Below, piece by piece: positions 1-64,000 of a DNA stretch of 64,000 bases; within the stretch, counting starts at the first letter, position 1, and every line of letters starts with the position of its first letter. A program made the translations under genes and the position numbers. The notes beneath the pieces were generated by a model, which had not been told where the DNA came from, searched no databases, and saw only the letters and a list, made by a program, of their open reading frames with translations. This stretch comes from a virus, in the IMG/VR virus record IMGVR_UViG_3300027963_000041, positions 1-64,000 of that record. The stretch is one strand, 5' to 3'.

Positions 1-45
1 AAGACACCATAAACTATTATTAGATTTTGTAAATGAATTAACTAT

Positions 46-122
<77 letters not shown>

Positions 123-162
123 AAATTGTGAAAAAATAAATAGTGAAGAAGGAGGTCCGCAA

Positions 163-582
163 ATGGAACTAAATCTTTACGGTAGTCGAATAAAAGCATG
201 TCAAAGGAAGGCACTAAATTACTTTGCCAGCCAATTGTTTACTCCGCAAATGATTCCAAATTTGCATATCCGAATTAGTTATAAAAGTAATATGGGTAAT
301 GAATACGGTTGGGTTTGCGCCGAAGACTATAACATGTCAGGCGACCCGCGCCACTTCATTATGGCGCTTGCAAAAAATGATGATGTAGAAACACAAATTC
401 GTACTATGGCACATGAAATGGTCCATGTACGTCAGTTTGTTCGCAAAGAATTAGATGAAGACATGACACGTTGGAAATCAAGAAGAGTAAATATGGATAT
501 CATTCCATACAGAGAGTTGCCTTGGGAAATAGAAGCATTTCGTTTAGGCGATAAATTATTTAAACAATACATGGAGTTGTAA
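163..582 (+). CDS. SprT-like zinc metallopeptidase-type protein
   Basis: A 139-residue protein with the zinc metalloprotease signature HEMVH at residues 84-88 and a downstream acidic stretch (PWEIEAF) that could give the third ligand. I infer a small SprT/gluzincin-like protein of the kind common in large phages; the substrate is unknown. The start at 163 is preceded by GAAGGAGG at good spacing. An upstream in-frame ATG at 79 lies inside the tRNA-Pro gene and is rejected. The next gene starts two bases after the stop. Confidence 0.8.
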   Translation: MELNLYGSRIKACQRKALNYFASQLFTPQMIPNLHIRISYKSNMGNEYGWVCAEDYNMSGDPRHFIMALAKNDDVETQIRTMAHEMVHVRQFVRKELDEDMTRWKSRRVNMDIIPYRELPWEIEAFRLGDKLFKQYMEL

Positions 583-583
583 A

Positions 584-769
584 ATGACAAATGAGGTAGG
601 CAAAGGAAGCACGCCTCGCCCGTTTAGTGTATCTCATGATGAATGGATAAATCGTTGGGACGCAATTTTTGGTCGAGACTTGCAAGATAAACCAGAGCAA
701 CCTTCCGAGGTTGATGACAAGATAACAAGATACAATGAGGAAACTCAACAAGTAAAAATGCAGGGTTAG
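584..769 (+). CDS. Small conserved-looking phage protein
   Basis: A 61-residue acidic soluble protein (SVSHDEWINRWDAIFGRD core) starting right after the metallopeptidase gene, so translation is probably coupled. I do not recognise a function. Its last ten bases, including the TAG stop, overlap the 5' acceptor strand of the following tRNA-Gly gene. mRNA and tRNA therefore cannot both be intact from one transcript. Confidence 0.65.
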   Translation: MTNEVGKGSTPRPFSVSHDEWINRWDAIFGRDLQDKPEQPSEVDDKITRYNEETQQVKMQG

Positions 770-833
770 TTTAATGGTAAAACTGTAGATTTCCAATCTT
801 CCGTTGAGAGTTCGATTCTCTCACTCTGCTCCA
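760..833 (+). tRNA. tRNA-Gly (UCC)
   Basis: Acceptor GCAGGGT pairs with ACTCTGC (one G-U), the anticodon loop TTTCCAA gives UCC, the T-arm is GAGAGTTCGATTCTCTC, and CCA is encoded. The 5' strand overlaps the end of the preceding small gene. Confidence 0.95.
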
Positions 834-847
834 ACAAGGAAAAAATC

Positions 848-1318
848 ATGCGAAACATTAATTTGGAAGAAGTGAGAGCATTCATAGTAGACCAAACTCC
901 AGAGACAAAAGTTTATCTTGGGTGTGATTCAGAAAGATTTAGAATAGGCAATGTGTGGTACGCAGACTACATTACCGCAGTTGTAGTTCACATCAATGGC
1001 AACAACGGTTGCAAATTGTTTGGACAAGTAGAACGTGAAAGAGACTACGACCAAAAAGTTAATCGTCCTCGTTTCCGTTTGATGAATGAAGTTTATCGTG
1101 CAAGTGACATGTATTTGAAACTAGCAGATGTATTAGAAGGTCGCCATGTTGAAGTACACTTAGATATTAATCCAGATCAGATGTACGGATCGTCTTGTGT
1201 AATTCAAGAAGCAATAGGTTACATTCGTGGAACATGTAATGTGATTCCCCTAGTAAAGCCAAACGCATGGGCGGCTACACACGCCGCAGATCGTTTTAAA
1301 TACGCAGTAGCGGCTTAA
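848..1318 (+). CDS. RNase H-like protein of the DUF458/YkuK family
   Basis: A 156-residue protein. The N-terminal beta strand ends in YLGCDS (Asp27), a second acidic strand motif is HLDINPD, and the C-terminal region has IQEAIGYIRG. This fits the DUF458 (YkuK-like) predicted RNase H-fold family in length and motif order. A nuclease role is inferred from the fold; no substrate is known. It sits between tRNA genes, so a role in RNA metabolism is possible. The start has AAGGAAA just upstream. Confidence 0.72.
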   Translation: MRNINLEEVRAFIVDQTPETKVYLGCDSERFRIGNVWYADYITAVVVHINGNNGCKLFGQVERERDYDQKVNRPRFRLMNEVYRASDMYLKLADVLEGRHVEVHLDINPDQMYGSSCVIQEAIGYIRGTCNVIPLVKPNAWAATHAADRFKYAVAA

Positions 1319-1324
1319 CATTAT

Positions 1325-1398
1325 TGGGTTGTAGTCTAACGGTAGGACACCTGACTTTGACTCAGGTAGTTGTGGTTCGAATCCATACAGCCCAGCCA
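1325..1398 (+). tRNA. tRNA-Gln (UUG)
   Basis: Starts with T as is usual for tRNA-Gln. Acceptor TGGGTTG pairs with CAGCCCA, the anticodon stem is CCTGA/TCAGG with loop CTTTGAC (UUG), discriminator G, CCA encoded. Confidence 0.95.
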
Positions 1399-1405
1399 TT
1401 TTTAT

Positions 1406-1479
1406 GTTGTTCCTAGTGTAGTGGTCGCACACTTGTCTGTGAAACAAGTAGAGAGGGTTCGATTCCCCGGTTCAACCCA
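1406..1479 (+). tRNA. tRNA-His (GUG), acceptor stem with mismatches
   Basis: Anticodon stem CTTGT/ACAAG with loop CTGTGAA gives GUG. An extra 5' G faces discriminator C, as expected of tRNA-His. Two central acceptor positions are T-T mismatches and the T-stem is irregular (three G against four C). It may be slightly decayed or edited, although all arms can form. Confidence 0.78.
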
Positions 1480-1499
1480 CAATAACAAAGTAAATTTAT

Positions 1500-1574
1500 G
1501 CCTTGTTAACTCAGCGGTAGAGTGTCTCCCTTACAAGGAGAAGGTCGGCAGTTCGATCCTGTCACAAGGTACCA
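1500..1574 (+). tRNA. tRNA-Val (UAC)
   Basis: Acceptor GCCTTGT pairs with ACAAGGT (G-U at the end), the anticodon stem is TCTCC/GGAGA with loop CTTACAA, and the CCA end is encoded. Confidence 0.95.
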
Positions 1575-1578
1575 TTTA

Positions 1579-1652
1579 GCCCTCATAGTATAAAGGCATT
1601 ACACATCCTTGGTAAGGATGAAACACAGGATCGTTACCTGTTGAGGGCACCA
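1579..1652 (+). tRNA. tRNA-Thr (GGU)
   Basis: Acceptor GCCCTCA pairs perfectly with TGAGGGC. The anticodon stem is CATCC/GGATG with loop TTGGTAA. The T-loop (GATCGTTAC) departs from the usual TTCRA consensus. CCA is encoded. Confidence 0.9.
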
Positions 1653-1654
1653 GC

Positions 1655-1746
1655 GCCTCCATAGTTTAAGGGTAAAACGGCGGATTTATATCCCGTAAGC
1701 AACAGATAATTGGTTCATGTAGGTTCGAATCCTGCTGGAGGTACCA
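1655..1746 (+). tRNA. Unusual tRNA with long variable region (probable anticodon UAU)
   Basis: Acceptor GCCTCCA pairs with TGGAGGT, the D-stem is GTTT/AAAC, the T-arm is GTAGG/CCTGC with loop TTCGAAT, and CCA is encoded, so it is a tRNA gene. The anticodon stem is poor: GCGGA against CCCGT with one mismatch, loop TTTATAT, which reads as UAU (Ile). About 22 nt lie between anticodon stem and T-stem, which is class II length although Ile tRNAs are class I. The amino acid is uncertain. Confidence 0.7.
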
Positions 1747-1748
1747 TT

Positions 1749-1824
1749 GCCGCTTTAGCAAATGTGGTCATTGCACCGGTTTGAAGCACCGAGGAAGTTG
1801 GTTCGATCCCGACAGGCGGCACCA
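1749..1824 (+). tRNA. tRNA-Phe (GAA)
   Basis: Acceptor GCCGCTT pairs with AGGCGGC (one G-U), the anticodon loop is TTGAAGC in a CGGT/ACCG stem, discriminator A, CCA encoded. Confidence 0.9.
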
Positions 1825-1832
1825 GAATTTAC

Positions 1833-1907
1833 ACCGGATTAACTCAGCGGTAGAGTAATCGCTTGATAAGCGATAAGTCATTGGTTCGATCCCAATATCC
1901 GGTACCA
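1833..1907 (+). tRNA. tRNA-Ile (GAU)
   Basis: Acceptor ACCGGAT pairs with ATCCGGT, the anticodon stem is ATCGC/GCGAT with loop TTGATAA, and CCA is encoded. Confidence 0.95.
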
Positions 1908-1908
1908 T

Positions 1909-1986
1909 GCCCTACTAGACAAATTGGTAAAGTCATCTCTCTCAAAAGGAGAAGTTTTCTCTGTTCGAATCAGAGGTAGGGTACCA
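1909..1986 (+). tRNA. tRNA-Leu (CAA) with short variable loop
   Basis: Acceptor GCCCTAC pairs with GTAGGGT. The anticodon stem TCTCT/GGAGA has loop CTCAAAA, anticodon CAA. T-arm CTCTG/CAGAG, discriminator A, CCA encoded. Only six bases separate the anticodon stem and T-stem, whereas bacterial Leu tRNAs normally have a long class II arm. Confidence 0.85.
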
Positions 1987-1999
1987 AAAATAAATAATT

Positions 2000-2076
2000 G
2001 CCCAGGTGATGGAATTGGTATACATGTTAGTCTTAGAAACTAAATCTTGCGGGTTCGAGTCCCGCCTTGGGCACCA
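2000..2076 (+). tRNA. tRNA-Leu (UAG) with short variable loop
   Basis: Leu-like D-arm (GATGGAATTGGTATACA), anticodon stem TTAGT/ACTAA with loop CTTAGAA, T-arm GCGGG/CCCGC, A73 and encoded CCA. The variable loop is only ATCTT, so the gene is 77 nt long instead of about 85-90. Confidence 0.92.
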
Positions 2077-2081
2077 AATAA

Positions 2082-2171
2082 GGAAGTGTGGCAGAGTCCG
2101 GTTTATTGCACCTGTCTTGAAAACAGACGGCTCGAAAGGGTCCAAGAGTTCGAATCTCTTCGCTTCCGCCA
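2082..2171 (+). tRNA. tRNA-Ser (UGA)
   Basis: Class II tRNA with a proper long variable arm. Acceptor GGAAGTG pairs with CGCTTCC, loop CTTGAAA gives UGA, discriminator G, CCA encoded. Confidence 0.95.
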
Positions 2172-2191
2172 AACATTTGCCATGAAATGCA

Positions 2192-2220
2192 TTGACATTT
2201 ACATAGATACCTGATACAAT
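2192..2220 (+). promoter_or_regulatory. Sigma70-type promoter for the structured RNA / Ro-like transcript
   Basis: TTGACA (2192-2197), a 17-base spacer and TACAAT (2215-2220). Transcription would start near 2227, just before structured module A, and could run through modules B and C into the Ro-like gene at 2702. Confidence 0.8.
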
Positions 2221-2240
2221 TGTTATATTGAGTTAGTAAG

Positions 2241-2463
2241 GGGTTGGATTCAGCAATCTTTAACATAAAACGCTAAAGAACTGTCTTCTACAGGAGGACC
2301 ACCGCAAGGTGTGTAATTACGGAGACTAGAGAGTAAACTCGAATTAAATCTGACGCTGGAAAGACAGACAAGATGATGGTAGCCCATCTGATTACGGTAG
2401 GGTTTTTTTATCCGAAAGGAAGTACCGTGGTTTAAGAACCGATAATACTTACCCGACCAACCC
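2241..2463 (+). ncRNA. Structured RNA module A of a repeated family
   Basis: GGGTTGG (2241-2247) pairs perfectly with CCAACCC (2457-2463), closing a domain of about 220 nt. Just inside the 5' strand is the motif A-TTCAGCAA (2249-2256), also present in modules B and C. Local hairpins inside include CTGT/ACAG (2281-2293), CACC-GCAA-GGTG (2300-2311), AGATG/CATCT (2371-2389), ACGGTA/TACCGT (2394-2428) enclosing TCC-GAAA-GGA, and GGTT/AACC (2429-2440). No plausible gene lies here. Candidates are a Y-RNA-like partner of the downstream Ro-like protein or a large ornate phage RNA. Identity is unproven. Confidence 0.7.
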
Positions 2464-2484
2464 GATTTTATTTTGAAATGTTTT

Positions 2485-2599
2485 AGAATAGGTTCAGCAA
2501 CAAATTCAAACAGGCTTCAAGCCTGTTATACTTGGTCCGTTTCGGCGGACGACATGAGTTTCGAGTTCTCATGTAAATCAAAAAGAAGAAAACTATTCT
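2485..2599 (+). ncRNA. Structured RNA module B
   Basis: AGAATAG (2485-2491) pairs with CTATTCT (2593-2599). Directly inside is G-TTCAGCAA (2493-2500). Three consecutive hairpins follow: AACAGGC/GCCTGTT (2509-2527), GTCCG/CGGAC (2535-2550) and ACATGAG/CTCATGT (2552-2574). An A-rich strand precedes the 3' stem. The stem sequence differs from modules A and C while the motif is the same, which favours a conserved RNA shape. Confidence 0.7.
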
Positions 2600-2619
2600 G
2601 TTTTATCATGAAAGATTTT

Positions 2620-2679
2620 AGGTTAAGTTCAGCAAACTAAAAGCATTCAACTTGTAATTGAAAACGCAAAAATTAACCT
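2620..2679 (+). ncRNA. Structured RNA module C in the leader of the Ro-like gene
   Basis: AGGTTAA (2620-2626) pairs with TTAACCT (2673-2679). Inside lie G-TTCAGCAA (2628-2635) and one hairpin TTCAA/TTGAA (2646-2662, 7-nt loop). It ends about 22 bases before the start codon at 2702, so it could be an RNA partner processed from the leader, a binding site for autoregulation, or both. Confidence 0.65.
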
Positions 2680-2701
2680 GTTGTATTAAAGGAGTTATAC
2701 T

Positions 2702-4123
2702 ATGACAACATTTGTAGACGCAATAGTAAACCAAGAAGCCCGTACCGAGAATGGTATGAAGGCTCGTAAGTCAACCGCGAATGCAGTTGTAGACTTGTTC
2801 TATAACGCTGGCGCTTCTCGCGGTAAGAATATTGTGCCAGCATTTACTGCCGCAATGGCAGAGAACCGTGACCTTGCATTGCGTGTAGCCGCATGGCTTC
2901 GTGATGCCCGCGGTGGTGCTGGTGAACGCCAGTTGTTCCGCGACATTCTTGTGCATCTTGAGAAGACAGACCCTAATGCCGCAAAAGCATTACTCAAGAA
3001 AGTGCCTGAATTAGGTCGTTGGGATGACTTGTTTATCTTCAAGTCTAAAGAGTTGAAGAATGAAGCATACACTATGCTTGGTGATGCCTTGCGCCAGCGC
3101 AATGGACTTGCCGCAAAGTGGACACCTCGTCAAGGTCCTATCGCCGTAGAGATTCGTAATTTCTTCGGCATGTCTCCAAAGTTCTATCGTAAGTCTTTGG
3201 TCGAAATGACTAAAGTTGTAGAACAAAACATGTGTGCAAACACATGGGATGACATTAACTTTTCTCATGTACCTTCTGTTGCGTCTGCACGTTACAAGAA
3301 AGCATTCAACCGCAATACTGAAAAGTATGCAGAGTATGTTGCTTCCCTTGTGAAAGGCGACAATCCAGAAGTAAAGGTAAATGCATCCGTTGCATATCCA
3401 TACGATGTACTGAAAGGTCGCATCGGTGCATATGGAGTTACTTTTGACAAGACCGAATTGGACTTGATTCAAAAGCAATGGGAAGCATTGCCTAACTATG
3501 TTGGTGATGCAAGCATTCTACCTTTGGTAGATGTATCTGGCTCTATGACTACTTTAGCAGGAAAGAACACAAAACTTTCTTGCCTTGAAGTGGCAGTCTC
3601 TCTTGGTCTGTATCTTGCAGACAAGAACGCAGGTAAGTTCAAGGATACGTTCCTGACTTTCTCTGCAAAGCCAGAGTTGTTACACTTGAAGGGTAACATC
3701 AACCAGAAGATTGATCAAATGATTAAATCTAAATGGGATATGAACACTAACCTTCATGCCGCATTCAACAAGATTCTTGATGTTGCGGTGAAAGGCAATG
3801 TGCCACAAGAAGAAATGCCATCAATGGTATTGATTCTGTCTGACATGCAGTTTGACCAATGCGTAAAGCATGATAACTCTGCAATCGAAATGATTGAACG
3901 CAAGTATGAAGCCGCAGGATACAAAGTGCCACAAGTGGTGTTTTGGAATCTCAATGCATCATACGGTAACGCGCCAGTTAAGTTCGATAAGACTGGTACT
4001 GCGCTAGTGTCTGGATTCTCTCCAGCAATTGTGAAGCCACTCCTGTCGGGAGACATTGATAACTTCACGCCAGTATCGATCATGCTGAAAACCATCATGC
4101 AAGATCGTTACGCAGTTCTTTAA
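2702..4123 (+). CDS. Ro60/TROVE-like RNA-binding protein (DUF2828 type)
   Basis: A 473-residue protein. The N-terminal two thirds is helical, with LRDARGGAGERQLFR and a KKVPELGRWDDLF segment typical of the HEAT-like ring of TROVE/DUF2828 proteins. The C-terminal third is a von Willebrand A domain with the metal (MIDAS) motif DVSGS from Asp277 and a later LILSDMQFD strand. Ro proteins bind Y RNAs and damaged or misfolded RNAs; by homology this one should act in cytoplasmic RNA handling. AAAGGAG precedes the start. Promoter and modules A-C lie upstream, a further structured RNA downstream, and tRNA genes on both sides. This context supports an RNP function. Confidence 0.85.
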   Translation: MTTFVDAIVNQEARTENGMKARKSTANAVVDLFYNAGASRGKNIVPAFTAAMAENRDLALRVAAWLRDARGGAGERQLFRDILVHLEKTDPNAAKALLKKVPELGRWDDLFIFKSKELKNEAYTMLGDALRQRNGLAAKWTPRQGPIAVEIRNFFGMSPKFYRKSLVEMTKVVEQNMCANTWDDINFSHVPSVASARYKKAFNRNTEKYAEYVASLVKGDNPEVKVNASVAYPYDVLKGRIGAYGVTFDKTELDLIQKQWEALPNYVGDASILPLVDVSGSMTTLAGKNTKLSCLEVAVSLGLYLADKNAGKFKDTFLTFSAKPELLHLKGNINQKIDQMIKSKWDMNTNLHAAFNKILDVAVKGNVPQEEMPSMVLILSDMQFDQCVKHDNSAIEMIERKYEAAGYKVPQVVFWNLNASYGNAPVKFDKTGTALVSGFSPAIVKPLLSGDIDNFTPVSIMLKTIMQDRYAVL

Positions 4124-4153
4124 TTAGAACGATGAGGATTCGAAAGAGTCCTC

Positions 4154-4278
4154 ATTTAGAAACTTTTTGAGTGACTACAATGGAACACCTGAAATACTTG
4201 CAAATTCTAGATCAAGCAAGGACCAGCCATGAAGAGTAGGGTCATCACGGATTCAAGCGCCACAAAGAGTTTCTAAAT
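4154..4278 (+). ncRNA. Structured RNA with 16-bp closing stem downstream of the Ro-like gene
   Basis: ATTTAGAAACTTTTTG (4154-4169) pairs over all 16 positions (one G-U) with 4263-4278. Inside, CTTGC (4197-4201) pairs with GCAAG (4216-4220), and GTGACTAC (4171-4178) pairs in two halves with GTAG and TCAC (4236-4248). The pairing of both ends into one long stem resembles Y RNA architecture. It sits 30 bases after the Ro-like stop and ends 5 bases before tRNA-Gly. A 7-bp hairpin ATGAGGA/TCCTCAT (4132-4155) just upstream overlaps the stem by two bases. Confidence 0.65.
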
Positions 4279-4283
4279 GATAT

Positions 4284-4357
4284 GCGGGTATGATGTAATG
4301 GTAACCTGAAACCTTGCCAAGGTTTACTCGCGAGTTCGATTCTCGCTACCCGCTCCA
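4284..4357 (+). tRNA. tRNA-Gly (GCC)
   Basis: Acceptor GCGGGTA pairs with TACCCGC, the anticodon stem is AAACC/GGTTT with loop TTGCCAA, and CCA is encoded. Second Gly tRNA of the array. Confidence 0.95.
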
Positions 4358-4361
4358 ATTA

Positions 4362-4453
4362 GGTGAGATGCCCGAGAGGCCTAAGGGAGAAGTTTGCTAA
4401 ACTTTCGATTCACGAAAGTGGGTCCGTGGGTTCGAATCCCACTCTCACCACCA
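4362..4453 (+). tRNA. tRNA-Ser (GCU)
   Basis: Class II tRNA. Acceptor GGTGAGA pairs with TCTCACC, loop TTGCTAA gives GCU, a long variable arm and encoded CCA are present. Second Ser tRNA. Confidence 0.94.
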
Positions 4454-4482
4454 TTGACAATCTTGCGAGGTACTGTTATAAT
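4454..4482 (+). promoter_or_regulatory. Consensus sigma70 promoter
   Basis: TTGACA (4454-4459), 17 bases, TATAAT (4477-4482): a perfect consensus placed directly after the CCA of tRNA-Ser and 8 bases before tRNA-Leu. The tRNA would start almost at the transcription start. It also serves the metallophosphoesterase gene. Confidence 0.9.
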
Positions 4483-4489
4483 GAGTTAC

Positions 4490-4566
4490 GCGGATATGAT
4501 GGAATCGGTATACATATCAGACTTAAAATCTGAGTTTTGTGGGTTCGAGTCCCACTATCCGTACCA
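4490..4566 (+). tRNA. tRNA-Leu (UAA) with short variable loop
   Basis: Acceptor GCGGATA pairs with TATCCGT, the D-arm is Leu-like, the anticodon stem is TCAGA/TCTGA with loop CTTAAAA, T-arm GTGGG/CCCAC, A73, CCA encoded. The variable loop is GTTTT only. Third Leu isoacceptor of this reduced form. Confidence 0.93.
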
Positions 4567-4585
4567 ACTTAAAGGAAAAATAAAA

Positions 4586-5488
4586 ATGAGAATTGCAGTC
4601 TGTTCGGACATTCATCTTGAATTTGGTCCCATAGAATTAAAGAATACTGATAACGCTGACGTACTTATACTGTCTGGCGATATTTGCGTTGCTAAAGATT
4701 TGATGGAACGCGATAGTTATAATATTCGTGGTGATCATGATCGTTCAAACAAATATCACACCTTCTTTGAAGTTTGTGGTGTAGAGTTTCCTAAAGTCAT
4801 TTACATCATGGGTAATCATGAACACTACAATGGTGACTATGCCATTACGCATCGTGTTCTCAAAGAGCGCCTTGGCTACATCAAGAATCTTCATATTCTA
4901 GATAAAGAAACAGTTCGTATTGGCGAAGTGACTTTCATTGGTGGTACTCTTTGGACTGATATGAACAAAGAAGACCCCATGACTTTGCATAGCATTCGCA
5001 GAATGATGAATGACTTCCGTTGTGTAGAGAATAGTAACAACATGGTTTCATACAAAGTTCCCGAGTATGCGAAACTTGATAATGGTGAAATAGATTACTC
5101 AAATGTTGTGAAGACTACGTTCAAAGAGCGTCCTGCAACATTCACGCCTGAAGATGCGGTTGTAGATCACAAAGCAATGGTTGAATTCATTCGTCAAACA
5201 ATCGCTGAGAATCCTACGGATAAGTATGTTGTTGTTGGGCATCATGCGCCAAGCCGTACGTCAACCCATCCTCGTTATGCAAGAGAAGAATTGATGAATG
5301 GTGGATATAGTTCTAGTCTAGATGAATTTATTTTAGATAATTCTCAAATTAAACTGTGGACTCATGGACATACGCACGAAGACTTTGATTATATGATTGG
5401 TAGCACAAGAGTTGTTTGCAACCCTCGTGGCTATATCAACTACGAAGGTCGCGCAGATCATTTTGAATTAAAAACTTTTGAAATTTAA
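4586..5488 (+). CDS. Calcineurin-like metallophosphoesterase
   Basis: A 300-residue protein with the complete set of metal-binding blocks in order: SDIHLEF (Asp8, His10), SGDI (Asp32), MGNHEH, VGHHAPS and THGHTH. It should hydrolyse a phosphomono- or diester with a two-metal centre; the substrate is unknown. Phage relatives are sometimes linked to nucleic-acid or nucleotide turnover. The start at 4586 follows AAAGGAAAA. A longer reading frame beginning at 4394 runs back through the two tRNA genes and is not accepted. Transcription probably comes from the promoter at 4454. Confidence 0.88.
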   Translation: MRIAVCSDIHLEFGPIELKNTDNADVLILSGDICVAKDLMERDSYNIRGDHDRSNKYHTFFEVCGVEFPKVIYIMGNHEHYNGDYAITHRVLKERLGYIKNLHILDKETVRIGEVTFIGGTLWTDMNKEDPMTLHSIRRMMNDFRCVENSNNMVSYKVPEYAKLDNGEIDYSNVVKTTFKERPATFTPEDAVVDHKAMVEFIRQTIAENPTDKYVVVGHHAPSRTSTHPRYAREELMNGGYSSSLDEFILDNSQIKLWTHGHTHEDFDYMIGSTRVVCNPRGYINYEGRADHFELKTFEI

Positions 5489-5493
5489 AAAGT

Positions 5494-5907
5494 TTATTTG
5501 GTTTGATTGGCTAGAATTTTATAACCTGTGCCGGTAGGGTGAACCTTATCGGCACTCATGTGATCTTTTGGTCTAGGTAAAATCGTATCACCATACTCTG
5601 TGGCAATGTTTACAATTGCATTGTGAGGAACAGGTTTACGATCTTTACCAGGATCAATCCAAAATACTCGCTTACCTTTAATAGCCGAACGCATTTTACG
5701 CAATAGGGCTTCGGTCTGCACTCCAGCATGATCATTCGCGCCTAGACTAATGATAATTGTTTCATAAGGTTTAGTTGTTGAGTGTGCGAGATAGTCTTTA
5801 TTCCATTGCCAAGAATTCCAACCACCTCTGCTATAACTCACACACTCTGGTCGATGCATTGCAACACCTACTGCAATACTATCTCCAATTACCATGCAAT
5901 CGATCAT
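5494..5907 (-). CDS. SGNH/GDSL-type hydrolase
   Basis: A 137-residue protein with block I GDSI (Ser10), the conserved Gly of block II (RGGW), block III GAND (Asn58) and the C-terminal DKVHP Asp-His pair. This is a compact but complete SGNH esterase fold. It may remove acyl groups from host surface polysaccharide or from a phage-modified sugar. It is the last gene of a minus-strand operon of membrane proteins behind a late-type promoter, suggesting a role in the virion or at the envelope late in infection. Confidence 0.82.
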   Translation of the reverse strand: MIDCMVIGDSIAVGVAMHRPECVSYSRGGWNSWQWNKDYLAHSTTKPYETIIISLGANDHAGVQTEALLRKMRSAIKGKRVFWIDPGKDRKPVPHNAIVNIATEYGDTILPRPKDHMSADKVHPTGTGYKILANQTK

Positions 5908-5912
5908 AACTT

Positions 5913-6695
5913 TTATCTACCTATATAAACTTGAGGCAACGCTTCTCTGCGGCGTTCCTCTTCTGTTTTTGGAAAAAACTCATTACCATATTGAGGGTAC
6001 ATTCGCTGACGGCTTTGTGCTACTAACATCATAATAAAACAAAAGACAAAGATTATAAACATTATGGCTATGCCCCAAAGAAATTGAATTTGAATTTCTT
6101 TTTTTCTTTTGGCGTTACGTTTATCTTCTATGGCTTGGCGTTGCATCTGTTTAGCGATTAGAACACTTTGTTCTTTACCCATTTGCTTCATCATTTCTTC
6201 TACTTCAGTATACAGCGCACCTAATTCTTTAGGGCATTGATACACCATCAATTCACGCAATTCAATTTCCATTTGTTGTAATTGCTTTCTCATCAATACA
6301 CGCTGTAAAGCACGTTTGCCTAAACTTGCATCACCTGTATAAACTTGAGTCTTAGCACGTTTTTCTTCTTCTGCAAACACCGCCATACACTTGTGAAAGT
6401 TGTCATAATATGTTCCTAGATGTTCACCTATCTGAGTATAGACACTAGTATGTTCATCTGAATTGGCTTTTTTGTTTAATGTTATTACACGATTTTTCTC
6501 TTCAATGTATGCATTGCGTTCTGTAACTGTTGCTGGTTTGTCAGGTGGATGTAATTTGTGAAACTGATCATCTAAATCTTTAAGAACGTCTTTAACGTCA
6601 CCGGCGGCGCCTTTAATGTCTTTATAAAGTTTACACCCGGCTTTGACTGCGGAGACTGCTCCGTTAGCGAGTGCAAAGAGGGTTAGTGGATCCAT
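5913..6695 (-). CDS. Membrane protein with long coiled-coil, paralogue of 6822-7439
   Basis: A 260-residue protein. It begins MDPLTLFALANGAVSAVKAG and continues with charged helices. One hydrophobic segment (about residues 203-226, FLWGIAIMFIIFVFCF) is followed by a short polar tail. The start resembles the gene two places upstream (MDPITIGLAFSAAQSAVSY...KDI), so the two look like diverged duplicates. Function not recognised. Its gene order in a membrane-protein operon suggests a complex in the host envelope. Confidence 0.7.
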   Translation of the reverse strand: MDPLTLFALANGAVSAVKAGCKLYKDIKGAAGDVKDVLKDLDDQFHKLHPPDKPATVTERNAYIEEKNRVITLNKKANSDEHTSVYTQIGEHLGTYYDNFHKCMAVFAEEEKRAKTQVYTGDASLGKRALQRVLMRKQLQQMEIELRELMVYQCPKELGALYTEVEEMMKQMGKEQSVLIAKQMQRQAIEDKRNAKRKKEIQIQFLWGIAIMFIIFVFCFIMMLVAQSRQRMYPQYGNEFFPKTEEERRREALPQVYIGR

Positions 6696-6818
6696 TTATT
6701 TGTATCGATCCTTATCATTGTACCAATCTTTAAACATAACACCAAACACCATTAGTAAAGGTATCATGCATAACAAGAATAGCATGTCGTTAAAGGTAAT
6801 AATTATATTAAAGTACAT
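6696..6818 (-). CDS. Very small membrane protein (40 aa)
   Basis: A 40-residue reading frame in the gap between the two paralogues: MYFNIIITFND, a hydrophobic stretch (MLFLLCMIPLLMVFGVMF) and a charged tail KDWYNDKDRYK. GGAGG, inside the end of the upstream gene, lies at good spacing, and its stop abuts the start of the next gene. The packing supports a real gene. One membrane span; function unknown. Confidence 0.65.
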   Translation of the reverse strand: MYFNIIITFNDMLFLLCMIPLLMVFGVMFKDWYNDKDRYK

Positions 6819-6821
6819 AAG

Positions 6822-7439
6822 TTAGCCTCCGCCAATTGCTTTATCTCGGTCTTCGCGCTCTTTTTTCTCGCGTTCTTTTTGTTGCTGTCGTATAACTAAT
6901 AGTCTCTTGGCAACTTTTTCTTCATAGATTCTTTTTTCTTCCATTGCACCATATATTCCAATACCACCCATGGCAAGTGCAAATAAAATAATGGACCCTG
7001 CAATAAAATACATAGCAAAGATAAACTGATCTGCCATCTTTTTTTTGTGTGCTAGTTGTCGTTCTTCTTCTGCACGTTGTGCATCGGCACGTGCCTTGAA
7101 CAGCCTAGTACGCTCGGCAATCATTTGTTCCCAGATTTGTGGTTTGCCTAACTGCCAAAGAATCATGTCTTTGAGTTCACGTTCTGCTTGACGCAATGCA
7201 TCACTATGCATGGCAATTTGAAGTGCTTCGTGTCCTAACTCGGCATCTGTTTTACCTAGTAGATTAGCCTTGGCTTTTAATTTTGTTCGTTCACGATGAA
7301 TGGCATCTGAAGATTCAAAAAATTTGCTGAATTGTCCTGCAAGACTATTAATGTCTTTGCCTAGTGCAACGGCCTGTTTAATGTAACTAACTGCACTCTG
7401 TGCGGCTGAGAATGCAAGACCTATTGTAATTGGATCCAT
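6822..7439 (-). CDS. Membrane protein with coiled-coil, paralogue of 5913-6695
   Basis: A 205-residue protein: N-terminal MDPITIGLAFSAAQSAVSY, long charged helices, a hydrophobic segment (FIFAMYFIAGSIILFALAMGG, about residues 138-160) and a very charged C-terminal helix (RQQQKEREKKEREDRDK). No family recognised. The conserved N-terminus shared with its paralogue could be a targeting or assembly signal. Confidence 0.7.
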   Translation of the reverse strand: MDPITIGLAFSAAQSAVSYIKQAVALGKDINSLAGQFSKFFESSDAIHRERTKLKAKANLLGKTDAELGHEALQIAMHSDALRQAERELKDMILWQLGKPQIWEQMIAERTRLFKARADAQRAEEERQLAHKKKMADQFIFAMYFIAGSIILFALAMGGIGIYGAMEEKRIYEEKVAKRLLVIRQQQKEREKKEREDRDKAIGGG

Positions 7440-7441
7440 GA

Positions 7442-7675
7442 TTAACTGCCAAGTTTACATATTTCTTTATGCAGTCTGTTTGAACAATCTTTAATTACCC
7501 ATTGAACACAATACACTTTACGGTCAAATACGTCTCCTGTCCACATCCAACGGGCGCAGGTTCTTACTTCGTCCGATTTTTTAGGACTTTTTTTTATCTC
7601 AGCACTTGCAGTTAAAATGATCAAACATAATATAATTGATAAAAATTTTACAAGACGATAGGAAGCCAAAGCCAC
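7442..7675 (-). CDS. Small exported cysteine-containing protein
   Basis: A 77-residue protein with an N-terminal signal sequence (FLSIILCLIILTASA) and a mature part with five Cys and several Trp (CARWMWTGDVFDRKVYCVQWVIKDC). Disulfide bonding in the periplasm is likely. Its 5' end overlaps the upstream DUF4337-like gene by 28 bases. Function unknown. Confidence 0.65.
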   Translation of the reverse strand: MALASYRLVKFLSIILCLIILTASAEIKKSPKKSDEVRTCARWMWTGDVFDRKVYCVQWVIKDCSNRLHKEICKLGS

Positions 7676-8208
7676 AGACCCTGACTCATAAGTAATGCCG
7701 CACCGAGTCCAACTAAAATACTACTCCAATACAATGACATGCTAACTGCTAAAATACTTGCAGTCAGTAAAACAATTGCGATTTGAAATGCAGAACCAGC
7801 AAATGTCATCCAAGGACCAGACTTACGAATCTGGTCACGTTCGGCTTCAAGGGCACGTGCCTTTGCCATTAGTTCTTTCTTACCTTCACCTGTTGCAGGC
7901 TCAGATTCATATCTATCAATCTTTGCTGTTAACTTGTCTGCTTTGTCAAATTGTTTTCTGTCAATAGCATCATCTCTAGCCATTTCTGCGAGAGTTTGCT
8001 TAACTGATTTTGCTTGATAGAATGCCCATGTATTGTTTGCACTAATTGTATTGTTCAATACTTTACTGCTATTACCACTTGAAATATAGGTATTGATTGC
8101 AAGCAAAGCGGCTAGAACAGTAATCAACCATCCTGCTTTGTCTTTGATATTTGCTTCACGTTCACTACGCGACAATGGTTTCTTTTCTGATAATACTACT
8201 TCTGCCAT
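7648..8208 (-). CDS. DUF4337-like membrane protein
   Basis: A 186-residue protein. One N-terminal span (about residues 26-44), a central helical region with NNTWAFYQAKSVKQTLAEMARD, and two C-terminal hydrophobic segments. The WAFYQAKS motif and topology match DUF4337 proteins, whose biochemical role is unknown. It lies mid-operon among other membrane proteins. Confidence 0.75.
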   Translation of the reverse strand: MAEVVLSEKKPLSRSEREANIKDKAGWLITVLAALLAINTYISSGNSSKVLNNTISANNTWAFYQAKSVKQTLAEMARDDAIDRKQFDKADKLTAKIDRYESEPATGEGKKELMAKARALEAERDQIRKSGPWMTFAGSAFQIAIVLLTASILAVSMSLYWSSILVGLGAALLMSQGLWLWLPIVL

Positions 8209-8209
8209 T

Positions 8210-8560
8210 TTAGTGTTCCTTCAATGGTCCAACTTTTTTCGTTACACCTGCTCTGTCTTCAAGAATAGCAATGTGTGTTCTATTCTCCATAATAGCGTCA
8301 CGGTTCTTTTGAATTTCTTTTTCTAAGTCTTGGCGTAGTTTTTCGCGAGCCAATTCAGCACCGCTATTGCTAGCCTGCTTGTTATCTGTAGTAACAACTA
8401 AACTCACTTTTTGATTCAGAATGGTCACATCATGTTGAATAGAACCTAATGCTTGAATTAAATATCCAACTGAACCAACTAATAAAGGTAATAGAGCAAA
8501 TAATAATTTCTCTATAAACGCACCTTTTTCATGCGCTTGTTCTGCTGTTTTTTCTGCCAT
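8210..8560 (-). CDS. Membrane-anchored coiled-coil protein
   Basis: A 116-residue protein with one hydrophobic segment (FALLPLLVGSVGYLIQAL, about residues 21-38) followed by a charged helical region ending in KENRTHIAILEDRA-type heptads. It follows the tiny membrane gene at 8562-8711 by one base. The architecture recalls spanin or holin accessory proteins, but no clear signature is seen. Confidence 0.65.
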   Translation of the reverse strand: MAEKTAEQAHEKGAFIEKLLFALLPLLVGSVGYLIQALGSIQHDVTILNQKVSLVVTTDNKQASNSGAELAREKLRQDLEKEIQKNRDAIMENRTHIAILEDRAGVTKKVGPLKEH

Positions 8561-8561
8561 T

Positions 8562-8711
8562 TTATTTTCCTTTGTTATGCAAATCGAATAATGATTTGAC
8601 TTTTTCTTCTAATACCCCAATTCGCACGTCCATTTTAGCCAAAACTATGACTAAAGTAATGAATGCTAAGAATACTGGCCATGCTTTTAAAAGTATCTCT
8701 ACAATGTCCAT
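8562..8711 (-). CDS. Tiny membrane protein (49 aa), first gene of the operon
   Basis: MDIVEILLKAWPVFLAFITL is followed by further hydrophobic residues and a polar heptad-like tail (MDVRIGVLEEKVKSLFDLHN). GGAGG lies eight bases before the start. The stop is one base from the next start codon, so the pair is translationally coupled. One membrane span plus a short coiled coil; holin-like size, function unproven. Confidence 0.7.
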   Translation of the reverse strand: MDIVEILLKAWPVFLAFITLVIVLAKMDVRIGVLEEKVKSLFDLHNKGK

Positions 8712-8741
8712 AACTATTATCCTCCCTAGGACTTGACAACA

Positions 8742-8749
8742 TATTTATG
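8742..8749 (-). promoter_or_regulatory. T4-type late promoter (CATAAATA)
   Basis: On the minus strand CATAAATA lies about 31 bases upstream of the start at 8711, in a short intergenic gap. This is the single-box form used by T4 sigma-gp55 with co-activator gp33, and gp33 is encoded at 33868. The minus-strand membrane operon is therefore probably expressed late. Confidence 0.6.
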
Positions 8750-8787
8750 GTAAACCAAGTTTTTGATAATTATCAGAGGGAGATTTT

Positions 8788-8844
8788 GTTGTTTTTATGC
8801 AACAAAAAGAAAACCCTTGACAAGTGTGCCCATTGTGGTATACT
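8788..8844 (+). promoter_or_regulatory. Promoter with upstream GTTG-N8-CAAC dyad (copy 1)
   Basis: Dyad GTTG-TTTTTATG-CAAC (8788-8803), 13 bases, TTGACA (8817-8822), 16 bases, TATACT (8839-8844). In this copy the flanks extend the pairing to 8 bp (TTTTGTTG/CAACAAAA). Drives the gene at 8874. One of six such units. Confidence 0.85.
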
Positions 8845-8873
8845 AGAGTCTGATTAATCGAAAAGGAAACAAA

Positions 8874-9128
8874 ATGTCTCTGACTGCCTATGTTGACCGA
8901 AAAAATGCATTCGCTAAAATCTTCGGTAGCCGCCAACTAAGTTTGCAAAATGCGGCTGACCGCCAATCCATTGCTGATAGCATTGATTCGGATTTAAGTC
9001 CCGAAAACCTGACTTGTGACGGTGAATTGAGCCGTAGCCAAGTACAGGCTCGTTACAAGACTTTGACCAAAGCCGCTAAAGAACTGCAAAAACTTGATCC
9101 TTCCGTTAAGTTTTACGAATTTGCATAG
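8874..9128 (+). CDS. Small early-type protein, unknown
   Basis: An 84-residue soluble, mostly helical protein. AAAAGGAAA precedes the start, and the promoter at 8817-8844 lies directly upstream. It begins its own short transcription unit and is followed by another promoter. No motif recognised. Confidence 0.75.
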   Translation: MSLTAYVDRKNAFAKIFGSRQLSLQNAADRQSIADSIDSDLSPENLTCDGELSRSQVQARYKTLTKAAKELQKLDPSVKFYEFA

Positions 9129-9129
9129 T

Positions 9130-9186
9130 GTTGTAAAAATACAACAAAAAGAAAACCCTTGACATTTACCATGAAACGTGTAGAAT
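9130..9186 (+). promoter_or_regulatory. Promoter with GTTG-N8-CAAC dyad (copy 2)
   Basis: Dyad GTTG-TAAAAATA-CAAC (9130-9145), 13 bases, TTGACA (9159-9164), 16 bases, TAGAAT (9181-9186). The dyad begins two bases after the preceding stop codon. Confidence 0.85.
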
Positions 9187-9224
9187 AGGTACTGTAGTGA
9201 GTTGATAGTGATACGGAGATTGAA

Positions 9225-9317
9225 ATGATGACATTCTTGATGATTCTTGTTGGTTTGTTTACTGTGGCAGTACTTTTCGGTGCCGCTGTAAGTGAGTCTG
9301 TTACAACTTTGGGATAA
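9225..9317 (+). CDS. Micro-protein with one membrane span (30 aa)
   Basis: MMTFLMILVGLFTVAVLFGA followed by a short polar tail. ACGGAG lies upstream and a strong promoter precedes it. It ends six bases before the next start. Almost the whole protein is one hydrophobic helix. Confidence 0.55.
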   Translation: MMTFLMILVGLFTVAVLFGAAVSESVTTLG

Positions 9318-9322
9318 TTGAT

Positions 9323-9577
9323 ATGCGTACAAAAACTTTTATTGACGGCTTTAAGAATTCACAAAAAATCCGTGTGATGTTTGAAGGTTTCGGTGTTTAC
9401 ACTACAGTCGGTGGTGTTTGCGAAACTTTCGCTACCGCTAGCCATAGCGCCGCCGCTTGTGATGCATTGTTGAAGTTGGCTTATATGCGCCGCACGGCAG
9501 AGAGAGCCGGCGATTTGATTCCAGTTGGTTTGGGTTATACAACCCGCGGTATGCAAGTTCAAATTGATTTGATTTAA
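9323..9577 (+). CDS. Small protein, unknown
   Basis: An 84-residue protein with an Ala/Cys-containing middle (SHSAAACDALLKLAYMRRTAER) and a beta-like C-terminus. In a tight operon with 9225 and 9587. No family recognised. Confidence 0.7.
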   Translation: MRTKTFIDGFKNSQKIRVMFEGFGVYTTVGGVCETFATASHSAAACDALLKLAYMRRTAERAGDLIPVGLGYTTRGMQVQIDLI

Positions 9578-9586
9578 GGAAATAAA

Positions 9587-9823
9587 ATGGATACGTTGAC
9601 TACAGATATTTCTTACGGAATGTTTAGTTCCGAGGGTAACTTAGCCGTTCATGGTGTTGTTGTTGCCGCAATAACAATGAACCTGACATGGCCACAAACT
9701 TACAAGTGTCTCAACATGTTAGCCAAAAATGATTATAGCAAATTTGGTGAAGCAATGGACACCGATGTGCGCGAAGCCGTCTACAATACTTGTGGTTTTA
9801 CTTCTGACTTTTATGGAGCGTAA
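9587..9823 (+). CDS. Small protein, unknown
   Basis: A 78-residue protein preceded by AAGGAAATAAA. It reads as a small helical domain (WPQTYKCLNMLAKNDYSKFG). It is followed one base later by the next start, so likely coupled. Confidence 0.7.
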   Translation: MDTLTTDISYGMFSSEGNLAVHGVVVAAITMNLTWPQTYKCLNMLAKNDYSKFGEAMDTDVREAVYNTCGFTSDFYGA

Positions 9824-9824
9824 T

Positions 9825-10004
9825 ATGAAAATCGAAACAGCAATTGGTATTTTGGAAAAAGAACGTCAATTTTTGGGCATGGGTTTTTTGGACTTGTTGC
9901 AGGACATTCAAAAACACGGAAAGATGATTTACTCGGAACGTGTCATGGAAGCCTTTGAACGGTTCATGATTGACGGTCGCCGTATGTTCGCAACTGTTGC
10001 GTAA
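9825..10004 (+). CDS. Small helical protein, unknown
   Basis: A 59-residue protein (MKIETAIGILEKERQFLGMG...) starting one base after the previous stop, with TGGAGCG as ribosome site. An earlier in-frame ATG at 9729 lies inside the preceding gene and is not needed. Its 3' end overlaps the dyad of the next promoter. Confidence 0.65.
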   Translation: MKIETAIGILEKERQFLGMGFLDLLQDIQKHGKMIYSERVMEAFERFMIDGRRMFATVA

Positions 10005-10053
10005 AAACAACACTTTAGATAGTGCTTGACGGGACGGCAAAAACCTGTATAAT
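9996..10053 (+). promoter_or_regulatory. Promoter with GTTG-N8-CAAC dyad (copy 3)
   Basis: Dyad GTTG-CGTAAAAA-CAAC (9996-10011), 14 bases, TTGACG (10026-10031), 16 bases, TATAAT (10048-10053). The dyad lies in the last codons of the preceding gene, so the element was kept despite coding overlap. Confidence 0.8.
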
Positions 10054-10083
10054 AGGTACTGTACTGATTGATAAGGACTTGAT

Positions 10084-10833
10084 ATGAAACTGCTTTCTAC
10101 CGGAAACCCCAAAATTCTCAAGGGCATGGCTCAAGGTTACAATACCTATATCCTGCACCTTGCACCGGCTAATGTTAGCGGTTATGAAACCTGTCCAAAG
10201 CGCACCGCGGGTTGTACTGCCGCCTGCCTGAATACGGCTGGTCGCGGTGGTATGTTTAAGCGTGGCGAATCCACTAACGTGATCCAAGAAGCCCGTAAGC
10301 GTAAGACCCGTTTGTTTTTTGAGAACCGTACCGAATTTATGCGTTTACTTGTTGCCGATATTGAATTGGCGATCAAGCAAAGCAAGCGCCTTGGTTTGAT
10401 TCCTGTGTTCCGTTTGAACGGCACCAGCGACCTTTCTTTTGAAAAGTATGAGGTTGTTCGTAACCAAAAATTGTTTCGTAACATTTTCTCTGCCTTTGCC
10501 GAAGTCCAATTCTATGATTATACAAAGGTGCTTGGACGTAAAGTAACCGCGATTGAAAATTATCACTTGACATTTTCTGCCGCCGACGGCAATGATGCCG
10601 ATGTTGTAAAAGCAATCCAACAAGGTTACAATGTTGCTACCGTGTTTGGTATCAAGAAAACCCTGCCAATGCCTGAGGCTTATATGGGCTTGCCAGTGTT
10701 CAATGGTGACGAATCCGACTTGCGTTTCCTTGATCCAAAAGGTGTTGTGGTTGGCTTGTATGCTAAAGGCAAGGCTAAAAAAGACACCAGCGGTTTTGTG
10801 AAATATCCTACTCTTATGTTGATGGCCGCTTAA
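10084..10833 (+). CDS. Gp88-family phage protein
   Basis: A 249-residue protein with the hallmark start LLSTGNPKILKG, then SGYETCPKRTAGCTAACLNTAGRG. Three clustered Cys (about 37, 44, 48) are followed by a conserved LNGTSDLSFEKY and an ADGNDADV segment. This matches the Gene product 88 family known from mycobacteriophages and other phages. The family's function is not established; the Cys cluster suggests metal or cluster binding. Driven by the promoter just upstream. Confidence 0.75.
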   Translation: MKLLSTGNPKILKGMAQGYNTYILHLAPANVSGYETCPKRTAGCTAACLNTAGRGGMFKRGESTNVIQEARKRKTRLFFENRTEFMRLLVADIELAIKQSKRLGLIPVFRLNGTSDLSFEKYEVVRNQKLFRNIFSAFAEVQFYDYTKVLGRKVTAIENYHLTFSAADGNDADVVKAIQQGYNVATVFGIKKTLPMPEAYMGLPVFNGDESDLRFLDPKGVVVGLYAKGKAKKDTSGFVKYPTLMLMAA

Positions 10834-10834
10834 A

Positions 10835-11080
10835 ATGAAATCCAAAATTTTTATTATTCAACGTGAAAACGATAAGTATTTTAAACAGAAATTGCCTACA
10901 TGGCGAAATGGTTTTTGTGAAATTATGCGGAGTGTTACTGTAGAACCAGACCCGCATAATGTTTATGATTGTTGGGGTACTATCGAAGCATACGGACAAA
11001 AACTTTTTGTTTATGCCAACGATTATGAAGGTGAAGAAAAATTGTGGCAAATTTATGGTGTTGCGAAAGGCAAGAAATAA
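10835..11080 (+). CDS. Small protein, unknown
   Basis: An 81-residue basic and aromatic protein starting one base after the Gp88-family gene. No motif recognised. Its stop overlaps the next ATG (TAATG), so the two are coupled. Confidence 0.65.
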   Translation: MKSKIFIIQRENDKYFKQKLPTWRNGFCEIMRSVTVEPDPHNVYDCWGTIEAYGQKLFVYANDYEGEEKLWQIYGVAKGKK

Positions 11081-11301
11081 TGATTCGTAATAAGCGTAAA
11101 AATGCAAAGCCTGTAATTGACCTGACTGGTCCACAAGGCAATGCATTTTATTTGATGGGCGTAGTATTGAAAACTTTCCGACAATCTGGTGCGCCTGAAT
11201 TGGGTGAATCGATTGTTGAAGAAATGAAAAAAGGTGACTATGAACACCTAGTAAAAACTTTTGATTTGTATCTCGGTGAACATTTTATTTTGGAGCGTTA
11301 A
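11080..11301 (+). CDS. Small protein, unknown
   Basis: A 73-residue protein with a very basic N-terminus (MIRNKRKNAK) and a helical remainder. The start overlaps the previous stop by one base. An in-frame ATG at 11044 inside the preceding gene is less likely. Confidence 0.65.
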   Translation: MIRNKRKNAKPVIDLTGPQGNAFYLMGVVLKTFRQSGAPELGESIVEEMKKGDYEHLVKTFDLYLGEHFILER

Positions 11302-11303
11302 AA

Positions 11304-11738
11304 ATGGGTACTCGGTCTTTAACTTTTGTGTACGATGGTTCCAATTCCGATGACGGAACTAATGAACCGATCATGTGCATCTATCGGCAATTCGATGGCT
11401 ATCCCTCAGGGCATGGACATGAACTTGCTCAGTTTTTGAATTCTAAAACCCTAGTCAATGGGTATAGTGATAAAAATTCTGCTGAGGCAAATGGCATGGG
11501 TTGCCTTGCCGCACAATTGGTTGTTCAATTGAAACATGGTGTTGGTGGAATTTATATCTACGCACCAATGACTGGCCGTGACTACAGCCAAGATTATGAA
11601 TACCATGTGTATGAAGACAAAGTAATTGTGTATCACGATTTTCCATATGGCGAAAGTCCATATGACCAAGAACCATTGTTCGAAGGTACATGGGAAGAGT
11701 TTGCACAATTTTGTTTAGACCCAGTTTCTGTGGAGTGA
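11304..11738 (+). CDS. Conserved phage protein of the MGTRSLTFVYD type
   Basis: A 144-residue protein starting MGTRSLTFVYDG with a central IYRQFDGYPSGHGHELAQFL motif. I recognise this as a widespread phage family of unknown function. GGAGCG precedes the start. It is rich in Asp, Glu and Tyr, probably cytoplasmic. Confidence 0.75.
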   Translation: MGTRSLTFVYDGSNSDDGTNEPIMCIYRQFDGYPSGHGHELAQFLNSKTLVNGYSDKNSAEANGMGCLAAQLVVQLKHGVGGIYIYAPMTGRDYSQDYEYHVYEDKVIVYHDFPYGESPYDQEPLFEGTWEEFAQFCLDPVSVE

Positions 11739-11740
11739 AT

Positions 11741-11932
11741 ATGCAAGATAGATTCAAAGTTTATTGCGAGTGGTGCCACGATTGGCATTACACCGATGAA
11801 GTTGAAATGTTGAATATAGAAGAAGACATTCAAGGGCGTGATGTGATGCACTTTGAATGCGGACAACCACCTTCATGGAACGAAGACATTTCACGGTACG
11901 ATGGTACTTCCTCACTTGTTTATAGAGAATGA
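11741..11932 (+). CDS. Small CxxC protein
   Basis: A 63-residue acidic protein with CEWCHDWH near the N-terminus and HFECGQ later, which could bind one zinc ion (three Cys plus His). The start at 11741 has TGGAG upstream. Function unknown. Confidence 0.65.
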   Translation: MQDRFKVYCEWCHDWHYTDEVEMLNIEEDIQGRDVMHFECGQPPSWNEDISRYDGTSSLVYRE

Positions 11933-11943
11933 TAAGGTGAACT

Positions 11944-12324
11944 GTGGGAACGAATTACTACGTTGCAAAGAATCTGTGCGAATGTTGTAATCGCTATGAT
12001 GAAGAATACCATATTGGTAAAGCATCATATGGTTGGGCATTTTCGTTTCAAGGTTATCGTGCCGAACGTCTTGTTTCTTGGCGGGCATGGAAAGAATTTC
12101 TGAAAGATAAAATTATCATTGATGAATATGGAGAGCGGACCAATTACGATTGGTTTGTCAATTATATTGAAGAAAATAAATCCCCAGGATACGTTCGCGA
12201 AGATGGACACAAAAATCTTCAACATAACGAACAAGGTAAAATTGATAAGCGTCCATGGTTCAATCCCGAACATGATTGGGATGACGAAGATGGTTATGCT
12301 TTTTGTGCTAGAGAGTTTTCATAA
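11944..12324 (+). CDS. Phage protein with Cys-rich N-terminus (GTG start)
   Basis: A 126-residue protein, (M)GTNYYVAKNLCECCNRYDEEYHIG, followed by SYGWAFSFQGYR and WRAWKEFLKD. The pattern belongs to a widely distributed phage/bacterial family without assigned function. The start codon is GTG, chosen because AAGGTGA precedes it and the family begins at this Met. CxCC plus later His could form a zinc site. Confidence 0.7.
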   Translation: MGTNYYVAKNLCECCNRYDEEYHIGKASYGWAFSFQGYRAERLVSWRAWKEFLKDKIIIDEYGERTNYDWFVNYIEENKSPGYVREDGHKNLQHNEQGKIDKRPWFNPEHDWDDEDGYAFCAREFS

Positions 12325-12335
12325 AGGAGAAGTGT

Positions 12336-12545
12336 ATGTCAGGTTTTCAAAGTAAAAAAATGTTGTCGGCTAGTCGTGATTCAAAATTGCCAATTGAGGA
12401 ATATGCCAATGCCTTGTTTGAGGCAACTGTAGCCCTTGATGAACGGAATTCCCTCAAACCTACGCCGCAACAAAATCTCATTTGGTTGCAGGCTTTGTCG
12501 GAAATGTGGGTGCGCCAGTCTAGAAGTGAAGTAAGTACTTGCTAA
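12336..12545 (+). CDS. Small conserved phage protein
   Basis: A 69-residue protein beginning MSGFQSKKMLSASRD, a start I have seen in other T4-like phage small proteins. AAAGGAGAAG precedes it. Last gene before a new promoter. Function unknown. Confidence 0.65.
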   Translation: MSGFQSKKMLSASRDSKLPIEEYANALFEATVALDERNSLKPTPQQNLIWLQALSEMWVRQSRSEVSTC

Positions 12546-12563
12546 CTTGTTGATTTTGATAGT

Positions 12564-12621
12564 GTTGTTTTTATGCAACAAAAAGAAAACCCTTGACAAT
12601 CCTCCACTAGTGCGGTATACT
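12564..12621 (+). promoter_or_regulatory. Promoter with GTTG-N8-CAAC dyad (copy 4)
   Basis: Dyad GTTG-TTTTTATG-CAAC (12564-12579), 13 bases, TTGACA (12593-12598), 17 bases, TATACT (12616-12621). The block from the dyad through TTGACA is nearly identical to copy 1. Confidence 0.87.
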
Positions 12622-12651
12622 GTAATCTGTTGAGTGAGAGGAGTTTTTAAT

Positions 12652-12876
12652 ATGTCTAGATTGATTCGTGAAATGGAAGCAAGGTCTGCGCGGTCTGCAA
12701 TGATTCGCGAAGCCATGCGGGCTTATGAAGAATCCTGCCGCGCTGAGTACGGTTCTCCGTATGCGGCGATGGCTGGTGTCCTTGAATCTCTGTTGACTTC
12801 CCTAGCGGCTGATCGGCTGGATTCTACTGAGGAAGTTGTCCGTTCATTAAAGCGTTTAACTAAAGAGGTGGCATAA
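12652..12876 (+). CDS. Small helical protein, unknown
   Basis: A 74-residue Arg/Ala/Glu-rich helical protein. The start at 12652 has GAGAGGAG at good spacing and is preferred over an in-frame ATG at 12634. Its stop overlaps the next ATG (TAATG). Confidence 0.65.
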   Translation: MSRLIREMEARSARSAMIREAMRAYEESCRAEYGSPYAAMAGVLESLLTSLAADRLDSTEEVVRSLKRLTKEVA

Positions 12877-13292
12877 TGGCTTACATGTCTCAAGAAAAGA
12901 AAACAAAAATTTCGGCTCTGTTGAAACCAATCCTTGCAAAGTACAAAGTGAAAGGTTCGCTAAGTGTGCGTAACCATTCCACAATTTGCTTGACAGTAAA
13001 GGCTGGCGCGATTGACTTTATCGGCAATAGCAACAAGGTTTGTGGCAATGACTTTTATCAAGTCCAGCGCGGCTTCAAGCCGAACACCACTGGCTATGAT
13101 CAAGTGAATCCATATTGGTTTCAAGACCACTATGATGGTGATGCCAAAGCATTTTTGACTGAAGCCTTTAAGGCTCTCAAAGGTGCCGATTGGTTTGATA
13201 AATCGGATGCGATGACGGATTACTTCCACACCGCATACTATGTTGATGTGAATATTGGAAAATGGAACACACCCTACGAATTGGTAAAGTAA
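12876..13292 (+). CDS. Conserved phage protein, unknown
   Basis: A 138-residue protein with a basic N-terminal helix (MSQEKKTKISALLKPILAKY), a beta-rich middle and a C-terminal HTAYYVDVNIGKW. It resembles phage proteins of unassigned function. Translationally coupled to the preceding gene. Confidence 0.65.
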   Translation: MAYMSQEKKTKISALLKPILAKYKVKGSLSVRNHSTICLTVKAGAIDFIGNSNKVCGNDFYQVQRGFKPNTTGYDQVNPYWFQDHYDGDAKAFLTEAFKALKGADWFDKSDAMTDYFHTAYYVDVNIGKWNTPYELVK

Positions 13293-13306
13293 AGCGCCGC
13301 GACTTT

Positions 13307-13405
13307 GTGGCCAAAGACCTGCGTACACCGAAGTATCGTATGCGGGTCGTTGGCGACAAGCGTAAGCGTGATGCAAAACACAAATGGAAATTATATGAAT
13401 CCTGA
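13307..13405 (+). CDS. Possible small basic protein (GTG start)
   Basis: In frame +2 relative to the preceding gene, codons run VAKDLRTPKYRMRVVGDK..KHKWKLYES to TGA. The VAK-L-TPKYR-RVV-DK pattern is typical of tiny basic proteins in phages and proteobacteria. The reading continues upstream as KRRDF without an ATG, so the start (GTG at 13307 or a rarer codon) is uncertain. Confidence 0.4.
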   Translation: MAKDLRTPKYRMRVVGDKRKRDAKHKWKLYES

Positions 13406-13697
13406 TCCGATGAGTTTCCGCCGTGCGGTTGCCGAAGAAATTCTGGACACAATTTATTTTGGGAATCTTGATTCTATCAGAGGCGCCAAAGGGCGCAAGT
13501 TTAGCAAAGTGAAGACTGGACAAAAGGATGCCTATATGCTTCCGTTCGGTTTCTCAAAGGACTGCTATGGTGCGGTCCTTGTGCATACCCCTAACCGCAT
13601 TGAAGTGGTGTCTAGGGTCCGAGGTGCTGAACGGAAGAACAGTTTCCGATCCGCATATGACACAAAGGTCTTTTTGTGCAGAACTTTCATAAGTTAG
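13395..13697 (+). CDS. Small protein, unknown
   Basis: A 100-residue protein starting MNPDPMSFRRAVAEEILD, overlapping the tiny basic frame by 11 bases. A basic middle section (RGAKGRKFSKVKTGQK) suggests nucleic-acid contact. The extension to 13305 in this frame has no independent support. Followed by a terminator. Confidence 0.6.
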   Translation: MNPDPMSFRRAVAEEILDTIYFGNLDSIRGAKGRKFSKVKTGQKDAYMLPFGFSKDCYGAVLVHTPNRIEVVSRVRGAERKNSFRSAYDTKVFLCRTFIS

Positions 13698-13743
13698 TGA
13701 GTACTAACTAACATGTCTTTCTTAGCCGATTCGCGACAATTTG

Positions 13744-13763
13744 AGGGCTTCCGAAGCCCTTTT
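13744..13763 (+). terminator. Rho-independent terminator
   Basis: AGGGCTT (13744-13750) pairs with AAGCCCT (13754-13760) and is followed by TTTT. It closes the unit that starts at the promoter near 12600. Confidence 0.7.
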
Positions 13764-13765
13764 GC

Positions 13766-13915
13766 GACCGGTTTTCCAGGCTTTTGGGCGGCTTTTGGGG
13801 ATGGGGTGCTACTCAGATATTACCCCCTAGCGGAAAACCGCCTAAAATCGCACCCTTGTTGCAAAAATACAACACTAAAAAAAGACTTGACATGGGTAGC
13901 CGTTTTTGGTATACT
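13766..13915 (+). repeat. Intergenic terminator/promoter cassette, copy 1
   Basis: A 31-base block beginning GACCGGTTTT and ending GGGCGGCTTTT (13766-13797) is nearly identical to 19463-19494. Both copies continue into a distal complementary segment (here CGGAAAACCGCC) and then the dyad promoter. The layout suggests a mobile or duplicated regulatory spacer between transcription units. Confidence 0.65.
13858..13915 (+). promoter_or_regulatory. Promoter with GTTG-N8-CAAC dyad (copy 5)
   Basis: Dyad GTTG-CAAAAATA-CAAC (13858-13873), 13 bases, TTGACA (13887-13892), 17 bases, TATACT (13910-13915). Transcription should begin at about 13922, on or next to the start codon of the following gene. Confidence 0.85.
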
Positions 13916-13921
13916 GTAAGT

Positions 13922-14239
13922 ATGGTAATGAGAAAGAAACGGTCCGACAGAAACCATGTAATATACATGGTGACTTGCGAGGATACTGGCGACACTTATG
14001 TTGGTTTGACAGTAGCCCTTGGTCAAGCGTACCTTAAATCTGTAAAGATTCGCTGGCAAAAACATATGAGCCGTGCGCGGTGCGAGGACAAGGATTGGAA
14101 TTTTTGTAATGCTTTGCGAGTACTTGATGAATGCGATTGGCGTTATCAGGTTCTCGAAGTGGTCCGCGGTCGTAAGAATGCACACCAGCGTGAACGTGAA
14201 TTGATCCGCGATTTGAATCCTACTTTAAATACGTTTTAA
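13922..14239 (+). CDS. GIY-YIG-domain protein
   Basis: A 105-residue protein: HVIYMVTCEDTGDTYVGLT forms the GIY-YIG strands (IY...YVG), then a catalytic-type Arg in KIRWQKHMSRA and the Glu in QRERELI followed by NPTLN. These are the core elements of a minimal GIY-YIG nuclease. It may be a small stand-alone (homing-type or repair) endonuclease. Start 13922 or 13928: the promoter's TATACT ends at 13915, so the mRNA would be leaderless or nearly so. Confidence 0.75.
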   Translation: MVMRKKRSDRNHVIYMVTCEDTGDTYVGLTVALGQAYLKSVKIRWQKHMSRARCEDKDWNFCNALRVLDECDWRYQVLEVVRGRKNAHQRERELIRDLNPTLNTF

Positions 14240-14244
14240 CTATT

Positions 14245-14418
14245 ATGTCAATAGAAAAAATTAATTTGCTTTTACAGGAAATTGCTGATACAATTTCCAT
14301 TGAAAGAATGAATCAGTATGCCGATGAACTTGACATGGAAATGCTATTGGCTGATCCGCGGTTCTACGGTCCTGATTGTAATGATTGTGATGGTCCTTGG
14401 TATTGGGAGGTAAAGTGA
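14245..14418 (+). CDS. Small acidic protein (57 aa)
   Basis: MSIEKINLLLQEIADTISIE, a helical acidic domain, then DCNDCDGPWYW. The CNDC could be half of a metal site. Its stop overlaps the next start (TGATG). Function unknown. Confidence 0.6.
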   Translation: MSIEKINLLLQEIADTISIERMNQYADELDMEMLLADPRFYGPDCNDCDGPWYWEVK

Positions 14419-14579
14419 TGAGAGGTTCGATTCGATTTTTTCTTGGTCTGTTGATTGTCTTTGGTGCTGTTGGCACCCTCGAAGTGAATCCAGATGCAAG
14501 TTTGCTGGTTCAGTTGATTCTGGCTGGCGCAGGTTTATTGTTAATGAAGTCCGGTGCTGATGCCCTAGGAGGTGCATAA
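14418..14579 (+). CDS. Small membrane protein (53 aa)
   Basis: Two hydrophobic segments (FFLGLLIVFGAVGTL and LLVQLILAGAGLLLM) separated by a short loop, so probably a hairpin in the inner membrane. It overlaps the genes on both sides by one to four bases. Function unknown. Confidence 0.6.
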   Translation: MRGSIRFFLGLLIVFGAVGTLEVNPDASLLVQLILAGAGLLLMKSGADALGGA

Positions 14580-14821
14580 TGTTTATTGCAAAACCCAATG
14601 ATATGAATTTTTCAAATTCGCAAAAGTTTGCCGATATGTTTGAGGCGCAATCGTACCTCGAACAGGTAACTGGAGTGAACATGCCGATGGATGAGTGGAT
14701 CATCCTTGGTAAGATTCTGGAAGTTAACCCTTACGGAGATAACGTAATGCCAGAGTTTTATCCCAAAGTCCGTAAGGGTAATATTGTCATGGAGAGGGTT
14801 GACATTGAATCCTTCCTGTGA
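14579..14821 (+). CDS. Small protein, unknown
   Basis: An 80-residue protein, MFIAKPNDMNFSNSQKFADM..., starting on the previous stop (TAATG). Its last codons contain the -35 box of the next promoter. No motif recognised. Confidence 0.6.
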   Translation: MFIAKPNDMNFSNSQKFADMFEAQSYLEQVTGVNMPMDEWIILGKILEVNPYGDNVMPEFYPKVRKGNIVMERVDIESFL

Positions 14822-14827
14822 TAGAAT
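14799..14827 (+). promoter_or_regulatory. Sigma70-type promoter without the dyad
   Basis: TTGACA (14799-14804), 17 bases, TAGAAT (14822-14827), overlapping the end of the preceding gene. No GTTG-N8-CAAC element lies upstream. Drives the gene at 14876. Confidence 0.7.
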
Positions 14828-14875
14828 GATAATGTTGGTTGGTAATTTTGTTTTTTTTAATTTAGGAGATTGATT

Positions 14876-15358
14876 ATGTCGAAGAATCTGCAATATGTGC
14901 GTGTGTTGGAATTGCTTCAAAGCGCCAAGGGTCCCGTTAAGGTTTCGGATGTGAAGGCTTTGGATGGCATTGTGCCGACACGCCTTTCCACGTACCTGTG
15001 GGAGATCAAGAAAAATACGGGCTTTGCTGTTAAGTCCAATCGCGATGGTCGCGCCGTTGTGAGTTATGAACTTGTTGGTTCAGGGATAGTACCTTCCCCA
15101 AAGGTAGTACAGGTGTCTAAGGTAGCCACCACCAAAACTACTGCTAAGGCTACCACTAAGGCGACTGCAAAGCCAGCGCCAGCCAAAGTGACGAAGGTCG
15201 CTAAGGCAAAGACTATCGCAAGCGAGATGCAAGACGATGTTCTTCCTACTGCCAAGATGGCAAAGAACGCCAATGTGTTTGATGCATTGGATGAGATTGA
15301 TACCACGGCTGACTTTGAAGACCGTGCGTATGCCTCGCAGTATGTAAGAGGAATGTAA
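14876..15358 (+). CDS. Putative winged-helix-like protein with Lys/Ala/Thr-rich linker
   Basis: A 160-residue protein. Residues 1-65 (LQYVRVLELLQSAKGPVKVSDVKALDG...TRLSTYLWEIKKNTG) look like a small winged-helix DNA-binding domain. Residues 78-115 are a low-complexity linker of Lys, Ala, Thr and Pro, like histone H1 tails, followed by an acidic C-terminus. A DNA-binding or transcription role is inferred. TTTAGGAGA precedes the start and it has its own promoter. Confidence 0.65.
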   Translation: MSKNLQYVRVLELLQSAKGPVKVSDVKALDGIVPTRLSTYLWEIKKNTGFAVKSNRDGRAVVSYELVGSGIVPSPKVVQVSKVATTKTTAKATTKATAKPAPAKVTKVAKAKTIASEMQDDVLPTAKMAKNANVFDALDEIDTTADFEDRAYASQYVRGM

Positions 15359-15359
15359 G

Positions 15360-15536
15360 ATGAACCGAGTTCAGGCGAACACCGGTTCGCCTGAACTAAT
15401 CCAATTAGTGTTCAATGCTTGGACGTTGGGTTATACAGGCGAACAGGTTATATCTTATGTTGTTTTTAACTCTGGCTGTACTGTAGATGAGGCGAATATT
15501 GCTATGAAAGAAGTTTACGAGACCATGAAGGAATAA
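15360..15536 (+). CDS. Small protein (58 aa) with a perfect inverted repeat in its 5' end
   Basis: MNRVQANTGSPELIQLVFNAW continues into a helical domain. The start overlaps no gene but is one base after the previous stop. Its codons 4-13 are a perfect 12-bp inverted repeat. The stop is one base before the next start. Confidence 0.6.
   Translation: MNRVQANTGSPELIQLVFNAWTLGYTGEQVISYVVFNSGCTVDEANIAMKEVYETMKE
15369..15396 (+). repeat. Perfect 12-bp inverted repeat
   Basis: GTTCAGGCGAAC (15369-15380), loop ACCG, GTTCGCCTGAAC (15385-15396). In RNA this forms a very stable hairpin six bases after the start codon; in DNA it is a dyad for a dimeric protein. No U-tract follows, so it is not a normal terminator. 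Confidence 0.85.
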
Positions 15537-15537
15537 T

Positions 15538-16047
15538 ATGCCAAGCATTACAAAAATCTATCTAGATATGGATGGTGTACTCTGCAACTTTGATACGCGG
15601 TGGGTTGAACTATTCAATGAAACGCCTAGACAAACACGCGAAAGAAAAGAATTTGTTCCTAATTGGGACACTTTCGTTTTGAATGAAAACTTTGTGACAT
15701 TGGATAAATTTCCTGGCTCTGATGATTTGCTAGAATTTGTCATGTCAAAGTCTGATACTGTTGACATTGAAATTTTGTCCTCAAGTGGCGGACAAAAATA
15801 TCACAATAAAGTGAGGGATCAAAAAATGCGCTATCTCAAGGCGCGTGGTTTGACATTCCCGGCTAACATTGTTCCAGGTCGCAAGTTGAAACAATACTAT
15901 GCAACACCTGATTCTATTCTTATTGATGACACCGAAGATGTAATTGAAGCCTTCAATCGTGCGGGTGGCATCGGTATCTTGCATAAAGATGCAAGTGAAA
16001 CTTTATCTGTTTTAAGGAAAATTTTTAATGAAGACTTTCAATACTAA
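15538..16047 (+). CDS. HAD-superfamily phosphatase (5'(3')-deoxyribonucleotidase-like)
   Basis: A 169-residue protein with motif I IYLDMDGVLCNF (nucleophile Asp9 and acid Asp11), a helical cap, motif II ILSSSGG, a Lys-containing segment (RKLKQYYA) and motif III ILIDDTEDVIEAF. The arrangement fits small deoxynucleotidase-like HAD enzymes of phages, which dephosphorylate nucleotides. Its exact substrate is inferred. It begins one base after the preceding stop. Confidence 0.82.
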   Translation: MPSITKIYLDMDGVLCNFDTRWVELFNETPRQTRERKEFVPNWDTFVLNENFVTLDKFPGSDDLLEFVMSKSDTVDIEILSSSGGQKYHNKVRDQKMRYLKARGLTFPANIVPGRKLKQYYATPDSILIDDTEDVIEAFNRAGGIGILHKDASETLSVLRKIFNEDFQY

Positions 16048-16249
16048 TGGACTAATGATTGATTGGGATACGGCTGATCGTATCACAATGTTGACACTCA
16101 CGAATTATCGCAACAGTCTTCAAGAACATTTGGATGGCGGTGCTGATGGTTCGCGATGGTTGCATCCAGAGGATGAGGTACATAATCGTGCGATGATTCA
16201 AGCAATTAATTTTGTAGTCAAGGACTTTGGCGGAACTGAACATGGCTGA
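16028..16249 (+). CDS. Small protein, unknown
   Basis: A 73-residue protein, MKTFNTNGLMIDWDTADRIT..., overlapping the HAD gene by 20 bases and the next gene by 8. The ITMLTLTNYRNSLQEHL segment is a common small-phage-protein helix. Function unknown. Confidence 0.6.
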   Translation: MKTFNTNGLMIDWDTADRITMLTLTNYRNSLQEHLDGGADGSRWLHPEDEVHNRAMIQAINFVVKDFGGTEHG

Positions 16250-16460
16250 GCCAATAAGTGAAGAAGACCTAATCTATCAGGCATGGCGCGATAGTGAATC
16301 GTATCAAGTGCCAATGACAAAAGAAGGCGAAAAACTTTGCGAACAAAGATTTTGGGGTTTCAAAAAAGGTTGGGCATACGCAAAGTTTCATACAAAAACT
16401 AATGACGTTTACATGAAGGACTACTATGACTACGGACCAAGAATGGCTGAAGATGAATGA
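16242..16460 (+). CDS. Small protein, unknown
   Basis: A 72-residue acidic protein (MAEPISEEDLIYQAWRDSE...). The ATG at 16242 is preferred over 16227 because it matches the overlapping-start style of this operon. It contains an FWGFKKGWAYAKF aromatic stretch. Confidence 0.6.
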   Translation: MAEPISEEDLIYQAWRDSESYQVPMTKEGEKLCEQRFWGFKKGWAYAKFHTKTNDVYMKDYYDYGPRMAEDE

Positions 16461-16824
16461 TAATCTACATGATCATTTTACTCATGTAGAACGAGCCCAC
16501 TTAGGAACTGGTATTGGATGGTACAATCTCATCTATACTTTGACCAATTGCATTGATCGCCGGCTCGAACATCTAAACAAAGATGGTGGCAATCGTAAAG
16601 TAGTCATTGCACAAATCAAAGAAAAGTTTGGTGGTCTTCGGTATTATGCCGATGGTGATGTAGACGAACAGATGGATGGCATGATTGACTTTGCCGAGTC
16701 TTTGAGTTATACTATATGTGAAGAATGCGGCGCACCTGGCAAACTAAGAGGTGGTGGCTGGATGCGTACACTCTGCGATAAGCATGAGGAAGAACGACAA
16801 GCAAGATATAAGGAGATGAAATGA
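16426..16824 (+). CDS. Zinc-ribbon-like phage protein
   Basis: A 132-residue protein. After an N-terminal helical domain with KEKFGGLRYYAD, the C-terminal part has CEECGAPGKLRGGGWMRTLCDKH, a CxxC...CxxH set that should bind zinc. The family is frequent in phages without assigned function. It overlaps the preceding gene by 35 bases. Confidence 0.7.
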   Translation: MTTDQEWLKMNDNLHDHFTHVERAHLGTGIGWYNLIYTLTNCIDRRLEHLNKDGGNRKVVIAQIKEKFGGLRYYADGDVDEQMDGMIDFAESLSYTICEECGAPGKLRGGGWMRTLCDKHEEERQARYKEMK

Positions 16825-17108
16825 GCGTAGCAGAATGGGAAACTAAAGATAAAAACAAACTCCGTAAGTGGCTTGGTGAACACCTAGCATACGGACTTGT
16901 AACTGTTGTCTTTGAAAAGAAAGATGGCACCTTGCGTGAAATGCGTTGTACACTTAAAGACGTTCCTCAATATGAACGTAAAACTGAGAGTGAAACAACC
17001 CGCAAGAAAAATGATGAAATAATGTCTGTGTACGATATGGACAAAAGCGAATGGCGTTCTTTCCGTATCGATTCTATTAAAGAAATTAAATTTGATCTAA
17101 CATCATGA
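16821..17108 (+). CDS. WYL_2/DUF2693-like small beta-barrel protein
   Basis: A 95-residue protein with VVFEKKDGTLREMRCTLKDVP in the middle and VYDMDKSEWRSFRIDSIKEI at the end. These are the characteristic strands of the WYL_2 (DUF2693) Sm-like barrel family found in T4-like phages. A ligand- or nucleic-acid-binding role is possible. It overlaps its neighbours by four bases each. Confidence 0.78.
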   Translation: MSVAEWETKDKNKLRKWLGEHLAYGLVTVVFEKKDGTLREMRCTLKDVPQYERKTESETTRKKNDEIMSVYDMDKSEWRSFRIDSIKEIKFDLTS

Positions 17109-17821
17109 AAAAACTATCTGCACTAGCACTCGCAATCGCATGTGGCGTAGCAAACGCAAACATTCGTGGCGAAGGAGAACACCGTTTTGGTCCTGAGACT
17201 GCGGAAAATGTTGCATGTGCTATTGCAGAAGAAAAAGCGAAAGAGAATGCAATTGCAAACTTTGTTGGTGAATTGATTGAACATCAAACCAACGAAGTGT
17301 GTCGAGATACACAATGCACCACACACCGCGCCTACTTTTCTGAAGTGGGTGGTGAGATTCGTAGAATCATTCGCAAACAATCTTTTGTAGCACCAGACAA
17401 CAAAGCATCCGTTTGCATTGTTGAACTTGATGCCGATGTAGTGAAGATTGAAAACTCAATTGATCTTAGGGTCAAGGGTAAGAATCAATTGATGAATGGC
17501 GAACGATTTGGTCTGCAAATGGTTTCTAATCGAACCGGCAACCTCGCTATATTTAATATGACAGACGATAAGTATCGGCTGATCCACATGATACGAGTTG
17601 ATAAACCAAATTCGGAATTTGGATTTCCGAATGGTGGCAAGTTTCAAGCAATTCTGCCAAACGGCAAATATCAATCCAACGAATTGCTTGTCTTTTTATT
17701 TACTGAAAACAACTTGACATTTGAAGATGTTTACAGTAAAATGGAGTTTGAAAGGTTAGTTAAAGACTTGCCATTCAAAAATAGGAAGGTGATTAGTCAT
17801 CAAATTAACATTATGAGGTAA
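17105..17821 (+). CDS. Exported periplasmic protein
   Basis: A 238-residue protein with a clear signal peptide (MKKLSALALAIACGVANA). The mature part begins with a Glu/Ala helix (ENVACAIAEEKAKENAIANFVGELIEH), a layout shared with LPP20/DUF4384-type envelope proteins. Cys residues (VCRDTQC) may form a disulfide. It is followed by two lipoprotein genes. Likely acquired from a host and acting at the envelope; role unknown. Confidence 0.68.
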   Translation: MKKLSALALAIACGVANANIRGEGEHRFGPETAENVACAIAEEKAKENAIANFVGELIEHQTNEVCRDTQCTTHRAYFSEVGGEIRRIIRKQSFVAPDNKASVCIVELDADVVKIENSIDLRVKGKNQLMNGERFGLQMVSNRTGNLAIFNMTDDKYRLIHMIRVDKPNSEFGFPNGGKFQAILPNGKYQSNELLVFLFTENNLTFEDVYSKMEFERLVKDLPFKNRKVISHQINIMR

Positions 17822-17823
17822 CC

Positions 17824-17964
17824 ATGAAGTATTTGTTTATTATGATTTGTGCTACTATGCTATCTGCATGTGGTACAGTTGGCGGTGCTATGCAAGGCGC
17901 AGGACAGGATTTGAACTCTGCTGGCACATATGTTAAAAATGTCGGAAGGAGTGAGAATCGATGA
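17824..17964 (+). CDS. Entericidin-like small lipoprotein
   Basis: A 46-residue protein with a signal sequence and lipobox LSAC, then GTVGGAMQGAGQDLNSAGTY. This strongly resembles entericidin A/B-type lipoproteins (ACNTVxGxGxD pattern). In hosts these are small envelope lipoproteins linked to stress and lysis balance. It overlaps the next gene by four bases (ATGA). Confidence 0.72.
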   Translation: MKYLFIMICATMLSACGTVGGAMQGAGQDLNSAGTYVKNVGRSENR

Positions 17965-18578
17965 ATCAGACACTATGTTATGTTTTGCTTCCCATTGTTA
18001 TTTCGTTGGCGGCATGTAATTCCGTACCAACAAGCAATGGTGTTACAGTAAAGAATGATCGTATGTTTACGAATGAAGTAAACTATCCAAGTTGGTACAC
18101 CGAAGCACCAAAGAAAGACGATAAAGGAATCTATGCTGTTGGTTCTGAATATTCGAAAGACTTTCAGTTTTCAGTAGACAAGGCTATGCTTTCTGGAAAG
18201 CGTGAACTTGCGTCACAGTTTTCGTCATACACTAGTGCAATGATGAAAGACTTTGCATATGAATCAGGCATGACTGGTTCTGACGTAGCAAGGGCTGATC
18301 TAGAACGTACAACCAAAATGGTTGTTTCGCGAGTGAACCTTGTTGGTGTTCAACGTGTCAACATGAAAACTGTACACGAAGAAAATGGTTATCGTACATT
18401 CGTGCGACTGCTATATACCGAAGATGCATCTAATCGAATTCTGTTGAGTGAGATTCGGCGCAATCAAGCATTGTATGCTAAATTTCGTGCATCAAAATCT
18501 TTTCAAGAACTTGAACGCGAAACGGATAAGATCGACCAACAAAAAGTAGAAGAGATAAAGGCTCTTACTCAGCAATAA
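17961..18578 (+). CDS. LPP20-family-like lipoprotein
   Basis: A 205-residue protein. The signal sequence ends in lipobox LAAC (Cys19). The mature region has YPSWYTEAPKKDDKGIYAVGSEYSKDFQFSVDKAMLSGKRELASQ, matching LPP20-type outer-membrane lipoproteins. Localisation in the outer membrane is expected. With its two neighbours it forms an exported trio, unusual in a phage early region. Start coupled to the previous stop. Confidence 0.75.
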   Translation: MNQTLCYVLLPIVISLAACNSVPTSNGVTVKNDRMFTNEVNYPSWYTEAPKKDDKGIYAVGSEYSKDFQFSVDKAMLSGKRELASQFSSYTSAMMKDFAYESGMTGSDVARADLERTTKMVVSRVNLVGVQRVNMKTVHEENGYRTFVRLLYTEDASNRILLSEIRRNQALYAKFRASKSFQELERETDKIDQQKVEEIKALTQQ

Positions 18579-18588
18579 GGAGACTGAC

Positions 18589-19062
18589 ATGCCTAACTGG
18601 TGTAATAATACATTTAATGTCGAAGGTGAAAAAGAAACCATTGATAACTTTGAAGCCTTTCTCGAAGGTAATAACGGCAAAGACTGGTTCAATTTTTTTG
18701 CGCCAACACCCGTTGAACTGAAAGAAGATGGTTGGTACGAATGGAACGTATCCAATTGGGGTTGCAAGTGGAACTGTGATGCCCAAGATTGGACACGCGA
18801 TGGCAACACCATTTCATTCTGGTTTGACTCACCGTGGGGTCCGCCTGTTGAATTGTATTACAAAATTGAACAGGCTGGCTTGACAGTTAAAGCCGAATAC
18901 ATGGAAGAAGGTATGAGATTCGTTGGCGAGTTTGTTGATGGTAGCGATGAAACATATGAGTACGAAGATGTAGAAGACTTGGACAACATTCCAGATCACT
19001 TGGTTGAGAACTGGAACTTGCATGATCAATTTGAATCTTGGATAGAAGAGGACGAAGAATGA
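18589..19062 (+). CDS. DUF1281/YubB-like ferredoxin-fold protein
   Basis: A 157-residue protein starting MPNWCNNTFNVEGEKETIDNF, then WYEWNVSNWGCKW and FWFDSPWGPPVELYYKI. This is the pattern of the YubB-like / DUF1281 family common on plasmids and phages. The function of the family is unknown. The C-terminus is strongly acidic. AAGGAGA precedes the start. Confidence 0.78.
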   Translation: MPNWCNNTFNVEGEKETIDNFEAFLEGNNGKDWFNFFAPTPVELKEDGWYEWNVSNWGCKWNCDAQDWTRDGNTISFWFDSPWGPPVELYYKIEQAGLTVKAEYMEEGMRFVGEFVDGSDETYEYEDVEDLDNIPDHLVENWNLHDQFESWIEEDEE

Positions 19063-19247
19063 GATTCCTTTCTGGTGTTATCATAGGGGTTTTTGTTTGC
19101 ACAGTTGGGTTCATTGAAGTTGTGAACATTGTGTCAAAGGGTGCTCGAATTATTGAACACACTATACAAGATCAATGGATGCAAGATCGTGGTAGGATTC
19201 GTAATCCGCAACCAATCGAAGTGGACAGCAATGATAAAACAATATGA
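19059..19247 (+). CDS. Small membrane protein (62 aa)
   Basis: N-terminal hydrophobic helix (FLSGVIIGVFVCTVGFIEVV) and a polar C-terminus. It starts on the preceding stop (AATGA) and overlaps the next gene by 17 bases. Function unknown. Confidence 0.6.
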   Translation: MRFLSGVIIGVFVCTVGFIEVVNIVSKGARIIEHTIQDQWMQDRGRIRNPQPIEVDSNDKTI

Positions 19248-19464
19248 TGGATTGACCGAACGTGACATTGAAAATTTAAATTTTCTTGTCAATACATCCG
19301 ATGTGGTATTGCGTGATTGGATGCTGAATTATGCCGACCAAGATGATTTAGATTATGCTCATGAACTGTTGGAAATGCTCAGGCACCGTTTGCTTGACCT
19401 TGCCGCAGAACGATCCGACCTGTCCGAAAGCCGCGAAATTATCTCCAAATTTGTCTCAAAGTGA
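19231..19464 (+). CDS. Small helical protein, unknown
   Basis: A 77-residue helical protein (MIKQYDGLTERDIENLNFLV...). The internal ATG at 19231 gives a compact soluble protein; the 34 extra upstream residues would overlap the neighbour more and lack a ribosome site. Last gene before the second intergenic cassette. Confidence 0.6.
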   Translation: MIKQYDGLTERDIENLNFLVNTSDVVLRDWMLNYADQDDLDYAHELLEMLRHRLLDLAAERSDLSESREIISKFVSK

Positions 19465-19613
19465 CCGGTTTCTAGGGCTTTTGGGCGGCTTTTACGGCTG
19501 GCTGATACTCTGACCCTCAACCCCTCAGAAAAGCCGCCCAAAACCGCCCCTAAACTGTTGTAAAAATACAACAAAAAACTAATGCTTGACATGAGTGCCC
19601 ATTGTGCTATACT
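19463..19613 (+). repeat. Intergenic terminator/promoter cassette, copy 2
   Basis: Shares GACCGGTTT...GGGCGGCTTTT with 13766-13797. Here TTTTGGGCGGCTTTT (19479-19493) pairs perfectly over 15 bp with 19529-19543, giving a long hairpin. It is followed by the dyad promoter, as in copy 1. It may end the upstream unit and insulate the next. Confidence 0.7.
19557..19613 (+). promoter_or_regulatory. Promoter with GTTG-N8-CAAC dyad (copy 6)
   Basis: Dyad GTTG-TAAAAATA-CAAC (19557-19572), 13 bases, TTGACA (19586-19591), 16 bases, TATACT (19608-19613). The TATACTAGAGTCTG following sequence is shared with copy 1. Confidence 0.87.
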
Positions 19614-19644
19614 AGAGTCTGAGATTAAGAAAACGGAGATAGAT

Positions 19645-19983
19645 ATGACGATGGAAATGGCTCTCGAAACCCTAAAGAATGACATTGTGGCTGACTATGA
19701 AAGTTGGCAAACACTAAGCGGCAAACCCCGCACCGAAGTCCAAGCCCGTATGCTTGATGAGTTTATCAACGGCATTCGAATTGACGAAGGTAGCAAATAC
19801 ACCAAAGTGGTGGCTGGCTCTTCCGTTTGGGGTTTCATTGTGAAGACTGATACCGATAAGAAGTTTCGCAAAGGCGATATTCTGAAAGCGGCTGGTTGGG
19901 CGGCTCCTGCGCGTAACGCGGCTCGCGGCAACATTCTTGACGGTGGCTATACAATTCGTTGGACTGGTCCTCTTTACCTTTAA
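19645..19983 (+). CDS. Small protein, unknown
   Basis: A 112-residue protein. The start at 19645 follows AACGGAGAT and the promoter. A basic segment (KKFRKGDILKAAGWAAPARNAARG) in the C-terminal half suggests nucleic-acid binding. No family recognised. Confidence 0.68.
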   Translation: MTMEMALETLKNDIVADYESWQTLSGKPRTEVQARMLDEFINGIRIDEGSKYTKVVAGSSVWGFIVKTDTDKKFRKGDILKAAGWAAPARNAARGNILDGGYTIRWTGPLYL

Positions 19984-19995
19984 AGGAATTCTCTC

Positions 19996-20349
19996 ATGGT
20001 TATGCTTGTCATTCAAACCCAAGTTTATGAAAACTACGGCGCCCATGATTGGGACGGCACCGGCGAGTGCCCTCAGTATTGGAAACCCAAAGGTGGTTCT
20101 GCATACAAGGTACTTGACATACCTCTAAATATTGACTATAATAACCTTGTGAGTTTTGCATTGTCTGGTATTGAACAGGACAATGAAGGCTACCGTGAGA
20201 CTATGATCGGTTGGACAATAGAGTCGGATGACTACCTCTCATGGTTCGAAAAATCTCAGATGGAATATGATGGCGTTATTGCGTATCCAGAACCGACAAT
20301 GACGTATGAACAAGTGATGGAAAAACAAAAGGAATTAGCATGTATGTAG
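19996..20349 (+). CDS. Conserved phage protein, unknown
   Basis: A 117-residue acidic protein (MVMLVIQTQVYENYGAHDWDG...CPQYWKPKGG). The QVYENYGAHDWDG...PQYWKxKGG pattern recurs in phage proteins of unknown role. An alternative start is Met3 (20002). Confidence 0.68.
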   Translation: MVMLVIQTQVYENYGAHDWDGTGECPQYWKPKGGSAYKVLDIPLNIDYNNLVSFALSGIEQDNEGYRETMIGWTIESDDYLSWFEKSQMEYDGVIAYPEPTMTYEQVMEKQKELACM

Positions 20350-20432
20350 GCGAAATTATTTCAATTTATCCGGTAATGGATCAAATTAAACTGTACCTTG
20401 AAATTCTCAAGGAACATTTTGTTGGCGCATAA
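20340..20432 (+). CDS. Possible micro-protein (30 aa)
   Basis: MYVGEIISIYPVMDQIKLYL followed by EILKEHFVGA, overlapping the end of the preceding gene by 10 bases. Its reading frame fills an otherwise empty gap. Ribosome site weak (AAAAGGAATT). Confidence 0.4.
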   Translation: MYVGEIISIYPVMDQIKLYLEILKEHFVGA

Positions 20433-20472
20433 TGTGCGCTATAAGTAACATAATGACCTATTTGGGGGCGTA

Positions 20473-20628
20473 ATGAGTAGAATGAGTGACCTTATGATTG
20501 AGATTCAAGAAATGTACAGTCGCGGAAGTGATGTGCAAGAAATTTCTAACAGTACCGGTGTGCCAATTCGTTTTGTTCTTGATGCTATTAAACACTTAGA
20601 ACCAGATTTTCTAGAAGAAGAACCATAA
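20473..20628 (+). CDS. Small helix-turn-helix-like protein (51 aa)
   Basis: MSRMSDLMIEIQEMYSRGSD followed by VQEISNSTGVPIRFVLDAIK. The latter reads as a helix-turn-helix of the recombinase/sigma region 4 type (EIS-STGVP-RFV). GGGGGCG precedes the start and the stop overlaps the next ATG. A small DNA-binding regulator is possible. Confidence 0.6.
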   Translation: MSRMSDLMIEIQEMYSRGSDVQEISNSTGVPIRFVLDAIKHLEPDFLEEEP

Positions 20629-21113
20629 TGTATGATTTTATTTTTAATGATCGATATGATAAATCTCTTATACGAATCCTAGATATAATCTGGAAAGACT
20701 TGGACGTTGAAGCGGCTCAAATGCCAGGTAGAACCAAGCAAGAGATTTTTAATAAGATATGCGCCGACTTGAAAGCGAAGAATACCTTTGCTATTCATAA
20801 AGCGGATGTTGTTTTTTATGCGGTGCCTGATAGTCCTTGGGTTGTCAGGCTTCACGTTTTTACTGTAGACGAAGGTGTGTTTGGTCGCGAACGATTAAAC
20901 GCCGCGGCTGAATTGACTAGGTATATATTCCGCAATACTAAAATTGAAAAGATTTACGGAGTGACTGCAAATCGAAAATTTATTGCAATGGCAAAATACT
21001 CTAGATGGAAACCTGGACAGGAAGGTATTCTCACCAAGTCTTTTAAAACAAATGATGGACAATTGATTGATCAATACATGATAAGTGTAAACAGATCGGA
21101 CTTCATGAAATGA
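20628..21113 (+). CDS. Possible GNAT-fold phage protein
   Basis: A 161-residue protein. The middle (VVRLHVFTVDEGVFGRERLNAAAELTRYIF) and TKIEKIYGVTANRKFIAMAKY resemble the acetyl-CoA-binding core and following strand/helix of small acetyltransferase-fold proteins. The usual Q/RxxGxG/A loop is not evident, so catalysis is doubtful. Start overlaps the preceding stop. Confidence 0.55.
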   Translation: MYDFIFNDRYDKSLIRILDIIWKDLDVEAAQMPGRTKQEIFNKICADLKAKNTFAIHKADVVFYAVPDSPWVVRLHVFTVDEGVFGRERLNAAAELTRYIFRNTKIEKIYGVTANRKFIAMAKYSRWKPGQEGILTKSFKTNDGQLIDQYMISVNRSDFMK

Positions 21114-21253
21114 AACTATCACTACATGATCGAATGACAAGATACAATTGGTACCATAAAGCAATCACCCAATTTACAATGCTGGAGTGGTTGGTCGTAT
21201 TTTCTCTTTTTGGTTATTTACTCTATGAAATCCTATCGACAATATTATTTTGA
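21110..21253 (+). CDS. Small membrane protein (47 aa)
   Basis: A polar N-terminus (MKLSLHDRMTRYNWYHKAIT) followed by one hydrophobic segment (WLVVFSLFGYLLYEIL). Start overlaps the previous stop (ATGA). Function unknown. Confidence 0.55.
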   Translation: MKLSLHDRMTRYNWYHKAITQFTMLEWLVVFSLFGYLLYEILSTILF

Positions 21254-21281
21254 ACAAGCGATGGAACAAATTCGCGTTGCA

Positions 21282-21310
21282 TTGACAATGATTTGGCATG
21301 GTGTTATAAT
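21282..21310 (+). promoter_or_regulatory. Consensus sigma70 promoter
   Basis: TTGACA (21282-21287), 17 bases, TATAAT (21305-21310). It lacks the upstream dyad. Starts the unit that runs into PhoH and the exonuclease. Confidence 0.87.
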
Positions 21311-21331
21311 GAATAAAGGACACCACAGTAA

Positions 21332-21577
21332 ATGGAAAAAGAAAACTTAGTTTACAGACTACGCAAACGTGCAGAGATTCGCAGACAAATACCGTCACGC
21401 AAATCTGTGCAAGAAGGTGCGCCTGATCGTATTGCAGATTTGTTAGAAGAAGCCGCAAGTGAAATTGAACGGCTTCATTTGCTTTATGCCGCGGATATGA
21501 TGAGTGATAAGGGCTATAAAGAAGGCACTTTTGAAGAGTATGAAAAATTTAATCGTGAAAGAAACTATCCATTATGA
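21332..21577 (+). CDS. Small helical phage protein
   Basis: An 81-residue charged protein (MEKENLVYRLRKRAEIRRQI...DRIADLLEEAASEIERL), a typical short coiled-coil early phage product. Overlaps the next gene by four bases. Confidence 0.65.
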   Translation: MEKENLVYRLRKRAEIRRQIPSRKSVQEGAPDRIADLLEEAASEIERLHLLYAADMMSDKGYKEGTFEEYEKFNRERNYPL

Positions 21578-22167
21578 ATATCTTTTATCTAGATCGTGAA
21601 CCAAAAACATGTGCAGAAATGCATTGCGACAAACACGTTGTCAAGATGATTATTGAGTATGCACAATTGTTGTCAACCGCACATCGTTTGCTAGATGGCA
21701 CTCAAGATATTGAAAAGCGATATGTGCATGGTTCACTACCTGCGCGTTACCGCCATATCAAAGTATGGAAACACCCAAGCGAATATATGGACAAAGGTTT
21801 GATGCGGGCGTCACATATTAATCACCCATCAAACATATGGGTTCGCGAAAGCAAAGAAAATTATCAATGGCTATGCCAAATGTGGCTATGGCTTATGAAA
21901 GAATATACACATCGTTATGGCAAACATCATGCGTGTGAGAATCGTGTAGAGTATCTGATGGATGCACCTAAAAACATTCCATCGAAAGTGTTTACTGATC
22001 CAACACCTGCCATGCCAGAATACTGCAAAGTGAAAAATGATTCGCTTTCTTCTTATCACAAATACTATATACAAGAGAAAGTTCGCTTTGCTAAGTGGAC
22101 AGCGCGAGAAATGCCCACTTGGTATAAGCAAGGAGTTATAAATGCCGATATACAACTTCCAGCATAA
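21574..22167 (+). CDS. Conserved phage protein (MNIFYLDREPKTCA family, Pyr_excise-like)
   Basis: A 197-residue protein starting MNIFYLDREPKTCAEMHCDK and continuing HVVKMIIEYAQLLSTAHR. This start and the HPSxxW region belong to a phage family sometimes grouped with pyrimidine-dimer DNA glycosylase-like proteins. Repair activity is not demonstrated by what I can see. Overlaps both neighbours. Confidence 0.68.
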   Translation: MNIFYLDREPKTCAEMHCDKHVVKMIIEYAQLLSTAHRLLDGTQDIEKRYVHGSLPARYRHIKVWKHPSEYMDKGLMRASHINHPSNIWVRESKENYQWLCQMWLWLMKEYTHRYGKHHACENRVEYLMDAPKNIPSKVFTDPTPAMPEYCKVKNDSLSSYHKYYIQEKVRFAKWTAREMPTWYKQGVINADIQLPA

Positions 22168-22378
22168 AGAGACTGGTGAGATTATAGAAAAGATGATGAA
22201 AATTAGTGATAGGGAAGAGTTCCTAAAAGAACATCCCGAATATGAGAGCGTGATTTTAGCCGCACCAAGTTTAGGTGATCCAGTACGTTTAGGGCTCCGT
22301 AAACCTGATGCAGGATTTAGAGAGGTTCTGCAAAAGGCAAAAGCGGCTCACCCTAGAGGTAACATCAATACATTCTGA
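22142..22378 (+). CDS. T4-like small protein (MPIYNFQHKETGE type)
   Basis: A 78-residue protein. MPIYNFQHKETGEIIEKMMKI resembles the start of FmdB-type zinc ribbons, but the Cys pairs are absent. It overlaps the preceding gene by 26 bases; AAGGAG precedes the start. Frequent in T4-like phages; function unknown. Confidence 0.68.
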   Translation: MPIYNFQHKETGEIIEKMMKISDREEFLKEHPEYESVILAAPSLGDPVRLGLRKPDAGFREVLQKAKAAHPRGNINTF

Positions 22379-22413
22379 AAAGGTGCGCCGATCAATTATT
22401 ACAAGGGTATCAC

Positions 22414-23169
22414 ATGGCGCGAAAAAGTGTTGCAAACACAGAACCAGAATTTCACTCAAGGCAACTTAAAACTATCAATAACTCACTCAAAGTAAGATTA
22501 GATGATCTAAAAACCTTTCAACCATTAACAGACAACCAAAAAGCATTTTTCGATTCATACAAGCGAGGAGATTACTTTATAGCATTACATGGTGTCGCAG
22601 GTACCGGTAAAACTTTCTGTGCTTTGTATAAAGCATTAGAAGAGGTACTTGATAAAGCAAACCCATTCAAAAGAATTATTATTGTTCGTTCCGCAGTACC
22701 GTCAAGAGAAGTAGGACATTTGCCTGGTGACCTTGATGAGAAGACAGAGATTTATCGTCAGCCATATCGTCAAATTTGCGAAACTCTTTTCGGAAGAAAA
22801 GATGCATACGATAGGTTAGAAGAGCAAGGTTTTGTAGAATTCATTTCCACATCGTTTATTCGTGGTATGAGTTTTGATGATGCAATTATTCTAGTTGATG
22901 AAATGCAAAATTTAACGTATGAGGAAATTGATACAGTCATGACGCGAGTAGGTTATCGTTCCAAGATCATTTGGTGCGGTGATTATCGCCAAACAGACTT
23001 AAACAAGAAACGTAATGACATGAGCGGCATTCTAAAATTCTTTGACATTGCACATCATATGGCATCGTTCACAAGAATTGAATTTACTGTAAATGATATT
23101 GTTCGTTCCTCTCTAGTAAAAGACTACATATTAGCGAAGATTAAATATGAAGACAATATTGAAAAGTGA
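22414..23169 (+). CDS. phoH: PhoH-like ATPase
   Basis: A 251-residue P-loop protein: Walker A GVAGTGKT at residues 60-67, VRSAVPSREVGHLPGDLDEK, then Walker B AIILVDEMQN and a sensor IIWCGDYRQTDL. These are the core motifs of PhoH-family ATPases, carried by many T4-like phages. It hydrolyses ATP; an RNA-linked or phosphate-stress role is debated. The DNA upstream (22379-22413) is short; transcription probably comes from the 21282 promoter. Confidence 0.92.
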   Translation: MARKSVANTEPEFHSRQLKTINNSLKVRLDDLKTFQPLTDNQKAFFDSYKRGDYFIALHGVAGTGKTFCALYKALEEVLDKANPFKRIIIVRSAVPSREVGHLPGDLDEKTEIYRQPYRQICETLFGRKDAYDRLEEQGFVEFISTSFIRGMSFDDAIILVDEMQNLTYEEIDTVMTRVGYRSKIIWCGDYRQTDLNKKRNDMSGILKFFDIAHHMASFTRIEFTVNDIVRSSLVKDYILAKIKYEDNIEK

Positions 23170-23175
23170 AATAAA

Positions 23176-23838
23176 ATGTTTACCCATGAACTTGTTGAGT
23201 TAACGCCACTATCAACCACAACGATAGACGGCAAGCGACATTATCAAACGCCCGATGGAAATGTATATCCATCGGTCACCACAATCACATCCCTACACGG
23301 CAAAGAAGGAATTCTTGAGTGGCGCAAACGTGTAGGCGAAGAAGAAGCAAATAAAATCTCAAACAAAGCCGCAACCCGCGGCACCAGAGTCCACAAACTT
23401 TGCGAAGACTACCTCAATAACGAACTATCATTTGAAGGTGCGATGCCCAACAGTATCGCATTGTTCAAACAAATGCAACCATTTCTCGACAAGTACATTG
23501 GTAAAGTGTATGGTATTGAATGTCCATTGTATTCACATCACCTGCGCGTAGCAGGCAAGAGTGACTGTATTGCACAGTTTGATGGTAAGAACGCAGTTGT
23601 GGATTTTAAAACAGCAAACAAACCAAAACAAGAACATTGGATTCAAAACTACTTTATGCAATGTGCGGCTTATGCTGTAGCATTTGAAGAGAGAACTAAA
23701 ATATCGATTCCTCGCATTGCGATTGTAGTTGCAGTTGAAGGTGACAGCCCGCAACTTTTTATAAAGAAGCGTGACGATTATATTGATATGTTTATTTCTT
23801 ATAGGAAACAGTATGATGAACAATTACTACTTGGATGA
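23176..23838 (+). CDS. PD-(D/E)XK exonuclease
   Basis: A 220-residue protein. PSVTTITSLHG, TRGTRVHKLCEDYL (conserved His), VAGKSDCIAQFDGKNAVVDFKTANK supplying the Asp and D-x-K active site, and a Q-containing helix (MQCAAYAVAFE). This is the RecB/MGME1-like exonuclease fold seen in T4-like phages. It probably trims DNA in recombination or host DNA breakdown. Confidence 0.85.
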   Translation: MFTHELVELTPLSTTTIDGKRHYQTPDGNVYPSVTTITSLHGKEGILEWRKRVGEEEANKISNKAATRGTRVHKLCEDYLNNELSFEGAMPNSIALFKQMQPFLDKYIGKVYGIECPLYSHHLRVAGKSDCIAQFDGKNAVVDFKTANKPKQEHWIQNYFMQCAAYAVAFEERTKISIPRIAIVVAVEGDSPQLFIKKRDDYIDMFISYRKQYDEQLLLG

Positions 23839-24106
23839 AAAGCACAAAGAGATTATGAGTATTGCACAGGAAGAATGTGCAGAGGTGATTCAAGCCATCA
23901 GCAAAATTTTTAGATTCGGATTAGATGAATCATTCGAAGGTAGAACAAATCGCGAAAGATTGACAAGTGAACTCGGCGATCTTCAATGCATGATTACACT
24001 ACTTAAACAATATGAAGTGGTTGATGATTTTAAAGTGCATCAAGCCGAACTTGTAAAAAGAACTCGCCTTAGCAAGTGGTCAAACATTTTCACCGAGGTG
24101 CAATAG
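23813..24106 (+). CDS. MazG-like nucleotide pyrophosphohydrolase
   Basis: A 97-98-residue all-helical protein: EIMSIAQEECAEVIQAISKI (E-x-x-E metal-binding helix) and RLTSELGDLQCMITLL (ExxD helix). These are the two metal-binding helices of MazG/phosphoribosyl-ATP pyrophosphohydrolase-like enzymes. Likely hydrolyses an NTP or (p)ppGpp-like nucleotide. Start 23813 or 23816; it overlaps the exonuclease gene by 26 bases. Confidence 0.8.
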   Translation: MMNNYYLDEKHKEIMSIAQEECAEVIQAISKIFRFGLDESFEGRTNRERLTSELGDLQCMITLLKQYEVVDDFKVHQAELVKRTRLSKWSNIFTEVQ

Positions 24107-24124
24107 TAATTGTGCGCTAAATAT

Positions 24125-24192
24125 TAAGATGACTGTATGAAGTTAACCGAAAGGTGTTCTGGACGGGGGTGCGAATCCCCCCACCTCCACCA
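24125..24192 (+). ncRNA. ssrA: Permuted tmRNA, acceptor (3') piece
   Basis: GGAC, then a perfect T-stem GGGGG/CCCCC around loop TGCGAAT, then CACCTCC-ACCA (24182-24192). CACCTCC pairs with GGGGGTG at 24271-24277 (one G-U), building the acceptor stem with the downstream coding piece. GTTAACC (24142-24148) and TGTA (24134-24137) pair with GGTAAC (24292-24297) and TACG (24301-24304), forming helix P2. The acceptor part thus precedes the coding part, as in circularly permuted tmRNA genes. The 5' boundary is approximate. Confidence 0.85.
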
Positions 24193-24270
24193 AAAACGCA
24201 TCTGCCAGTCGCTCTGGTTGTATGGTACTATTCTAGAAATGAGGTTCAAGTCCTTTGGTGCGTTTTTGAT
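24193..24270 (+). other. tmRNA internal spacer, tRNA-like hairpin
   Basis: Between the CCA of the acceptor piece and the mature 5' G of the coding piece. AAAACGCATC (24193-24202) pairs with GGTGCGTTTT (24257-24266). Inside are a CCAG/CTGG arm and a T-arm-like GGTTCAAGTCC, but no acceptable anticodon arm. Expected to be removed during processing; the tRNA-like form could recruit RNase P or RNase Z. Confidence 0.65.
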
Positions 24271-24500
24271 GGGGGTGCATAGTTTCGACAGGGTAACAAG
24301 TACGAAGATGGACAGTCCGGTAGATGACGACCGTAAATCGCATAAAAAAAGTAAACGCAAACGATGAAAAGTTCGCATTGGCAGCCTAAACGCTGACTAG
24401 GGTTTCGGTGAGTTTCCTCGTAACAGAATAACTCACCACTAATTTTGGATAGTTGTAATCTGCGGCAACACCCGTTAGGCAGACCTAACTTTGGATTGCT
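24271..24500 (+). ncRNA. ssrA: Permuted tmRNA, coding piece with tag ANDEKFALAA
   Basis: Begins GGGGGTGCATAGTTTCGACA, the conserved tmRNA 5' end with the D-arm-like TTTCGACAG. The resume frame at 24357-24389 encodes ANDEKFALAA and TAA, matching proteobacterial tags such as E. coli ANDENYALAA. Downstream hairpins GGTGAGTT/AACTCACC (24407-24437) and GTTAGG/CCTAAC (24474-24489) are candidates for the later helices and pseudoknots. tmRNA rescues stalled ribosomes and tags the product for ClpXP. The 3' boundary is uncertain. Confidence 0.92.
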
Positions 24501-24554
24501 TTATGATAACGAACCGAAATGATTTTTAATTTTTTAACCTCTAAGGGGAATTTT

Positions 24555-24752
24555 ATGAAATATGTTATTGCAACTATCGTATCACTTTTCGCAACTATCG
24601 CTATGGCACAGCCAGCAAAGCAACCTGAACCAACTCCTCCTGCTAAAGTAGCAGAAGCGAAGAAGGAAGCACCTAAGGCTGAGGCTCCAAAGGCTGAAGC
24701 AAAGAAGGCTGACGCTAAGAAAGACGAAAAGAAAGAAGCACCTAAGAAGTAA
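24555..24752 (+). CDS. Exported Ala/Lys-rich small protein
   Basis: A 65-residue protein with signal peptide MKYVIATIVSLFATIAMAQ and a mature part almost entirely Ala, Lys, Pro and Glu in repeats (KKEAPKAEAPKAEAKKADAKK). AAGGGGA precedes the start, and a terminator follows. Disordered, periplasmic; could bind the cell wall or act as a lysis or spacer protein. No homologue recognised. Confidence 0.7.
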   Translation: MKYVIATIVSLFATIAMAQPAKQPEPTPPAKVAEAKKEAPKAEAPKAEAKKADAKKDEKKEAPKK

Positions 24753-24789
24753 TTAAATAAGGGTCTTACCAATTCCCCTCAAGAATTGG

Positions 24790-24831
24790 AAGCCAATCTT
24801 ATCACGCAGTAGGATTGGCTTTTCTTTTTTT
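24790..24831 (+). terminator. Rho-independent terminator
   Basis: AAGCCAATC (24790-24798) pairs with GATTGGCTT (24813-24821), followed by a T-rich run to 24831. A second hairpin CCAATTC/GAATTGG (24769-24789) stacks just upstream. Confidence 0.85.
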
Positions 24832-24853
24832 GCGTAATCTAAAGGAGACTAGT

Positions 24854-25894
24854 ATGGAGTTTTTAACTCTTGCCTTGTTCAAAGGCATTTCATACCTCTG
24901 GATGTTATTCTTCATTATGATAATTGCGGGACTAGCGAAACAATATGAATTGTTCGCCCCTGCCTATTCCTATGTTAAGAATACATTCAGGTCTAATAGA
25001 TTTGTAGTTGCCCTACTGAGTGCAATCGGTGGCGTTCTTCCTATCGAAGGTCGCGTTACCGTGAGTGCAGGTCTTCTTGATACTGTGGCTCCAAAAGAGA
25101 CAGAGAGTAGAAAGAAGTTGGGCATCGTGGACTATCTAGCGACACACCACTATTACATGTGGTCACCGTTAGAGAAAACCGTGATACTTCCTATTGCCGC
25201 ATTTGGCTTAGCCTATAGTGCGTTTATATGGATGATTGCACCTCTATTGGTAGTGAGTTTGGCTTTCATTACTTTCTATATCTGGACACAGATTAAGGAA
25301 GAAGAAATTCCAATCACACCAGGTCGATTCAAACTGAGTTCGGTCATAAGAAACGTAGTGCCAATGGTAGTAGCAATTACTGCTTACGCTACGGGTGTTG
25401 CTGATCACACTTGGTGTTTTGGCTTACTTGCTTTATATTATGTGTTTATCACACAACAATGGGATCCAAAGAAACTACTTGGTTATATCAAGTGGGATGT
25501 GATTGCAATTGTTGCCTTTGTGATTGTGCTAGGTAACTTCCTCAAATCATACGATAGTGCATTTGCGGCATTCATCAAAGGTAGTATGCTCGACCCTACT
25601 ACATTTGTTGGTATGCTAATTATTTCTATTGTAGGTTTTGTTGCAAGTTTTCTGATGGGTAGTTCTGGTAAATTTATTGCGCTTGCAGTCATTATGTCTC
25701 AAGTGTTTGGACTTCAATATTTCTTGTGGTTCTTTGCAATTGACTACGCTGGCTATTTACTCAGTCCAACACACAAATGTGTGATGATAGGAAATTCCTA
25801 TTTCGGAACGCCACTTGGCGTGTATTATAAAGCACTCGGTATTTGGGCGCTATTGCTCATTACTACCGCAGGGCTATTTACATTTATTCTATAA
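24854..25894 (+). CDS. DUF401-like integral membrane transporter
   Basis: A 346-residue protein with about ten hydrophobic segments. Conserved loops are GGVLPIEGRVTVSAGLLDT, HHYYMWSPLEKTVILPIA and, near the end, YLLSPTHKCVMIGNSYFGTP. These match the two-fold repeated layout of DUF401 membrane proteins (ion-transporter-like). Substrate unknown. AAAGGAG precedes the start at 24854; the longer frame from 24815 runs through the terminator. A full-size permease is unusual phage cargo and suggests host-metabolism modulation. Confidence 0.7.
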   Translation: MEFLTLALFKGISYLWMLFFIMIIAGLAKQYELFAPAYSYVKNTFRSNRFVVALLSAIGGVLPIEGRVTVSAGLLDTVAPKETESRKKLGIVDYLATHHYYMWSPLEKTVILPIAAFGLAYSAFIWMIAPLLVVSLAFITFYIWTQIKEEEIPITPGRFKLSSVIRNVVPMVVAITAYATGVADHTWCFGLLALYYVFITQQWDPKKLLGYIKWDVIAIVAFVIVLGNFLKSYDSAFAAFIKGSMLDPTTFVGMLIISIVGFVASFLMGSSGKFIALAVIMSQVFGLQYFLWFFAIDYAGYLLSPTHKCVMIGNSYFGTPLGVYYKALGIWALLLITTAGLFTFIL

Positions 25895-25970
25895 AACAGA
25901 TATATAATAGAGAGTTTCCGGAACTCTTCAAAACCGGATTTTATTAACACACACAAAAAGGAGACACACT

Positions 25971-26183
25971 ATGTCTAAAACACCTTATGAAATTCGTCTT
26001 GAACTTTTGAAGATGGCACAGGATCAATTGAACCAACGCTACTATCAAAAAGCGGACCACGTTCGACACAACTCATCCATCAAAAATGAACAGGTAAATC
26101 TAACAGAGATTCCTGAATTTCCAACGACAAAAGAAATTTTGCTCGAAGCGGATGTGCTAAAGACCTTTATTGATAAGCAGTAA
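25971..26183 (+). CDS. Small conserved T4-like phage protein
   Basis: A 70-residue protein: MSKTPYEIRLELLKMAQDQL, then a polar linker and TKEILLEADVLKTFID. This bipartite pattern is shared by small proteins in T4-like marine and freshwater phages. Function unknown. AAAAGGAGA precedes the start. A hairpin GAGTT/AACTC (25911-25925) lies upstream. Confidence 0.72.
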   Translation: MSKTPYEIRLELLKMAQDQLNQRYYQKADHVRHNSSIKNEQVNLTEIPEFPTTKEILLEADVLKTFIDKQ

Positions 26184-26184
26184 A

Positions 26185-26222
26185 GATTAGAGTTTTGCCA
26201 GTTGGACTCTAATCAACTGGCA
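26185..26222 (+). promoter_or_regulatory. Two interleaved, mutually exclusive RNA hairpins
   Basis: GATTAGAGT (26185-26193) pairs with ACTCTAATC (26206-26214). TGCCAGTTG (26196-26204) pairs with CAACTGGCA (26214-26222). The strands interleave with no linker for a stable pseudoknot, so the RNA should choose one 9-bp hairpin or the other. It lies 18 bases before the next start codon, the position of a translational switch. Confidence 0.7.
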
Positions 26223-26240
26223 CTTATTAAAGGATACATC

Positions 26241-26825
26241 ATGAGCAAAGAAACAGGCAAATCAACTTTACGCAGATTCCACGACATTCGCTTTTCTACG
26301 CGATACTTTATTGGTAATGGCATCGACATTGGTGCTGGTGACGATCCACTCTCAGACTACTCAGAATTCTTCCCACTCATTAAATCATTACGCCCTTGGG
26401 ATATGCCAGATGGCGATGCACAATTTATGCATGGCGTAAAAGATGACACATATGACTTTGTACATTCAAGTCATTGTTTAGAACATGTTCGCGATCCAAA
26501 AGTTACACTCGGCAACTGGATTCGCATTTGCAAACCAGGCGGCTATCTTGTTCTTGTTATACCAGACGAAGACTTATACGAACAAGGCGTTTTTCCATCC
26601 ACATTCAATGGCGCACATCTATGGACATATACCATTAAGAAGAATGCATCGTGGTGTGACAGGTCGGTAAATGTGTTCGATTTATTATCAAATTTTGTTG
26701 ACAAAGTACAAGTAAATAAAGTAGAATTACTAGATGCAACATTTCGATATAACAAACCTAGGTTCGATCAAACTGATAAATCATTCGGTGATTGTGCCAT
26801 AGAAATAATTCTCAAGAAACTATGA
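26241..26825 (+). CDS. SAM-dependent methyltransferase (type 11-like)
   Basis: A 194-residue protein with motif I IDIGAGDDPLSD, acidic motif DMPDGDAQF, TYDFVHSSHCLEHVRDPKVTL and the post-motif KPGGYLVLVIPDEDLYE. This is a Rossmann-fold methyltransferase of the kind found in surface-sugar clusters. It heads the sugar cassette, so a sugar or glycan target is inferred. AAAGGATACATC precedes the start at 26241. Confidence 0.8.
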   Translation: MSKETGKSTLRRFHDIRFSTRYFIGNGIDIGAGDDPLSDYSEFFPLIKSLRPWDMPDGDAQFMHGVKDDTYDFVHSSHCLEHVRDPKVTLGNWIRICKPGGYLVLVIPDEDLYEQGVFPSTFNGAHLWTYTIKKNASWCDRSVNVFDLLSNFVDKVQVNKVELLDATFRYNKPRFDQTDKSFGDCAIEIILKKL

Positions 26826-27469
26826 CAATCGCTTTACAATGCTCATATGATATAGGCTATGCAAGTCTTGGCGATTTGACATGGCACAAAAACAAATACA
26901 AGTACTGTGCAAAACACGGCTATACACCGCGGGAGTTTGTGTATAAAGATGCGCCAGTAGCACATGGCTTTATGAAAATGTTTAACTTGCGCGAATTGCT
27001 ACGAGAAAAACATGAATGGGTGTGGGCAACTGGTTGTGATTCAATGATCACTAATATGACTGTTAAGTTAGAAGATATTGTAGATAACAATTATCATCTT
27101 ATTATTGCTACAGATCAAAATGGATTAAACGCAGATAGTTTTTTGATTCGTAATTCTGAAGAAGGTCGATACTACATTGATTATATTCTAAGTGGCATTG
27201 ATACATATCGCAGTCATCCTTGGGTAGAACAACAAGCAATGATTGATTGCTTTGATAAATTTAAAGACATTACAAAGGTTGTACCTCAACGAACATTCAA
27301 TTCATACAACTACGATTTTTATCCACATTGCCCAAAGCCAAACTTAGATAAACTAGGAACAGATGGCAATTGGCAGGTTGGAGACTTTCTTATACATTGG
27401 CCTGGTCAATCTCTAGAGAGAAGAATCAAACATTTTGAACGATACTCACAAAGCATAATTTATGATTGA
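26822..27469 (+). CDS. GT34-like glycosyltransferase (GMA12/MNN10 type)
   Basis: A 215-residue protein. KYKYCAKHGYTPREF, WVWATGCDSMITNMTVKLED (DxD-like GCDS), ATDQNGLNADSFLIRNSEEG and HWPGQ match small galactosyl/mannosyl transferases of the GMA12/MNN10 type. It probably transfers a hexose to a phage or host glycan. Start overlaps the methyltransferase stop (ATGA). Confidence 0.75.
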   Translation: MTIALQCSYDIGYASLGDLTWHKNKYKYCAKHGYTPREFVYKDAPVAHGFMKMFNLRELLREKHEWVWATGCDSMITNMTVKLEDIVDNNYHLIIATDQNGLNADSFLIRNSEEGRYYIDYILSGIDTYRSHPWVEQQAMIDCFDKFKDITKVVPQRTFNSYNYDFYPHCPKPNLDKLGTDGNWQVGDFLIHWPGQSLERRIKHFERYSQSIIYD

Positions 27470-28790
27470 TAAAGAAAAAATATTAACAGATATTGCACAC
27501 TATATCTGGCAACAGAAAGAACAAAAGACTTGGACTCCAGGAAAAGACTTTGTAAACTATGCAGGTCCATTCTTTGATGAGCATGAAATTATCGTAGCGG
27601 TTCGTACACTACTAGATGGTTGGCTTGTTATGGGTGATGACTGTGCAAGATTCGAACGAAAATTTCCTCGCGAGTTTGGTAAAGAGTATGGCATTCTCAC
27701 CAACTCAGGTTCTAGTTCAAATCTATTGATGATGGCTTCGCTTACATCAAAGCGTGGACATAATCTACCAAAAGGCACAAAGGTTCTAGTTCCTATTGCA
27801 GGTTTTCCTACGACACTCAATCCAACACTACAAGTAGGATTCGAACCAGTCTTTGTTGATATTGAAATTGATACATTGAATTTAGACTTAGATCATGTCG
27901 TTAAAGTTTTAGATGCTGATCCAGACATTCGTGTAATCACATTCGCACATGTACTAGGCAATCCTCCAAACATGGATTGTCTCATGGACATTGTGAAACA
28001 TTACAATCTGATTCTATTAGAAGATTGTTGTGATGCACTCGGATCAACATACGATGGCAAGCCGCTTGGTTCATTAGGAGAAATGGCATCGTGTTCATTC
28101 TATCCCGCACATCATATGACAATGGGTGAAGGCGGATTCGTTGCATGTAATACTAACGAACAGGAAGTTATTCTCCGTTCATTCAGAGAATGGGGACGTG
28201 GTTGCTATTGCGTAGGACCGAAAGCAAACAAACTCAAGTGTGGCACATGTAAAGAACGATTCAAAGAATGGATACCTGAATTACCAGGAGAGATTTTTGA
28301 CCACAAGTATGTTTATGATGAAATTGGTTACAATCTCAAACCTATCGAATTGCAAGGTTCAATGGGCTTGATTCAGTTAGACAAACTAGAACAGATTCAC
28401 GAATTGCGTAGACGCAACTATAAACTTCTTTTCGATATTTATTCTAAATACGAAGAGTTTTTTCATCTACCAAGAGCAACAGCAAAGTCAGACCCATCAT
28501 GGTTTGCATTTCCTTTAACAATTCGCAAAAACGCGCCATTCAGCCGAAGTGAAATTGTTGATTATCTTGAAGACAATTTGATTCAAACACGCCCATACTT
28601 TGCTGGTAATATCATGCTTCAACCTGCATACAGTCATCTCATGAATCCTGCGGATGCTAGAGATTACTTTCCCGTTGCGACTTATGCAATGACGCATACA
28701 TATTTTCATGGGACTAGTCCGGTGATCACACCGCAACAAATTCTATACATTGGTGAAGTGGTAGACAGATTTATTAAGGAGAAATTATGA
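27462..28790 (+). CDS. E1/RfbH-type CDP-4-keto-6-deoxyhexose 3-dehydrase
   Basis: A 442-residue DegT/DnrJ/EryC1-fold protein. The PLP-lysine is replaced by His: YPAHHMTMGEGG, with His218 at the lysine position, as in RfbH/E1 (YPAHHITMGEGG). Four Cys are spaced C-x57-C-x-C-x9-C (from EDCC to CGTC), close to the [2Fe-2S] motif of E1. It should use PMP and an iron-sulfur centre to remove the C3 hydroxyl of a CDP-4-keto-6-deoxy sugar. The reductase partner (E3/AscD) is not seen in this window. Overlaps neighbours by 8 and 4 bases. Confidence 0.88.
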   Translation: MIDKEKILTDIAHYIWQQKEQKTWTPGKDFVNYAGPFFDEHEIIVAVRTLLDGWLVMGDDCARFERKFPREFGKEYGILTNSGSSSNLLMMASLTSKRGHNLPKGTKVLVPIAGFPTTLNPTLQVGFEPVFVDIEIDTLNLDLDHVVKVLDADPDIRVITFAHVLGNPPNMDCLMDIVKHYNLILLEDCCDALGSTYDGKPLGSLGEMASCSFYPAHHMTMGEGGFVACNTNEQEVILRSFREWGRGCYCVGPKANKLKCGTCKERFKEWIPELPGEIFDHKYVYDEIGYNLKPIELQGSMGLIQLDKLEQIHELRRRNYKLLFDIYSKYEEFFHLPRATAKSDPSWFAFPLTIRKNAPFSRSEIVDYLEDNLIQTRPYFAGNIMLQPAYSHLMNPADARDYFPVATYAMTHTYFHGTSPVITPQQILYIGEVVDRFIKEKL

Positions 28791-30541
28791 CAGGTGCAGA
28801 GTATGTCGCTAAATTTTTAAAAGCGATTGGTGTGCAAAATGTGTACCTTGTACAAGGTGGTGCATGTGCATTTATGGTTGACGCAGTTGACAGAGAAGAT
28901 GATATTGGTTATGTTTGTTTTCAACATGAGCAAGCCGCGGCAATGGCGGCTGACGCTATTTGGAGAACAAACCGAAGACTTGGTGCTACGTTCTCTACCA
29001 GCGGTCCAGGTGCAAGCAATCTAATTACTGGTATCGCATGTGGATACTATGATAGCATTCCTAGCATTCATATTACAGGACAAGTGAATGGCAAAGAAGT
29101 AGCACAATACAATGGTGCGAAAGTACGACAAGCAGGCTTTCAGCAAATGGATATTGTAACCATGGTCAAGCCAGTTTGTAACTATGCAGAACATGTAAAA
29201 GATATTCACACTCTCAAACGCATTCTAAAGAATGCCGCAGATGCAATGTTTAACGGCCGCATGGGTCCAGTTGTTGTTGACATTCCTATGGATGTGCAAA
29301 CAGAGGAACTAGATGACGATGAACTGCTATTGCCAGCATTTGCGAATCCTATTATTGAAACACAAAAGATTAATGATACCGCATCAAAGATTACAGAATT
29401 TCTCAAAGGTGCAGAACGCCCATTAGTTGTGTTCGGTGCTGGCGCTGAACTTGCTGGTGTAGAAAAGAATCTTGAAGAGTGGTTACGCACTACAGACATT
29501 CCATTTGTTGCGTCTTGGTCAGCACTCAATTCGTTTAATCACGATATGCAAAATTACTGTGGACATTTTGGTGTCTATGGTAATCGTGGTGGTAACTACG
29601 TTATTCAAAACGCAGATCGTATTCTTGTTCTAGGTTCTAGACTTGATAATCGTCAGCGTTCAGGCAATCCAAATACATTCGCACCACAAGCAAAGTTTCT
29701 TGTGCTTGACATTGACGAAGAAGAATTGAAGAAGTATCCATCGCCACAATATGAAGGTGTGGTTCTTGATTTTTCTTTCTTGCCTAATGTTATAACGCAA
29801 GTGACTACAGAGCCAGTTAAACCAGAGTGGCGCGATTATACGCAAGAAATGCGTAACAAATTTTTGAATGTAGACATTAGCGTTGGCGCACAAGAAGTTG
29901 GTAGTCTAAACCCATACACTTTCTTACAGCGATTGAATCAAATTGCATCAGACAAAGCAATCTTTGTAACCGATGCTGGCGCAAATCACGCATGGACTTA
30001 TCAGATTTTCAATCGCAAAGGCGAACAGAAACTCATCACTAGTTCTGGTCACTACTCAATGGGTTATTCATTGCCTGCCGCAATTGGTGCGCGAATGATG
30101 AATATGGATAAAGATGTTTATTCTATCAATGGTGATGGTGGTTTTCAAATGAACTTGCAAGAGTTGCAGACATTGATTGAATACGGCTTAGATGTAAAAG
30201 TGATTGTGTTTAACAATCATGGCTTAGGTATGATTCGTCAATTTCAAGACACATACATGAAAGGCAATCACGCCGCTACAGGTAATGGGCGCGGACCAGG
30301 TCGACCAAACTTTGAGAAGATTGCTTTTGCTTACGGCATGAATTATCTTCGCGTGACGGATGTAAATCACCTAACACCAATTCATTTGCAGACGGGTAAG
30401 ATTCTCATTGAAGTAATTGTAAGCGATAAAGTTTTGATTGAACCAAAACTTGAAGCAGGCAGACCAATCAACGATCAATTTCCATATGTCACAAATGAAG
30501 ACTATGCAAACAACAATCGTTATGTAGAATATAAGAGATGA
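28787..30541 (+). CDS. ThDP-dependent acetolactate-synthase-like enzyme (YerE-like candidate)
   Basis: A 584-residue protein with N-terminal Pyr domain (catalytic Glu48 in FQHEQAAAMAADA), STSGPGASNLITGIA, a central domain, and C-terminal PP domain with the ThDP motif GDGGFQMNLQELQTLIEYG ending in FNNHGLGMIRQFQ. This is the ALS-type fold. Immediately after an E1-type dehydrase, the best precedent is YerE of yersiniose synthesis, which adds a two-carbon unit from pyruvate to a CDP-3,6-dideoxy-4-keto-hexose. Housekeeping acetolactate synthase is less likely here, with no small subunit. Confidence 0.82.
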   Translation: MTGAEYVAKFLKAIGVQNVYLVQGGACAFMVDAVDREDDIGYVCFQHEQAAAMAADAIWRTNRRLGATFSTSGPGASNLITGIACGYYDSIPSIHITGQVNGKEVAQYNGAKVRQAGFQQMDIVTMVKPVCNYAEHVKDIHTLKRILKNAADAMFNGRMGPVVVDIPMDVQTEELDDDELLLPAFANPIIETQKINDTASKITEFLKGAERPLVVFGAGAELAGVEKNLEEWLRTTDIPFVASWSALNSFNHDMQNYCGHFGVYGNRGGNYVIQNADRILVLGSRLDNRQRSGNPNTFAPQAKFLVLDIDEEELKKYPSPQYEGVVLDFSFLPNVITQVTTEPVKPEWRDYTQEMRNKFLNVDISVGAQEVGSLNPYTFLQRLNQIASDKAIFVTDAGANHAWTYQIFNRKGEQKLITSSGHYSMGYSLPAAIGARMMNMDKDVYSINGDGGFQMNLQELQTLIEYGLDVKVIVFNNHGLGMIRQFQDTYMKGNHAATGNGRGPGRPNFEKIAFAYGMNYLRVTDVNHLTPIHLQTGKILIEVIVSDKVLIEPKLEAGRPINDQFPYVTNEDYANNNRYVEYKR

Positions 30542-31347
30542 AAGTCTTAGTCACAGGTGCATCAGGATTTATTGGAAGTTATCTTGCAAAGCAACTATCA
30601 TATTATGATGTTCATGCGCCAACTTCCAAAGAATTGGATTTGACTGATAGGCAAGCAGTTGTAGAATACTGCTTCAGTCATAAATTCGATACCATTGTAC
30701 ATTGTGCGGCGGTAGGTAGAGATACACCAAGAAGGGTTGATAATCAGATTTTATCTGACAATCTTTCTATGTTTGTGAATCTAGCACAATGCAGAGAATC
30801 ATTCGGTAGACTTATAAACTTTTCATCAGGTGCAGACTTTTGCATCGACCTGTCTCTTGATTGTGTTTCGGAGAATGAACTCGAACAATATGTGCCAGTA
30901 CATAGTTATGGACTAAGTAAAAACATTACCGCAAGACTTGCAAAGAATATTGATAAGTGTTATAATGTTAGATTGTTCTCTGTAATTGATAAGTCAGAAT
31001 CAGAAAATCGTTTGTTGAAGCGTTTCATTTCGCATTTAAAAGAGGGCAAGCAATTTACACTAAAAGATGATCGGTATGTTGACTTTTTTTCTTTGGCAGA
31101 TACTTTTAAAGTAATTGAATCTTACATTGAAGATGAGCCTTACAATACTGATGTGAATCTTGTTTACTTGAAAAAGTATAAGGTTTCTGATATACTAGAA
31201 ATGTATTGCAAAATTCATGGAATTGATACAGATTCGTATGTGGTAGAAAGTCAATCTTTGATTAACTATATCGGTAATGGTGAACTGTTATGCAAAGAAA
31301 AATTTCGACTGGACGGAATAATAAAAACATTGGAAAGTTACACATGA
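30538..31347 (+). CDS. NAD(P)-dependent epimerase/reductase (extended SDR)
   Basis: A 269-residue protein: VTGASGFIGSYLAK dinucleotide-binding loop, FDTIVHCAA, INFSSGAD and YGLSK (catalytic Tyr and Lys). It is shorter than most sugar epimerases. In this operon it could reduce the keto group left by the ThDP enzyme (YerF-like role) or act at C4; both are inference. Overlaps the previous gene by four bases. Confidence 0.75.
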   Translation: MKVLVTGASGFIGSYLAKQLSYYDVHAPTSKELDLTDRQAVVEYCFSHKFDTIVHCAAVGRDTPRRVDNQILSDNLSMFVNLAQCRESFGRLINFSSGADFCIDLSLDCVSENELEQYVPVHSYGLSKNITARLAKNIDKCYNVRLFSVIDKSESENRLLKRFISHLKEGKQFTLKDDRYVDFFSLADTFKVIESYIEDEPYNTDVNLVYLKKYKVSDILEMYCKIHGIDTDSYVVESQSLINYIGNGELLCKEKFRLDGIIKTLESYT

Positions 31348-32291
31348 CAAAAGTTGTTTACGTTACAGGCTGTTGTGGCTTCATTGGTTACTATGTCGCA
31401 AAGCGTTGCCTTGAAGAAGGTTACTATGTAATCGGTGTTGATAAGATGACATATGCCGCAGATGAAGATTTGATTGATAAACTATTTGAAATATCGCCAG
31501 ATCATTTTAGATTTTTTCAGTCGGACATTAATGATCTAGACCGTCTAGCAGATTGCGATTATGTAATCAATTGCGCGGCAGAGTCTCACGTTGACAACAG
31601 CATCATGTCTTCAGAAGTTTTTCTACGTTCTAACATCAATGGCGTTCACAAACTGCTACAGTTGATCAAACAAAAGAGTTTGTATAACATGCCAACACTA
31701 TTACACTTCAGTACAGATGAAGTTTATGGTGACATTGAACAAGGCGCACACATTGAAACAGATTTGTTAAAGCCTAGCAATCCATACTCAGCATCAAAAG
31801 CCGCGGCCGACATGTTGATCCTCGCGTGGGCGCGAACATTTAAAGTGCCTTACGTCATTGTGCGCCCAACAAACAATTATGGTATTGGTCAATACGCAGA
31901 AAAACTCATACCAAAGAGTTGCAAGCATCTAATGCTAGGCAAAAAGATTGACGTTCATGATCGTGGTATGCCTTGGCGCACTTGGTTACATGCATCAGAT
32001 ACCGCAGAAGCAGTTTTGACAATCATCAAGTCTGGTGTGCAGAATGAAATTTACAATATCAACGGAAATTGTGAGTATCAAAACATCGAAGTGATTAAGA
32101 AAATCATTCGTTGGATGAATTCTGATTTTGATTACGAAAAATATCTTACCTATTACACACGACCTGGACATGATGTGCGCTATGCACTAGACGATACAAA
32201 ACTCAAAGCACTCGGATGGCAACCGAAAGCAGTATTTGACGATGAGTTGAAGAAAATCATTGAGCATTCGAAAAATAACTTCATATGGTAA
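31344..32291 (+). CDS. NDP-hexose 4,6-dehydratase-like enzyme
   Basis: A 315-residue extended SDR: VTGCCGFIGYYVAK, CAAESHVDNS, HFSTDEVYGD (Asp/Glu of the dehydratase triad), YSASKAAADM and RPTNNYG, all as in RmlB. It should convert an NDP-hexose to the 4-keto-6-deoxy form, the substrate of the 3-dehydrase at 27462. Start 31344 overlaps the preceding stop; a longer frame from 31290 is not needed. Confidence 0.85.
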   Translation: MTKVVYVTGCCGFIGYYVAKRCLEEGYYVIGVDKMTYAADEDLIDKLFEISPDHFRFFQSDINDLDRLADCDYVINCAAESHVDNSIMSSEVFLRSNINGVHKLLQLIKQKSLYNMPTLLHFSTDEVYGDIEQGAHIETDLLKPSNPYSASKAAADMLILAWARTFKVPYVIVRPTNNYGIGQYAEKLIPKSCKHLMLGKKIDVHDRGMPWRTWLHASDTAEAVLTIIKSGVQNEIYNINGNCEYQNIEVIKKIIRWMNSDFDYEKYLTYYTRPGHDVRYALDDTKLKALGWQPKAVFDDELKKIIEHSKNNFIW

Positions 32292-33013
32292 ATACATTTT
32301 TACATTCGGGCAAACTAGGTGACATTATTTGGGCATTGCCTGCTATCAAACATCTTGGTGGCGGCATTCTTTATCTTAGAACTGGTGTAGTTGATTCGGG
32401 TCCGAATGAGGTGATGTTGACAAATGAAGGCGCAGAGAGTATAATATCTCTATTGAAGACTCAGGAGTACATTCATGATGTAAAAATTTACAATGGTGAA
32501 GAAATAAAGCACAATTTAGACTTGTTTCGTAGATTTATCTTTGCTGTACCAAAAATTACTATTGCAGAAAGCGTGTTTTTAGGGCTTGGCATTAGAGGTA
32601 ATCATGAAGAAAAACTTGATGAACCATGGGTTACAGTAGATAAAGATATGAGGGTGCTAAATAAAATAGTTATCTCACGGACCGGAAGGTATCAAGCAGG
32701 TAATGATCAGATGAATCCTTTTTATCTGAAACTAAAAGAACGTAACATTTCCAAGCATGGAATATTTGTAGGTTCTTTAAACGAGTATGAGAAATTTGAA
32801 GAAGTATATCGTACTGGTATAGAATACTATCCCACCCCCACGATACTTGATTTGGCTAGAGCAATATCCGCATGTAAGTTTTATGTCGGAAATGAAAACT
32901 TAGCCAATGCATTAAATGAAAGCATGAAAAAAACTTCTTTTCTAGAAAATAACAAAAGTTCATTAGGACAATTCTTTTGCTACTTTAATAGACCGGATTT
33001 GTTTCTCATATAG
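32285..33013 (+). CDS. GT9-like (heptosyltransferase-fold) glycosyltransferase
   Basis: A 242-residue protein with N-terminal FLHSGKLGDIIWALPAIKHLGG, matching the GDxxxALPA start of GT9 enzymes, and C-terminal SACKFYVGNENLANALNE where GT9 has the donor-binding GNDSGxxHLA loop. Probably transfers a nucleotide-activated sugar. Its sequence is more A/T-rich than its neighbours. Confidence 0.68.
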   Translation: MVNTFLHSGKLGDIIWALPAIKHLGGGILYLRTGVVDSGPNEVMLTNEGAESIISLLKTQEYIHDVKIYNGEEIKHNLDLFRRFIFAVPKITIAESVFLGLGIRGNHEEKLDEPWVTVDKDMRVLNKIVISRTGRYQAGNDQMNPFYLKLKERNISKHGIFVGSLNEYEKFEEVYRTGIEYYPTPTILDLARAISACKFYVGNENLANALNESMKKTSFLENNKSSLGQFFCYFNRPDLFLI

Positions 33014-33042
33014 TTGTGTTAACTAAAACAGAAGGAGGAGAT

Positions 33043-33612
33043 ATGAAAACCTTAACCAATAAGGTCCAAGTATTGTTTCTCATATGTTTGACGATGATGA
33101 CAATGTGGCATTATAACAAAATAAGTCAAACAACGAGGCCAAATTTGAATTTGCAAATTTCGCAATTCACAAAAGAGGCTAGAGGAGAGATTTATTGCCT
33201 AGCAGAAAACATTTACTTTGAAGCAGGACATGAGCCAACTCTTGGCAAATACGCCGTTGCGTTTGTTACACAAAACAGAGTTAATAGTGGTAAATTCGCG
33301 GACTCTATTTGTGGTGTAGTAAAACAGAAGATAGGTAGTACATGTCAATTTTCTTGGTGGTGTGAAGATAAATCCAAATTCATTTCAACCAATAATCTCT
33401 TGACAAATAGTATGAATCCAGTGTATAATGAAGCATTGAGACTAGCAATTTATTTTTACACAAATCATGACAATCTAAAGGACCCAACAAACGGTGCGTT
33501 ATTCTATCATGCAGACTATGTTAACCCGAATTGGTCTTTCGCTAAGAAAGAAATTACCATCGGTAAACATATTTTCTACAACTACAAAAGGAATCCGAAT
33601 GAAAGAACCTAA
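33043..33612 (+). CDS. Endolysin of the SleB/cell-wall hydrolase family, membrane-anchored
   Basis: A 189-residue protein. A hydrophobic N-terminal segment (VQVLFLICLTMMTMWH) resembles a signal anchor. The catalytic domain (about 45-185) has LAENIYFEAGHEPTLGKYAVAFVTQNRVNSG, CQFSWWCEDK and NGALFYHADYVNPNW, diagnostic of the SleB/Hydrolase_2 family. It cleaves peptidoglycan. The start at 33043 has GGAGGAG upstream. With the membrane protein overlapping its end it forms a probable lysis pair. Confidence 0.88.
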   Translation: MKTLTNKVQVLFLICLTMMTMWHYNKISQTTRPNLNLQISQFTKEARGEIYCLAENIYFEAGHEPTLGKYAVAFVTQNRVNSGKFADSICGVVKQKIGSTCQFSWWCEDKSKFISTNNLLTNSMNPVYNEALRLAIYFYTNHDNLKDPTNGALFYHADYVNPNWSFAKKEITIGKHIFYNYKRNPNERT

Positions 33613-33871
33613 TACTTCAAACAATGGGCTATACATTGCGCTATGCGTTATGGTAGCCACAGCATGTGCAACATTGTTCTTTATGTTTCTCACAGAAAAG
33701 GAACTCATGTCAAAAAATATTGAACGTGCTATTGAAAAAGGTATTGATCCTATTGCAGTACGTTGTTCTTATGCTGATGCAAGTGACAGAGTTTGTCTTG
33801 CGTATTCAATTACGCACGGAACTGTTGATGCGCCAGGTGCCCGTAACATTCCGAATCAACTTAAAAAATGA
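33599..33871 (+). CDS. Small membrane protein overlapping the endolysin
   Basis: A 90-residue protein with an N-terminal span (LYIALCVMVATACATLFFMFL) and an outside domain with two Cys (VRCSYADASDRVCLAY). It overlaps the endolysin by 14 bases and the next gene by four. A lysis accessory role (holin or spanin) is inferred from position only. Confidence 0.62.
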   Translation: MKEPNTSNNGLYIALCVMVATACATLFFMFLTEKELMSKNIERAIEKGIDPIAVRCSYADASDRVCLAYSITHGTVDAPGARNIPNQLKK

Positions 33872-34107
33872 ATGGTAAATTAAATATATTGACTCCAAAA
33901 GAATTTGAGAATCACATCAAAGAACTTATGAAGATTAAATCACCAATCACTATGATTGATGCGGTTCTCTTATTCTGTGAGCAAAACAATTTGGAAGTTG
34001 AAACTGCGGCTTCACTCATCTCTAGCAAAATGAAAAATGTTATGGAAAGTGAAGCCATCAAAGGTAAAATGATTGCCACTAAACATGCAAAGTTACCGAT
34101 GCTATGA
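33868..34107 (+). CDS. gp33: T4 gp33-like late transcription co-activator
   Basis: A 79-residue protein: TMIDAVLLFCEQNNLEVETAASLISSKMKNVME, then K..KLPML. This matches the short gp33 proteins of T4-like phages (DAV-ayCEe-ieiE-aaslis). gp33 bridges RNA polymerase and the sliding clamp at late promoters, fitting the TATAAATA boxes in this window. Confidence 0.78.
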   Translation: MNGKLNILTPKEFENHIKELMKIKSPITMIDAVLLFCEQNNLEVETAASLISSKMKNVMESEAIKGKMIATKHAKLPML

Positions 34108-34703
34108 AAATGGATGCCTTTGACGCATACAAAATTTATACCGCATTGAAGAATCATTTCGTACTTGACAACTACGATTACTTCAAGTATAATAAGAAGA
34201 TCAAGGTAAGCCACGATGCTTTCTTGAATCGAAGAGATAAAATATTTTTTGCAAAACTAGGCAATCGCAAAGACGCTTACCTAGAAGACTTTTTGGTATC
34301 GAATTTTCTGCACGACACAAAGACATGGGTAGGTGAACTACTCTCTGATCAAGCAGAAGAAAGATACAAAGATTGGAAACGAAAGCAAGAATCTATAACG
34401 TATCATTTTAAGAATGAGATAGAATTTCTTGCAGAGTATGAACAGAATGACTTTAATCAATTATTTGAAAGTGTAAACGGAGATCATCCAAAGATTATAA
34501 AAATGTACATGAGAAAAGAGATTAGCATCGAAACTCTCGCAGTACTCAATATGATTTTAAAGTTTATATCTAGAACTGATAAAGTAATTCATGATCCGAT
34601 CTACAAAGAGGTAAGTAAATTATGCAAAAAGTACCAGCCCTTCTTAAAGTGCGATGTACCCAAAATGAAAAAAGCATTGAAGGAAGTGGTAATGCAGGGG
34701 TAA
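34104..34703 (+). CDS. gp59: T4 gp59-like DNA helicase loader
   Basis: A 199-residue protein: FDAYKIYTALKNHFVLDNYD then YFKYNKKIKVS, RRDKIFFAKLGNRKDAYLEDFLVSNFL, TKTWVGELL, and SIETLAVLNMILKFI. The gp59 signature is followed along its whole length (T4 gp59 is 217 residues). It loads helicase gp41 onto gp32-coated forked DNA. Neighbours gp33 and gp32 are in the T4 order. Confidence 0.9.
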   Translation: MKMDAFDAYKIYTALKNHFVLDNYDYFKYNKKIKVSHDAFLNRRDKIFFAKLGNRKDAYLEDFLVSNFLHDTKTWVGELLSDQAEERYKDWKRKQESITYHFKNEIEFLAEYEQNDFNQLFESVNGDHPKIIKMYMRKEISIETLAVLNMILKFISRTDKVIHDPIYKEVSKLCKKYQPFLKCDVPKMKKALKEVVMQG

Positions 34704-34843
34704 AAGTGCGGAAAAAATCACAAATTTGTGTTCTTCTTCAGCCTAAAAAGAATCTTGAGCAACTATATAATACTGTAGTTGAGCATGATATATGTGGACA
34801 AGCAAATAATACAATCAATACATTTTAATACAAAGGAAATACG

Positions 34844-35749
34844 ATGGCAAATACATTCGCAGAACTCCGTAAATCTCGCACAAAAGATTTGGAGAAGTTG
34901 ACTGAACAAGTCAATAAACTAAACGATAAGTCTAGTGAAAAGAAATCCTACGAGGACACTCGATTCTGGAAACCAACAGTAGATAAAGCAGGCAATGGCA
35001 TGGCAGTCGTTCGCTTTCTACCTGCGGCTGAAGGTGAAGACATGCCTTGGGTTCAATTGTTCTCCCACTCATTTCAAGGTCCTACAGGCCAGTGGTACAT
35101 TGAAAACTCTCTAACAACTCTCAATAAAAAAGACCCTGTTTCTGAACACAACACCATGTTGTGGAACTCTGGTGTTGAATCAGATAAAGAAACTGCGCGT
35201 AAACAAAAGCGTAAACTTCAATACATCGCTAACGTGTATATTGTCAAGGACCCATCTAATCCTGACAATGATGGTAAGGTCTTCTTGTTTAAATTTGGTA
35301 AGAAAATTTTCGACAAGTTGAATGATTTGATGAATCCTGAGTTTGAAGATGAAACACCTGTTAACCCATTTGATCTATGGGAAGGTGCTAACTTCAAGTT
35401 GAAGATTCGCAAAGTAGAAGGCTATCAAAATTATGATAAGTCTGAGTTTGATTCACCCGCGGCTCTCTCTGAAGATGATGATGAACTTGAAAGAATTTGG
35501 AAAGCACAAAACAAACTTTCCGAATTTATTACTGAGGGCAACTTCAAATCTTATGACGAATTGAAAGCAAGACTAAACAAGGTCTTGAATCTAGAAGATG
35601 ATGTGGTTACTGAAAAACCTTCTGCGCCTGTAACCAAGAAGGCTGAGAAGCCTGCTGAAGTTAAAAAGGCAAAAACTGTAGAAGATAGCCCACCTTGGAA
35701 TGATGAAGATGGTGATCTGAGTTATTTCGAAAAGTTGGCTGAAGACTGA
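34844..35749 (+). CDS. gp32: T4 gp32-like single-stranded DNA-binding protein
   Basis: A 301-residue protein: basic N-terminal cooperativity region (MANTFAELRKSRTKDLEKL), RFWKPTVDKAGNGMAVVRFLPA, an OB-fold core with FKFGKKIFDKLNDLMNPEF, a Lys/Pro/Glu linker and the acidic tail (SPPWNDEDGDLSYFEKLAED). Where T4 has WYIENC and two further Cys for zinc, this protein has WYIENS and DPVSE, so the zinc site appears lost. It coats ssDNA in replication and recombination. AAAGGAAAT precedes the start. Confidence 0.93.
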   Translation: MANTFAELRKSRTKDLEKLTEQVNKLNDKSSEKKSYEDTRFWKPTVDKAGNGMAVVRFLPAAEGEDMPWVQLFSHSFQGPTGQWYIENSLTTLNKKDPVSEHNTMLWNSGVESDKETARKQKRKLQYIANVYIVKDPSNPDNDGKVFLFKFGKKIFDKLNDLMNPEFEDETPVNPFDLWEGANFKLKIRKVEGYQNYDKSEFDSPAALSEDDDELERIWKAQNKLSEFITEGNFKSYDELKARLNKVLNLEDDVVTEKPSAPVTKKAEKPAEVKKAKTVEDSPPWNDEDGDLSYFEKLAED

Positions 35750-35778
35750 TTCATTATTTTTCTCCGATGTGCAGTTTT

Positions 35779-35804
35779 AGCCCCTCTTGCGAGGGGCTTT
35801 TTTT
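35779..35804 (+). terminator. Rho-independent terminator after gp32
   Basis: AGCCCCTC (35779-35786), loop TTGC, GAGGGGCT (35791-35798) and an eight-T run. Its U-tract overlaps the stop codon of the convergent minus-strand gene. Confidence 0.95.
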
Positions 35805-38800
35805 ATCTCATCGCGAGAGTGTATGCTCTTAATGATGATCGTTCAGTATTGCGTAGAATTGGATGGAAGTCTCTTACCTTGTCATCTTTCATAACGAATG
35901 TTGTGATTGGTGATGACACTTGACGTACTGAGTTATCAACAACTGTATTCACATTTGTTCCGGCTTCAAATGATTTAATCAATGCGTTACCTTGTTCTCT
36001 TAGAAATTGTTGAGAACCAGCACCCAATGTTTCAGTAGCAATGATACCACCAGCAGGTGTATTAGACAATGTAGTTGAAATGTAGTCTAGGCTACTTGTT
36101 ACACCACTTACTGTATTTGCAAATGAGCCATCAAACGCACCACTACCAATTGATCCAGCGGCTTGCATAAATGTACCTGTAAGTACAGTACCTTCTGCTA
36201 TCAACTCTTCTCTTGTCTTTTTCTTTTTTTGCACCTGATTTAATTGAACAAATTGCTGTGCGCCTTCAAAGAACAAAGGACCTGCCTGAATCAACTTAGC
36301 ATAAATTGCTCTTGATTCGTCTGTTGCCAAACCAGTAGACTTAACAAAGTTATCCACAAACTCGCGGTATGCGATTCTGCTTTCTTCGACTGTGCCTTTG
36401 AATTCAGGAATGTCAAAGCCTTCCAAACCTGGAATATTAATCTTAGTTTTAATTTCTGTTTCGATGGCTTCAAATTCTTTCTTTTTCTGATTCAAACTAA
36501 AAGTTAATTGCTCTTCTTGTGTATAGAAATTTCTATAGTAATCGCCAACAAATTTATTGAAATTGTCTTGTTGTTCTCGAAGGTCTTTACCTCCGAACAT
36601 TGTCATAATATCGTATTTCAAATCAGCAAGAGCAAGTCCTGTTGTGCCACCAATTGTTTTAGCAAGATCGTCTGCGGTGTATTTCAACATCTCAAACGCA
36701 TTGTTCATGAAGAGTGTAGATTCTACAAGTCTACTGAATGTTGTTGTTATGCTTTCTAATGCATCACCAACTTTAATCTGATAATTTACAATGTCTGCAT
36801 ATGCAGTCTTGATCATATCATCGCTGAAACCAAGAAGGCTTTCTTGTAGTCTCTTTGCTTGATCAGCCTGTGAAAGACCCATCAAGTTTACTTCAATTGC
36901 TTTTGTGAATCCTGTAATAGCGTTTGGATCAATACCTAGAATGTTTGCGCCTTCGCGAACACCAGTAAAGATATTATTAACCGCACCTTGCATGTACTTA
37001 ACAAGTTCTGGATCGGCATCTGAATAATTTCGACCACTACTACCGCCACTAAATTTACCTCCTGATCGACTCCAATTTTCATACTGACGAATACTGGTTC
37101 CACTTCCCTCTGCAAGAGTGCCCGTAATACCAGCGGCAGTAGTTCTTCTTGGTCCTGAACCAAAAAAAGAATCGGCAATACCACCAAGAACACCACCAAC
37201 AAGACCACCAATACCAGGCATAATAAAGTTACCAATCATCGAACCAATTGTAGATGTACTGATACCGTCAATTATTTGCTTATCGCCTGCAATTGCGCTA
37301 CCGATAAATGAACCCGCCATACCGCCTGCAAGACCCTGTAGTGCCGAACCGGCATATACACCACTTGTCATACCAACAGGAACCTCCATACCGGCTTGTG
37401 CGTATGAAGCGGCTAACTGTGCGGAAGTCATACCTGCATTGGCGGCTTGCATACCACCAGAAAAATTCAACAGAGTTGTTCCCATGCCTGTTGCACCCAT
37501 ATTTACTAAGCCCATACCAGCACTAGCGGCAAGACTAGCGCCACTGGCAAGTAAACTTCCTGTTGCTAATGCATTATAGATTTGATATCCGGCTAAAACA
37601 GTATTGATAAGACCGCCTGGTGTTTTTATGTCAGCATTCTTTAATGCATATAAATTAAATAGTGTTCCGCCAAGGCCAATACCACCGGCGCCACCTTTTA
37701 GAATATCTCCTGCGCCTTCAAATCCTTTTCCTGATACAAAGTTTTTTCCAAGGGCATTCATTGCAAATGTTGCTGGACCAAAACCTAGACCAAGTTTCTG
37801 TGCGGCATAAATCGTACCAAAATCAACAAGAGCATTACCCATTGAGAATCCGCCACCCACAGGTGTGCCTTTACCAGTTACACCTGATATAGTTCCTCCT
37901 GCACCAGTAGCACTAGGCGCTGATGGCGAGAAAATTCCGCTAATTGCATCACCAATTGACTTGGTGCCTGAGAATACATCTCCTACTGCGGAACCGACAC
38001 TCTTAACGCCTTCCCATATGCTTCCAATAGAACTGAAGAAACCTCCGCCACCGCCAGCCATTCCGCTGTACATTTGCATTTGTGCAGATCGTTGTTGCAT
38101 TTGTGCAATCTGTGCTTGAGATTGTAATGAGTATTGGGTGATGTTCGACATACCTTGCAAGTGATTACCTAACACTTGACTCATACCTTGATTATGATAA
38201 TCACCCGCATACACCATACCATCGCGGATTTGTAGGGCGCCTTGTTCCATGTAGCGACCTTGTGAGTCTACGCCAAGTTTCATTTGACGTTCTACATTAC
38301 GCTGATATTCTTCGTAGCCACCAGCACCGCCAAACATTGGGCTAAATGGTTGACCAATCATCAATGCCATTTGTTGACTGAAATTTTGAATGCCTTCTTC
38401 GTAACCAAAAAAACTTCTCATGCCAGTTGGAATACCTGTCATAGCAAAGATCAAGTCTTCAGTCACCATTTTCTTGTTCTGACTGACTGCGGCTTTTGCT
38501 TGCGCTACTTGTGCGCCTTTCTGTCCAAGAAGACCTTCTAATTGATCAACCTTTTGAATCATTTGCAACTTGTCTGCGCCTATCTTACCTGTGATAGGAT
38601 TCATTGCATTCAAGCGATCAACAAGAGTTACTTGTGAAGAAAGTTTATCAAACTCTACTTTTGTTTGATCATAATCTGCTTTGAGTACATCGTATTGTTT
38701 TCTAACTGACGCGCCCTGTGCATAGTTATTGATTGCACGATTAAAGCCTGTTGCGGCATTTGGTCCAAACATAGGACCAAGAACAGTATTTACAAACTGA

Positions 38801-41800
38801 TCTGTATAACTTGCGGCTAACTTCGAGAAGATATTGCCGTAAATAGGACCCATATCTTTGCCAAGAATTTTTGTGGCAAAGTTTTGAAATGAGTTTTGAT
38901 ACAGTTGATCGATAGAACCAAACGCACTATTTTGTTGTCCCGTGACACCAAAACCTTGTGATCCACCAATCGCTTTATAAATGCTACGACTAACATCACC
39001 CTGAATCTGCCCCAAGAATTGCATCTCAAGGCTCTTACGTTGGTTACCATATTGATTGTTTAAGTTTTGAATGCCTGTTGCAATCTGTCGTTGATAAACA
39101 AGATTCTGAGACTCCATCTCATTTGATTTGGCATTTAGACCAATCAATCTTGAATCTGCATCTTGTCCTGTGTATGCAGTTGTTGATGGTCTTCTAGATT
39201 CAATGCCATCAATTATATCTTGTTGAAGCCTAGTTACATTACGAACATATGTTTGTTCAGGTCCGCTAAGTGTTCCATTAAATGATCCCTCAAAATCATC
39301 TCCGCCACCGCCATCATCAAAAATACCAAGCGCGCGCGCACGAGCAGTATCATATGTTTGTTCGGCTCCGCTAAGTGTTCCGCCAAATGATCCTGTAAAA
39401 TCACCTTGACCAAAAGTGCCTCGGGCGGCTTCCATGATACGACCAGTATCGTATGCACCACCGCCACGTGATCCACCGCCATACTGACCAGACATACCTA
39501 CAGTCATTAATGATGGCGGTCTAAGTGCAAATGCTGAACCACCAGAACCAGGCTGTACACCAGAATAATAATTAGATGCGGCTGGTCCACCCTCTTGGCG
39601 AATCATCGCCGCTTGCAATTGAGGAATTAGATGTGAAGGAATTCTGTCATTAGGTCCAATGCCCAATGAACGAGACATGTTTGCAACGTATGCACCAGTA
39701 TCATTATTATCACCAGGAGGTGCATACTTACTAATGAACTGATTAAGCGTCATTCCTCTGGATTGTGTATCCAGTTGAAGTTGCTTTTGCATAGCCGCCA
39801 TACCCATTTCTGGTGATGGGAACTGCGCGAACGATCCATCCGGACCAGGAATCGCACCTTCTAAGACGCCACCAGGACCTGCGTATCTTGAATAGTATCT
39901 TAGGTTACCTGGATTGTTATTGCGTACAGATACAGGTGCATTGTTTGATAAGTTTGTTGGTGTGTAAGTAGGAGAAGACTGGCTAGGCAATGTTGCTGGT
40001 GCCGCTGGCGCAGGCGCTACAGGCGCAGGCGCGGGAGTAGTTAATCCTCTGGTCTCTCTTTTTCTTTCGTTTGCGCTATCTCTGTCTCTTCTTTGTTTAT
40101 CGGAAACAACTGCGTCACGGTCTCTTACATAATTTTCATCTGTTTTAGTGAAAGTTGTTTTCTTATAACTTTCCTTCTCCATCTTAGCGGCTTCTTTTGT
40201 CAGGCCGCTTTGATATGGTTCATACTTAGTTTCTTGTATTTGAAGGCCTTTACCAAACTCTTGTAGTTTTTTCGCCAGTTCGGCGCCACCAGGAATGTAA
40301 TTAAGAAAAGCCGCAACTTTATCAACAACATAAGAGGTAATTGCGTTAACGCCTCTTGAGATTGCATTGAACATACTTGTAATAGAAGGTCCAATAAAGT
40401 TTATGCTTGCATCAATTGCTTTACCCACTACACCGAATACGAACTTCTTGGCGTTGAACCAGCCTTCACCAATTGAATTTGATAAATCATTCCAAAACTC
40501 CCCAATCACATTACCTATACGAATGAATAGTCCACGAATTCCAATTCGATCAAGTATCTCCACAGCAAAGTTGACGATGTTAACAACAAAATCGTCAAAG
40601 ATTAAATACAATTCACTAAAAGCATTCTTAATGCCTTCGCCGTCAAAGGTAAACAATGCGCCAATTAATCTGGCTGTTTCTTTTACAAAATCAAATATGT
40701 TGCTGAATATGCGAGTTACATAAACTGTACCTACTTCTTGCAGACCAGTGTTATAACTTTCTGCCCATGTTGCACCATCTCCAAAAATGTTGCTAATTGC
40801 ATAGTTAAGTACTTGAGATGCAATGTCAATAAAGCCTAAGAAGAACGAAGAAAGACCGCCGCCTAAAAACGCGGCAACACGATCCATAAAGGTAACTTCA
40901 ATTGCATTCTTATCAATGATTGAACCAATTTTGTCCTCATCAAATGCAACTAATAGACCATCAAATATAGAAAGAATAATATCAAGAGGAATTAAAAACT
41001 TCAATAGTTTTTTGCCAATGTCACCAAGAATTTTTACCACTTCAGAATTCTTGATTGCTTCAATGGCATTACCCATTGCTTTCAGTCCTTTTTGAACTGT
41101 TTCTACAATGTATGTCTGATAAAAGTATCCTAGTTTGGCAGCAATAGATTCAAGGAAGCCACCAGTGCCACCAAGAATTTCAGGCATAATTTTGCCTAAG
41201 TCATCTAGGCTTAGTGCTAAACGACCATCTGAGAATGCGGCTGTAACTTTGCTAAACGATTCAAGTGCGCTAGTTCTAAGGCTATCAAATTTTATAGCCA
41301 AGTCATCAAAGTAACTTCCTACTTTACCAAAAGAATCTAAGAATGTTGCTTTGAATGTGTCAAATTTTGCGCCAATGTTTGCTTTTACTTCATCAAGCAA
41401 GTCGGCAAGAATTGCTACGTTAATAAGTGTGGCGTTTCTTAATCGACCAAAACTTGCTGGTAGCGCACTAAAGATTCCTTCAATTGCACGAACTACATCA
41501 TCAAAGTTAGGTAGTCTGATTCTGGCTTTAAAATCATCAAACGCTTTGATAATGTCATCAAAGTTAGGTAGTCTAAATCGTAATTTAAAGTCATCAAACG
41601 ATTTAATAATGTCATCAAAGTTGGGTAGTCTAAATCGTGATTTAAAGTCATCGAATGCAGTTCTAAATGTATCAAGAAGACCTGTAAACACGCCTATAAA
41701 ACGTCTTGGTAAATCCGAAAAGAATTTAACCAAATCATCAATGAAAGGAAGTTTCTTAAATCTATCAAATAGGTTTGTGAAAAAATCACCAAAGCGTCTT

Positions 41801-42621
41801 GGTAAATCCGAAAAGAATTTGATTAGATCATCGATGAAAGGAAGTTTCTTAAATCTATCAAATAAATTTTTGAAAAAATCACCAAAGCGTCTTGGTAAAT
41901 CCGAAAAGAATTTAACCAAATCATCAATGAAAGAAAGTTTCTTAAATCTATCAAATAGGTTTCTGAAAAAATCGCCAAAACGTCTTGGCAAGTCTTCAAA
42001 GAATTTGGCTAGATTGTCTAACGAAGGAAACTTTACTCTTAGATTCTTTAAAAAGTCTAAGAATCGTAGAAGCCCATTGCCAAGACCACGGAGTACGTCT
42101 GTAATAAAGTTTACTATTTTTCCTAGACGAGCAAGCCCGTCTTCAAGGAATTTCAATATCCTTCTAAATCTTGCAAGAATGTCATCAAACTTTGTATTGA
42201 GTGCATCCAAGAAACCTTTAAAAAGTTTTAGAAGTTTATCAAAACCTTTTGCAAATGCGCCAGCAATTGCAAGCGCAAGGTTTTTTAAGAAGTTTAGAAA
42301 ACTGTTTTCATCACCTTTACCAAGCCCTAATAAAGCCTTTAGAATGTCTGATAGTGTTTGATTAGTTTTCTTTTGTTCACCGAGAATATCGGTAAAAAGT
42401 TTTTTCTGCTCTAAAGATTTTTCTTCTTCAAATGCCCTATCGCGCTGGCGCTGAGTTTGATCAACCTTCATCATTTTAGCAAGGCTTGCAAATGCAGGTG
42501 CAAATGCCGCAGGGTTACCCGCCATGGCAGCCCCTTTCAGGCCTGCTCCGAAGCCTGAAAGGGATTGACTGATTGAACCAGCAATCGTTTTACCTATGTC
42601 GCCTACTAAATTTGTTGCCAT
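35803..42621 (-). CDS. Giant tail protein: tape measure with internal muralytic domain
   Basis: A 2,272-residue protein. Residues about 90-200 are hydrophobic and helical. About 195-310 hold tandem repeats of a unit like LPRRFGDFFxNLFDRFKKLxFIDDLxKFFSD. About 310-380 hold three copies of SFDDFKxRFRLPNFDDIIK. Around 895-1030 is a lytic-transglycosylase-like domain starting RNNNPGNLRYYSR and ending QAAMIRQEGG. A Gly/Ala-rich hydrophobic region (about 1490-1860) and a helical C-terminus follow. This architecture fits a tail tape measure that also opens the cell wall. It lies in one operon with gp26, gp54 and gp4-like genes. Confidence 0.85.
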   Translation of the reverse strand: MATNLVGDIGKTIAGSISQSLSGFGAGLKGAAMAGNPAAFAPAFASLAKMMKVDQTQRQRDRAFEEEKSLEQKKLFTDILGEQKKTNQTLSDILKALLGLGKGDENSFLNFLKNLALAIAGAFAKGFDKLLKLFKGFLDALNTKFDDILARFRRILKFLEDGLARLGKIVNFITDVLRGLGNGLLRFLDFLKNLRVKFPSLDNLAKFFEDLPRRFGDFFRNLFDRFKKLSFIDDLVKFFSDLPRRFGDFFKNLFDRFKKLPFIDDLIKFFSDLPRRFGDFFTNLFDRFKKLPFIDDLVKFFSDLPRRFIGVFTGLLDTFRTAFDDFKSRFRLPNFDDIIKSFDDFKLRFRLPNFDDIIKAFDDFKARIRLPNFDDVVRAIEGIFSALPASFGRLRNATLINVAILADLLDEVKANIGAKFDTFKATFLDSFGKVGSYFDDLAIKFDSLRTSALESFSKVTAAFSDGRLALSLDDLGKIMPEILGGTGGFLESIAAKLGYFYQTYIVETVQKGLKAMGNAIEAIKNSEVVKILGDIGKKLLKFLIPLDIILSIFDGLLVAFDEDKIGSIIDKNAIEVTFMDRVAAFLGGGLSSFFLGFIDIASQVLNYAISNIFGDGATWAESYNTGLQEVGTVYVTRIFSNIFDFVKETARLIGALFTFDGEGIKNAFSELYLIFDDFVVNIVNFAVEILDRIGIRGLFIRIGNVIGEFWNDLSNSIGEGWFNAKKFVFGVVGKAIDASINFIGPSITSMFNAISRGVNAITSYVVDKVAAFLNYIPGGAELAKKLQEFGKGLQIQETKYEPYQSGLTKEAAKMEKESYKKTTFTKTDENYVRDRDAVVSDKQRRDRDSANERKRETRGLTTPAPAPVAPAPAAPATLPSQSSPTYTPTNLSNNAPVSVRNNNPGNLRYYSRYAGPGGVLEGAIPGPDGSFAQFPSPEMGMAAMQKQLQLDTQSRGMTLNQFISKYAPPGDNNDTGAYVANMSRSLGIGPNDRIPSHLIPQLQAAMIRQEGGPAASNYYSGVQPGSGGSAFALRPPSLMTVGMSGQYGGGSRGGGAYDTGRIMEAARGTFGQGDFTGSFGGTLSGAEQTYDTARARALGIFDDGGGGDDFEGSFNGTLSGPEQTYVRNVTRLQQDIIDGIESRRPSTTAYTGQDADSRLIGLNAKSNEMESQNLVYQRQIATGIQNLNNQYGNQRKSLEMQFLGQIQGDVSRSIYKAIGGSQGFGVTGQQNSAFGSIDQLYQNSFQNFATKILGKDMGPIYGNIFSKLAASYTDQFVNTVLGPMFGPNAATGFNRAINNYAQGASVRKQYDVLKADYDQTKVEFDKLSSQVTLVDRLNAMNPITGKIGADKLQMIQKVDQLEGLLGQKGAQVAQAKAAVSQNKKMVTEDLIFAMTGIPTGMRSFFGYEEGIQNFSQQMALMIGQPFSPMFGGAGGYEEYQRNVERQMKLGVDSQGRYMEQGALQIRDGMVYAGDYHNQGMSQVLGNHLQGMSNITQYSLQSQAQIAQMQQRSAQMQMYSGMAGGGGGFFSSIGSIWEGVKSVGSAVGDVFSGTKSIGDAISGIFSPSAPSATGAGGTISGVTGKGTPVGGGFSMGNALVDFGTIYAAQKLGLGFGPATFAMNALGKNFVSGKGFEGAGDILKGGAGGIGLGGTLFNLYALKNADIKTPGGLINTVLAGYQIYNALATGSLLASGASLAASAGMGLVNMGATGMGTTLLNFSGGMQAANAGMTSAQLAASYAQAGMEVPVGMTSGVYAGSALQGLAGGMAGSFIGSAIAGDKQIIDGISTSTIGSMIGNFIMPGIGGLVGGVLGGIADSFFGSGPRRTTAAGITGTLAEGSGTSIRQYENWSRSGGKFSGGSSGRNYSDADPELVKYMQGAVNNIFTGVREGANILGIDPNAITGFTKAIEVNLMGLSQADQAKRLQESLLGFSDDMIKTAYADIVNYQIKVGDALESITTTFSRLVESTLFMNNAFEMLKYTADDLAKTIGGTTGLALADLKYDIMTMFGGKDLREQQDNFNKFVGDYYRNFYTQEEQLTFSLNQKKKEFEAIETEIKTKINIPGLEGFDIPEFKGTVEESRIAYREFVDNFVKSTGLATDESRAIYAKLIQAGPLFFEGAQQFVQLNQVQKKKKTREELIAEGTVLTGTFMQAAGSIGSGAFDGSFANTVSGVTSSLDYISTTLSNTPAGGIIATETLGAGSQQFLREQGNALIKSFEAGTNVNTVVDNSVRQVSSPITTFVMKDDKVRDFHPILRNTERSSLRAYTLAMR

Positions 42622-42819
42622 TTATTTTCTTCTTGACTTTGATTGCGCTTGTTGTTCTCTTTGTCTCTGATTTTCTTCTTTTATGAATTCGCCCAATAAA
42701 GTTATATAAATGTCACGCTCGAAAGGCATCATCTCCTCAAGTTCAGTTAAACTATATTTATGGTGTTGTACCATAGCAAAGTTTGTTTTGTAATAATTTA
42801 GAAGATTTTCATTCGACAT
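42622..42819 (-). CDS. Small tail-assembly-type protein between gp26 and the tape measure
   Basis: A 65-residue charged helical protein (YSLTELEEMMPFERDIYITL then LGEFIKEENQRQREQQ) abutting both neighbours. Position directly before the tape measure is where many phages encode tape-measure chaperones; an analogous role is inferred, not shown. Confidence 0.68.
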   Translation of the reverse strand: MSNENLLNYYKTNFAMVQHHKYSLTELEEMMPFERDIYITLLGEFIKEENQRQREQQAQSKSRRK

Positions 42820-42821
42820 TG

Positions 42822-43562
42822 TTACCCGAAAAAACTTGTCATACCCTCCAACTCAACCTTGTCATCGCAACCGCAATGAGAGCAAGTCCATGCAATTGTT
42901 TTTCTGAGTTTAGGCATTGTATTAAAGAATTCAGTTATTTTTGCAAACTGTTCTTGTGAAAGTCCGTTGATAAATTCAATCAATTCAGCCTTTGTAGATT
43001 CGCTTGCAGGATATGTGTTTTCGTTATCGAAAATATAGTCAATACTTTCAACCACAACGCCTTGAATCACATCGAATTGATTTTGTTTATCGTTTGCTTG
43101 TAACTTATCTGCCATAGACATGGTTGGATATTTCAATACAACACCAACACCAGACTCTTCATCTAAAAGAATCTTGTTAGTATGAGTATCTCCTACTTCT
43201 ACTTCAACATCCATAATGTTGAACTTGTATGGTGTATTGAATTCACACATTTCACCCTTAGAGTTTAGCCCTGTAGGGTGTGTAAGTTTGAGTTCAATCT
43301 CTTCACCAATTGACTTGCCACGAAGACGTAGGAAGAAATATTCCAAATCGAACATTGGAAGTTTATCCACATCAATTTCGTCTACAGAGCAATTGGTAAT
43401 GATCTGTTTAATTGCACGAAGCATCTCTTTTGGATCTTGAGATTCAAGAGCCATTAAAAGAATCTTTTGTTCTTTAACTAAGAACGGTCTGTACTTGTAA
43501 CTTTGTTTGGTTGAGTGTAATGTCAACTCATAAATCGGTGATTTGATTTTTGGTAAAGCCAT
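42822..43562 (-). CDS. gp26: T4 gp26-like baseplate hub protein
   Basis: A 246-residue protein: PIYELTLHSTKQSYKYRPFLVKEQKILLMALES, then NCSVDEIDVDKLPMFDLEYFFLRLRGKSIGE. This is the T4 baseplate-family (gp26) signature. A C-terminal CSHCGCDD gives a possible small zinc site. Acts in assembly of the central hub. Confidence 0.88.
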   Translation of the reverse strand: MALPKIKSPIYELTLHSTKQSYKYRPFLVKEQKILLMALESQDPKEMLRAIKQIITNCSVDEIDVDKLPMFDLEYFFLRLRGKSIGEEIELKLTHPTGLNSKGEMCEFNTPYKFNIMDVEVEVGDTHTNKILLDEESGVGVVLKYPTMSMADKLQANDKQNQFDVIQGVVVESIDYIFDNENTYPASESTKAELIEFINGLSQEQFAKITEFFNTMPKLRKTIAWTCSHCGCDDKVELEGMTSFFG

Positions 43563-43591
43563 GATATTTCTCCTTTAGTATAAAAAAATGA

Positions 43592-44350
43592 TTACGCAGT
43601 TTGTACTGGACGTCCAGTAACTCGACCATCAAGATCAAAATTTGGATCCACTACTCTTGCCTGGTCTCCAGGCAAATTAATGTAACCCTGCGTAAAGTCC
43701 ACAGTATGAAAACGATATGTCATTGTTACTGAAAATCGTTGATATGTGTTCGGTTCTTCCCAAGTCAAGTTCATTGGGCTAAGTTGAATTGGATATGCAT
43801 TGTAAAGTGTGTATCTTGCAAGTTGTCTTCTATCACCACTCACTTGAATAATTCTCACTTGTCCTGATGCATATTGATTGTAATATTTTGCGAGTCCTGC
43901 TCGACTTGCATTTCCGTTTTTAAGGTCTGTTTGATTGATAATGTTTTCTACCCAAACCTCAAACATTGCTCTTTCTCTAAAGTCTTCAGAGCAAATAATT
44001 TGTAAAGGCACATCTGCGTAAGAAGTTTCATATGCGTATTTTGTTGTTGGACCATATGCTTGATCGTCACTTGTAGACACACTTCTTCCTGGCAATTCAG
44101 TTGCTTCACAACGAAAGCGAAAAGTTGAGTTAATGTCTTTTCCGTCAAATGAATTCCACCAGTTTGTTTCGGAAATATTTACGCTACCTTCAACATTAAA
44201 AGTTTGTCCTGGACGACCAGGATTTGTAAGTCCTGTTCGTGCCTTACTTAAAAACGCACTTCTTAATTCTGGAGGCAAGTCGACCTCCACATAAAACATG
44301 TTAGGTCTTACGACCGAGAAGTTTGTTCTGAATTGGCTGATACTAAACAT
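43592..44350 (-). CDS. gp54: gp54/gp19-like tail-tube initiator protein
   Basis: A 252-residue protein with PNMFYVEVDLPPELR, FRFRCEATELPGRSVSTSDDQAYG and YADVPLQIICSEDFRERAMFEVW, the beta-sandwich pattern of T4 tail-tube-fold proteins (gp19 and gp54). Next to gp26 and far from a sheath gene, gp54 (tube initiator on the baseplate) is the likelier assignment; a tube subunit cannot be excluded. Confidence 0.75.
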   Translation of the reverse strand: MFSISQFRTNFSVVRPNMFYVEVDLPPELRSAFLSKARTGLTNPGRPGQTFNVEGSVNISETNWWNSFDGKDINSTFRFRCEATELPGRSVSTSDDQAYGPTTKYAYETSYADVPLQIICSEDFRERAMFEVWVENIINQTDLKNGNASRAGLAKYYNQYASGQVRIIQVSGDRRQLARYTLYNAYPIQLSPMNLTWEEPNTYQRFSVTMTYRFHTVDFTQGYINLPGDQARVVDPNFDLDGRVTGRPVQTA

Positions 44351-44362
44351 TTATGTTTTTCC

Positions 44363-44959
44363 TTAGATCATTGATCGACTGTCTGCCCAAATGCTTGCTT
44401 TATCTGATTTTTTAAATCTTTCAAGCGGCATGAACAATGCCATGTCCCATTCTGGTGCCCTAATTTCTAAAAACTGGGAGCGAATGTGATTGTTTAAGTA
44501 TCGCTTAACAGTTGGTTTGAACGCACTATATTTAGATGCACTTTTCAGAATACGATAGGTTGCTAGAATCTTTGTTTTCTCATTGTACTTTTTATCAGTA
44601 GTGATACTGTATAATGCATCCATTAATTTTGCGCGAAGCATATATGGCAAGTAGTGAAAGTTGATGCCTAGAAAGCCATCGTTATAAGTCTCAATCGGAA
44701 AGATAAGTGGAAATGTGTCGTAGTATGGTAGATCAAGTTTGCCTTTTGGATCATACTTAAACAAGTACATATATCCAGGCTTCATCTCTACAACTTTACG
44801 CTTTGGTTCAAACGAACGAATAATTTTGGATGGGGTAAGCGAAGCAACGCCTTCCGCTTGGGCTGCGGCATCTCTGTACCATTCTCTTGCGACTTTGGTT
44901 CTGGCGGGTGTCATACCTGCTAAAACGCCGCGATAGATGAGTTCTTTAAATAATAGCAT
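44363..44959 (-). CDS. Conserved T4-like structural or assembly protein
   Basis: A 198-residue basic protein: GYMYLFKYDPKGKLDLPYYD, then FPIETYNDGFLGINFHYLPYMLR and ASKYSAFKPTVKRYLNNHIRSQFLEI. I recognise this as a conserved protein in tail/hub regions of T4-like cyanophages and relatives, where it is unnamed. Probably a virion or assembly factor. Confidence 0.7.
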   Translation of the reverse strand: MLLFKELIYRGVLAGMTPARTKVAREWYRDAAAQAEGVASLTPSKIIRSFEPKRKVVEMKPGYMYLFKYDPKGKLDLPYYDTFPLIFPIETYNDGFLGINFHYLPYMLRAKLMDALYSITTDKKYNEKTKILATYRILKSASKYSAFKPTVKRYLNNHIRSQFLEIRAPEWDMALFMPLERFKKSDKASIWADSRSMI

Positions 44960-44985
44960 AAATTCCTACTGATCTGCGATACATA

Positions 44986-44993
44986 TATTTATG
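44986..44993 (-). promoter_or_regulatory. T4-type late promoter (CATAAATA), minus strand
   Basis: CATAAATA reads on the minus strand about 27 bases before the start at 44959. It overlaps the last codons of the gp4-like gene upstream. Would drive the tail operon 44959 to 35803 late in infection. Confidence 0.5.
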
Positions 44994-45423
44994 TCAATTG
45001 CTTCTCAGTAAGTAACTTAAATTCCCAATTTCTGTCTAAACAATACTCAGTTGCCGCTTTCCATTTTGCTTGATTGACGCCCCATGTCATTACTTCATTG
45101 AGGTATCTGCGCGTTGGTTTGCCAACAAGTCTTGAAGGTTCTCGCGTTTGTTTGTCAGGCTTTACTTCAATCAACGATGCGCGAATTGTGCCGTTTCTAT
45201 CTTTGTAACGAATCCAAAAATCAACAAAATATCGATGCCAACGATTGTCAAGCGGAGACCTATAGGGCACGACTACTTCTTCAGAATTCCATTCTAAGAT
45301 TGCTGAATTAGTATCGCAATACACCATGAATCTACGTTCAAGTAGACTGCGATATATGATACCCGTTGGATCACCCTTATATTTTTGAGGGTTTTTTGGT
45401 TTGAATCTACCTTTGTATGCCAT
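44989..45423 (-). CDS. gp4: T4 gp4-like head-completion protein
   Basis: A 144-residue protein: IIYRSLLERRFMVYCDTNSAI, WNSEEVVVPYRSPLDNRWHRYFVDFWIRYKD and LIEVKPDKQTREP. E...D...E-x-K is a TnsA/PD-(D/E)XK-like nuclease arrangement and matches T4 gp4 (gp50), needed for head completion before tail joining. Confidence 0.85.
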   Translation of the reverse strand: MAYKGRFKPKNPQKYKGDPTGIIYRSLLERRFMVYCDTNSAILEWNSEEVVVPYRSPLDNRWHRYFVDFWIRYKDRNGTIRASLIEVKPDKQTREPSRLVGKPTRRYLNEVMTWGVNQAKWKAATEYCLDRNWEFKLLTEKQLT

Positions 45424-45431
45424 TTTTAGAT

Positions 45432-45439
45432 TATAAATA
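45432..45439 (+). promoter_or_regulatory. T4-type late promoter (TATAAATA)
   Basis: Exact TATAAATA in the 41-base gap between divergent genes, 26 bases before the tail-tube-cap start at 45465. Confidence 0.75.
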
Positions 45440-45464
45440 AGAGAGTTAATCTATAGGGATTTAT

Positions 45465-46487
45465 ATGGCAAGAACATCTTTCACACCAACCGCTGACGGG
45501 CAGACTGCTCTGTATCCTGAGGCTGGTTCGGGAATACAGGAAGCGTCTACCGAAGTAAGCGGGCATGACCGTTATAGTGCGGCTGGTTTAGTGCAAGGAA
45601 CTGGAGTATGGCAATTTCCTATTGAGAATGATGCTTTTAACGTGCCTTTTCTACAATTCAAATTTCTTGATGCCTTTGGTAATCTTTTCAATAATCAAAG
45701 GGCACCTACTATTTATCTGCGAATGCCTAATCAATTTAACATTTCTGGCTTCTCAGAGTACGCAAGAACAGATAATGTTTTTGGTGCAGGCAATCAACTA
45801 CTTCAAAATGAAAATGCTTTAGCAATTGGCAAAGCAAAACAAGAAGAAGGATTTGATTCTAGTTTAATTGCAAAGTATGGATTAAGTGCGGCTGAAGCAT
45901 TTCAAACAGGTGTTGCTAGGGCATTGGCTGGCGTTGAAGGCTTTCTTGCATCTGGTGGTATGAACAACATTTCACAATTTGAGTTTACTCAAAGACAAGC
46001 AATTAATCCATTTGCTCAGTTGTTGTATAAAGGTCCGCAACATCGCAAGTATCAAATACCTGTTATCATGCGCCCGAGAACAAAACAAGAAGCAGACAAC
46101 ATCAAAAAAATTATTCATACTTTTAGGGTTGCTTCGTCACCCTCAGTTCCTAACGTAAGTGGTAATCTAAGATACTCTTCAATCAGCAAAGGTACGCAAA
46201 CAATTGAAACCGGCATTGGTGAAGGTAGCACATTTACATTTGGCTATCCTCACCTCACACAGTTTGACGTAATATTTAAGACTGTAGAACAAGACATTAA
46301 AGTTTTTAGAAGCAAGCCTTGTGTAATTGATTCTGTTGCAGTTGATTATGGTGGTCAAAAACTTACATTCTTTGAAGATGGCAACGTAACAGAAGCACAA
46401 TTAACAATTCAGTTGACAGAGATTATTCCAAGAACACTTGGTGATGGTATGTCAGAAGCAAAAAATACTAACTTCTCAATGATATAA
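45465..46487 (+). CDS. gp48: T4 gp48-like baseplate tail-tube cap
   Basis: A 340-residue protein: RAPTIYLRMPNQFNISGFSEYAR, NPFAQLLYKGPQHRKYQIPV, IMRPRTKQEADNIKKIIHTFR, and a C-terminal tail-tube-like beta domain ending LTIQLTEIIPR. This matches the gp48 family of T4-like phages, which caps the hub and nucleates tube growth. First plus-strand gene of the baseplate cluster, behind a late promoter. Confidence 0.85.
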   Translation: MARTSFTPTADGQTALYPEAGSGIQEASTEVSGHDRYSAAGLVQGTGVWQFPIENDAFNVPFLQFKFLDAFGNLFNNQRAPTIYLRMPNQFNISGFSEYARTDNVFGAGNQLLQNENALAIGKAKQEEGFDSSLIAKYGLSAAEAFQTGVARALAGVEGFLASGGMNNISQFEFTQRQAINPFAQLLYKGPQHRKYQIPVIMRPRTKQEADNIKKIIHTFRVASSPSVPNVSGNLRYSSISKGTQTIETGIGEGSTFTFGYPHLTQFDVIFKTVEQDIKVFRSKPCVIDSVAVDYGGQKLTFFEDGNVTEAQLTIQLTEIIPRTLGDGMSEAKNTNFSMI

Positions 46488-46488
46488 A

Positions 46489-47010
46489 ATGTTTCAATTT
46501 TTTCCTAAAATACTTTATCTCATTAACGACTTTGATTATCAAAAAGTTGTTGATTTAAACGTGTCCGCACAAATCACAGAGTATGTAAAGAAGTTTAAAA
46601 CCTCTCCTTCTGCTCGACAATTTATTGTTCGTGATGGCGAACGTCCTGAAGCAGTTTCGCAAAGATTGTACGGCACACCAAAATACGATTATCTTATCAT
46701 GTTAATAAATGATATTGAAAGCATCTACGATGACTGGCCTCGAAATTCAGTAGCACTCAATAATTATATTGCAAGTAAATATGGAAGTATTGGTGCGGCC
46801 TCGGTACCAGGATATTGGTACACAGGTGATGGCGATCAAGTAGCAGAAGCGTATTGGAACACATTAACTGATGATCCTAAAAAATATGTTCGAACATTTT
46901 TCGAACATGAAGTAGAATTAAATGATGAAAAAGCAAAGATCGACATATTCGATATTCAAATTGCTATAAAATTTGAAACTGGTTTGCAAGAATTATTTGA
47001 TAATCTATAA
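46489..47010 (+). CDS. gp53: T4 gp53-like baseplate wedge protein
   Basis: A 173-residue protein with FIVRDGERPEAVSQRLYGTPKYDYLIMLINDI, a LysM-like fold typical of gp53, followed by W..NS..L..YI and the C-terminal ELNDEKAKIDIFD. gp53 joins wedges around the hub. Overlaps the next start by one base. Confidence 0.88.
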   Translation: MFQFFPKILYLINDFDYQKVVDLNVSAQITEYVKKFKTSPSARQFIVRDGERPEAVSQRLYGTPKYDYLIMLINDIESIYDDWPRNSVALNNYIASKYGSIGAASVPGYWYTGDGDQVAEAYWNTLTDDPKKYVRTFFEHEVELNDEKAKIDIFDIQIAIKFETGLQELFDNL

Positions 47011-48395
47011 TGGCATACACATTTCCCAAACTTAATGTACCGCGCGATCAATTTGGCTTTCAAATAGAGTCAGAGTCAACTACGCCGGATCACATTAAAG
47101 ATACCTATATCTTATCTGCGCTCTTTATTAAAATTAAAAACGGAAAAACTATTTCACTAGGCAACTCTTTCAATCGTCTTGAAATATACGAAGACATTTT
47201 TAGTCCGTCAATTACAGGTAAGATAAGCGTTTATGATTATGTTGGTGGTATTGAAAAGTTTATGTTTACTGGCGGCGAAACAATCACGTTGCGAGTAACC
47301 AAGCCAGGCGGCTCAAACGAAACTCTTATTTCGCGTGACGATTTAATTGTTTATGAAATAGGTAAAATTCAATACGATAATGAAAATGCTATGACGTATG
47401 AATTGAGTTTTACGTCAAAGTCTGCAATCGCATCACAAAAGAAAAGACTGTACAAAAGTTTTGGTACAGACAAAGGACTGAGAAGTGTATTCTCTAAAAT
47501 TTATTCTGACGTAAATGAAGTATCAAACTTAAACGTCAATACAATTGATCCTGACATTAGAATGCAAAATTCATTTGTATGTCCTGGATATACTCCACTT
47601 GAAGCATTGTCTCAGTTGGCAAGACGTTCATGTGCATTGGGAGATTACTTTGTATTCTATGAAAAACTAAACGGAAGAAATGCCTCAGATTTTAAACATG
47701 TGTTCATCTCATTGGGATCACTCAAAGAGTTTTGGAACAATGCAGACAAGTTGCAAAAACTTGTATATCAACCATCTCAAGATTATATAAATCGCGAAAC
47801 AAACACATTCATTCAAATTAAAAGTTTTTTGATTGAGAACAACTTTCAACATTTAGAACGAATGCAAACTGGATTCTACAATTCAAACATTCGCCAGATC
47901 GATCCATATAGCCGAAATTATACCGATTCAAAAATCAGTTACAAAGACATGGCACTTGATACAGATTTTTATACCAATCGCATTTTAGAAAACAATAACG
48001 AATTTTTAAAATATGATGATACTTACCCAGAATTTCCTGGCGAAAGATTGATTGTGAAGCCAAAAAATGATATAGTATTAGATAAGGCGAATTGGATCAA
48101 ATATGACACTTATGGTGGGCTTCTAAATAGTGGGTTACGAGTACTTGCAGATATACCAGGCGCGGATAATCGGATTAGCGTTGGCTATGCAGTTGAATTA
48201 GCATTACCAAGTAAGGTAGCAAAAGCGCAAAACTTAGAGCAAAGTTTTGTTGCTGAAGATGAATTTTACTCAGGAAAATATCTAGTAACAGCAGTACGTC
48301 ACATATTTACTAAAGATACTTATATCAAGAAAATAGAACTAAGCCGCGGCTCACTCAAGATCAATCTTGATAGACGCATCGAACAAACGAGTTAA
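47010..48395 (+). CDS. Baseplate hub protein (gp27-like)
   Basis: A 461-residue protein. EIYEDIFSPSITGKISVYDYVGGIEKFMFTGG begins a gp27/VgrG-like beta domain, and the middle has PGYTPLEALSQLARRSCALGDYFVFYE. The C-terminus GKYLVTAVRHIF is typical of hub proteins of this fold. It should form the trimeric hub joined by the gp5-like protein at 49581. Confidence 0.8.
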   Translation: MAYTFPKLNVPRDQFGFQIESESTTPDHIKDTYILSALFIKIKNGKTISLGNSFNRLEIYEDIFSPSITGKISVYDYVGGIEKFMFTGGETITLRVTKPGGSNETLISRDDLIVYEIGKIQYDNENAMTYELSFTSKSAIASQKKRLYKSFGTDKGLRSVFSKIYSDVNEVSNLNVNTIDPDIRMQNSFVCPGYTPLEALSQLARRSCALGDYFVFYEKLNGRNASDFKHVFISLGSLKEFWNNADKLQKLVYQPSQDYINRETNTFIQIKSFLIENNFQHLERMQTGFYNSNIRQIDPYSRNYTDSKISYKDMALDTDFYTNRILENNNEFLKYDDTYPEFPGERLIVKPKNDIVLDKANWIKYDTYGGLLNSGLRVLADIPGADNRISVGYAVELALPSKVAKAQNLEQSFVAEDEFYSGKYLVTAVRHIFTKDTYIKKIELSRGSLKINLDRRIEQTS

Positions 48396-48397
48396 AA

Positions 48398-49351
48398 ATG
48401 AAACTATCATTCTCAGAATACGTTTATAAAAAAGAATATGAGTCAAGAGTACCTCTTGAAGAAAAACTCATTCTTTACAACAATGGCGCAAAATATGGGC
48501 AAGTTGTATTCCTTGCTGGCGGTGCTGGTTCGGGTAAAGGTTTTGCCATTAGCAATTTTATGCAAGGCGAAGACTTTAAGATTCGTGATGTAGATGAATT
48601 AAAGATTGCATTTCAAAAACTTGATGATTTAGGTAAATTCACTATGGATGCATTACTGAAAAAATACAGTAATAACATTAGCGAACGTGATATGGACTTG
48701 ATTCAAAAGAATGTTATCGATAAAGGTTACTCTCTTAAAGATTTAAACCTCAAGACACCAGAACACGTTTACGCACTACACGTTATGGTTCGTGCAAGCG
48801 GTGTAAAAAATAAAACACTTGATCTATTGCTTGATGGCGCGGCACAAAATACATTACCTAACATTCTCATTGACTCCACTTTTGCAGACATGGATGATAT
48901 GACAGGTTACATTCCCAAGTTGCTCAAAGCAGGTTATGGAACTCGAAACATTCATGTGACTTGGGTGCTAACTAATTATGAGATTGCAATTCAGAACAAC
49001 AAGAAACGTGCGCGAGTAGTGCCAGAAGATATTCTACTGAAGACACACAGAGGTGCGGCACAAACTGTATTTGCATTAGTCAAAAAAGGTTTTCCAAAAG
49101 AAGTAGATGGTGGTGTTTATGTGGTACTAAACAATCCACAAAATACAATGTTCATTGTTGATCCTAAAACTGGTCAGCACTATAAAGATATTAAAGGCAA
49201 CAAAGTTGTCGGTAAATTCATGTATCTTACATTGAAGAAGCCAGGTAAGTCAATGACAAACGATGCCGGCGTTCGTAAAGAACTATACAATTGGATTGTA
49301 GATAACGTACCACCAGATTCACTAGATACGAAAGAACTAGACGATCTATGA
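48398..49351 (+). CDS. P-loop kinase-like protein within the baseplate operon
   Basis: A 317-residue protein with a clear Walker A (FLAGGAGSGKGFA, about residues 39-51), a Walker-B-like LPNILIDSTFADMDD, and RNIHVTWVLTNYEIAIQNN-KKRARVV resembling the substrate/lid region of zeta-toxin or small-molecule kinases. It is not a baseplate component in T4. It may phosphorylate a nucleotide, sugar or protein. Tightly packed between hub genes (four-base overlap downstream), so co-expressed late. Confidence 0.75.
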   Translation: MKLSFSEYVYKKEYESRVPLEEKLILYNNGAKYGQVVFLAGGAGSGKGFAISNFMQGEDFKIRDVDELKIAFQKLDDLGKFTMDALLKKYSNNISERDMDLIQKNVIDKGYSLKDLNLKTPEHVYALHVMVRASGVKNKTLDLLLDGAAQNTLPNILIDSTFADMDDMTGYIPKLLKAGYGTRNIHVTWVLTNYEIAIQNNKKRARVVPEDILLKTHRGAAQTVFALVKKGFPKEVDGGVYVVLNNPQNTMFIVDPKTGQHYKDIKGNKVVGKFMYLTLKKPGKSMTNDAGVRKELYNWIVDNVPPDSLDTKELDDL

Positions 49352-49578
49352 AAACATTTAAACAGTTTATAAGCACACCTGCAACACAAGAAGAGTGGGA
49401 AGAGGATGTGTATGGTCCAGAACTTGTTGAAGTACTCAAACAAGTAGATGGTAAGTGGGCGTTAGTTTCAAAGAATACAGGTAAACCTCTTGCATACTAT
49501 AAAGGTGAGGGCAAGCCATCTGACGATTGGGTAGCGAAGCAAGAAAGACGCATTCAGTATTTTAAAAGTATGAGGTAA
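49348..49578 (+). CDS. Small protein with MKTFKQFI leader and YFKSM tail
   Basis: A 76-residue protein. MKTFKQFIS is a start shared with several T4-like head/virion proteins. The C-terminal WALVSKNTGKPLAYYKGEGKPS then ERRIQYFKSM is a module found at the ends of other phage proteins. Possibly a binding or packaging tag; function unknown. Confidence 0.65.
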   Translation: MKTFKQFISTPATQEEWEEDVYGPELVEVLKQVDGKWALVSKNTGKPLAYYKGEGKPSDDWVAKQERRIQYFKSMR

Positions 49579-49580
49579 TT

Positions 49581-50732
49581 ATGTTTCTTGGTCGCGAAGG
49601 TTTTTATTGGTGGATTGGTATTGTTGAGGATAATGTAGACCCTCTTTTGTTAGGGCGCGTTAAAGTACGCATCTTTGGATATCACTCATCGTATGCAGAA
49701 AGAGCAAGAGGAATTCCTACTGCGGATTTACCTTGGGCAACAATTGTTGTGCCACCTAATGGACAGAACACTTATTCTAGAATTGGACTAGGTGAATGGG
49801 TTGTAGGTTTCTTCATGGATGGCGCAGACGCACAAGAGCCAATTGTGTTGGGTATTATGCCTACACCTCTTTCAGAAGGTGCGGTAACAAGTGGCTTTGG
49901 TCAATACGGAACACCTACTAGATCGTTTCCTCAGATTACTACATCAAAAGATAATTATCCTCCAAACGGAAGTGCAGATAACGATTATTCTAGACTAGCA
50001 CAAAGAATGTCTATAATGTCTGAAGGTGGCCACCAGATCAATCTTATAGATCATAGTGATACTGACAATCCTTCTATATTAGAAATTAAACATAAAAACG
50101 GAAGTTCTTTTGTGGAACTTAGAAGTAACGGACTCACAATTAGCAATCAAGGTAAGACTAAAATTACATTTGATGATGAGCGTATCTATGCTGTAGGTCC
50201 ACACGGCACAAACGAACTATCTGTGCCGCCACCTCCATCAGGTGGGGGCGGCGGTAAAATCATATGTACCAAACTTTATGAATTGGGTTATTTGTCAAAA
50301 GAAATTTATGAGTTAGACCAAGAGTTTGGTCAACTTTTAGTTGAGAAAAGTCCTGACACCTACTACGGATATATCGCATGGGCGCAAACTGTTGTAGATT
50401 GGATGGAAGGTAACGGACCTCAATGTATGTTCTGGATTCGTGATTCAGAAGAAAGAAAGCAAGCCCAAGTATATCTAAGTACTAAGTGGGCTAGAGAGAT
50501 TGCAACACCATGGGCAAGTCATATGGCTTATCTAATGGGAAATGAAAATGAAAAGAATGTTACTGGCAGAGTCTTAATGTCTGTCGGCAAGCCAATCTGC
50601 AAAGTGATTGGTGTATGGCAAAGATGGTTTGGCAAATCAGATCAGCCAACAGGGTTATTCAAAGGTTTCTTACTGTGGGGAATCTTTGCAATTCTACGAT
50701 TTATTGTATGGTTTTATAGGAACGTAAAATGA
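49581..50732 (+). CDS. gp5-like hub protein fused to a C-terminal module and membrane helix
   Basis: A 383-residue protein. Residues 1-110 are the gp5 OB-fold domain (FYWWIGIVEDNVDPLLLGRVKVRIFGYH...DLPWATIVVPP). A short beta region follows (to about 210), then a PPPPSGGGGGK linker (217-227). Next is a helical module (KIICTKLYELGYLSKEIYEL...YYGYIAWAQTVVDWMEG) and finally a hydrophobic segment (FLLWGIFAILRFIVWFY, about 361-378). T4 gp5 carries a lysozyme and needle instead. A C-terminal membrane helix on a puncturing hub protein is unusual. Confidence 0.8.
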   Translation: MFLGREGFYWWIGIVEDNVDPLLLGRVKVRIFGYHSSYAERARGIPTADLPWATIVVPPNGQNTYSRIGLGEWVVGFFMDGADAQEPIVLGIMPTPLSEGAVTSGFGQYGTPTRSFPQITTSKDNYPPNGSADNDYSRLAQRMSIMSEGGHQINLIDHSDTDNPSILEIKHKNGSSFVELRSNGLTISNQGKTKITFDDERIYAVGPHGTNELSVPPPPSGGGGGKIICTKLYELGYLSKEIYELDQEFGQLLVEKSPDTYYGYIAWAQTVVDWMEGNGPQCMFWIRDSEERKQAQVYLSTKWAREIATPWASHMAYLMGNENEKNVTGRVLMSVGKPICKVIGVWQRWFGKSDQPTGLFKGFLLWGIFAILRFIVWFYRNVK

Positions 50733-50887
50733 AAAATGAAGAACTTAAAGATGCACTCGACAAACTTACTGAAATTGAGAGACAGATTCTTATTGATAAT
50801 ATCAACTACCATACTGTGTTGATTTTATTGAAGATGTTTCCTGATAATGACATTATTAAAGACTTGGTAAATAGTAAAAGGACCTAA
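50729..50887 (+). CDS. Small helical protein (52 aa)
   Basis: MKNEELKDALDKLTEIERQI is followed by LIDNINYHTVLILLKMFP. The start overlaps the preceding stop (ATGA). It fills the gap before a late promoter. Function unknown. Confidence 0.6.
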   Translation: MKNEELKDALDKLTEIERQILIDNINYHTVLILLKMFPDNDIIKDLVNSKRT

Positions 50888-50893
50888 AACCTT

Positions 50894-50901
50894 TATAAAT
50901 A
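50894..50901 (+). promoter_or_regulatory. T4-type late promoter (TATAAATA)
   Basis: Exact TATAAATA in the gap after 50887, about 90 bases before the histone-like gene and gp25. Short direct repeats of TTGTCAAG (50935-50958) lie between box and gene. Confidence 0.75.
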
Positions 50902-50989
50902 CTCTTAAATCACAGGGGACACCCTATTTTAGTTGCTTGTCAAGCATTTGTCAAGTAATTTTCGCATATTAACCATTGAGGAACATATT

Positions 50990-51166
50990 ATGTCCAATCA
51001 CGAAACACTTGTCAATCTTTTCGAAACTTATGTAAAAGAGAACGAAAAATTTGCAGAAAAAGGCGTAAAAGCCGCCGGAACAAGAGCAAGAAAAGCATTA
51101 GCCGAATTCACTAAAGCGGCAAAAGAACGCAGAAAAGAAATTCAGGATCAAAAGACAGCAGAATAA
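50990..51166 (+). CDS. Small basic histone-H1-like protein
   Basis: A 58-residue Lys/Ala-rich protein: LVNLFETYVKENEKFAEKGV then KAAGTRARKALAEFTKAAKERRKEIQ. It matches the short H1-like protein placed before gp25 in many T4-like cyanophages and relatives. May bind DNA. The start at 50990 follows TTGAGGAACA. Confidence 0.75.
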   Translation: MSNHETLVNLFETYVKENEKFAEKGVKAAGTRARKALAEFTKAAKERRKEIQDQKTAE

Positions 51167-51169
51167 TAT

Positions 51170-51547
51170 ATGGCATCCGCATTTTCCGACTTACCTCTAA
51201 GTTTTAAGATTAATCCTATTACAGGAGATGTACCGCCTGCGCGTAATGAAAGCGCAGTAAAAAAGGCGCTGATTAATCTAATCAAAACACCAGTCGGAAC
51301 GCGCCCATTTGCTCCAGAGTACGGATCAAGAGTTTATGACTATTTGTTTGAACCCGCAGATTCGCAAACAGAATTACGTTTGAACGATGACATAGCACAA
51401 TGCATTGAACGATTTGAACCTAGGGCACAAGTGGTTGCAATTGAATCAAGTATTACAGACAATGGTATTGAATTAAAAGTAGAATATTATGTGGTGAATG
51501 TAGCAACTTTACAACAACTAGAAACAGTAATCACAAGAACGGCATAA
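51170..51547 (+). CDS. gp25: T4 gp25-like baseplate wedge protein
   Basis: A 125-residue protein: NESAVKKALINLIKTPVGTRPFAPEYGSRVYDYLFEP and a C-terminal IELKVEYYVVN. This is the compact lysozyme-fold-like gp25 family, universal in contractile tails, where it links wedge and sheath. Followed by gp6 as expected. Confidence 0.93.
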   Translation: MASAFSDLPLSFKINPITGDVPPARNESAVKKALINLIKTPVGTRPFAPEYGSRVYDYLFEPADSQTELRLNDDIAQCIERFEPRAQVVAIESSITDNGIELKVEYYVVNVATLQQLETVITRTA

Positions 51548-51551
51548 ACAA

Positions 51552-53369
51552 ATGGCTACACCTACAAATTTAAAAATTGATGGCGTAAATTTTCTACAAA
51601 TTCGTGAAAACTTCAAAAACTATTTGAAGAATCAAGATCAGTTTAGAGATTATAACTTTGATGCTTCTGGTATCTCCACTCTACTTGACATTTTAACTTT
51701 TAACACATATTACAATTCGTTCTATGTGAACATGGTTGCGACTGAAACAAATTTAAATACAGCACAGCGTAGAAATTCAATTGTCAATCTTGCTGGTAGT
51801 TTGAACTATGTACCAAGATCAACTACTGCGGCAAGAATTAAAGGTACAATTAAATTAACTGCAACTGGTTCTCCCTCTTCAATTACACTTCCACAGTACA
51901 CTCGCTTTGATGCAGTTTATGAGGGGGTGACGTATTCGTTCGTAACGCAAGAGCCTTTAACATTTACATCAGCCACAAGTTACACGTTAAGCAACATTGA
52001 ATTAATTCAAGGGCGTTATATTCAAGAAAGATATACGGTCAATCTTGACGATGGCACACAAAGATTTTTAATCAATAACGCATTAGTAGACACCGCAACT
52101 TTATTGGTTCGTGTTCAAACTTCTTCGACAATTGGTACACTTAGAGTTTTTGAAAATCCAACCAACCTTGTTGAAGTTTCTGGAACTACTCGCGCATACT
52201 TCATTAAAGAAGTTGAAGATGGTAAATATGAAGTAACTTTCGGTGATGATGTTATTGGTGAAGCACTTGACAATGATAACATTGTTATTATGGATTACAT
52301 CGTAACTGAAGGTGCATCTGCCAATCAAATTCGCGAGATAACTTTAACATCTACTATCGCAAATGTTCAAGACGCACTATTTACTGCGAATGATGTTTCA
52401 TTGGGTGGTGAAGACAGAGAAACGCCAGAAAGAATTAAATTTGCCGCACCAAAGTTTTACACCGCACAGAATCGTGCAGTTACAGTAGAAGACTATCGCG
52501 CTATTCTTTTAAATGCACCGAACGTAGGTTCAGTATCAGTATGGGGCGGAGAGGATAATGATCCACCATTTTATGGTAAAGTTTTTATTGCTGTAAAACC
52601 TACAGTAGGTGAACAATTAACTACTACAGAAAAAGATAGTATTGTCAGAACCATTCTTAAAGGTAAAAAGATTTTAACTGTTCAAAACGAAATAGTTGAT
52701 CCTGAATTTATTTTCATTTCTATTGTTGCTGACGTAAAATATGATCCAGAACAAACTGTTGCAACACAAGACAGCGTAAATTCAAAAATACTTGATACCA
52801 TTAAATTGTATAACGATACAGACATTAATCAATTTTCAAAATATCTACGCTATTCAAAACTATCGCGTTTGATTGATACATGTGAGCGTTCAATTTTAAG
52901 TTCCGAACTGACATTATCGATGTACAAAGAATTTGATTTGCAGTTAGGACAAGCATCACGTTATGTAATTAACTTCTCAAATAGCATTTCAAAACAAACT
53001 GTTGGTCGTTTGTCGAGTTTTGGCTATGGTCAAGGCGGCGCAATTACTTCAGGCGCATTTACATTTCAAGGATTTCCAAATTGTATCTTAGAAGATAACA
53101 ACGGAATTCTTCGCGTATTTCGTAGAGTAGAACAAAATATTTTTGGTGTCGCACAAAACGTAGGCACTATAAATTATGACACAGGACAACTTATTCTAAA
53201 CGATTTTAATCCTACTGCGATTGCCGAAGGTGGTGTTACTCTCAAGATTTTTGCTATTCCTTCAGGTAATGATATTTTACCACTTAGAGGACAAATCGTT
53301 AGTATTCGTGACGAAGACATTACGATCAATCTAACAAACGATAAAACAATTAGCCTAGTAAGAAGATAA
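51552..53369 (+). CDS. gp6: T4 gp6-like baseplate wedge protein
   Basis: A 605-residue protein: FDASGISTLLDILTFNTYYNSFYVNMVATETNL, RNSIVNLAGSLNYVPRSTTAARI, then the baseplate-J-like GGEDRETPERIKFAAPKFYTAQNRAVTVEDYRAIL. These are the gp6/gpJ landmarks. gp6 dimers form the inner ring of the baseplate. Length is close to T4 gp6 (660). Confidence 0.92.
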   Translation: MATPTNLKIDGVNFLQIRENFKNYLKNQDQFRDYNFDASGISTLLDILTFNTYYNSFYVNMVATETNLNTAQRRNSIVNLAGSLNYVPRSTTAARIKGTIKLTATGSPSSITLPQYTRFDAVYEGVTYSFVTQEPLTFTSATSYTLSNIELIQGRYIQERYTVNLDDGTQRFLINNALVDTATLLVRVQTSSTIGTLRVFENPTNLVEVSGTTRAYFIKEVEDGKYEVTFGDDVIGEALDNDNIVIMDYIVTEGASANQIREITLTSTIANVQDALFTANDVSLGGEDRETPERIKFAAPKFYTAQNRAVTVEDYRAILLNAPNVGSVSVWGGEDNDPPFYGKVFIAVKPTVGEQLTTTEKDSIVRTILKGKKILTVQNEIVDPEFIFISIVADVKYDPEQTVATQDSVNSKILDTIKLYNDTDINQFSKYLRYSKLSRLIDTCERSILSSELTLSMYKEFDLQLGQASRYVINFSNSISKQTVGRLSSFGYGQGGAITSGAFTFQGFPNCILEDNNGILRVFRRVEQNIFGVAQNVGTINYDTGQLILNDFNPTAIAEGGVTLKIFAIPSGNDILPLRGQIVSIRDEDITINLTNDKTISLVRR

Positions 53370-53370
53370 A

Positions 53371-56300
53371 ATGGCTGATACAGTCTATTACAATCCAACT
53401 CTTGGACTCCAAAACATCACGCCTGCGCTTGATGATGAAACCTTTTTGTTTTTCCTCAGCGCATACTATGATTGGATGCAGACAACCGATATTACCTTTA
53501 ATGGTGCGTCTGGTGCATTCTCAAATGGCGAAATAATTACAGGGCAAGATTCAAGAGCAACCGCAACAATTCGTTATGTAGGATCAAATACAATTACTGT
53601 CTCAATGAAGACGGAAATTCCATTTGACCTTGGAGAAGAATTTGTTGGTGGCACAAGCGCAAACTCAGCATTTGTTTTAGAACTATCAGACAATGTATTG
53701 CGTAAAGCATCTCACATTCGCGAAAATAAAAATAACGACAAAGCCCAAGGGCAATTTTTAGAATATCTTAAAGGCGAACTGAACAAAGGCATACCAGTTA
53801 AAACTTCTGCTGATAGAAGAAGATTGATTGCACAACTAAAAGATTTTTTTAGATCAAAGTCTACTGAAGAAGCATATACGTTTCTTTTCAGAGCATTGTT
53901 TAATGAAACAATTGAGATTCGTTATCCTGGTGATGATTTGCTACGAGTTTCAGATGGTAACTTTTTAAAGCAAAGTACTATTCGTATTAATGACAGAGGC
54001 GTGTCTCAACTTGGCGGTGAAGCAAGTGTAGTTTCAGGTAATGCTCTTGTAATTGGAAGCAATACAGATTTTACAGATTTTTCTACATCAGATTATTTTA
54101 AAATTGGTACTCAACAAGCAGTCGTGTCAAATGTTATTAATGCGACACACATGCTTGCGACAACAAATTTTACAACAACCGCAAATAATCAATTTGTTTA
54201 CGAGTTAATACCAACAGATATTTTTGAATTAAAAAACAAAACCATTCGAGGTAGAACTTCAGGTTCTATTGGCGTTGTTGCAGACGTTCGCGCATCTACT
54301 CTTGGTGGTAAATCTTATGCTGACGTTATTCTTCGATTAATTTCTGGCTCATTTGCAGAAAACGAAATTATTGAAGATATTGAGAATCCATCATCTAACG
54401 TCATTGTGTATGGTGTTGTAAATGGTATTAATATTAACGATGGTGGTACAGGTTATGCAGTTGACGATGTAGTTATCATTACAGGTGATGGCTCAGAAGC
54501 CGCCGCAAAAGTTACCTCTGTTTCTGAAGCGCCAATTACAAAAATTGTTTTGGCCAACACCGGTATTGGTTATCAGAACAATTTAAGTGCAGTAATTAAT
54601 AACACAGGAACTGGCGGTACAGGATTTGCAGTTAAAATTTCTGAAATTGCAAACACATATACTGTAGGCGCAAACAATCAATATACAGTTGGTGATACAG
54701 TATCATTAAGAATTGTAAATCGCGGTTCTGGTTACGTTGCACTTCCTACAATTACATTACAAGACACCGCCGTTGCATCACTAGGTCTTCTACATGATAA
54801 ATTAATTCGTATCAATAATGCAGGTACGTTGTATCAAGTAGGCGATGCACTTGTCTTTACAAATCCAATAGGATTTAGTGGCAACACGGCGGTTGGTCGC
54901 GTTGCGGCAGTTACAGAACGATGGGCAGAAACTCCAGTAATTTTAGTTGCGACTGAAATTGTTGAGCCATACAAAAATGAAAGTCTATTAGATGACTTTG
55001 GATCAAATACAGTTAGCGTTGATGGCGCAGGCGATGAAGAAGTTGGTATTCTCATCGAAGGTAGTTACTACGACAGACTGAAAACAGAAGATTGGCGCGC
55101 CGTTGGTCCGATTGAACGTCTAGAACTTACACATTCCGCAAACGGAAATTATGCATTTGGTAGCGGATACTCTACAACCAGTTTGCCAACTGTAGCAGTT
55201 ACATCTGCAAATGGTGTTGGTGCAAGTTTACAAGTATTTAATATTCAAGGTAAGAGTGCAGTTATTAATATTGATGCAAGCAACAACATTGCAGGTATCG
55301 GTTCAATTCGTGAAGTTACAATTCTTAACCAAGGTATTGATTACACCACAGCAACCATTGATGCGTCTGCTAAAGGTGATGGCAATGCAAATCTAACCGC
55401 AGAAATTGGTGGCTTGTTTGTTGATTCTGGTCGCTTTACGAATGATGATGGTAAAATAAACTTTAAGATTCTTCAAGACTCATTATTCTATCAAGATTTT
55501 TCATATGTTATTCGAAGCGGTTTATCATTTGATCGATATAAAGAAATTGTTAAAGAAGTAGTTCACCCTGCTGGCTTAGAATTTTTTGGTGAAATTGTTA
55601 TTACAAGCACCATTTCTTTGACAGCCAACTTCTCTTCACAATTTGCGGCCGCATCCGCGCCAAGATTTGCTTCTATATTCTCTTTCTTGTCATTGTTCGA
55701 AGGTATTGGATTGCCTCCTCCAGTACAATCTTCAATTATCGTCAAAATTAAACCAGTTGTTTCTTATGTTGATCAAGCAATACTTGACTTACCTGAACAA
55801 GATGGCGGAACAATTCAAGTTGAAATTAATCCTACGATTAATGTTGGTGCAATAACCCATACTGAGTATCGTCCAATTCTTTCACCAGTTATTGATGTTG
55901 GTATTTTTGGTGCCGCAAATGTTACAGTTATTCCTGTATCTTTAGGTACAAGCGAATACGATGTTATTCTTGCTGGTGCATCTCTACCTGCTACATTTGA
56001 CCCGTCTGGTGCAGTTAGAGAAATTAATATTGAGCCGATTGTTATCAATCAAGGCATAACTGTTATTGAGTCTACCGATCCAGGTCTTAAAGGACCACTA
56101 CAATTTTGGCTCGGTCCAGTTGTTGTTTCCGCAGAGTTTATTTTCTCATCGGTGGCACCAAGAACAGAAGTTTCTGGTGGCGTAGGAATAATCGTATCAA
56201 CATCTACATTTACGGATTCAGAATATAACGTAGAAATTCCTATTTTTGTTGGTATGACGCCAACAATTATACCGACAGATCAAATTGCTACACCTAAGTT

Positions 56301-58023
56301 TTTCAAGACAGAAATTAACACCGCACCTCAGCCTAGTACTTTGTATAAGGTTGAAATTAATTCTATCTTCACAAGACTTCCACCGCTCACATATGGCGAT
56401 TTGATTATTGGTGATTATGCTCAAGATATAATTTTTTACGAAGCAGACACCAAGTTCAATACTACATTGTACAATGTTGGTGCCGCTAGAAACGAATACA
56501 ACATTGAGATTCCATCGTATGTTGATGTTACGATGGGATTCTATAGTGCTATCACTACAATGCAAGCTGATATTAAATCAGTTGAAATTGATATTGAGTT
56601 GCTACAAAGCGTTTCATCAAGCATCAGAGCAAGTTATAAGATAGATATTCTTTCTGGAGAAGGAATTACAAAAGGACAATTCCTTTTCAAGAATCTTCCT
56701 TTAGATGCATATGCACTAGAACAAATTCAAGAGGTTGCAACCTTAACATTTAATTCTGTTTCTCCAATAACATATCCGAATGCGAGAGCAAGAGTTAATA
56801 GTATTTTTGAAATTGACTTGCCAACAGTTACGCTTACACAACCATTAAATGTTGTGCCAAGTGACTTTTTCCCTGATATAAAATACATTCAGCCACAACT
56901 AAACATTGGTGCCTTAGATTATAGCGAAATTGAAGTTAATGTTGAGACATTTGTAGACGCTACAATGGCATTCTACAGCAATATTGTTACAGTTGAAACC
57001 GACATTAAATCAGTTGAAATTGATATTGAATTGTTTAATTCTGTGGCTTCGTCAGCAAGAACAAAGTATACGATAGAACCGTCTGCAACTAATTTGGTCA
57101 TTCAAAGCACTCCGTTGGCTTCTATTAAGATTGAAATTCTTTCACCAACAGATAGATACAAAGACCAATTCATCAGTAGATTCGCAAATAATTCTATTGC
57201 AAGTTTCGACACCGAGCCTATAGAAGATAGAATTGCTCTTGCGGCCGCAGGTTTTGTAAATGGTAAATATGATTATTACTATCAAAATGCGCGTCTAAAA
57301 CAATTTAGCAATACCGAAATTTCTGTATTAGAAAATCTTTCATTCTTGGATGCATTTGGTAATGATACAGTACGCAAAAATATACCAATCTCAGGTGCAG
57401 TAAATGTTCCGACTGTTATATACGACAATGTTACTTTACAAGTCATCAATGGACAACAAATAAATACTTACGCAAATGCATTATTCTCAGATAGTAGCGG
57501 ATTCCGTCCTGTGGTATTTGGTTCAGAAAATAACGGCACTCAAAACGGCACTATCACTTTCACAGTTCCAGCGGATGCTCCTAGTACGTTATATTACATT
57601 TGTCAATTCCACCACTTGATGCAAGGTGTGCTTTCAATTGTATCAGGATCAGGCTCAGGAGGAGCCAACAATCTTACTACATTTAATGTAACAAACGCTG
57701 GTGCAGGCGCCTATGTAATTGATGGTAACAGTAATCCAACACTAACATTAGTGCGAGGAAATACATACTACTTTGCAGTTTCAGCACCAGGTCATCCGTT
57801 CTGGATTAAAACAAATCCAAATACCGGTACAAGTAATGCATATAACAATGGACTAGCAACCGGCACTAACTTTACCGAAGATTTTAAAGTTCGAGATTAC
57901 ATTATCATTGGAAACGAAAAATTCATTATTACAGATATTGCAAACTCAAATTACATGGAGATTAACGTCTCCGCATCACAAAATTACACCAATGTTCCCG
58001 CTTATAGAGAAATTTTTGTATAA
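53371..58023 (+). CDS. Large baseplate wedge protein (gp7-like) with cupredoxin-like C-terminal motifs
   Basis: A 1,550-residue protein in the gp7 position. N-terminus: LDDETFLFFLSAYYDWMQTTD and a helical RRRLIAQLKDFFRSKSTEEAYTFLFRALFNE. The middle has repeated beta modules (GTGGTGFAVKI, GGTGYAVDDVVIITGDG) and repeated long beta regions. Near the end APSTLYYICQFHHLMQG gives Cys1411, His1414 and Met1417 spaced as in blue-copper proteins, followed by an SAPGHPFWIKT segment (His1475). T4 gp7 is about 1,030 residues, so this is enlarged. Confidence 0.75.
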   Translation: MADTVYYNPTLGLQNITPALDDETFLFFLSAYYDWMQTTDITFNGASGAFSNGEIITGQDSRATATIRYVGSNTITVSMKTEIPFDLGEEFVGGTSANSAFVLELSDNVLRKASHIRENKNNDKAQGQFLEYLKGELNKGIPVKTSADRRRLIAQLKDFFRSKSTEEAYTFLFRALFNETIEIRYPGDDLLRVSDGNFLKQSTIRINDRGVSQLGGEASVVSGNALVIGSNTDFTDFSTSDYFKIGTQQAVVSNVINATHMLATTNFTTTANNQFVYELIPTDIFELKNKTIRGRTSGSIGVVADVRASTLGGKSYADVILRLISGSFAENEIIEDIENPSSNVIVYGVVNGININDGGTGYAVDDVVIITGDGSEAAAKVTSVSEAPITKIVLANTGIGYQNNLSAVINNTGTGGTGFAVKISEIANTYTVGANNQYTVGDTVSLRIVNRGSGYVALPTITLQDTAVASLGLLHDKLIRINNAGTLYQVGDALVFTNPIGFSGNTAVGRVAAVTERWAETPVILVATEIVEPYKNESLLDDFGSNTVSVDGAGDEEVGILIEGSYYDRLKTEDWRAVGPIERLELTHSANGNYAFGSGYSTTSLPTVAVTSANGVGASLQVFNIQGKSAVINIDASNNIAGIGSIREVTILNQGIDYTTATIDASAKGDGNANLTAEIGGLFVDSGRFTNDDGKINFKILQDSLFYQDFSYVIRSGLSFDRYKEIVKEVVHPAGLEFFGEIVITSTISLTANFSSQFAAASAPRFASIFSFLSLFEGIGLPPPVQSSIIVKIKPVVSYVDQAILDLPEQDGGTIQVEINPTINVGAITHTEYRPILSPVIDVGIFGAANVTVIPVSLGTSEYDVILAGASLPATFDPSGAVREINIEPIVINQGITVIESTDPGLKGPLQFWLGPVVVSAEFIFSSVAPRTEVSGGVGIIVSTSTFTDSEYNVEIPIFVGMTPTIIPTDQIATPKFFKTEINTAPQPSTLYKVEINSIFTRLPPLTYGDLIIGDYAQDIIFYEADTKFNTTLYNVGAARNEYNIEIPSYVDVTMGFYSAITTMQADIKSVEIDIELLQSVSSSIRASYKIDILSGEGITKGQFLFKNLPLDAYALEQIQEVATLTFNSVSPITYPNARARVNSIFEIDLPTVTLTQPLNVVPSDFFPDIKYIQPQLNIGALDYSEIEVNVETFVDATMAFYSNIVTVETDIKSVEIDIELFNSVASSARTKYTIEPSATNLVIQSTPLASIKIEILSPTDRYKDQFISRFANNSIASFDTEPIEDRIALAAAGFVNGKYDYYYQNARLKQFSNTEISVLENLSFLDAFGNDTVRKNIPISGAVNVPTVIYDNVTLQVINGQQINTYANALFSDSSGFRPVVFGSENNGTQNGTITFTVPADAPSTLYYICQFHHLMQGVLSIVSGSGSGGANNLTTFNVTNAGAGAYVIDGNSNPTLTLVRGNTYYFAVSAPGHPFWIKTNPNTGTSNAYNNGLATGTNFTEDFKVRDYIIIGNEKFIITDIANSNYMEINVSASQNYTNVPAYREIFV

Positions 58024-58026
58024 ATA
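58019..58026 (+). promoter_or_regulatory. T4-type late promoter (TATAAATA)
   Basis: Exact TATAAATA overlapping the stop codon of the preceding gene, 76 bases before the next start at 58102. The 58027-58101 leader contains AAGGAGAT. Confidence 0.72.
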
Positions 58027-58101
58027 AGAGAGACTTTTATGAGTGGATTTTTTACCATAAACGATAAAATAGCCAGAATTGGCTCAACAAGGAGATAAAA
58101 C

Positions 58102-59367
58102 ATGCCAGCAATTGCAACCAGTAAATTCAGAGTGCATAATGCAGAGCAGTTTCTAGAATCATTTTCAGAAGCCTCTAACACCATTATGTACCTTTTCGTA
58201 GGCGGACCAAGCGCATTCGTAGATGACGCTAACCCACCAACACCAACCAACTCAACCGCAAACATTGAATATGTGCCATGGCGCGATACTTTCGGCGCAA
58301 AACGTATTCAGACAACTGACGTTGTTCACGTTGTTGATCGTTATGACTGGGCTTCAGGCACAGTTTATGATCAGTATGATGATCAAGATACAAATATTTT
58401 AGATGATGACTTTTATGTTGTCACAGATGATTATAACGTCTACAAATGCTTGTTCAACAACGGCGGTGGTGCTTCAACAACAAAACCATCTGGCACATCT
58501 ACAAGCCCATTTAATACCGCAGACGGATACAAATGGAAATACATGTACACAATTACTACATCCGATGCGTTGAAGTTTTTGACAAACGACTACATGCCAG
58601 TTCGTACAGACGCAACAGTATCCGCTGCCGCCGTGGGTGGTGCGATTCACGTTATTCAAGTTACAGCAGGTGGTTCAGCATACGCTTCAGCACCAACAGT
58701 AACTATTACAGGTGACGGATCAAGTGCCGCCGCAACAGCAACTGTGGCTGCTGGTGCAGTTACCGCAATTACAGTTGGCACAATCGGTTCTGGATACTCA
58801 AACGCAACAGTATCATTCTCTGGTGGTGGCGGTTCAGGCGCGGCCGCAAGAGCAATCATTTCACCTAAGTACGGTCACGGCAATAATGCAGTTGAAGAAC
58901 TTGGTGGTAAGTTTGTTATGATTAACGTCCGTCTTGACGGTTCTGAAGCAAACACAATTTCTACTGCTAACGACTTCCGTAAGATTGCATTGGTTCGTGA
59001 TCCATTTGAATTTGGTACAGCAACTCGCGCCATTTCTACGAACTATCGTCAGACATATCGTTTCACAATTCCAGCACCAAACACAAACTACGTTGTTGAC
59101 GAAGTAGTAACTTCAGGTTCTAACACCGCGGTTGTTGTTGAATGGGATAGCACCAACAAGTACTTGTACACAACAAAACCAATGCCACAAACATTTGCAA
59201 ATACTGCATCTGTTGTTGGTGCAACTGGTACAACTGGCACAATTACTGCTATTGCTAACTCTCAATTGGAACCATATTCTGGTGACGTTCTTTATATTGA
59301 AAACCGTAGCCCAATTTCTCGCGCGGCTGATCAGATTGAAGACGTTAAACTAGTCATTGAATTTTAA
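58102..59367 (+). CDS. gp8-like baseplate wedge protein
   Basis: A 421-residue protein: IEYVPWRDTFGAKRIQTTDVVHVVDRYDWASGTVYDQYDDQD, VYKCLFNNGGGASTTKPSGTS and DGYKWKYMYTITTSDALKFLTNDYMPV. This is the pattern of gp8-like wedge proteins of T4-like cyanophages. The C-terminal half carries Gly/Ser/Ala-rich beta modules (GDGSSAAATATVAAG) not in T4 gp8. Confidence 0.8.
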   Translation: MPAIATSKFRVHNAEQFLESFSEASNTIMYLFVGGPSAFVDDANPPTPTNSTANIEYVPWRDTFGAKRIQTTDVVHVVDRYDWASGTVYDQYDDQDTNILDDDFYVVTDDYNVYKCLFNNGGGASTTKPSGTSTSPFNTADGYKWKYMYTITTSDALKFLTNDYMPVRTDATVSAAAVGGAIHVIQVTAGGSAYASAPTVTITGDGSSAAATATVAAGAVTAITVGTIGSGYSNATVSFSGGGGSGAAARAIISPKYGHGNNAVEELGGKFVMINVRLDGSEANTISTANDFRKIALVRDPFEFGTATRAISTNYRQTYRFTIPAPNTNYVVDEVVTSGSNTAVVVEWDSTNKYLYTTKPMPQTFANTASVVGATGTTGTITAIANSQLEPYSGDVLYIENRSPISRAADQIEDVKLVIEF

Positions 59368-59403
59368 TCGTTATTATAATTAAACTTATTGTAGAAAAAA
59401 ACT

Positions 59404-62400
59404 ATGGCTTCTAATCCAGGTGGTGTAAATCTAAACATCAGCCCGTATTTCGATGATTATGATGAAGATAAGAAGTTTGTAAGAGTTCTCTATCGTCCTG
59501 GACGTGCAGTTCAGGCTAGAGAACTTTCACAATCTCAAACATATCAGCAAAAGCAAATTCAACGCTTTGCTGATTACTTCTTCAAGCAAGGATCAATCGT
59601 AAACGGGTGCGAACAAAACTTAGACTTGCGTATGGAGTATGTAAAACTTCAATCAAGTTTTGGTGTTGGCACCGGTGCGGCAACAGTCAATGTAGCATCA
59701 TTTTTGAATGAAACAGTTGTTGGTGCTAACACTGGCGTTCGCGCATACGTTGGTCTTGTTTCAGATATTGAGGGCGATGATCCAAAAACATTGTTCATCA
59801 ATTATACATCATCTGGTTCGATTCTTGTATACAGCAATACTTTACCATCGTTATTGACGGTTGGAAATACAATTTTCTTCCAACCTGTCAATGCGGCCGA
59901 TGCCGCAAATAATTCAAGTACTGGCGGGCTTGCGTCTGCTATTATTAATGGATTTTATGACGACCCTATTACCGGTCAACTAGCCGTTCTCTGTAACGGT
60001 CTTGTGGGCACGCCAAATACTTCAACAACGATTATTGCAAACACTATCACATCCGATGGTGGTAACAATATCATGCTTGTTACTGGTTTCAGCGATAAGA
60101 GAACCTCTATCAAGTTTGAAAATAATGAAAAACTTTACACATACAAACGCTTTGTTTCCGATTTTGGTGATGCAGTTTTTGCAAATACTGCAACAAGTGA
60201 CGCTATTCAATACGTTGAAAATCGCGGTGCGGCAAATGAAGTAGTGTACAAGTATGGTTCTAAATTTACACTAGGTGATGGAACTATTTACCTTTCCGAT
60301 CACTTTATAAAGAATGATTCTCAGACAATTATTCTTGACAAATATAAGAACACTCCATCATATAAAATTGGTGTTGTTCCATCTAAATCTTTTATTGATA
60401 CTGTTGATGATCAATCATTGCTTGACAATGCACAGGGCACACCTAACTTTCAAGCACTTGGCGCAGATCGTCTTAAAATTGACACAGTTCTTACCAAACT
60501 CACTCTATCAGCAAATACTGATGAGACAGAATTTATTAGCGTTACAGAAGTTGAGAATGGTTTGCTTAAACGCAAATTTACTCCTGACGTAGAGAGCAAG
60601 TTAGAAGAAGCAATCGCAAAACGCACCTTTGAAGAATCAGGAAATTATACACTTTCTGATCCAAAGATTTTTGTGCGTGAACACTTAAAACAAACAGACA
60701 ATACAGGTAAATTTACTGCCGCTGAAGGTGGTAACAATGAGTTGCTTGTAATTGAAACTGATCCATTTATTTCATACGTTAAAGGTTTTAGAAATGAATT
60801 GCTTGTAAAAGCATTCACACCTTTGCGTAAGGGTACTGATGAACAGTTTATTGAACAAACAAAAACAACATTGGTTTCAGGTTCTTACATTCCAGTCAAA
60901 GAGTTGGTTGGTGCGTGGGACATTATGGAAAACACAACTGTTGATTTGTACGACACAGTACAACAAGCAATTTCAAATGCAAGTTTTAGTTCAACTACTG
61001 TAAAAGGAACTAAAATAGGTGAAGCACGAATCCGTGCCATTGAATATGCATCAGGCGTTGCTGGTAAATCAGACACAACTTACAACTTGTATCTCTATGA
61101 TATTTCAATGAATCCTGGTAAAAAGTTCCAGGACGTTCGTTCTCTTTACGATGACGTAAGCGGTCTACCTGATCGTTATGCGGATGTTGTGGTTGACGCA
61201 TTTGGTAACGCAACATTGCGCGATGCCGCATTTGAACCTGCAATTTTTAGATTGCCATATACTGGTACCAAAACAATTCGAGACCTTGACAATAACGTAG
61301 AGGCAGGTTTTGGATTCAAAAAAGAATTCTCAGTATTCTTTAACGCTACTGGTATTATTACACTTATTACAACAGACTTGAATGAAACATTCGCGTCTGG
61401 TGCGTCTGATGCACTTAAAAATCAAAACTATCTTGCTGTTCCTACAATTACAGCAAACACTGGCGCTTATACTGGAACTGTAACTACTACATCAGGCAAC
61501 GCCTTAGTTGTTGGTACAAGCACAGCATTTACTACACAATGGGAAATTGGTGACGTAATTCGTGTTGGTGGACAAGATCGAATTATATCAAGCGTTGTGA
61601 ATACAACACACCTACTTGTGTCGTCAAACTTTACTACAACATTTTCAGCAAACACTTATTCAAAAGTATTTCCTGCTGGTTTGCCAGTTCGCTTGTATGG
61701 CCAAGCCGCAAACGGCACAAGAAGCGTAGCACTAGGTTCTGCTGGCGCACAGACCGTTGAAGTAGATTTGAAAGAAAGTAATATTGTTTCTTCAGCAGGT
61801 TCTGGTTTTACTGCGCGAGTAATTGCAACAATGAATCGCGCCAATGCGCGTGAGACAAGAAAAATTCTTGCTAATAACGAAACTGTTATTATTAATGCAA
61901 ATACACATCCAAATGGATTTCAAGGTCCTTACGGACTCGGTTATGGTGATGTTTATCAAATTCGTGCAATCTATCAATCAACTAATTTTAGCACTACACC
62001 AACAACATCAAATACTGTTGTGACAGATAACTATACTTTTGACAATGGTCAAAGAGATACATCATATGAACATGGAAGTATTTCTCCTAAGATTGGTGTC
62101 GTACCATCAGGACAATTGCTTGTAGTTTTTGATCACTTTAACCACGACACATCACAAGGTCTTGGGTATTTGTCAATTGATTCGTATCCAATTAACGATG
62201 CAACTTCATCTAATACATCAATTAGAACAGATCAAATTCCAATCTACAGATCAAGAACTGGTACGTCATTTGATTTGCGCGACTGTTTAGATTTCCGTGC
62301 AATTAAAGCGGCTAACACTACACCAACAAATCCATTACCATCTATCGCTACAGTTTTGACTGGTACAGCGAACGTAGCATTTGGTAGTGCAAATGTAATT

Positions 62401-64000
62401 GGTACTGGAACAACATTCACAACAACAGTTATTGCTGGTGACACTCTTCGTATTTCAAATCAAGAAAGAATTGTTGCGTCTGTTACGAATAACACATTCT
62501 TAACATGTACTACACAATTCTCAAAAACTGCAACAGCACAAACTGTTAATAGCATAAACCCTAATGAATACGTTATCCCTGGCGGCGGTTTACACTTTCC
62601 AGTTCCATCATCTGACTATACCGCAGACTTAATTGTTTACAAAGGTAGAAAAGCAAAACTCTATGTTGATGAAAACGGTGAACTTGGTATCAATGATGGT
62701 TCACCAGGTTACCCATATTCATCACCACCTCCAACAATTCCTGATACACTTGAAATTGCAGAATTGACTATTCCTGTGTATCCTTCTCTTGCAAGAGATA
62801 TTCAGATCGAATCTTATAACAACCGCCGATTCACCATGCGTGATATTGGTAAGTTAAAGACTCGCGTTGAACAGTTAGAGTACTATGCTACACTCAACGA
62901 AACTGAACGTAAAGCAAGTGAGAAAGTTATTCTTGACGATGCTGGTTTAGACAAATACAAAAACGGTGTTCTTGTTGATACTTTCGATGGACATAACATT
63001 GGTGACGTAAACTCAGCAGACTATAAAGTTTCTATTGATAGAACATTCCGCTATGCGACTGCTTATGCAAACAATCAAATTCAAATTGCTTTGAAATATA
63101 ACACAACCGGTTCTTCTGGTGTGTATCGCACACCTGGCAATAAATTGATGTTGGATTATAATGAAGAAACATTCATTGATCAGCCATATGCATCTCAGAC
63201 AATTAATCTAGCACAAGAACTTACATTCACTTGGACTGGTGATTTGGAAGTAGTGCCAGCAACAGATAACTGGATGGATACAAATTATCCACCAGACGCA
63301 AATACAGTTGTTGACTTGACTGGTTTTGCTGATAACTTCAGAACACTTGTCGATGCATGGAACACAGAAGTGGCTCCAATGACACGTTTTTGGACAGGCG
63401 AACCTCCAGTTACTTCACAAACAAACGTGGGTAGTGCGTTCCGCAGTTTCCAACGCGCAACTACATGGGGTCTTGCGGTTCTGCAAGCACAAAGAACACT
63501 TACTACACAAGATCAAATTCAATTTGAAAATCGTGGACAGATTGACATTGCCGCGGCTGACGTAAACAGAGTTACCGAACGTGTTTCTGACGTTTCTATT
63601 AAGCAATGGATGCGTCCACGCGACTTTATTTTCCAAGCACAGTCCATGAAAGACGGTGCAAGAGTTTATGCATTCTTTGATGATATTAACGTAACTGCTA
63701 ACTGCACACAAATTCGTTTGGTTGGTAGCACAACAGTAGATGATTTACTCGACTTGTTTGACACAAATGGTATTCTTGCAACAGATAACACAAAGTATGT
63801 TCGTTTGCCTGCTGGTACATTGCGTACAGAAAGAAATAGAATCTTCGGTCTCTTCAGAGTACCTGAGAATCGTTACTATACCGGTCAACGCACATTCCGT
63901 TTGACTGACGATATAGACAATCGCGTATCTACTGCCACAACAATTGCAAGTACATCAATCTTCTCACAAGGCCTTGCAATCTCTAAGGGGCTTGATATTG
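59404..64000 (+). CDS. Large tail/baseplate protein with DUF4815 domain (truncated by window end)
   Basis: More than 1,530 residues, open to the right edge. The start MASNPGGVNLNISPYFDDYD continues into YRPGRAVQARELSQSQTYQQ and DYFFKQGSIVNGCE, the DUF4815 signature of phage structural proteins. Inserted beta modules of the form GNALVVGTSTAFTTQWEIGD (about residue 700 and again near 995) resemble modules in the gp7-like gene. Later NRRFTMRDIGKLKTRVEQLEYY is a coiled coil. Probably connects baseplate and fibres. Confidence 0.82.
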   Translation, partial: MASNPGGVNLNISPYFDDYDEDKKFVRVLYRPGRAVQARELSQSQTYQQKQIQRFADYFFKQGSIVNGCEQNLDLRMEYVKLQSSFGVGTGAATVNVASFLNETVVGANTGVRAYVGLVSDIEGDDPKTLFINYTSSGSILVYSNTLPSLLTVGNTIFFQPVNAADAANNSSTGGLASAIINGFYDDPITGQLAVLCNGLVGTPNTSTTIIANTITSDGGNNIMLVTGFSDKRTSIKFENNEKLYTYKRFVSDFGDAVFANTATSDAIQYVENRGAANEVVYKYGSKFTLGDGTIYLSDHFIKNDSQTIILDKYKNTPSYKIGVVPSKSFIDTVDDQSLLDNAQGTPNFQALGADRLKIDTVLTKLTLSANTDETEFISVTEVENGLLKRKFTPDVESKLEEAIAKRTFEESGNYTLSDPKIFVREHLKQTDNTGKFTAAEGGNNELLVIETDPFISYVKGFRNELLVKAFTPLRKGTDEQFIEQTKTTLVSGSYIPVKELVGAWDIMENTTVDLYDTVQQAISNASFSSTTVKGTKIGEARIRAIEYASGVAGKSDTTYNLYLYDISMNPGKKFQDVRSLYDDVSGLPDRYADVVVDAFGNATLRDAAFEPAIFRLPYTGTKTIRDLDNNVEAGFGFKKEFSVFFNATGIITLITTDLNETFASGASDALKNQNYLAVPTITANTGAYTGTVTTTSGNALVVGTSTAFTTQWEIGDVIRVGGQDRIISSVVNTTHLLVSSNFTTTFSANTYSKVFPAGLPVRLYGQAANGTRSVALGSAGAQTVEVDLKESNIVSSAGSGFTARVIATMNRANARETRKILANNETVIINANTHPNGFQGPYGLGYGDVYQIRAIYQSTNFSTTPTTSNTVVTDNYTFDNGQRDTSYEHGSISPKIGVVPSGQLLVVFDHFNHDTSQGLGYLSIDSYPINDATSSNTSIRTDQIPIYRSRTGTSFDLRDCLDFRAIKAANTTPTNPLPSIATVLTGTANVAFGSANVIGTGTTFTTTVIAGDTLRISNQERIVASVTNNTFLTCTTQFSKTATAQTVNSINPNEYVIPGGGLHFPVPSSDYTADLIVYKGRKAKLYVDENGELGINDGSPGYPYSSPPPTIPDTLEIAELTIPVYPSLARDIQIESYNNRRFTMRDIGKLKTRVEQLEYYATLNETERKASEKVILDDAGLDKYKNGVLVDTFDGHNIGDVNSADYKVSIDRTFRYATAYANNQIQIALKYNTTGSSGVYRTPGNKLMLDYNEETFIDQPYASQTINLAQELTFTWTGDLEVVPATDNWMDTNYPPDANTVVDLTGFADNFRTLVDAWNTEVAPMTRFWTGEPPVTSQTNVGSAFRSFQRATTWGLAVLQAQRTLTTQDQIQFENRGQIDIAAADVNRVTERVSDVSIKQWMRPRDFIFQAQSMKDGARVYAFFDDINVTANCTQIRLVGSTTVDDLLDLFDTNGILATDNTKYVRLPAGTLRTERNRIFGLFRVPENRYYTGQRTFRLTDDIDNRVSTATTIASTSIFSQGLAISKGLDI

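Follow-up and report, generated by a model that had tools for sequence, protein, structure and literature searches.

CAGCAA-bearing stem modules next to phage Ro-like genes: a probable and widespread type of Y RNA that has mostly gone unrecognised

The window, a 64,000-nucleotide (64-kb) stretch of viral DNA, carries a tRNA array, three RNA modules and a gene for a Ro-like protein in succession on the plus strand. The array (46..2171) contains 12 tRNA genes identified by ARAGORN in addition to small protein genes, and lies directly upstream of the modules. A sigma-70 type promoter with the sequence TTGACA-17-TACAAT, as originally predicted, is located at 2192..2220 and precedes module A (2241..2463), which is followed by module B (2484..2600) and module C (2619..2680). 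Among 57 leaders, 13 have a similar promoter immediately 5' of their first module, compared to 1.5% of random stretches. The ribosome binding site AAAGGAG (2688..2694) sits outside the stem of module C, ahead of the Ro-like gene at 2702..4123. A protein of the RNaseH_like family PF04308 is encoded nearby at 848-1318, and in phage KVP40 a PF04308 gene directly adjoins the Ro-like gene. The Rfam scan of the window returned tRNA and tmRNA only, the latter being a phage tmRNA at 24080-24480 that matches the permuted tmRNA and beta_tmRNA families, with a tag peptide of ANDEKFALAA according to ARAGORN.

The Ro-like protein, which resembles Ro60, a ring-shaped protein of RNA quality control, has 473 residues and consists of a helical part and a vWA domain with a DxSGS motif, and is covered by the Pfam families DUF2828 and DUF7788. 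Its AlphaFold model has a mean pLDDT of 76. Structural similarity search using Foldseek revealed only Ro60/TROVE proteins in the PDB at E<0.001, namely 9kop, 9l5y (Ro60 of Thermus phage phiLo), 2nvo (Rsr of D. radiodurans) and 1yvp (Ro autoantigen with RNA), with a TM of ~0.55 against the phage Ro60 structure. As the TROVE model PF05731 has no match at E<=0.001 across the entire record, the protein has a predicted Ro60 fold but belongs to a distinct sequence family. The gene is present in 677 of 50,697 named phages, where it is mostly annotated as hypothetical or as an RNA-binding protein, and RNA ligase genes are found near it in phages XbC2 and Listeria List-36.

The three modules occupy the places assigned to them by the original prediction and possess the 7-bp stems it described. 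In module A, the strand GGGTTGG (2241-2247) pairs with CCAACCC (2457-2463) and encloses a conserved capping domain of ~200 nt. Module B is closed by AGAATAG (2485-2491) and CTATTCT (2593-2599), which form the core of an 8-bp stem (2484-2491/2593-2600) capped by a domain of ~100 nt; this domain contains a T-arm-like hairpin, CATGAGTTTCGAGTTCTCATG (2553..2573, plus strand), which is kept in the modules of relatives in the form (T/A/G)GAGTTTCGANTTCTC, and no D-arm was found in module B. Module C is a minimal module of 62 nt, in which AGGTTAA (2620-2626) and TTAACCT (2673-2679) form the core of an 8-bp stem (2619-2626/2673-2680). The stems of B and C reach 8 bp via a U.G closing pair (2484/2600 and 2619/2680, respectively). 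In each module, a single purine separates the 5' strand from TTCAGCAA (2249-2256, 2493-2500 and 2628-2635), and three nucleotides lie between the strand and CAGCAA; this part of the prediction stood, but the core of the motif proved to be NNNCAGCAA. In total, TTCAGCAA occurs nine times in the 64 kb against 4.6 expected, and three of these copies lie within 390 nt, all three with a partner strand. Folding of the whole leader is no better than that of shuffles (z -1.5), and the support for an RNA shape is comparative, not energetic.

A protein scan of viral contigs yielded about 80 loci with relatives of the Ro-like gene (65-95% identical), whose leaders mostly hold one to four modules with differing stems and the consensus form TAGRNTNN-NNN-CAGCAA ... 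NNANYCTG-TT. The leaders of the window and its relatives contain 130 distinct CAGCAA sites, and at 111 of them an exact 7-bp partner strand followed by G lies within 300 nt, compared to 0.4% of random leader positions. Elsewhere in the relatives' loci, 40 of 444 CAGCAA sites have such a partner, and most of these 40 are further real modules upstream or downstream, many of them exactly between tRNA genes. Altogether 35 distinct stem pairs were observed, with a G-C base pair in 121 of 124 modules and GTT after the CT end in 95 of 124. Across 45 short modules no base pair is broken, and at four of the eight pairs both partners vary, in agreement with the compensatory changes that had been proposed as a check; when the partner strand is shifted by 1-3 columns, pairing falls to 26-37%. 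These 45 modules were selected for complementarity, and the 100% pairing in R1, a covariance model of the short module type, is thus circular, whereas the count of 111/130 and the matches in independent phages are free of this circularity. Module C is a member of the R1 training set; module B is matched by R1 with 27.9 bits (E 0.0018 over 174 kb). Similarly, nine sequences of the module A type could be aligned, and their terminal stem covaries (GC/AU, AU/UA, GC/AU), as do the internal helices. The covarying stems, together with the invariant CAGCAA across relatives, bear out the proposed conserved RNA shape.

The modules fall into three size types. Short modules of the C type (52-66 nt) either adjoin the start codon or sit between tRNA genes, intermediate modules (~75-170 nt) often enclose a T-arm-like hairpin, and long modules of the A type (~195-245 nt) have a conserved fold of their own. 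Some modules enclose a permuted tRNA-like domain, with a T-arm followed by a D-arm; a tRNA-like domain is expected in one or more of the Y RNAs of each bacterial species. In a scan of 454 descriptor matches, some of which are chance, 19 modules have a T-arm and then a D-arm and 110 have a T-arm; the former occur at loci L061, L002, L010, L021, L043 and in other relatives. The window modules lack a full T/D-arm pair, and only module B has a T-arm-like hairpin. The comparison with YrlA (RF02553) suggested by the original prediction gave no match in the window using Rfam, whereas modules of relatives gave matches below the gathering score of 69, with 29.1 bits for the first module of L061 (E 0.0004 on the leader; T-arm then D-arm), 39.8 bits for a LeBron module (E 3e-5) and at best 41.9 bits for an XbC2 module (E 7e-6).

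We further applied R1 alongside a simple descriptor to named phages. Modules, either near the gene or in tRNA arrays, were found in phages of Synechococcus (BUCT-ZZ01), Listeria (List-36 and CKA15), Campylobacter (CP81), Cronobacter (S13), Xanthomonas (XbC2), Mycobacterium (mycobacteriophage LeBron), Vibrio (KVP40), Stenotrophomonas (DLP6) and Aeromonas (APT65, with four tandem modules before the gene), in addition to phages of the Felix O1 type. In independent phages outside the training set, the stems of the R1 matches are intact and different. A covariance-model search, of the kind that had been recommended, found R1 matches at E<=1 in 19 of 20 records with the gene; R1 misses the long A-type modules and the GC-rich LeBron modules, which rest on the descriptor and alignment, those of LeBron being found by the descriptor only. 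By contrast, blastn of the leader against named phages gave nothing useful beyond a 42-nt match in XbC2, which is itself a module. In the reverse direction, viral contigs were chosen solely by the pattern TTTAGGATAGNNNCAGCAA, and 15 of the 22 long ones, all new to the analysis, carry a Ro-like gene, though most of the contigs are fragments; among named phages, the gene is present in only 677 of 50,697. Phages T4, T5 and PaP1, a small negative control, have neither a Ro-like gene nor a convincing module (best score 17.3 bits). The stable RNAs of T4 and T5 (rnaC, rnaD, RNA1, RNA2 and others) were considered as members and rejected, as the motif is absent. Modules also lie just before the gene on contigs with bacterial bin labels. 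On a contig binned as Woesearchaeota (KatS3mg002, L225), two tandem modules (4812-4940) directly precede a gene for a Ro-like protein 35% identical to that of the window; this contig may represent an archaeal virus or a mis-binned phage.

Sequence comparison thus supports for the modules a conserved structure, covariation, a wide linkage to the Ro-like gene and a tRNA mimic in a subset. On these grounds, the modules are probably Y-like RNAs and would be loaded onto the phage-encoded Ro protein. In each module, the two ends pair into a closing stem of 7-8 bp that leaves CAGCAA in a single-stranded loop beside the 5' strand, and the stem and loop together would form the docking site on the Ro60-like ring protein. 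The variable capping domain, which is a tiny hairpin in the ~60-nt form, a T-arm or T/D-arm mimic, or a larger fold, might serve as the effector part. The RNAs would be transcribed from their own promoter or together with the tRNA array and processed into separate RNAs, which could act in trans to gate the Ro ring or tether other factors during phage handling of tRNA and other structured RNA.

The placement of the modules bears on whether they act in trans or in cis. In the window and most of its close relatives, ~20 nt separate the end of the last module from the start codon, and modules lie directly upstream of the gene also in APT65, the Listeria and Campylobacter phages and the Woesearchaeota-binned contig, as would be expected if they were 5' untranslated sites bound by the Ro-like protein to repress or stabilise its own mRNA. 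However, the predicted leader position describes only some of the phages, even though the linkage to the gene stands. The modules of XbC2 are interspersed with tRNA genes at a distance of ~200 kb from the Ro-like gene, those of LeBron and the Felix O1-like phages lie just downstream of it, and those of KVP40, DLP6 and S13 between tRNA genes; in many phages, modules between tRNA genes are kilobases away from the Ro-like gene. The position of the ribosome binding site outside the stem also speaks against such a role. As modules are found at such distant, downstream or tRNA-interspersed places, RNAs acting in trans are favored and a purely cis-acting leader is unlikely, although a cis role may exist alongside the trans role. 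In one XbC2 region (L082, 305965-314007), at least eight modules alternate with tRNA genes, and the spacer preceding CAGCAA is mostly two nucleotides long.

The many stand-alone modules exactly between tRNA genes would also suit processing or spacer elements of tRNA transcripts, whose stems protect the precursor or direct its cleavage without any Ro partner. This explanation is quite improbable, given that T4 and T5 bear tRNA genes but neither a Ro-like gene nor modules, and that the Ro-like gene accompanies the modules on most contigs chosen by the RNA pattern. Finally, one large ornate RNA of the ROOL or GOLLD kind, which the original prediction had kept as an alternative, is hardly credible in spite of a ROOL match in the same neighborhood in Listeria phages (List-36, L091 1426-1977, 91.5 bits, just under gathering), as neither family matches in the window by Rfam, the L091 match is separate from the modules at 2619-2890, and the occurrence of single modules on their own largely refutes it.

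The Y-like reading places the modules beside known RNAs, contrary to the original view that no described family has this arrangement. Y RNAs are reported from bacteria and mycobacteriophages (PMC12282133, citing Chen et al. 2014), phage Y RNAs in general are already known, and the YrlA tRNA mimic occurs inside several modules. Like YrlA, which is encoded with the Ro60 orthologue Rsr, the modules are encoded near a Ro60-family gene; their 5' and 3' ends pair into a predicted Ro-binding stem, as judged from pairing and covariation; the permuted T-arm/D-arm mimic of some modules has the arm order of the YrlA model; and alignments of several modules to that model cover either its full length or its core. 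They differ in that CAGCAA adjacent to the stem, a feature absent from the YrlA consensus, takes the place of the YrlA internal loop, that many modules lack the tRNA mimic and measure only ~60 nt, that they form tandem arrays, and that the neighboring protein is of the DUF2828 type rather than PF05731. Vertebrate Y RNAs are likewise small RNAs with an end-paired stem as the Ro60 docking site; however, this site, a 7-bp helix with a bulged C and a 3-nt bulge (PMC4726728), has no CAGCAA. ROOL and GOLLD are also phage RNAs near tRNA arrays, but are large single structures. Three features seem to be new, as no description of them was found in Rfam or the literature examined: the CAGCAA signature common to the modules, the minimal forms of ~60 nt scattered between tRNA genes, and a likeness to dictyostelid Class I RNAs. 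Overall, the modules have the look of a type of Y RNA that is widespread but has mostly escaped recognition, and whose shared signature gives the widespread phage Ro-like gene a concrete candidate partner and makes ~60-nt minimal Y-like RNAs available for structural work; it also suggests that phages maintain their tRNA pools via a Ro/Y system.

The elements of this arrangement, a terminal stem, a CAGCAA motif and a 3' CUGU, have already been described for the Class I RNAs of social amoebae (RF01414), which are reported to be unique to Dictyostelia, measure 42-65 nt and are closed by a short stem that covaries and carries an invariant 5' G and a 3' CTGT (Kjellin et al. 2021, PMC7919456); in the Rfam consensus, CAGCAA forms the end of their unpaired motif. 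The phage modules share the terminal stem of ~6 bp with the conserved 5' G and 3' CTGT, the unpaired motif ending with CAGCAA right after the 5' strand, the A/U-rich variable interior and the many diverging copies. Compared to the 11-nt Class I motif (T3, C6, C9, A10, A11), the part upstream of CAGCAA is variable in the modules and one nucleotide shorter, the amoebae having one more nucleotide between stem and CAGCAA. In addition, the amoebal genes have the eukaryotic DUSE promoter, in contrast to the sigma-70 type promoters in phage DNA, and the known amoebal partner is the RRM protein Rnp1A. Module C aligns with RF01414 end to end but weakly (15.3 bits), and relatives reach 23-27 bits at the homologous place. 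Of the 4227 Rfam families, RF01414 gives the best match to the APT65 array, in which three of four modules reach E values of 0.0015, 0.03 and 0.24; the best score, 28.4 bits (E 0.0015 on 271 nt), falls below the gathering score of 41.5. Within ~128 kb of phage DNA, the listed RF01414 matches coincide with stem and CAGCAA modules. With scores below gathering and many modules examined, this likeness is suggestive rather than proof, and may reflect convergence. We tentatively consider, as a possibility that we do not favor, that one ancient module of a stem and CAGCAA RNA with a DUF2828-type Ro protein spans phages of diverse hosts and social amoebae, the Class I RNAs being amoebal Y RNAs. If so, RNAs regarded as unique and linked to multicellularity would form the eukaryotic branch of the stem and CAGCAA RNAs. 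The likeness in itself offers a new way to test the function of the amoebal RNA class.

In Listeria phage CKA15 (L218, OR088597), the modules lie at about 3730-4000, between CKA15_056 and CKA15_055. The hugely transcribed non-coding loci CKA15_059-061, suggested as possible Y RNAs (PMC12282133), are at 2585-2895 and map by offset to the ROOL match of List-36; they correspond to ROOL rather than to the modules. In purified particles of the phage, CKA15_055, the Ro-like protein, was identified at 57% sequence coverage (PMC12282133 Table 1), and the Ro protein, possibly with RNAs, may thus be packaged in virions.

Follow-up and report, generated by a model that had tools for sequence, protein, structure and literature searches.

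A Ro-like DUF2828 protein and its neighbouring small RNAs in a phage tRNA array: a candidate Ro/Y-type RNP

Described Ro-type particles and related small RNAs

Ro60, an autoimmune antigen in humans, and the Y RNAs are the basis of the analogy, used throughout this work, in which a small RNA is divided into a handle and an effector part. Bacterial Y RNAs have been viewed as tRNA mimics and tethers, a view cited in the sections of PMC12282133 that we drew on. In phages, a jumbo-phage survey names ROT/TROVE proteins (PMC7824862), a Ro60-related protein has been reported from a Vibrio jumbo phage (PMC7765460), and solved structures of the Ro60 of Thermus phage phiLo exist (PDB 9L5Y and 9KOP). For Listeria phage CKA15, the same sections of PMC12282133 propose an Rsr-like protein together with Y RNAs and cite Y RNAs of mycobacteriophages. 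Neither Ro-like proteins of phages nor the notion of Y RNAs in phages is new.

Another group of small RNAs has been described from social amoebae. The Class I RNAs, described as unique to dictyostelids, are about 60 nt long and have the ends AAG and CUGU, a covarying stem and a motif after its 5' strand (Kjellin et al., PMC7919456). They are multicopy, with a variable interior and compensatory changes in the stem, and their function is reported as unknown (PMC7919456). In the open-access literature, which was the scope of our search (subscription papers and preprints lay outside it), we found no description of the stem-plus-NNCNGCAA RNA family reported below or of its link to Class I RNAs.

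The protein gene and the RNAs beside it

The window, that is, the whole stretch of 64,000 nucleotides analysed here, belongs to a 143-kb virus record. The locus under study has the following features:

1325 to 2171, plus strand: ten tRNA genes (Gln, His, Val, Thr, Ile, Phe, Ile, Leu, Leu, Ser), directly upstream of the gene
2192 to 2220, plus strand: putative sigma70-like promoter TTGACA-17-TACAAT, 11/12 positions with TG before the -10, a consensus match only
2241 to 2463, plus strand: RNA 1, about 223 nt; closing stem GGGUUGG/CCAACCC, then A-UUCAGCAA and a large structured interior
2481 to 2604, plus strand: RNA 2, about 115 nt with U-rich flanks; UUUUAG-AAUAG-G-UUCAGCAA ... CUAUUCUGUU
2616 to 2684, plus strand: RNA 3, about 60 nt, of the short type; UUUUAG-GUUAA-G-UUCAGCAA ... 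UUAACCUGUUGU
2702 to 4123, plus strand: Ro-like protein (by predicted fold) of 473 aa; helical (HEAT-like) ring region at residues ~27-260, vWA domain at residues ~268-454, complete MIDAS
4131 to 4156, plus strand: conserved, terminator-like hairpin immediately 3' of the gene
4157 to 4275, plus strand: closed RNA of a second type, without the UNCNGCAA motif (z = -4.0)
4284 to 4566, plus strand: tRNA genes Gly, Ser and Leu, downstream of the gene

The open reading frame spans 2702-4123 exactly, and profile searches place its 473-residue product in DUF2828 (PF11443, 78.1 bits against a cut-off of 29) and in DUF7788 (PF25043, 171.9 bits against a cut-off of 27.1); it also matches phrog_850, labelled 'RNA-binding protein', at E = 1.4e-141. 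The original prediction, made from the letters of the window, was of a DUF2828-type protein with a HEAT-like ring, a von Willebrand domain and DVSGS, and this description was borne out. The sequence DVSGSM occupies residues 277-282, and the MIDAS residues D277, S279, S281, T349 and D381, in the arrangement DxSxS...T...D, are invariant in 29 homologues. A structure model built from 22 homologues (window and IMG/VR sequences; pLDDT 73.5, pTM 0.73), weak at residues 1-25 and in parts of 186-230, predicts a ring of helical repeats closed by the vWA domain. Searching the PDB with this model, Foldseek gave three matches below 0.001, namely 9KOP (a TROVE domain), 9L5Y (the phiLo Ro60) and 1YVR (the Ro autoantigen). 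With VIA-align the ten best PDB matches were all Ro or TROVE structures (Z 17.1 to 12.0, 353-395 residues aligned), including 9KOP at 17.1, 9L5Y at 15.5, 1YVR at 14.5 and Rsr, 2NVO, at 12.4; structures consisting of a vWA domain only ranked next, with a Z of 10.7 at most.

The designation Ro60/TROVE-like holds for the predicted fold but fails at the level of sequence. Searched with the TROVE profile PF05731, the genome of the window gave nothing at E <= 1, and the positive control of this search, Deinobacterium chartae, scored over the cut-off. Comparison of the protein with the PDB by phmmer returned no match and its profile reached Ro60 chains at E = 0.1-0.3 only, so the link to Ro rests on the fold. 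Given Ro/TROVE structures as the top matches and a negative PF05731 search, we therefore assign the protein a predicted Ro60 architecture within a sequence family other than TROVE. The DUF2828 gene itself is not rare, since it is present in 677 of 50,697 phage records from diverse hosts. NCBIfam and PADLOC gave no match for the locus, so that assignment to a known defence system is unsupported.

The absence of TROVE sequence similarity would also suit a protein of general vWA/HEAT type, such as a structural component of the virion, with a superficial resemblance to Ro. The family member CKA15_055 was indeed recovered from purified virions with 57% coverage, as stated in the cited sections of PMC12282133, and some phage records label the DUF2828 gene as a structural protein. 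This reading is nevertheless quite unlikely: full-length Ro60 matches outrank all other folds, the gene is coupled to RNAs of which some are YrlA-like, and presence in the virion is compatible with a role in an RNP. Together with the structural labels, the virion finding, as given in those sections, makes delivery of the DUF2828 protein with the particle possible.

As predicted, the gene lies between tRNA genes, all of them on its own strand, and structured RNA lies on both sides of it: none of 200 shuffles folded as well as 2478-2605 (z = -4.07) and none of 200 as well as 4120-4284 (z = -4.01). The 530 bases between the end of tRNA-Ser (2171) and the gene are non-coding and open with the putative promoter, just upstream of RNA 1. 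The closed RNA at 4157-4275, which has no NNCNGCAA signal, has relatives at other positions in related loci (L004 1572, L053 1554, L023 1605, L079 4343, L002 239). The two-piece tmRNA expected elsewhere in the window is a permuted one at 24100-24480 (Rfam tmRNA_permuted, E = 3.9e-27); its predicted tag is ANDEKFALAA, and Rfam's beta_tmRNA matches it too. A perfect sigma70 consensus promoter, TTGACA-17-TATAAT, lies at 4454-4482 between tRNA-Ser and tRNA-Leu. An RNase H-like gene (PF04308) is found near the DUF2828 gene at 848-1318 in the window and at 4482-5012 of the KVP40 locus (L209). RNA ligase or tRNA-splicing ligase genes lie 0.5-2 kb from DUF2828 in Serratia BF (L206 1319-2578) and Listeria List-36 (L213 5810-7021), a hint of RNA repair neighbourhoods.

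The three tandem RNAs upstream of the gene follow a common plan, in which a stem joins the two ends, a motif comes directly after its 5' strand and the interior is variable. Each is marked by a copy of TTCAGCAA one base inside the closing helix, which is GGGUUGG/CCAACCC in RNA 1, AGAAUAG/CUAUUCU in RNA 2 and AGGUUAA/UUAACCU in RNA 3. The interior of RNA 2 forms three hairpins, one with a T-loop-like UUUCGAGUU loop. A covariance model, R2, derived from short phage copies, matched RNA 2 at E = 1.4e-7 and RNA 3 at E = 6.7e-18; RNA 1, without canonical outer ends, was below its threshold, and the canonical ends UAGGAUGG...CCAUCCUG are present in relatives of this long type. Over the whole window TTCAGCAA occurs 9 times against 4.6 expected, which is not clearly enriched, and it was dropped as a genome-wide signal. 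What gives weight to the three copies in the 388 nt before the gene is their placement: each marks the inner edge of its closing stem, and elements arranged in this way recur upstream of the gene in 74 of 79 related loci. An Rfam search of the region upstream of the gene gave nothing over threshold; PhrS, SAM-II and similar matches below it were taken as chance.

A covarying RNA family coupled to DUF2828 genes

The TTCAGCAA motif singled out by the original prediction turned out to be the conserved core of an RNA family. Elements of this family occur upstream of the gene in those 74 of 79 related viral loci; we counted 138 there, and the two controls, the opposite strand and the gene bodies, yielded 1 each. 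When elements were picked by their 5' end alone (UUUUAG-N6-UNCNGCAA, no stem required), the complementary strand followed by CUG was found within 320 nt in 265 of 292, as compared to 8.5% when the stem of another element was used and 5.6% for UUUUAG without the motif. In a set chosen for pairing, the covariation score was 0.951 against 0.199 when shuffled, with 5 of 6 pairs varying on both sides, and it fell to 0.19 or less when the partner strand was shifted by 1-3 bases; a bacterial set, also chosen for pairing, scored 0.700 against 0.229. The recovery of 265/292 against 8.5% and the covariation of 0.951 against 0.199 demonstrate that the stem-plus-motif elements form a real RNA family with a covarying stem. 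The family is new and absent from Rfam, in which no family reaches threshold on these RNAs.

We collected 420 distinct copies, almost all from viral contigs, with 104 different stem pairs that include compensatory changes. The stem has 6-8 bp, starting with AG on the 5' side and ending in UG on the 3' side, and leads into a single-stranded N-N-C-N-G-C-A-A that is usually UUCAGCAA or UACAGCAA; the AG and CTG ends and the C, G, C, A, A of the motif were required by the scan, and the T that comes next (90%) was not. U-rich flanks recur outside the stem, as UUUUAG at the 5' end and CUGUU at the 3' end. About half of the copies measure 50-69 nt, and the others fall into a class of 90-129 nt and a longer one. 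Among 125 copies of 90-129 nt, 95 have a GTTCRAN T loop and 16 also have D-arm sequence; a pattern search of the relatives found the T loop in about 110 elements and both arms in 17. Some of these have the permuted order of T arm, hairpin and D arm, and others the D arm, anticodon-like arm and T arm of a normal tRNA. One element of 201 nt in a viral contig (L141 5477-5677) combines a permuted-tRNA-like interior with a very long extended acceptor-like stem.

Copies that are repeated and dispersed and have complementary ends could, in principle, be mobile DNA or recombination sites with inverted ends. We find this scarcely credible for elements that show 104 stem pairs with compensatory changes, a conserved single-stranded signal and a strand bias, and whose interiors include tRNA-like folds; nor do the elements share a sequence able to move as one piece.

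The comparison with Ro60 and Y RNAs shows both likenesses and differences. The locus shares the ring-plus-vWA fold (predicted here) and the MIDAS with Ro60/Rsr (TROVE) RNPs, gene-linked small RNAs with their two ends paired with Y RNAs, and, in part of the RNAs, a permuted tRNA mimic with the T arm before the D arm with YrlA. Unlike Ro60/TROVE, the phage protein is DUF2828/DUF7788 by sequence, and unlike known Y RNAs, its RNAs number several per locus, are in many cases about 55-60 nt long and are set in phage tRNA arrays. None of the Rfam Y RNA models reached threshold on the stem-plus-NNCNGCAA RNAs. The YrlA model RF02553 aligned end to end with one copy (L010, 37.5 bits) and reached at best 39.6 of the 69 bits of its gathering score in the relatives; it had no match to the window RNAs, in which the T-loop-like hairpin of RNA 2 is the only tRNA-like arm. 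Since these scores are sub-threshold and RF02553 also matches 9 of 14 control genomes at E <= 0.01, probably through tRNA arms, we treat YrlA as a resemblance and rejected formal membership.

The expected co-occurrence of the gene with structured RNAs and tRNA arrays extends beyond the upstream elements: a tRNA lies within 2.5 kb of the gene in 72 of 80 relatives, in which all 1186 of 1186 tRNAs share its strand. The RNAs adjoin the DUF2828 gene or sit in the tRNA array in most of the DUF2828 phages tested. R2, whose training set held copies from two of the named phages (BUCT-ZZ01 and APT65), matched 16 of 19 named DUF2828 phages at E <= 0.05, among them Vibrio KVP40, Stenotrophomonas DLP6, Citrobacter Ci1, Listeria List-36 and Staphylococcus SEP9, and matched none of the five control phages (T4, phiKZ, SPO1, the tRNA-rich T5, and F10) at E <= 1. 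A relaxed scan added two elements in Enterococcus TJE1; in mycobacteriophage LeBron and one Twort-like phage, which have the gene, neither R2 nor the relaxed scan recognised an element. Viral loci fetched by the 5' motif alone held full elements in 92 of 119 cases, with up to seven per locus, and the DUF2828 gene was within the locus in 37. Sixteen of 21 whole records, some of them drawn from loci already known to hold the gene, encode DUF2828, several outside the RNA-bearing locus; the RNA-bearing contigs that lack the gene are fragments.

In the sequence records examined, the elements are unannotated or overlapped by small hypothetical proteins. Salmonella phage FO1a has a gene-free stretch after gp42 (L210 4380-5877) with four unannotated elements between tRNAs. 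In Campylobacter phage CP81, ORF140 (L211 2861-2998), annotated as a small hypothetical protein, is probably no gene because it overlaps an RNA element; a second element lies just upstream.

Most relatives resemble the window in that the elements stand a few hundred bases before the start codon on the same strand, where they might act in cis as leaders that regulate DUF2828 translation or transcription (autoregulation), with no separate RNAs. We consider such leaders unlikely, however, since elements are found downstream of the gene in FO1a and SEP9, about 7 kb from it in KVP40 (inside the tRNA array; R2 E = 1.5e-13) and about 10 kb from it in Cronobacter S13, form arrays of up to seven in viral loci without the gene, and occur as 2-5 tandem copies with different interiors.

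The locus had been taken for a phage RNA system, but the pair of gene and RNA is also present on bacterial chromosomes, so that the system is not specific to phages. We examined 80 chromosomal or MAG DUF2828 loci, from Ruminococcus, Lachnospiraceae, Akkermansia, Chloroflexi, a Woesearchaeote and others, some of which may be phage contigs in MAG bins, and found 79 elements on the gene strand in 44 of the 80 as compared to 7 on the other strand. All 38 R2 matches in bacterial/MAG loci were on the gene strand, and relaxed rules applied to 68 of these loci gave 106 gene-strand versus 12 opposite elements. The bacterial elements, which include some T-arm copies, often lie 2-5 in tandem within about 800 bases upstream. 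In 119 genomes of one family, a bacterial model, R3, had matches in 8, all among the 10 that are DUF7788-positive, and all 19 matches were at the DUF2828/DUF7788 locus (p ~ 6e-11 for co-occurrence); its training sequences may partly come from these 119 genomes, and the 109 negatives are independent of that. The bacterial loci also bear on another reading, suggested by the mixing of elements and tRNA genes in phages: that the elements serve tRNA arrays as spacers or processing signals and have nothing to do with the Ro-like protein. This is highly improbable, as the elements of bacterial chromosomes are confined to the DUF2828 locus (8 of 8 genomes) and T5, rich in tRNAs, had no match, nor had T4, phiKZ, SPO1 or F10.

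The CKA15 proposal, as set out in the cited sections of PMC12282133, involves the same protein family (CKA15_055), a position near tRNAs and Y RNAs; it differs in that its RNAs, CKA15_059-061, lie in a different region. Elements of the stem-plus-motif family lie directly upstream of CKA15_055, and the passages of PMC12282133 drawn on here make no mention of them. By the account in those passages, CKA15_059 and 060 are non-coding and hyperabundant, with about 67% of phage transcripts at 40 min. They are about 1 kb from the stem-plus-motif elements, and their coordinates rule them out as members of the family. The CKA15_059-061 region (L307 2913-3223; cka15 26388-26698) is a separate, unexplained RNA region; Rfam gave no match for it except for tRNAs in the stretch of List-36 that corresponds to it.

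Class I RNAs and a reading of the locus

The short phage RNAs resemble the Class I RNAs (RF01414) in their end-joining stem with compensatory changes, variable interior, length of about 60 nt and multiple copies; in part, they also appear alike in the motif directly after the 5' strand (CCUUACAGCAA versus NNUUCAGCAA/UUACAGCAA) and in the ends AAG...CUGU. Unlike Class I RNAs, phage copies also occur in longer, tRNA-like forms, and the known binder of Class I RNA in Dictyostelium is an RRM protein (Rnp1A/Cibp). The DUSE promoter found about 60 nt upstream of Class I RNA is eukaryotic and is not expected in phages. We found that the amoebal model RF01414 aligns end to end with the phage RNAs, stem on stem and CUUACAGCAA on UUU-CAGCAA. 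Its gathering score was not reached (best 34.5 of 41.5 bits), and the best E values per record were 3.6e-6, 1.4e-5, 1.7e-5 and 2.8e-5. The best match coincided with an independently found element in 8 of the 8 named phages that had a match, and in the Woesearchaeote MAG it fell on the element that precedes DUF2828 by about 130 bases (E = 2.2e-4). RF01414 also gave a false positive in T4 at E = 0.0024; matches near 0.002 are therefore not trusted on their own, and the argument rests on positional coincidence with the independent models.

Class I motif positions C6, C9, A10 and A11 match, and only their recurrence counts since the scan required C, G, C, A and A; at position T3 the phage copies mostly have G, and otherwise T or A. 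The ends are mostly UAG...CUGUU in phages and AAG or AAAGG...CUUGU in bacteria and some phages, AG and CTG being required by the scan. A literature search for DUF2828 in Dictyostelium gave nothing usable. Because the scores are below the cut-off and T4 yielded a false positive at 0.0024, sequence comparison makes homology of the short phage RNAs with Class I RNA a strong lead, not an established relationship. We propose only tentatively, and with more doubt than confidence, that the RNAs of phages and bacteria and the Class I RNAs of dictyostelids belong to a single family, whose members are partners of DUF2828-type Ro-like rings.

Taken together, we read the locus, with a probability of roughly 0.78, as encoding a Ro/Y-type RNP composed of a DUF2828/DUF7788 ring-plus-vWA protein and dedicated small RNAs; from the analogy with Ro60 and Y RNAs we infer direct protein-RNA binding, a division of labour within the RNA and a biological role. 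The RNAs would be small and trans-acting, transcribed beside the gene or among tRNA genes. Their stem and signal may be the handle that the protein recognises, the counterpart of the stem by which Y RNAs bind Ro. The variable interior, be it a set of hairpins, a T-loop arm or a tRNA-like fold in permuted or normal order, would act as the effector part, tethering partner proteins or regulating access to the ring in the way described for bacterial Y RNAs. The position of the locus among tRNA genes suggests that tRNAs or other stable RNAs are handled in infection, and the likely role would be to deal with RNA that is structured or damaged while the phage multiplies, above all with tRNAs. That the protein guards phage tRNAs and tmRNA against host nucleases, as was first suggested, is a guess.

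The DUF2828 family, annotated as being of unknown function, gains a candidate RNA partner family in phages, bacteria and an archaeal MAG, and these partner RNAs follow simple sequence rules. Next to the TROVE/Y RNA class, the system would constitute a second class of Ro-type RNPs, set apart by an RNA signature of its own, and tRNA-rich phages are shown to carry many such RNAs. For the Dictyostelium Class I RNAs, our findings offer a concrete hypothesis for function and protein partner. If the proposed kinship is true, Class I RNAs, regarded so far as exclusive to social amoebae and linked to their multicellularity, would turn out to be Y-like RNAs that have relatives in prokaryotes and viruses.

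Follow-up and report, generated by a model that had tools for sequence, protein, structure and literature searches.

A conserved structured RNA of phage tRNA arrays with a T-arm-like hairpin and a predicted kissing loop

Introduction

What kind of RNA is encoded between a Ro-type gene and a tRNA gene in a virus genome, and is it the Y RNA of that Ro protein? The question arises in a stretch of 64,000 nt (hereafter the window) that forms the first part of the 143-kb IMG/VR virus record IMGVR_UViG_3300027963_000041 and contains a tRNA array, a permuted tmRNA at 24.1 kb and a Ro60-type gene (Table 1). A preliminary description had placed a Y-RNA-like RNA at 4154-4278, citing a 16-bp terminal stem and a position, 30 bases past the Ro stop and 5 bases ahead of the tRNA-Gly gene, that recalls bacterial rsr loci; the spacing is as described. 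YrlA RNAs (RF02553) are about 90-150 nt long, with their ends paired in a long stem and a tRNA-mimicking part that carries a T-loop (PMC8394870). Phage Y RNAs are already known (Chen et al. 2014, cited in PMC12282133, which also proposes Y RNAs close to the Ro gene of a Listeria phage).

On the evidence of a predicted structure, we consider the Ro assignment of the neighbouring gene sound. The model of its product (mean pLDDT 74) matches Ro60 of Thermus phage phiLo, Rsr of D. radiodurans and the Ro autoantigen; sequence searches of the PDB with the same product returned no relative. The hairpin directly after the Ro stop is kept there in many phages, including loci without the 4154-4278 RNA at that place, and by this comparison it goes with Ro and not with the RNA.

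A conserved fold at 4154-4278

The 16-bp terminal stem with its one G-U pair is present in the minimum-free-energy structure of the window copy. The segment folds at -30.6 kcal/mol, compared with -20.5 +/- 3.2 kcal/mol for dinucleotide shuffles (z -3.1), and none of 200 shuffles folds as well; folding of 4124-4283 against shuffles gives z -4.7. The stem can be extended to 18 bp (4152-4280), where it overlaps the separate hairpin that follows Ro. The interior predicted from this single sequence differs from the conserved fold, which was derived from relatives.

Covariation among these relatives shows a conserved three-way fold made up of the terminal stem P1, a long arm of P2-P5 and a hairpin, P6, that abuts P1. 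In an alignment of 30 sequences, a standard pair is kept in 96.7% of pair cells, 16 of 24 pairs contain double changes, and double-change cells number 92 versus 28 in shuffles; when the partners are slid as a control, pairing falls to at most about 50%. P4 and P5 are misplaced in this alignment and were verified by parsing each sequence separately. P2 takes the forms GUGAC/GUCAC, GUAGC/GCUAC, GCAGC/GCUGC, ACAAC/GUUGU and AUGGC/GCCAU; P3 occurs as AUGG/CCAU, CUGG/CCAG, GCGG/CCGU and CUUG/CAAG; and P4 occurs as CUG/CAG, CCG/CGG, CAG/CUG, CAC/GUG and CUC/GAG.

These comparisons also bear on the pairings first proposed for the window copy. The preliminary description had suggested looking in related phages for uncompensated breaks in the terminal stem; P1 withstands this scrutiny because 8 of its 9 innermost pairs carry compensatory double changes. 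The proposed CTTGC/GCAAG pairing is real and covaries among relatives. The pairing of GTGACTAC with split partners survives in part, as its GTGAC/GTCAT half is a conserved helix, whereas its TAC/GTA half is not conserved: scans that do not impose TAC/GTA show GCA, GCG, GTT or GAA as the partner, or a shortened partner. UAC/GUA was dropped from P2 after these unbiased scans.

Table 1. Positions of the features discussed, in the window and in other loci
Feature	Locus	Position	Strand	Remarks
Candidate Y RNA module	Window	2241..2463	+	UUCAGCAA signature, variant stem GGGTTGG/CCAACCC
Candidate Y RNA module	Window	2485..2599	+	AGAATAG-GTTCAGCAAC...CTATTCT-GTT
Candidate short Y RNA module	Window	2620..2679	+	AGGTTAA-GTTCAGCAA...TTAACCT-GTT
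Ro60/TROVE-type gene	Window	2702..4123	+	Pfam DUF2828 and DUF7788; predicted fold; neighbour of 4154-4278, not linked partner
Hairpin ATGAGGA..TCCTCAT	Window	4131..4156	+	From folding; directly after Ro stop
P1 5' strand	Window	4154..4169	+	Pairs with 4263-4278; inner 8-9 bp kept as helix in relatives
P2 5' strand, GTGAC	Window	4171..4175	+	Pairs with 4241-4245 (GTCAT in window)
P3 5' strand, ATGG	Window	4180..4183	+	Pairs with CCAT, 4227-4230
P4 5' strand, CTG	Window	4189..4191	+	Pairs with CAG, 4224-4226
P5 hairpin CTTGC/GCAAG	Window	4197..4220	+	14-nt apical loop; stem covaries in relatives
Self-complementary hexamer TCTAGA	Window	4206..4211	+	Predicted kissing-dimer site; apical loop palindromes in relatives
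Conserved GG	Window	4239..4240	+	Just before P2 3' strand; possible T-loop docking site
P6 T-arm-like hairpin, CGG-ATTCAAGCG-CCA	Window	4248..4262	+	Abuts P1; sister-group T-arm at same place
P1 3' strand	Window	4263..4278	+	Pairs with 4154-4169; minimum-free-energy structure
tRNA-Gly	Window	4284..4357	+	ARAGORN; directly 3' of 4154-4278
Family RNA in intervening segment of permuted tmRNA	L139	4635-4772
Family RNA in intervening segment of permuted tmRNA	L156	2391-2527
Family RNA in intervening segment of permuted tmRNA	L161	688-827
Sister group with canonical T-arm	L129 (centre); L135, L147, L157, L160, L162, L172, L180, L182

The nature of P6 emerges from a sister group of at least 12 distinct sequences, which keeps P1-P5 and replaces P6 with a canonical four-pair T-arm, its UUCGANU loop enclosed by UUGG/CCAA, CGGG/CCCG, UUCG/CGAA or UCCG/CGGA. 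Because a canonical T-arm takes its place there, we read P6 as a T-arm. Together with inner P1, P6 would form about 12-13 stacked pairs, which is near the 12 of a tRNA acceptor stem plus T-arm. All 81 distinct sequences from a scan that left this feature free have the GG before the P2 3' strand, and we hypothesize that it docks into the P6 T-loop in the manner of the D-loop GG of tRNA. That 4154-4278 is a conserved structured RNA gene is firmly established.

Relatives in phage contigs

Pattern scans of IMG/VR successively yielded 35, at least 120 and 113 stretches, one parse gave 101 distinct cores, and in all more than 100 distinct relatives were found in IMG/VR phage contigs. The RNA occurs as a single copy per record. 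A covariance model built from 30 members recovers family members strongly. Its weak matches (22-25 bits, E about 1e-3) fall at L173 4655-4756 and a few other loci; the L173 match overlaps a true tRNA-Arg gene and fits the likeness to T-arm plus acceptor stem. A pattern match in L099 was discarded as a false positive.

No counterpart appeared in the collections searched. The strict core pattern had 0 matches in 84,980 bacterial and archaeal species genomes, blastn of two family members against isolated phages gave no relative, and 4154-4278 matched none of 4227 Rfam families at the gathering score or a low E-value. ARAGORN and RF00005 placed no tRNA cloverleaf on 4154-4278, and no phage RNA of this kind was found in the literature searched, in which journal coverage is incomplete. 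The RNA is real, widespread among large bacterial viruses and apparently described nowhere so far; it has no match among known families and would count as a new RNA family by Rfam standards.

Relation to Ro and to Y RNAs

Several properties invite the reading that 4154-4278 serves the phage Ro protein as its Y RNA, with P1 binding Ro and the T-arm part acting as tRNA-like module. A terminal stem unites both ends as in Y RNAs, a T-arm is present, the RNA adjoins Ro in the window, and family members occur in several Ro phages. Nevertheless, the YrlA covariance model RF02553 has no match in 4100-4300 at E up to 10. Set against the YrlA alignment of L116, the segment lacks a D-arm and the permuted order of T-arm, acceptor and D-arm; it has only the T-arm-like hairpin, 3' of the long arm. 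It also lacks the stem/UUCAGCAA signature, which occurs in the window at 2241, 2485 and 2620 only.

The distribution of the RNA is likewise independent of Ro. BLAST of the 4154-4278 region against 80 Ro loci found homologues elsewhere in tRNA arrays and not behind Ro. Among Ro records of at least 100 kb, 3 of 13 have the family RNA and 10 of 13 do not; conversely, the DUF7788 profile detects no Ro gene in ten RNA-bearing records of 101-285 kb. Some records are fragmentary, so that single absences are weak, but the mismatch between Ro and RNA is nonetheless two-sided. The likeness to rsr loci does not extend beyond the window, where alone the RNA directly follows Ro; elsewhere it lies 0.5-4.3 kb off on either side, and the family shows neither adjacency to nor co-distribution with Ro. 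We therefore rejected the identification as a Y RNA, given the YrlA non-match, the missing Ro linkage and the missing signature, and consider it very unlikely to be right. What stands of the earlier proposal is a structured non-coding RNA with paired ends and a tRNA-like element as in YrlA-type RNAs; what falls is its role as the Y RNA of the adjacent Ro.

The same placement just past the Ro stop could point to a transcription terminator or attenuator of the Ro gene. However, the family RNA is not behind Ro in other phages, Ro is followed by its own separate conserved hairpin, and co-directional tRNA genes begin within 6 nt downstream, which makes this reading the most improbable of those considered.

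Better Y RNA candidates are found upstream of Ro, in modules that track Ro. These have the form AGRNNNN-N-TTCAGCAA...NNNNYCT-GTT, and an exact inverted repeat flanks TTCAGCAA in 134 of 151 instances on the Ro strand versus 4 of 32 on the opposite strand; 27 different stem sequences occur. The stem/UUCAGCAA...GUU signature recurs across Ro phages in modules of two sizes, long ones and short ones of about 54-61 nt. Several modules show the permuted order of YrlA, with a T-arm, an acceptor-like stem and a D-arm. The match of the L003/L116 module to YrlA covers the full model (E 5e-5, 31 bits, under the 69-bit gathering score), and other modules match the permuted order by eye. YrlA matches in tRNA arrays were treated cautiously, as two tandem tRNAs can mimic this order, and RF02553 yields weak matches even in control genomes. 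Module density is 1.6 per 10 kb in Ro loci, whereas RNA-bearing loci from records in which no Ro gene was detected have none over 107 kb. The three upstream modules of the window are thus its likely Y RNAs, judged by signature and distribution. Such modules offer many candidate Y RNA sequences with one common Ro-side signature for testing RNA choice by phage Ro.

Genomic location and release by tRNA processing

Within 300 nt of family members, 132 neighbouring tRNAs lie on the same strand and 0 on the opposite one, and 86 of 93 distinct members are close to a tRNA or within a tmRNA. Often the RNA occupies the precise interval that separates the CCA of a tRNA from the start of the following tRNA. 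An upstream tRNA lies within 60 nt of 45 members; in 39 of them P2 lies 14-17 nt past the tRNA 3' end, and P1 therefore begins at the CCA. The 3' flank often reads TATATGG, complementary to CCATATA, so that its TGG pairs with the CCA of the upstream tRNA. In L139, L156 and L161, the RNA is housed in the intervening segment of a permuted tmRNA, and P1 stacks on the tmRNA acceptor stem. A further locus, L132, is cut at the contig end and looks like the same arrangement.

Ordinary tRNA processing would free the RNA both between tRNAs and within permuted tmRNA, and we judge such release to be probable for the family. The 3' side of the window copy fits, with tRNA-Gly downstream, but its 5' end needs a different cut because the Ro gene, and not a tRNA, lies upstream. 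The identity of the adjoining tRNA varies among phages, which argues for a mobile, self-contained gene.

A cis-acting spacer would also draw on this location. In that case P1 would clamp the 3' end of a tRNA or tmRNA piece to the next 5' end and guide or delay processing, and the excised RNA would have no further role. The CCA-TGG pairing that P1 often includes and its stacking on the tmRNA acceptor stem agree with such a clamp, although arrays holding dozens of tRNAs have only one copy, the neighbouring tRNA differs between phages, and a clamp needs neither a conserved interior, a T-loop nor palindromes. A pure processing spacer is thus rather doubtful, and the single copy per record, the varying neighbours and the conserved interior lead us to favour a decoy or scaffold based on the tRNA-like elbow.

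A second conserved element of about 200 nt lies just upstream of the family RNA, between it and a tRNA, in L134, L136, L154, L176, L095 and L211. It ends in CTCAGTCTAGGGCTC.TGTGGTG.GAGTAGCTAGACAC, has CCGCAAGG and GACTNGAGA pieces in common with window 2241-2463, and gave no Rfam match in the loci scanned.

The palindromic apical loop

The apical hexamer is GUCGAC in most members and UCUAGA in the window; CUGCAG, ACCGGU, CCGCGG, UCCGGA, CUCGAG, ACUAGU, GCCGGC and GAUAUC/UCAUGA also occur. Palindromic loops number 40 of 43 distinct ones against 6.4 expected, and control windows are palindromic in 5 of 300 cases. With loop classes counted once and GUCGAC excluded, 9 of 12 are palindromic (p about 8e-6). 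Of the three non-palindromic loops, two retain self-pairing via G-U and the third (L158, GCCGGA) is imperfect. Loops were bounded by P5, as loops defined by RNAfold produced spurious mini-stems, and seven that the parser misplaced were assigned by hand, which leaves the class test unaffected because all seven contain GUCGAC. Some loops could make a small extra intramolecular stem.

A self-complementary hexamer is unable to pair with itself within one molecule, and a dimer contact is therefore the simplest reading. From this pattern of palindromes, a kissing-loop dimer of the family RNA appears reasonably likely. A DNA-level element, with the hexamer as site for a recombinase, homing nuclease or restriction enzyme, would account for a perfect DNA palindrome in an element that moves between array positions. 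The palindrome nevertheless varies among many sequences, the RNA stems covary with G-U allowed, and the tRNA strand bias is complete, so that we regard a DNA-level role as highly improbable.

Discussion

Our analysis leans modestly towards a T-arm-bearing small RNA that is freed by tRNA maturation, has a tRNA-like elbow, dimerizes by kissing and acts in trans. In this model, 3' processing of the upstream tRNA would make the RNA 5' end, and RNase P acting at the 5' end of the next tRNA (tRNA-Gly in the window) would make the 3' end. The freed RNA would then fold with an elbow formed by the T-loop and the conserved GG, and two copies would join through the kissing loop. As for its action, our guess is that the dimer works in trans and most probably contacts a host or phage protein able to recognize tRNA elbows, which might be an enzyme of tRNA processing or modification or a defence nuclease that cuts tRNAs. 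More tentatively, this may be a new family of phage RNAs that are homodimeric and T-arm-bearing, reside between tRNAs or within tmRNA genes, are freed by tRNA maturation at no extra cost and work in trans, for instance as tRNA-elbow decoys directed at host defences that cut tRNAs; we hold this fuller reading to be possible but not probable.

tRNA-mimicking small RNAs are a known kind, including YrlA, tmRNA and perhaps T4 rnaC. The 4154-4278 RNA is similar to YrlA in its size, its ends paired in a long stem and its tRNA-mimicking T-loop part, and differs in lacking the D-arm and permuted order, a covariance match, Ro linkage and the common Ro-stem signature, as well as in its palindromic apical loop. 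The species 1 (rnaC) and species 2 (rnaD) RNAs of phage T4 are likewise small and encoded in a tRNA cluster, and their annotation calls them stable. rnaC has a T-arm-like hairpin near its 3' end, as our family does, but no palindromic loop is noted for either T4 RNA. Homology to rnaC was rejected, as the family model has no credible match in the T4 region (L117).

Permuted two-piece tmRNAs (RF04321, RF01850) provide another setting, and their transcripts are cleaved by tRNA processing enzymes (PMC11915505). The family RNA is housed in three of these, whereas most members sit between tRNAs, and the inserts in the permuted tmRNAs of L097 and L109 are unrelated to it.

The HIV-1 dimerization site is a kissing-loop RNA dimer built on a self-complementary apical-loop hexamer, whose sequence can be changed provided that it stays palindromic. 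The 4154-4278 family likewise has a variable palindromic hexamer, here in a phage non-coding RNA gene and with a dimer that is predicted. The usual view is that phage tRNA arrays either provide codon supply or counter defences that cut tRNAs. The presence in them of a conserved gene that is not a tRNA, yet shows tRNA mimicry and has a likely dimer loop, suggests that they also deliver regulatory or decoy RNAs. The family may be relevant, too, to the long-standing puzzle posed by those stable RNAs of T4 that are not tRNAs.

The family model gives no match in the permuted tmRNA of the window (24100-24480, tag ANDEKFALAA), whose intervening segment has its own T-arm, GAGGTTCAAGTCCTT, beside a stem and a TTCTAGAA palindrome and resembles a small analogue of the 4154-4278 RNA.
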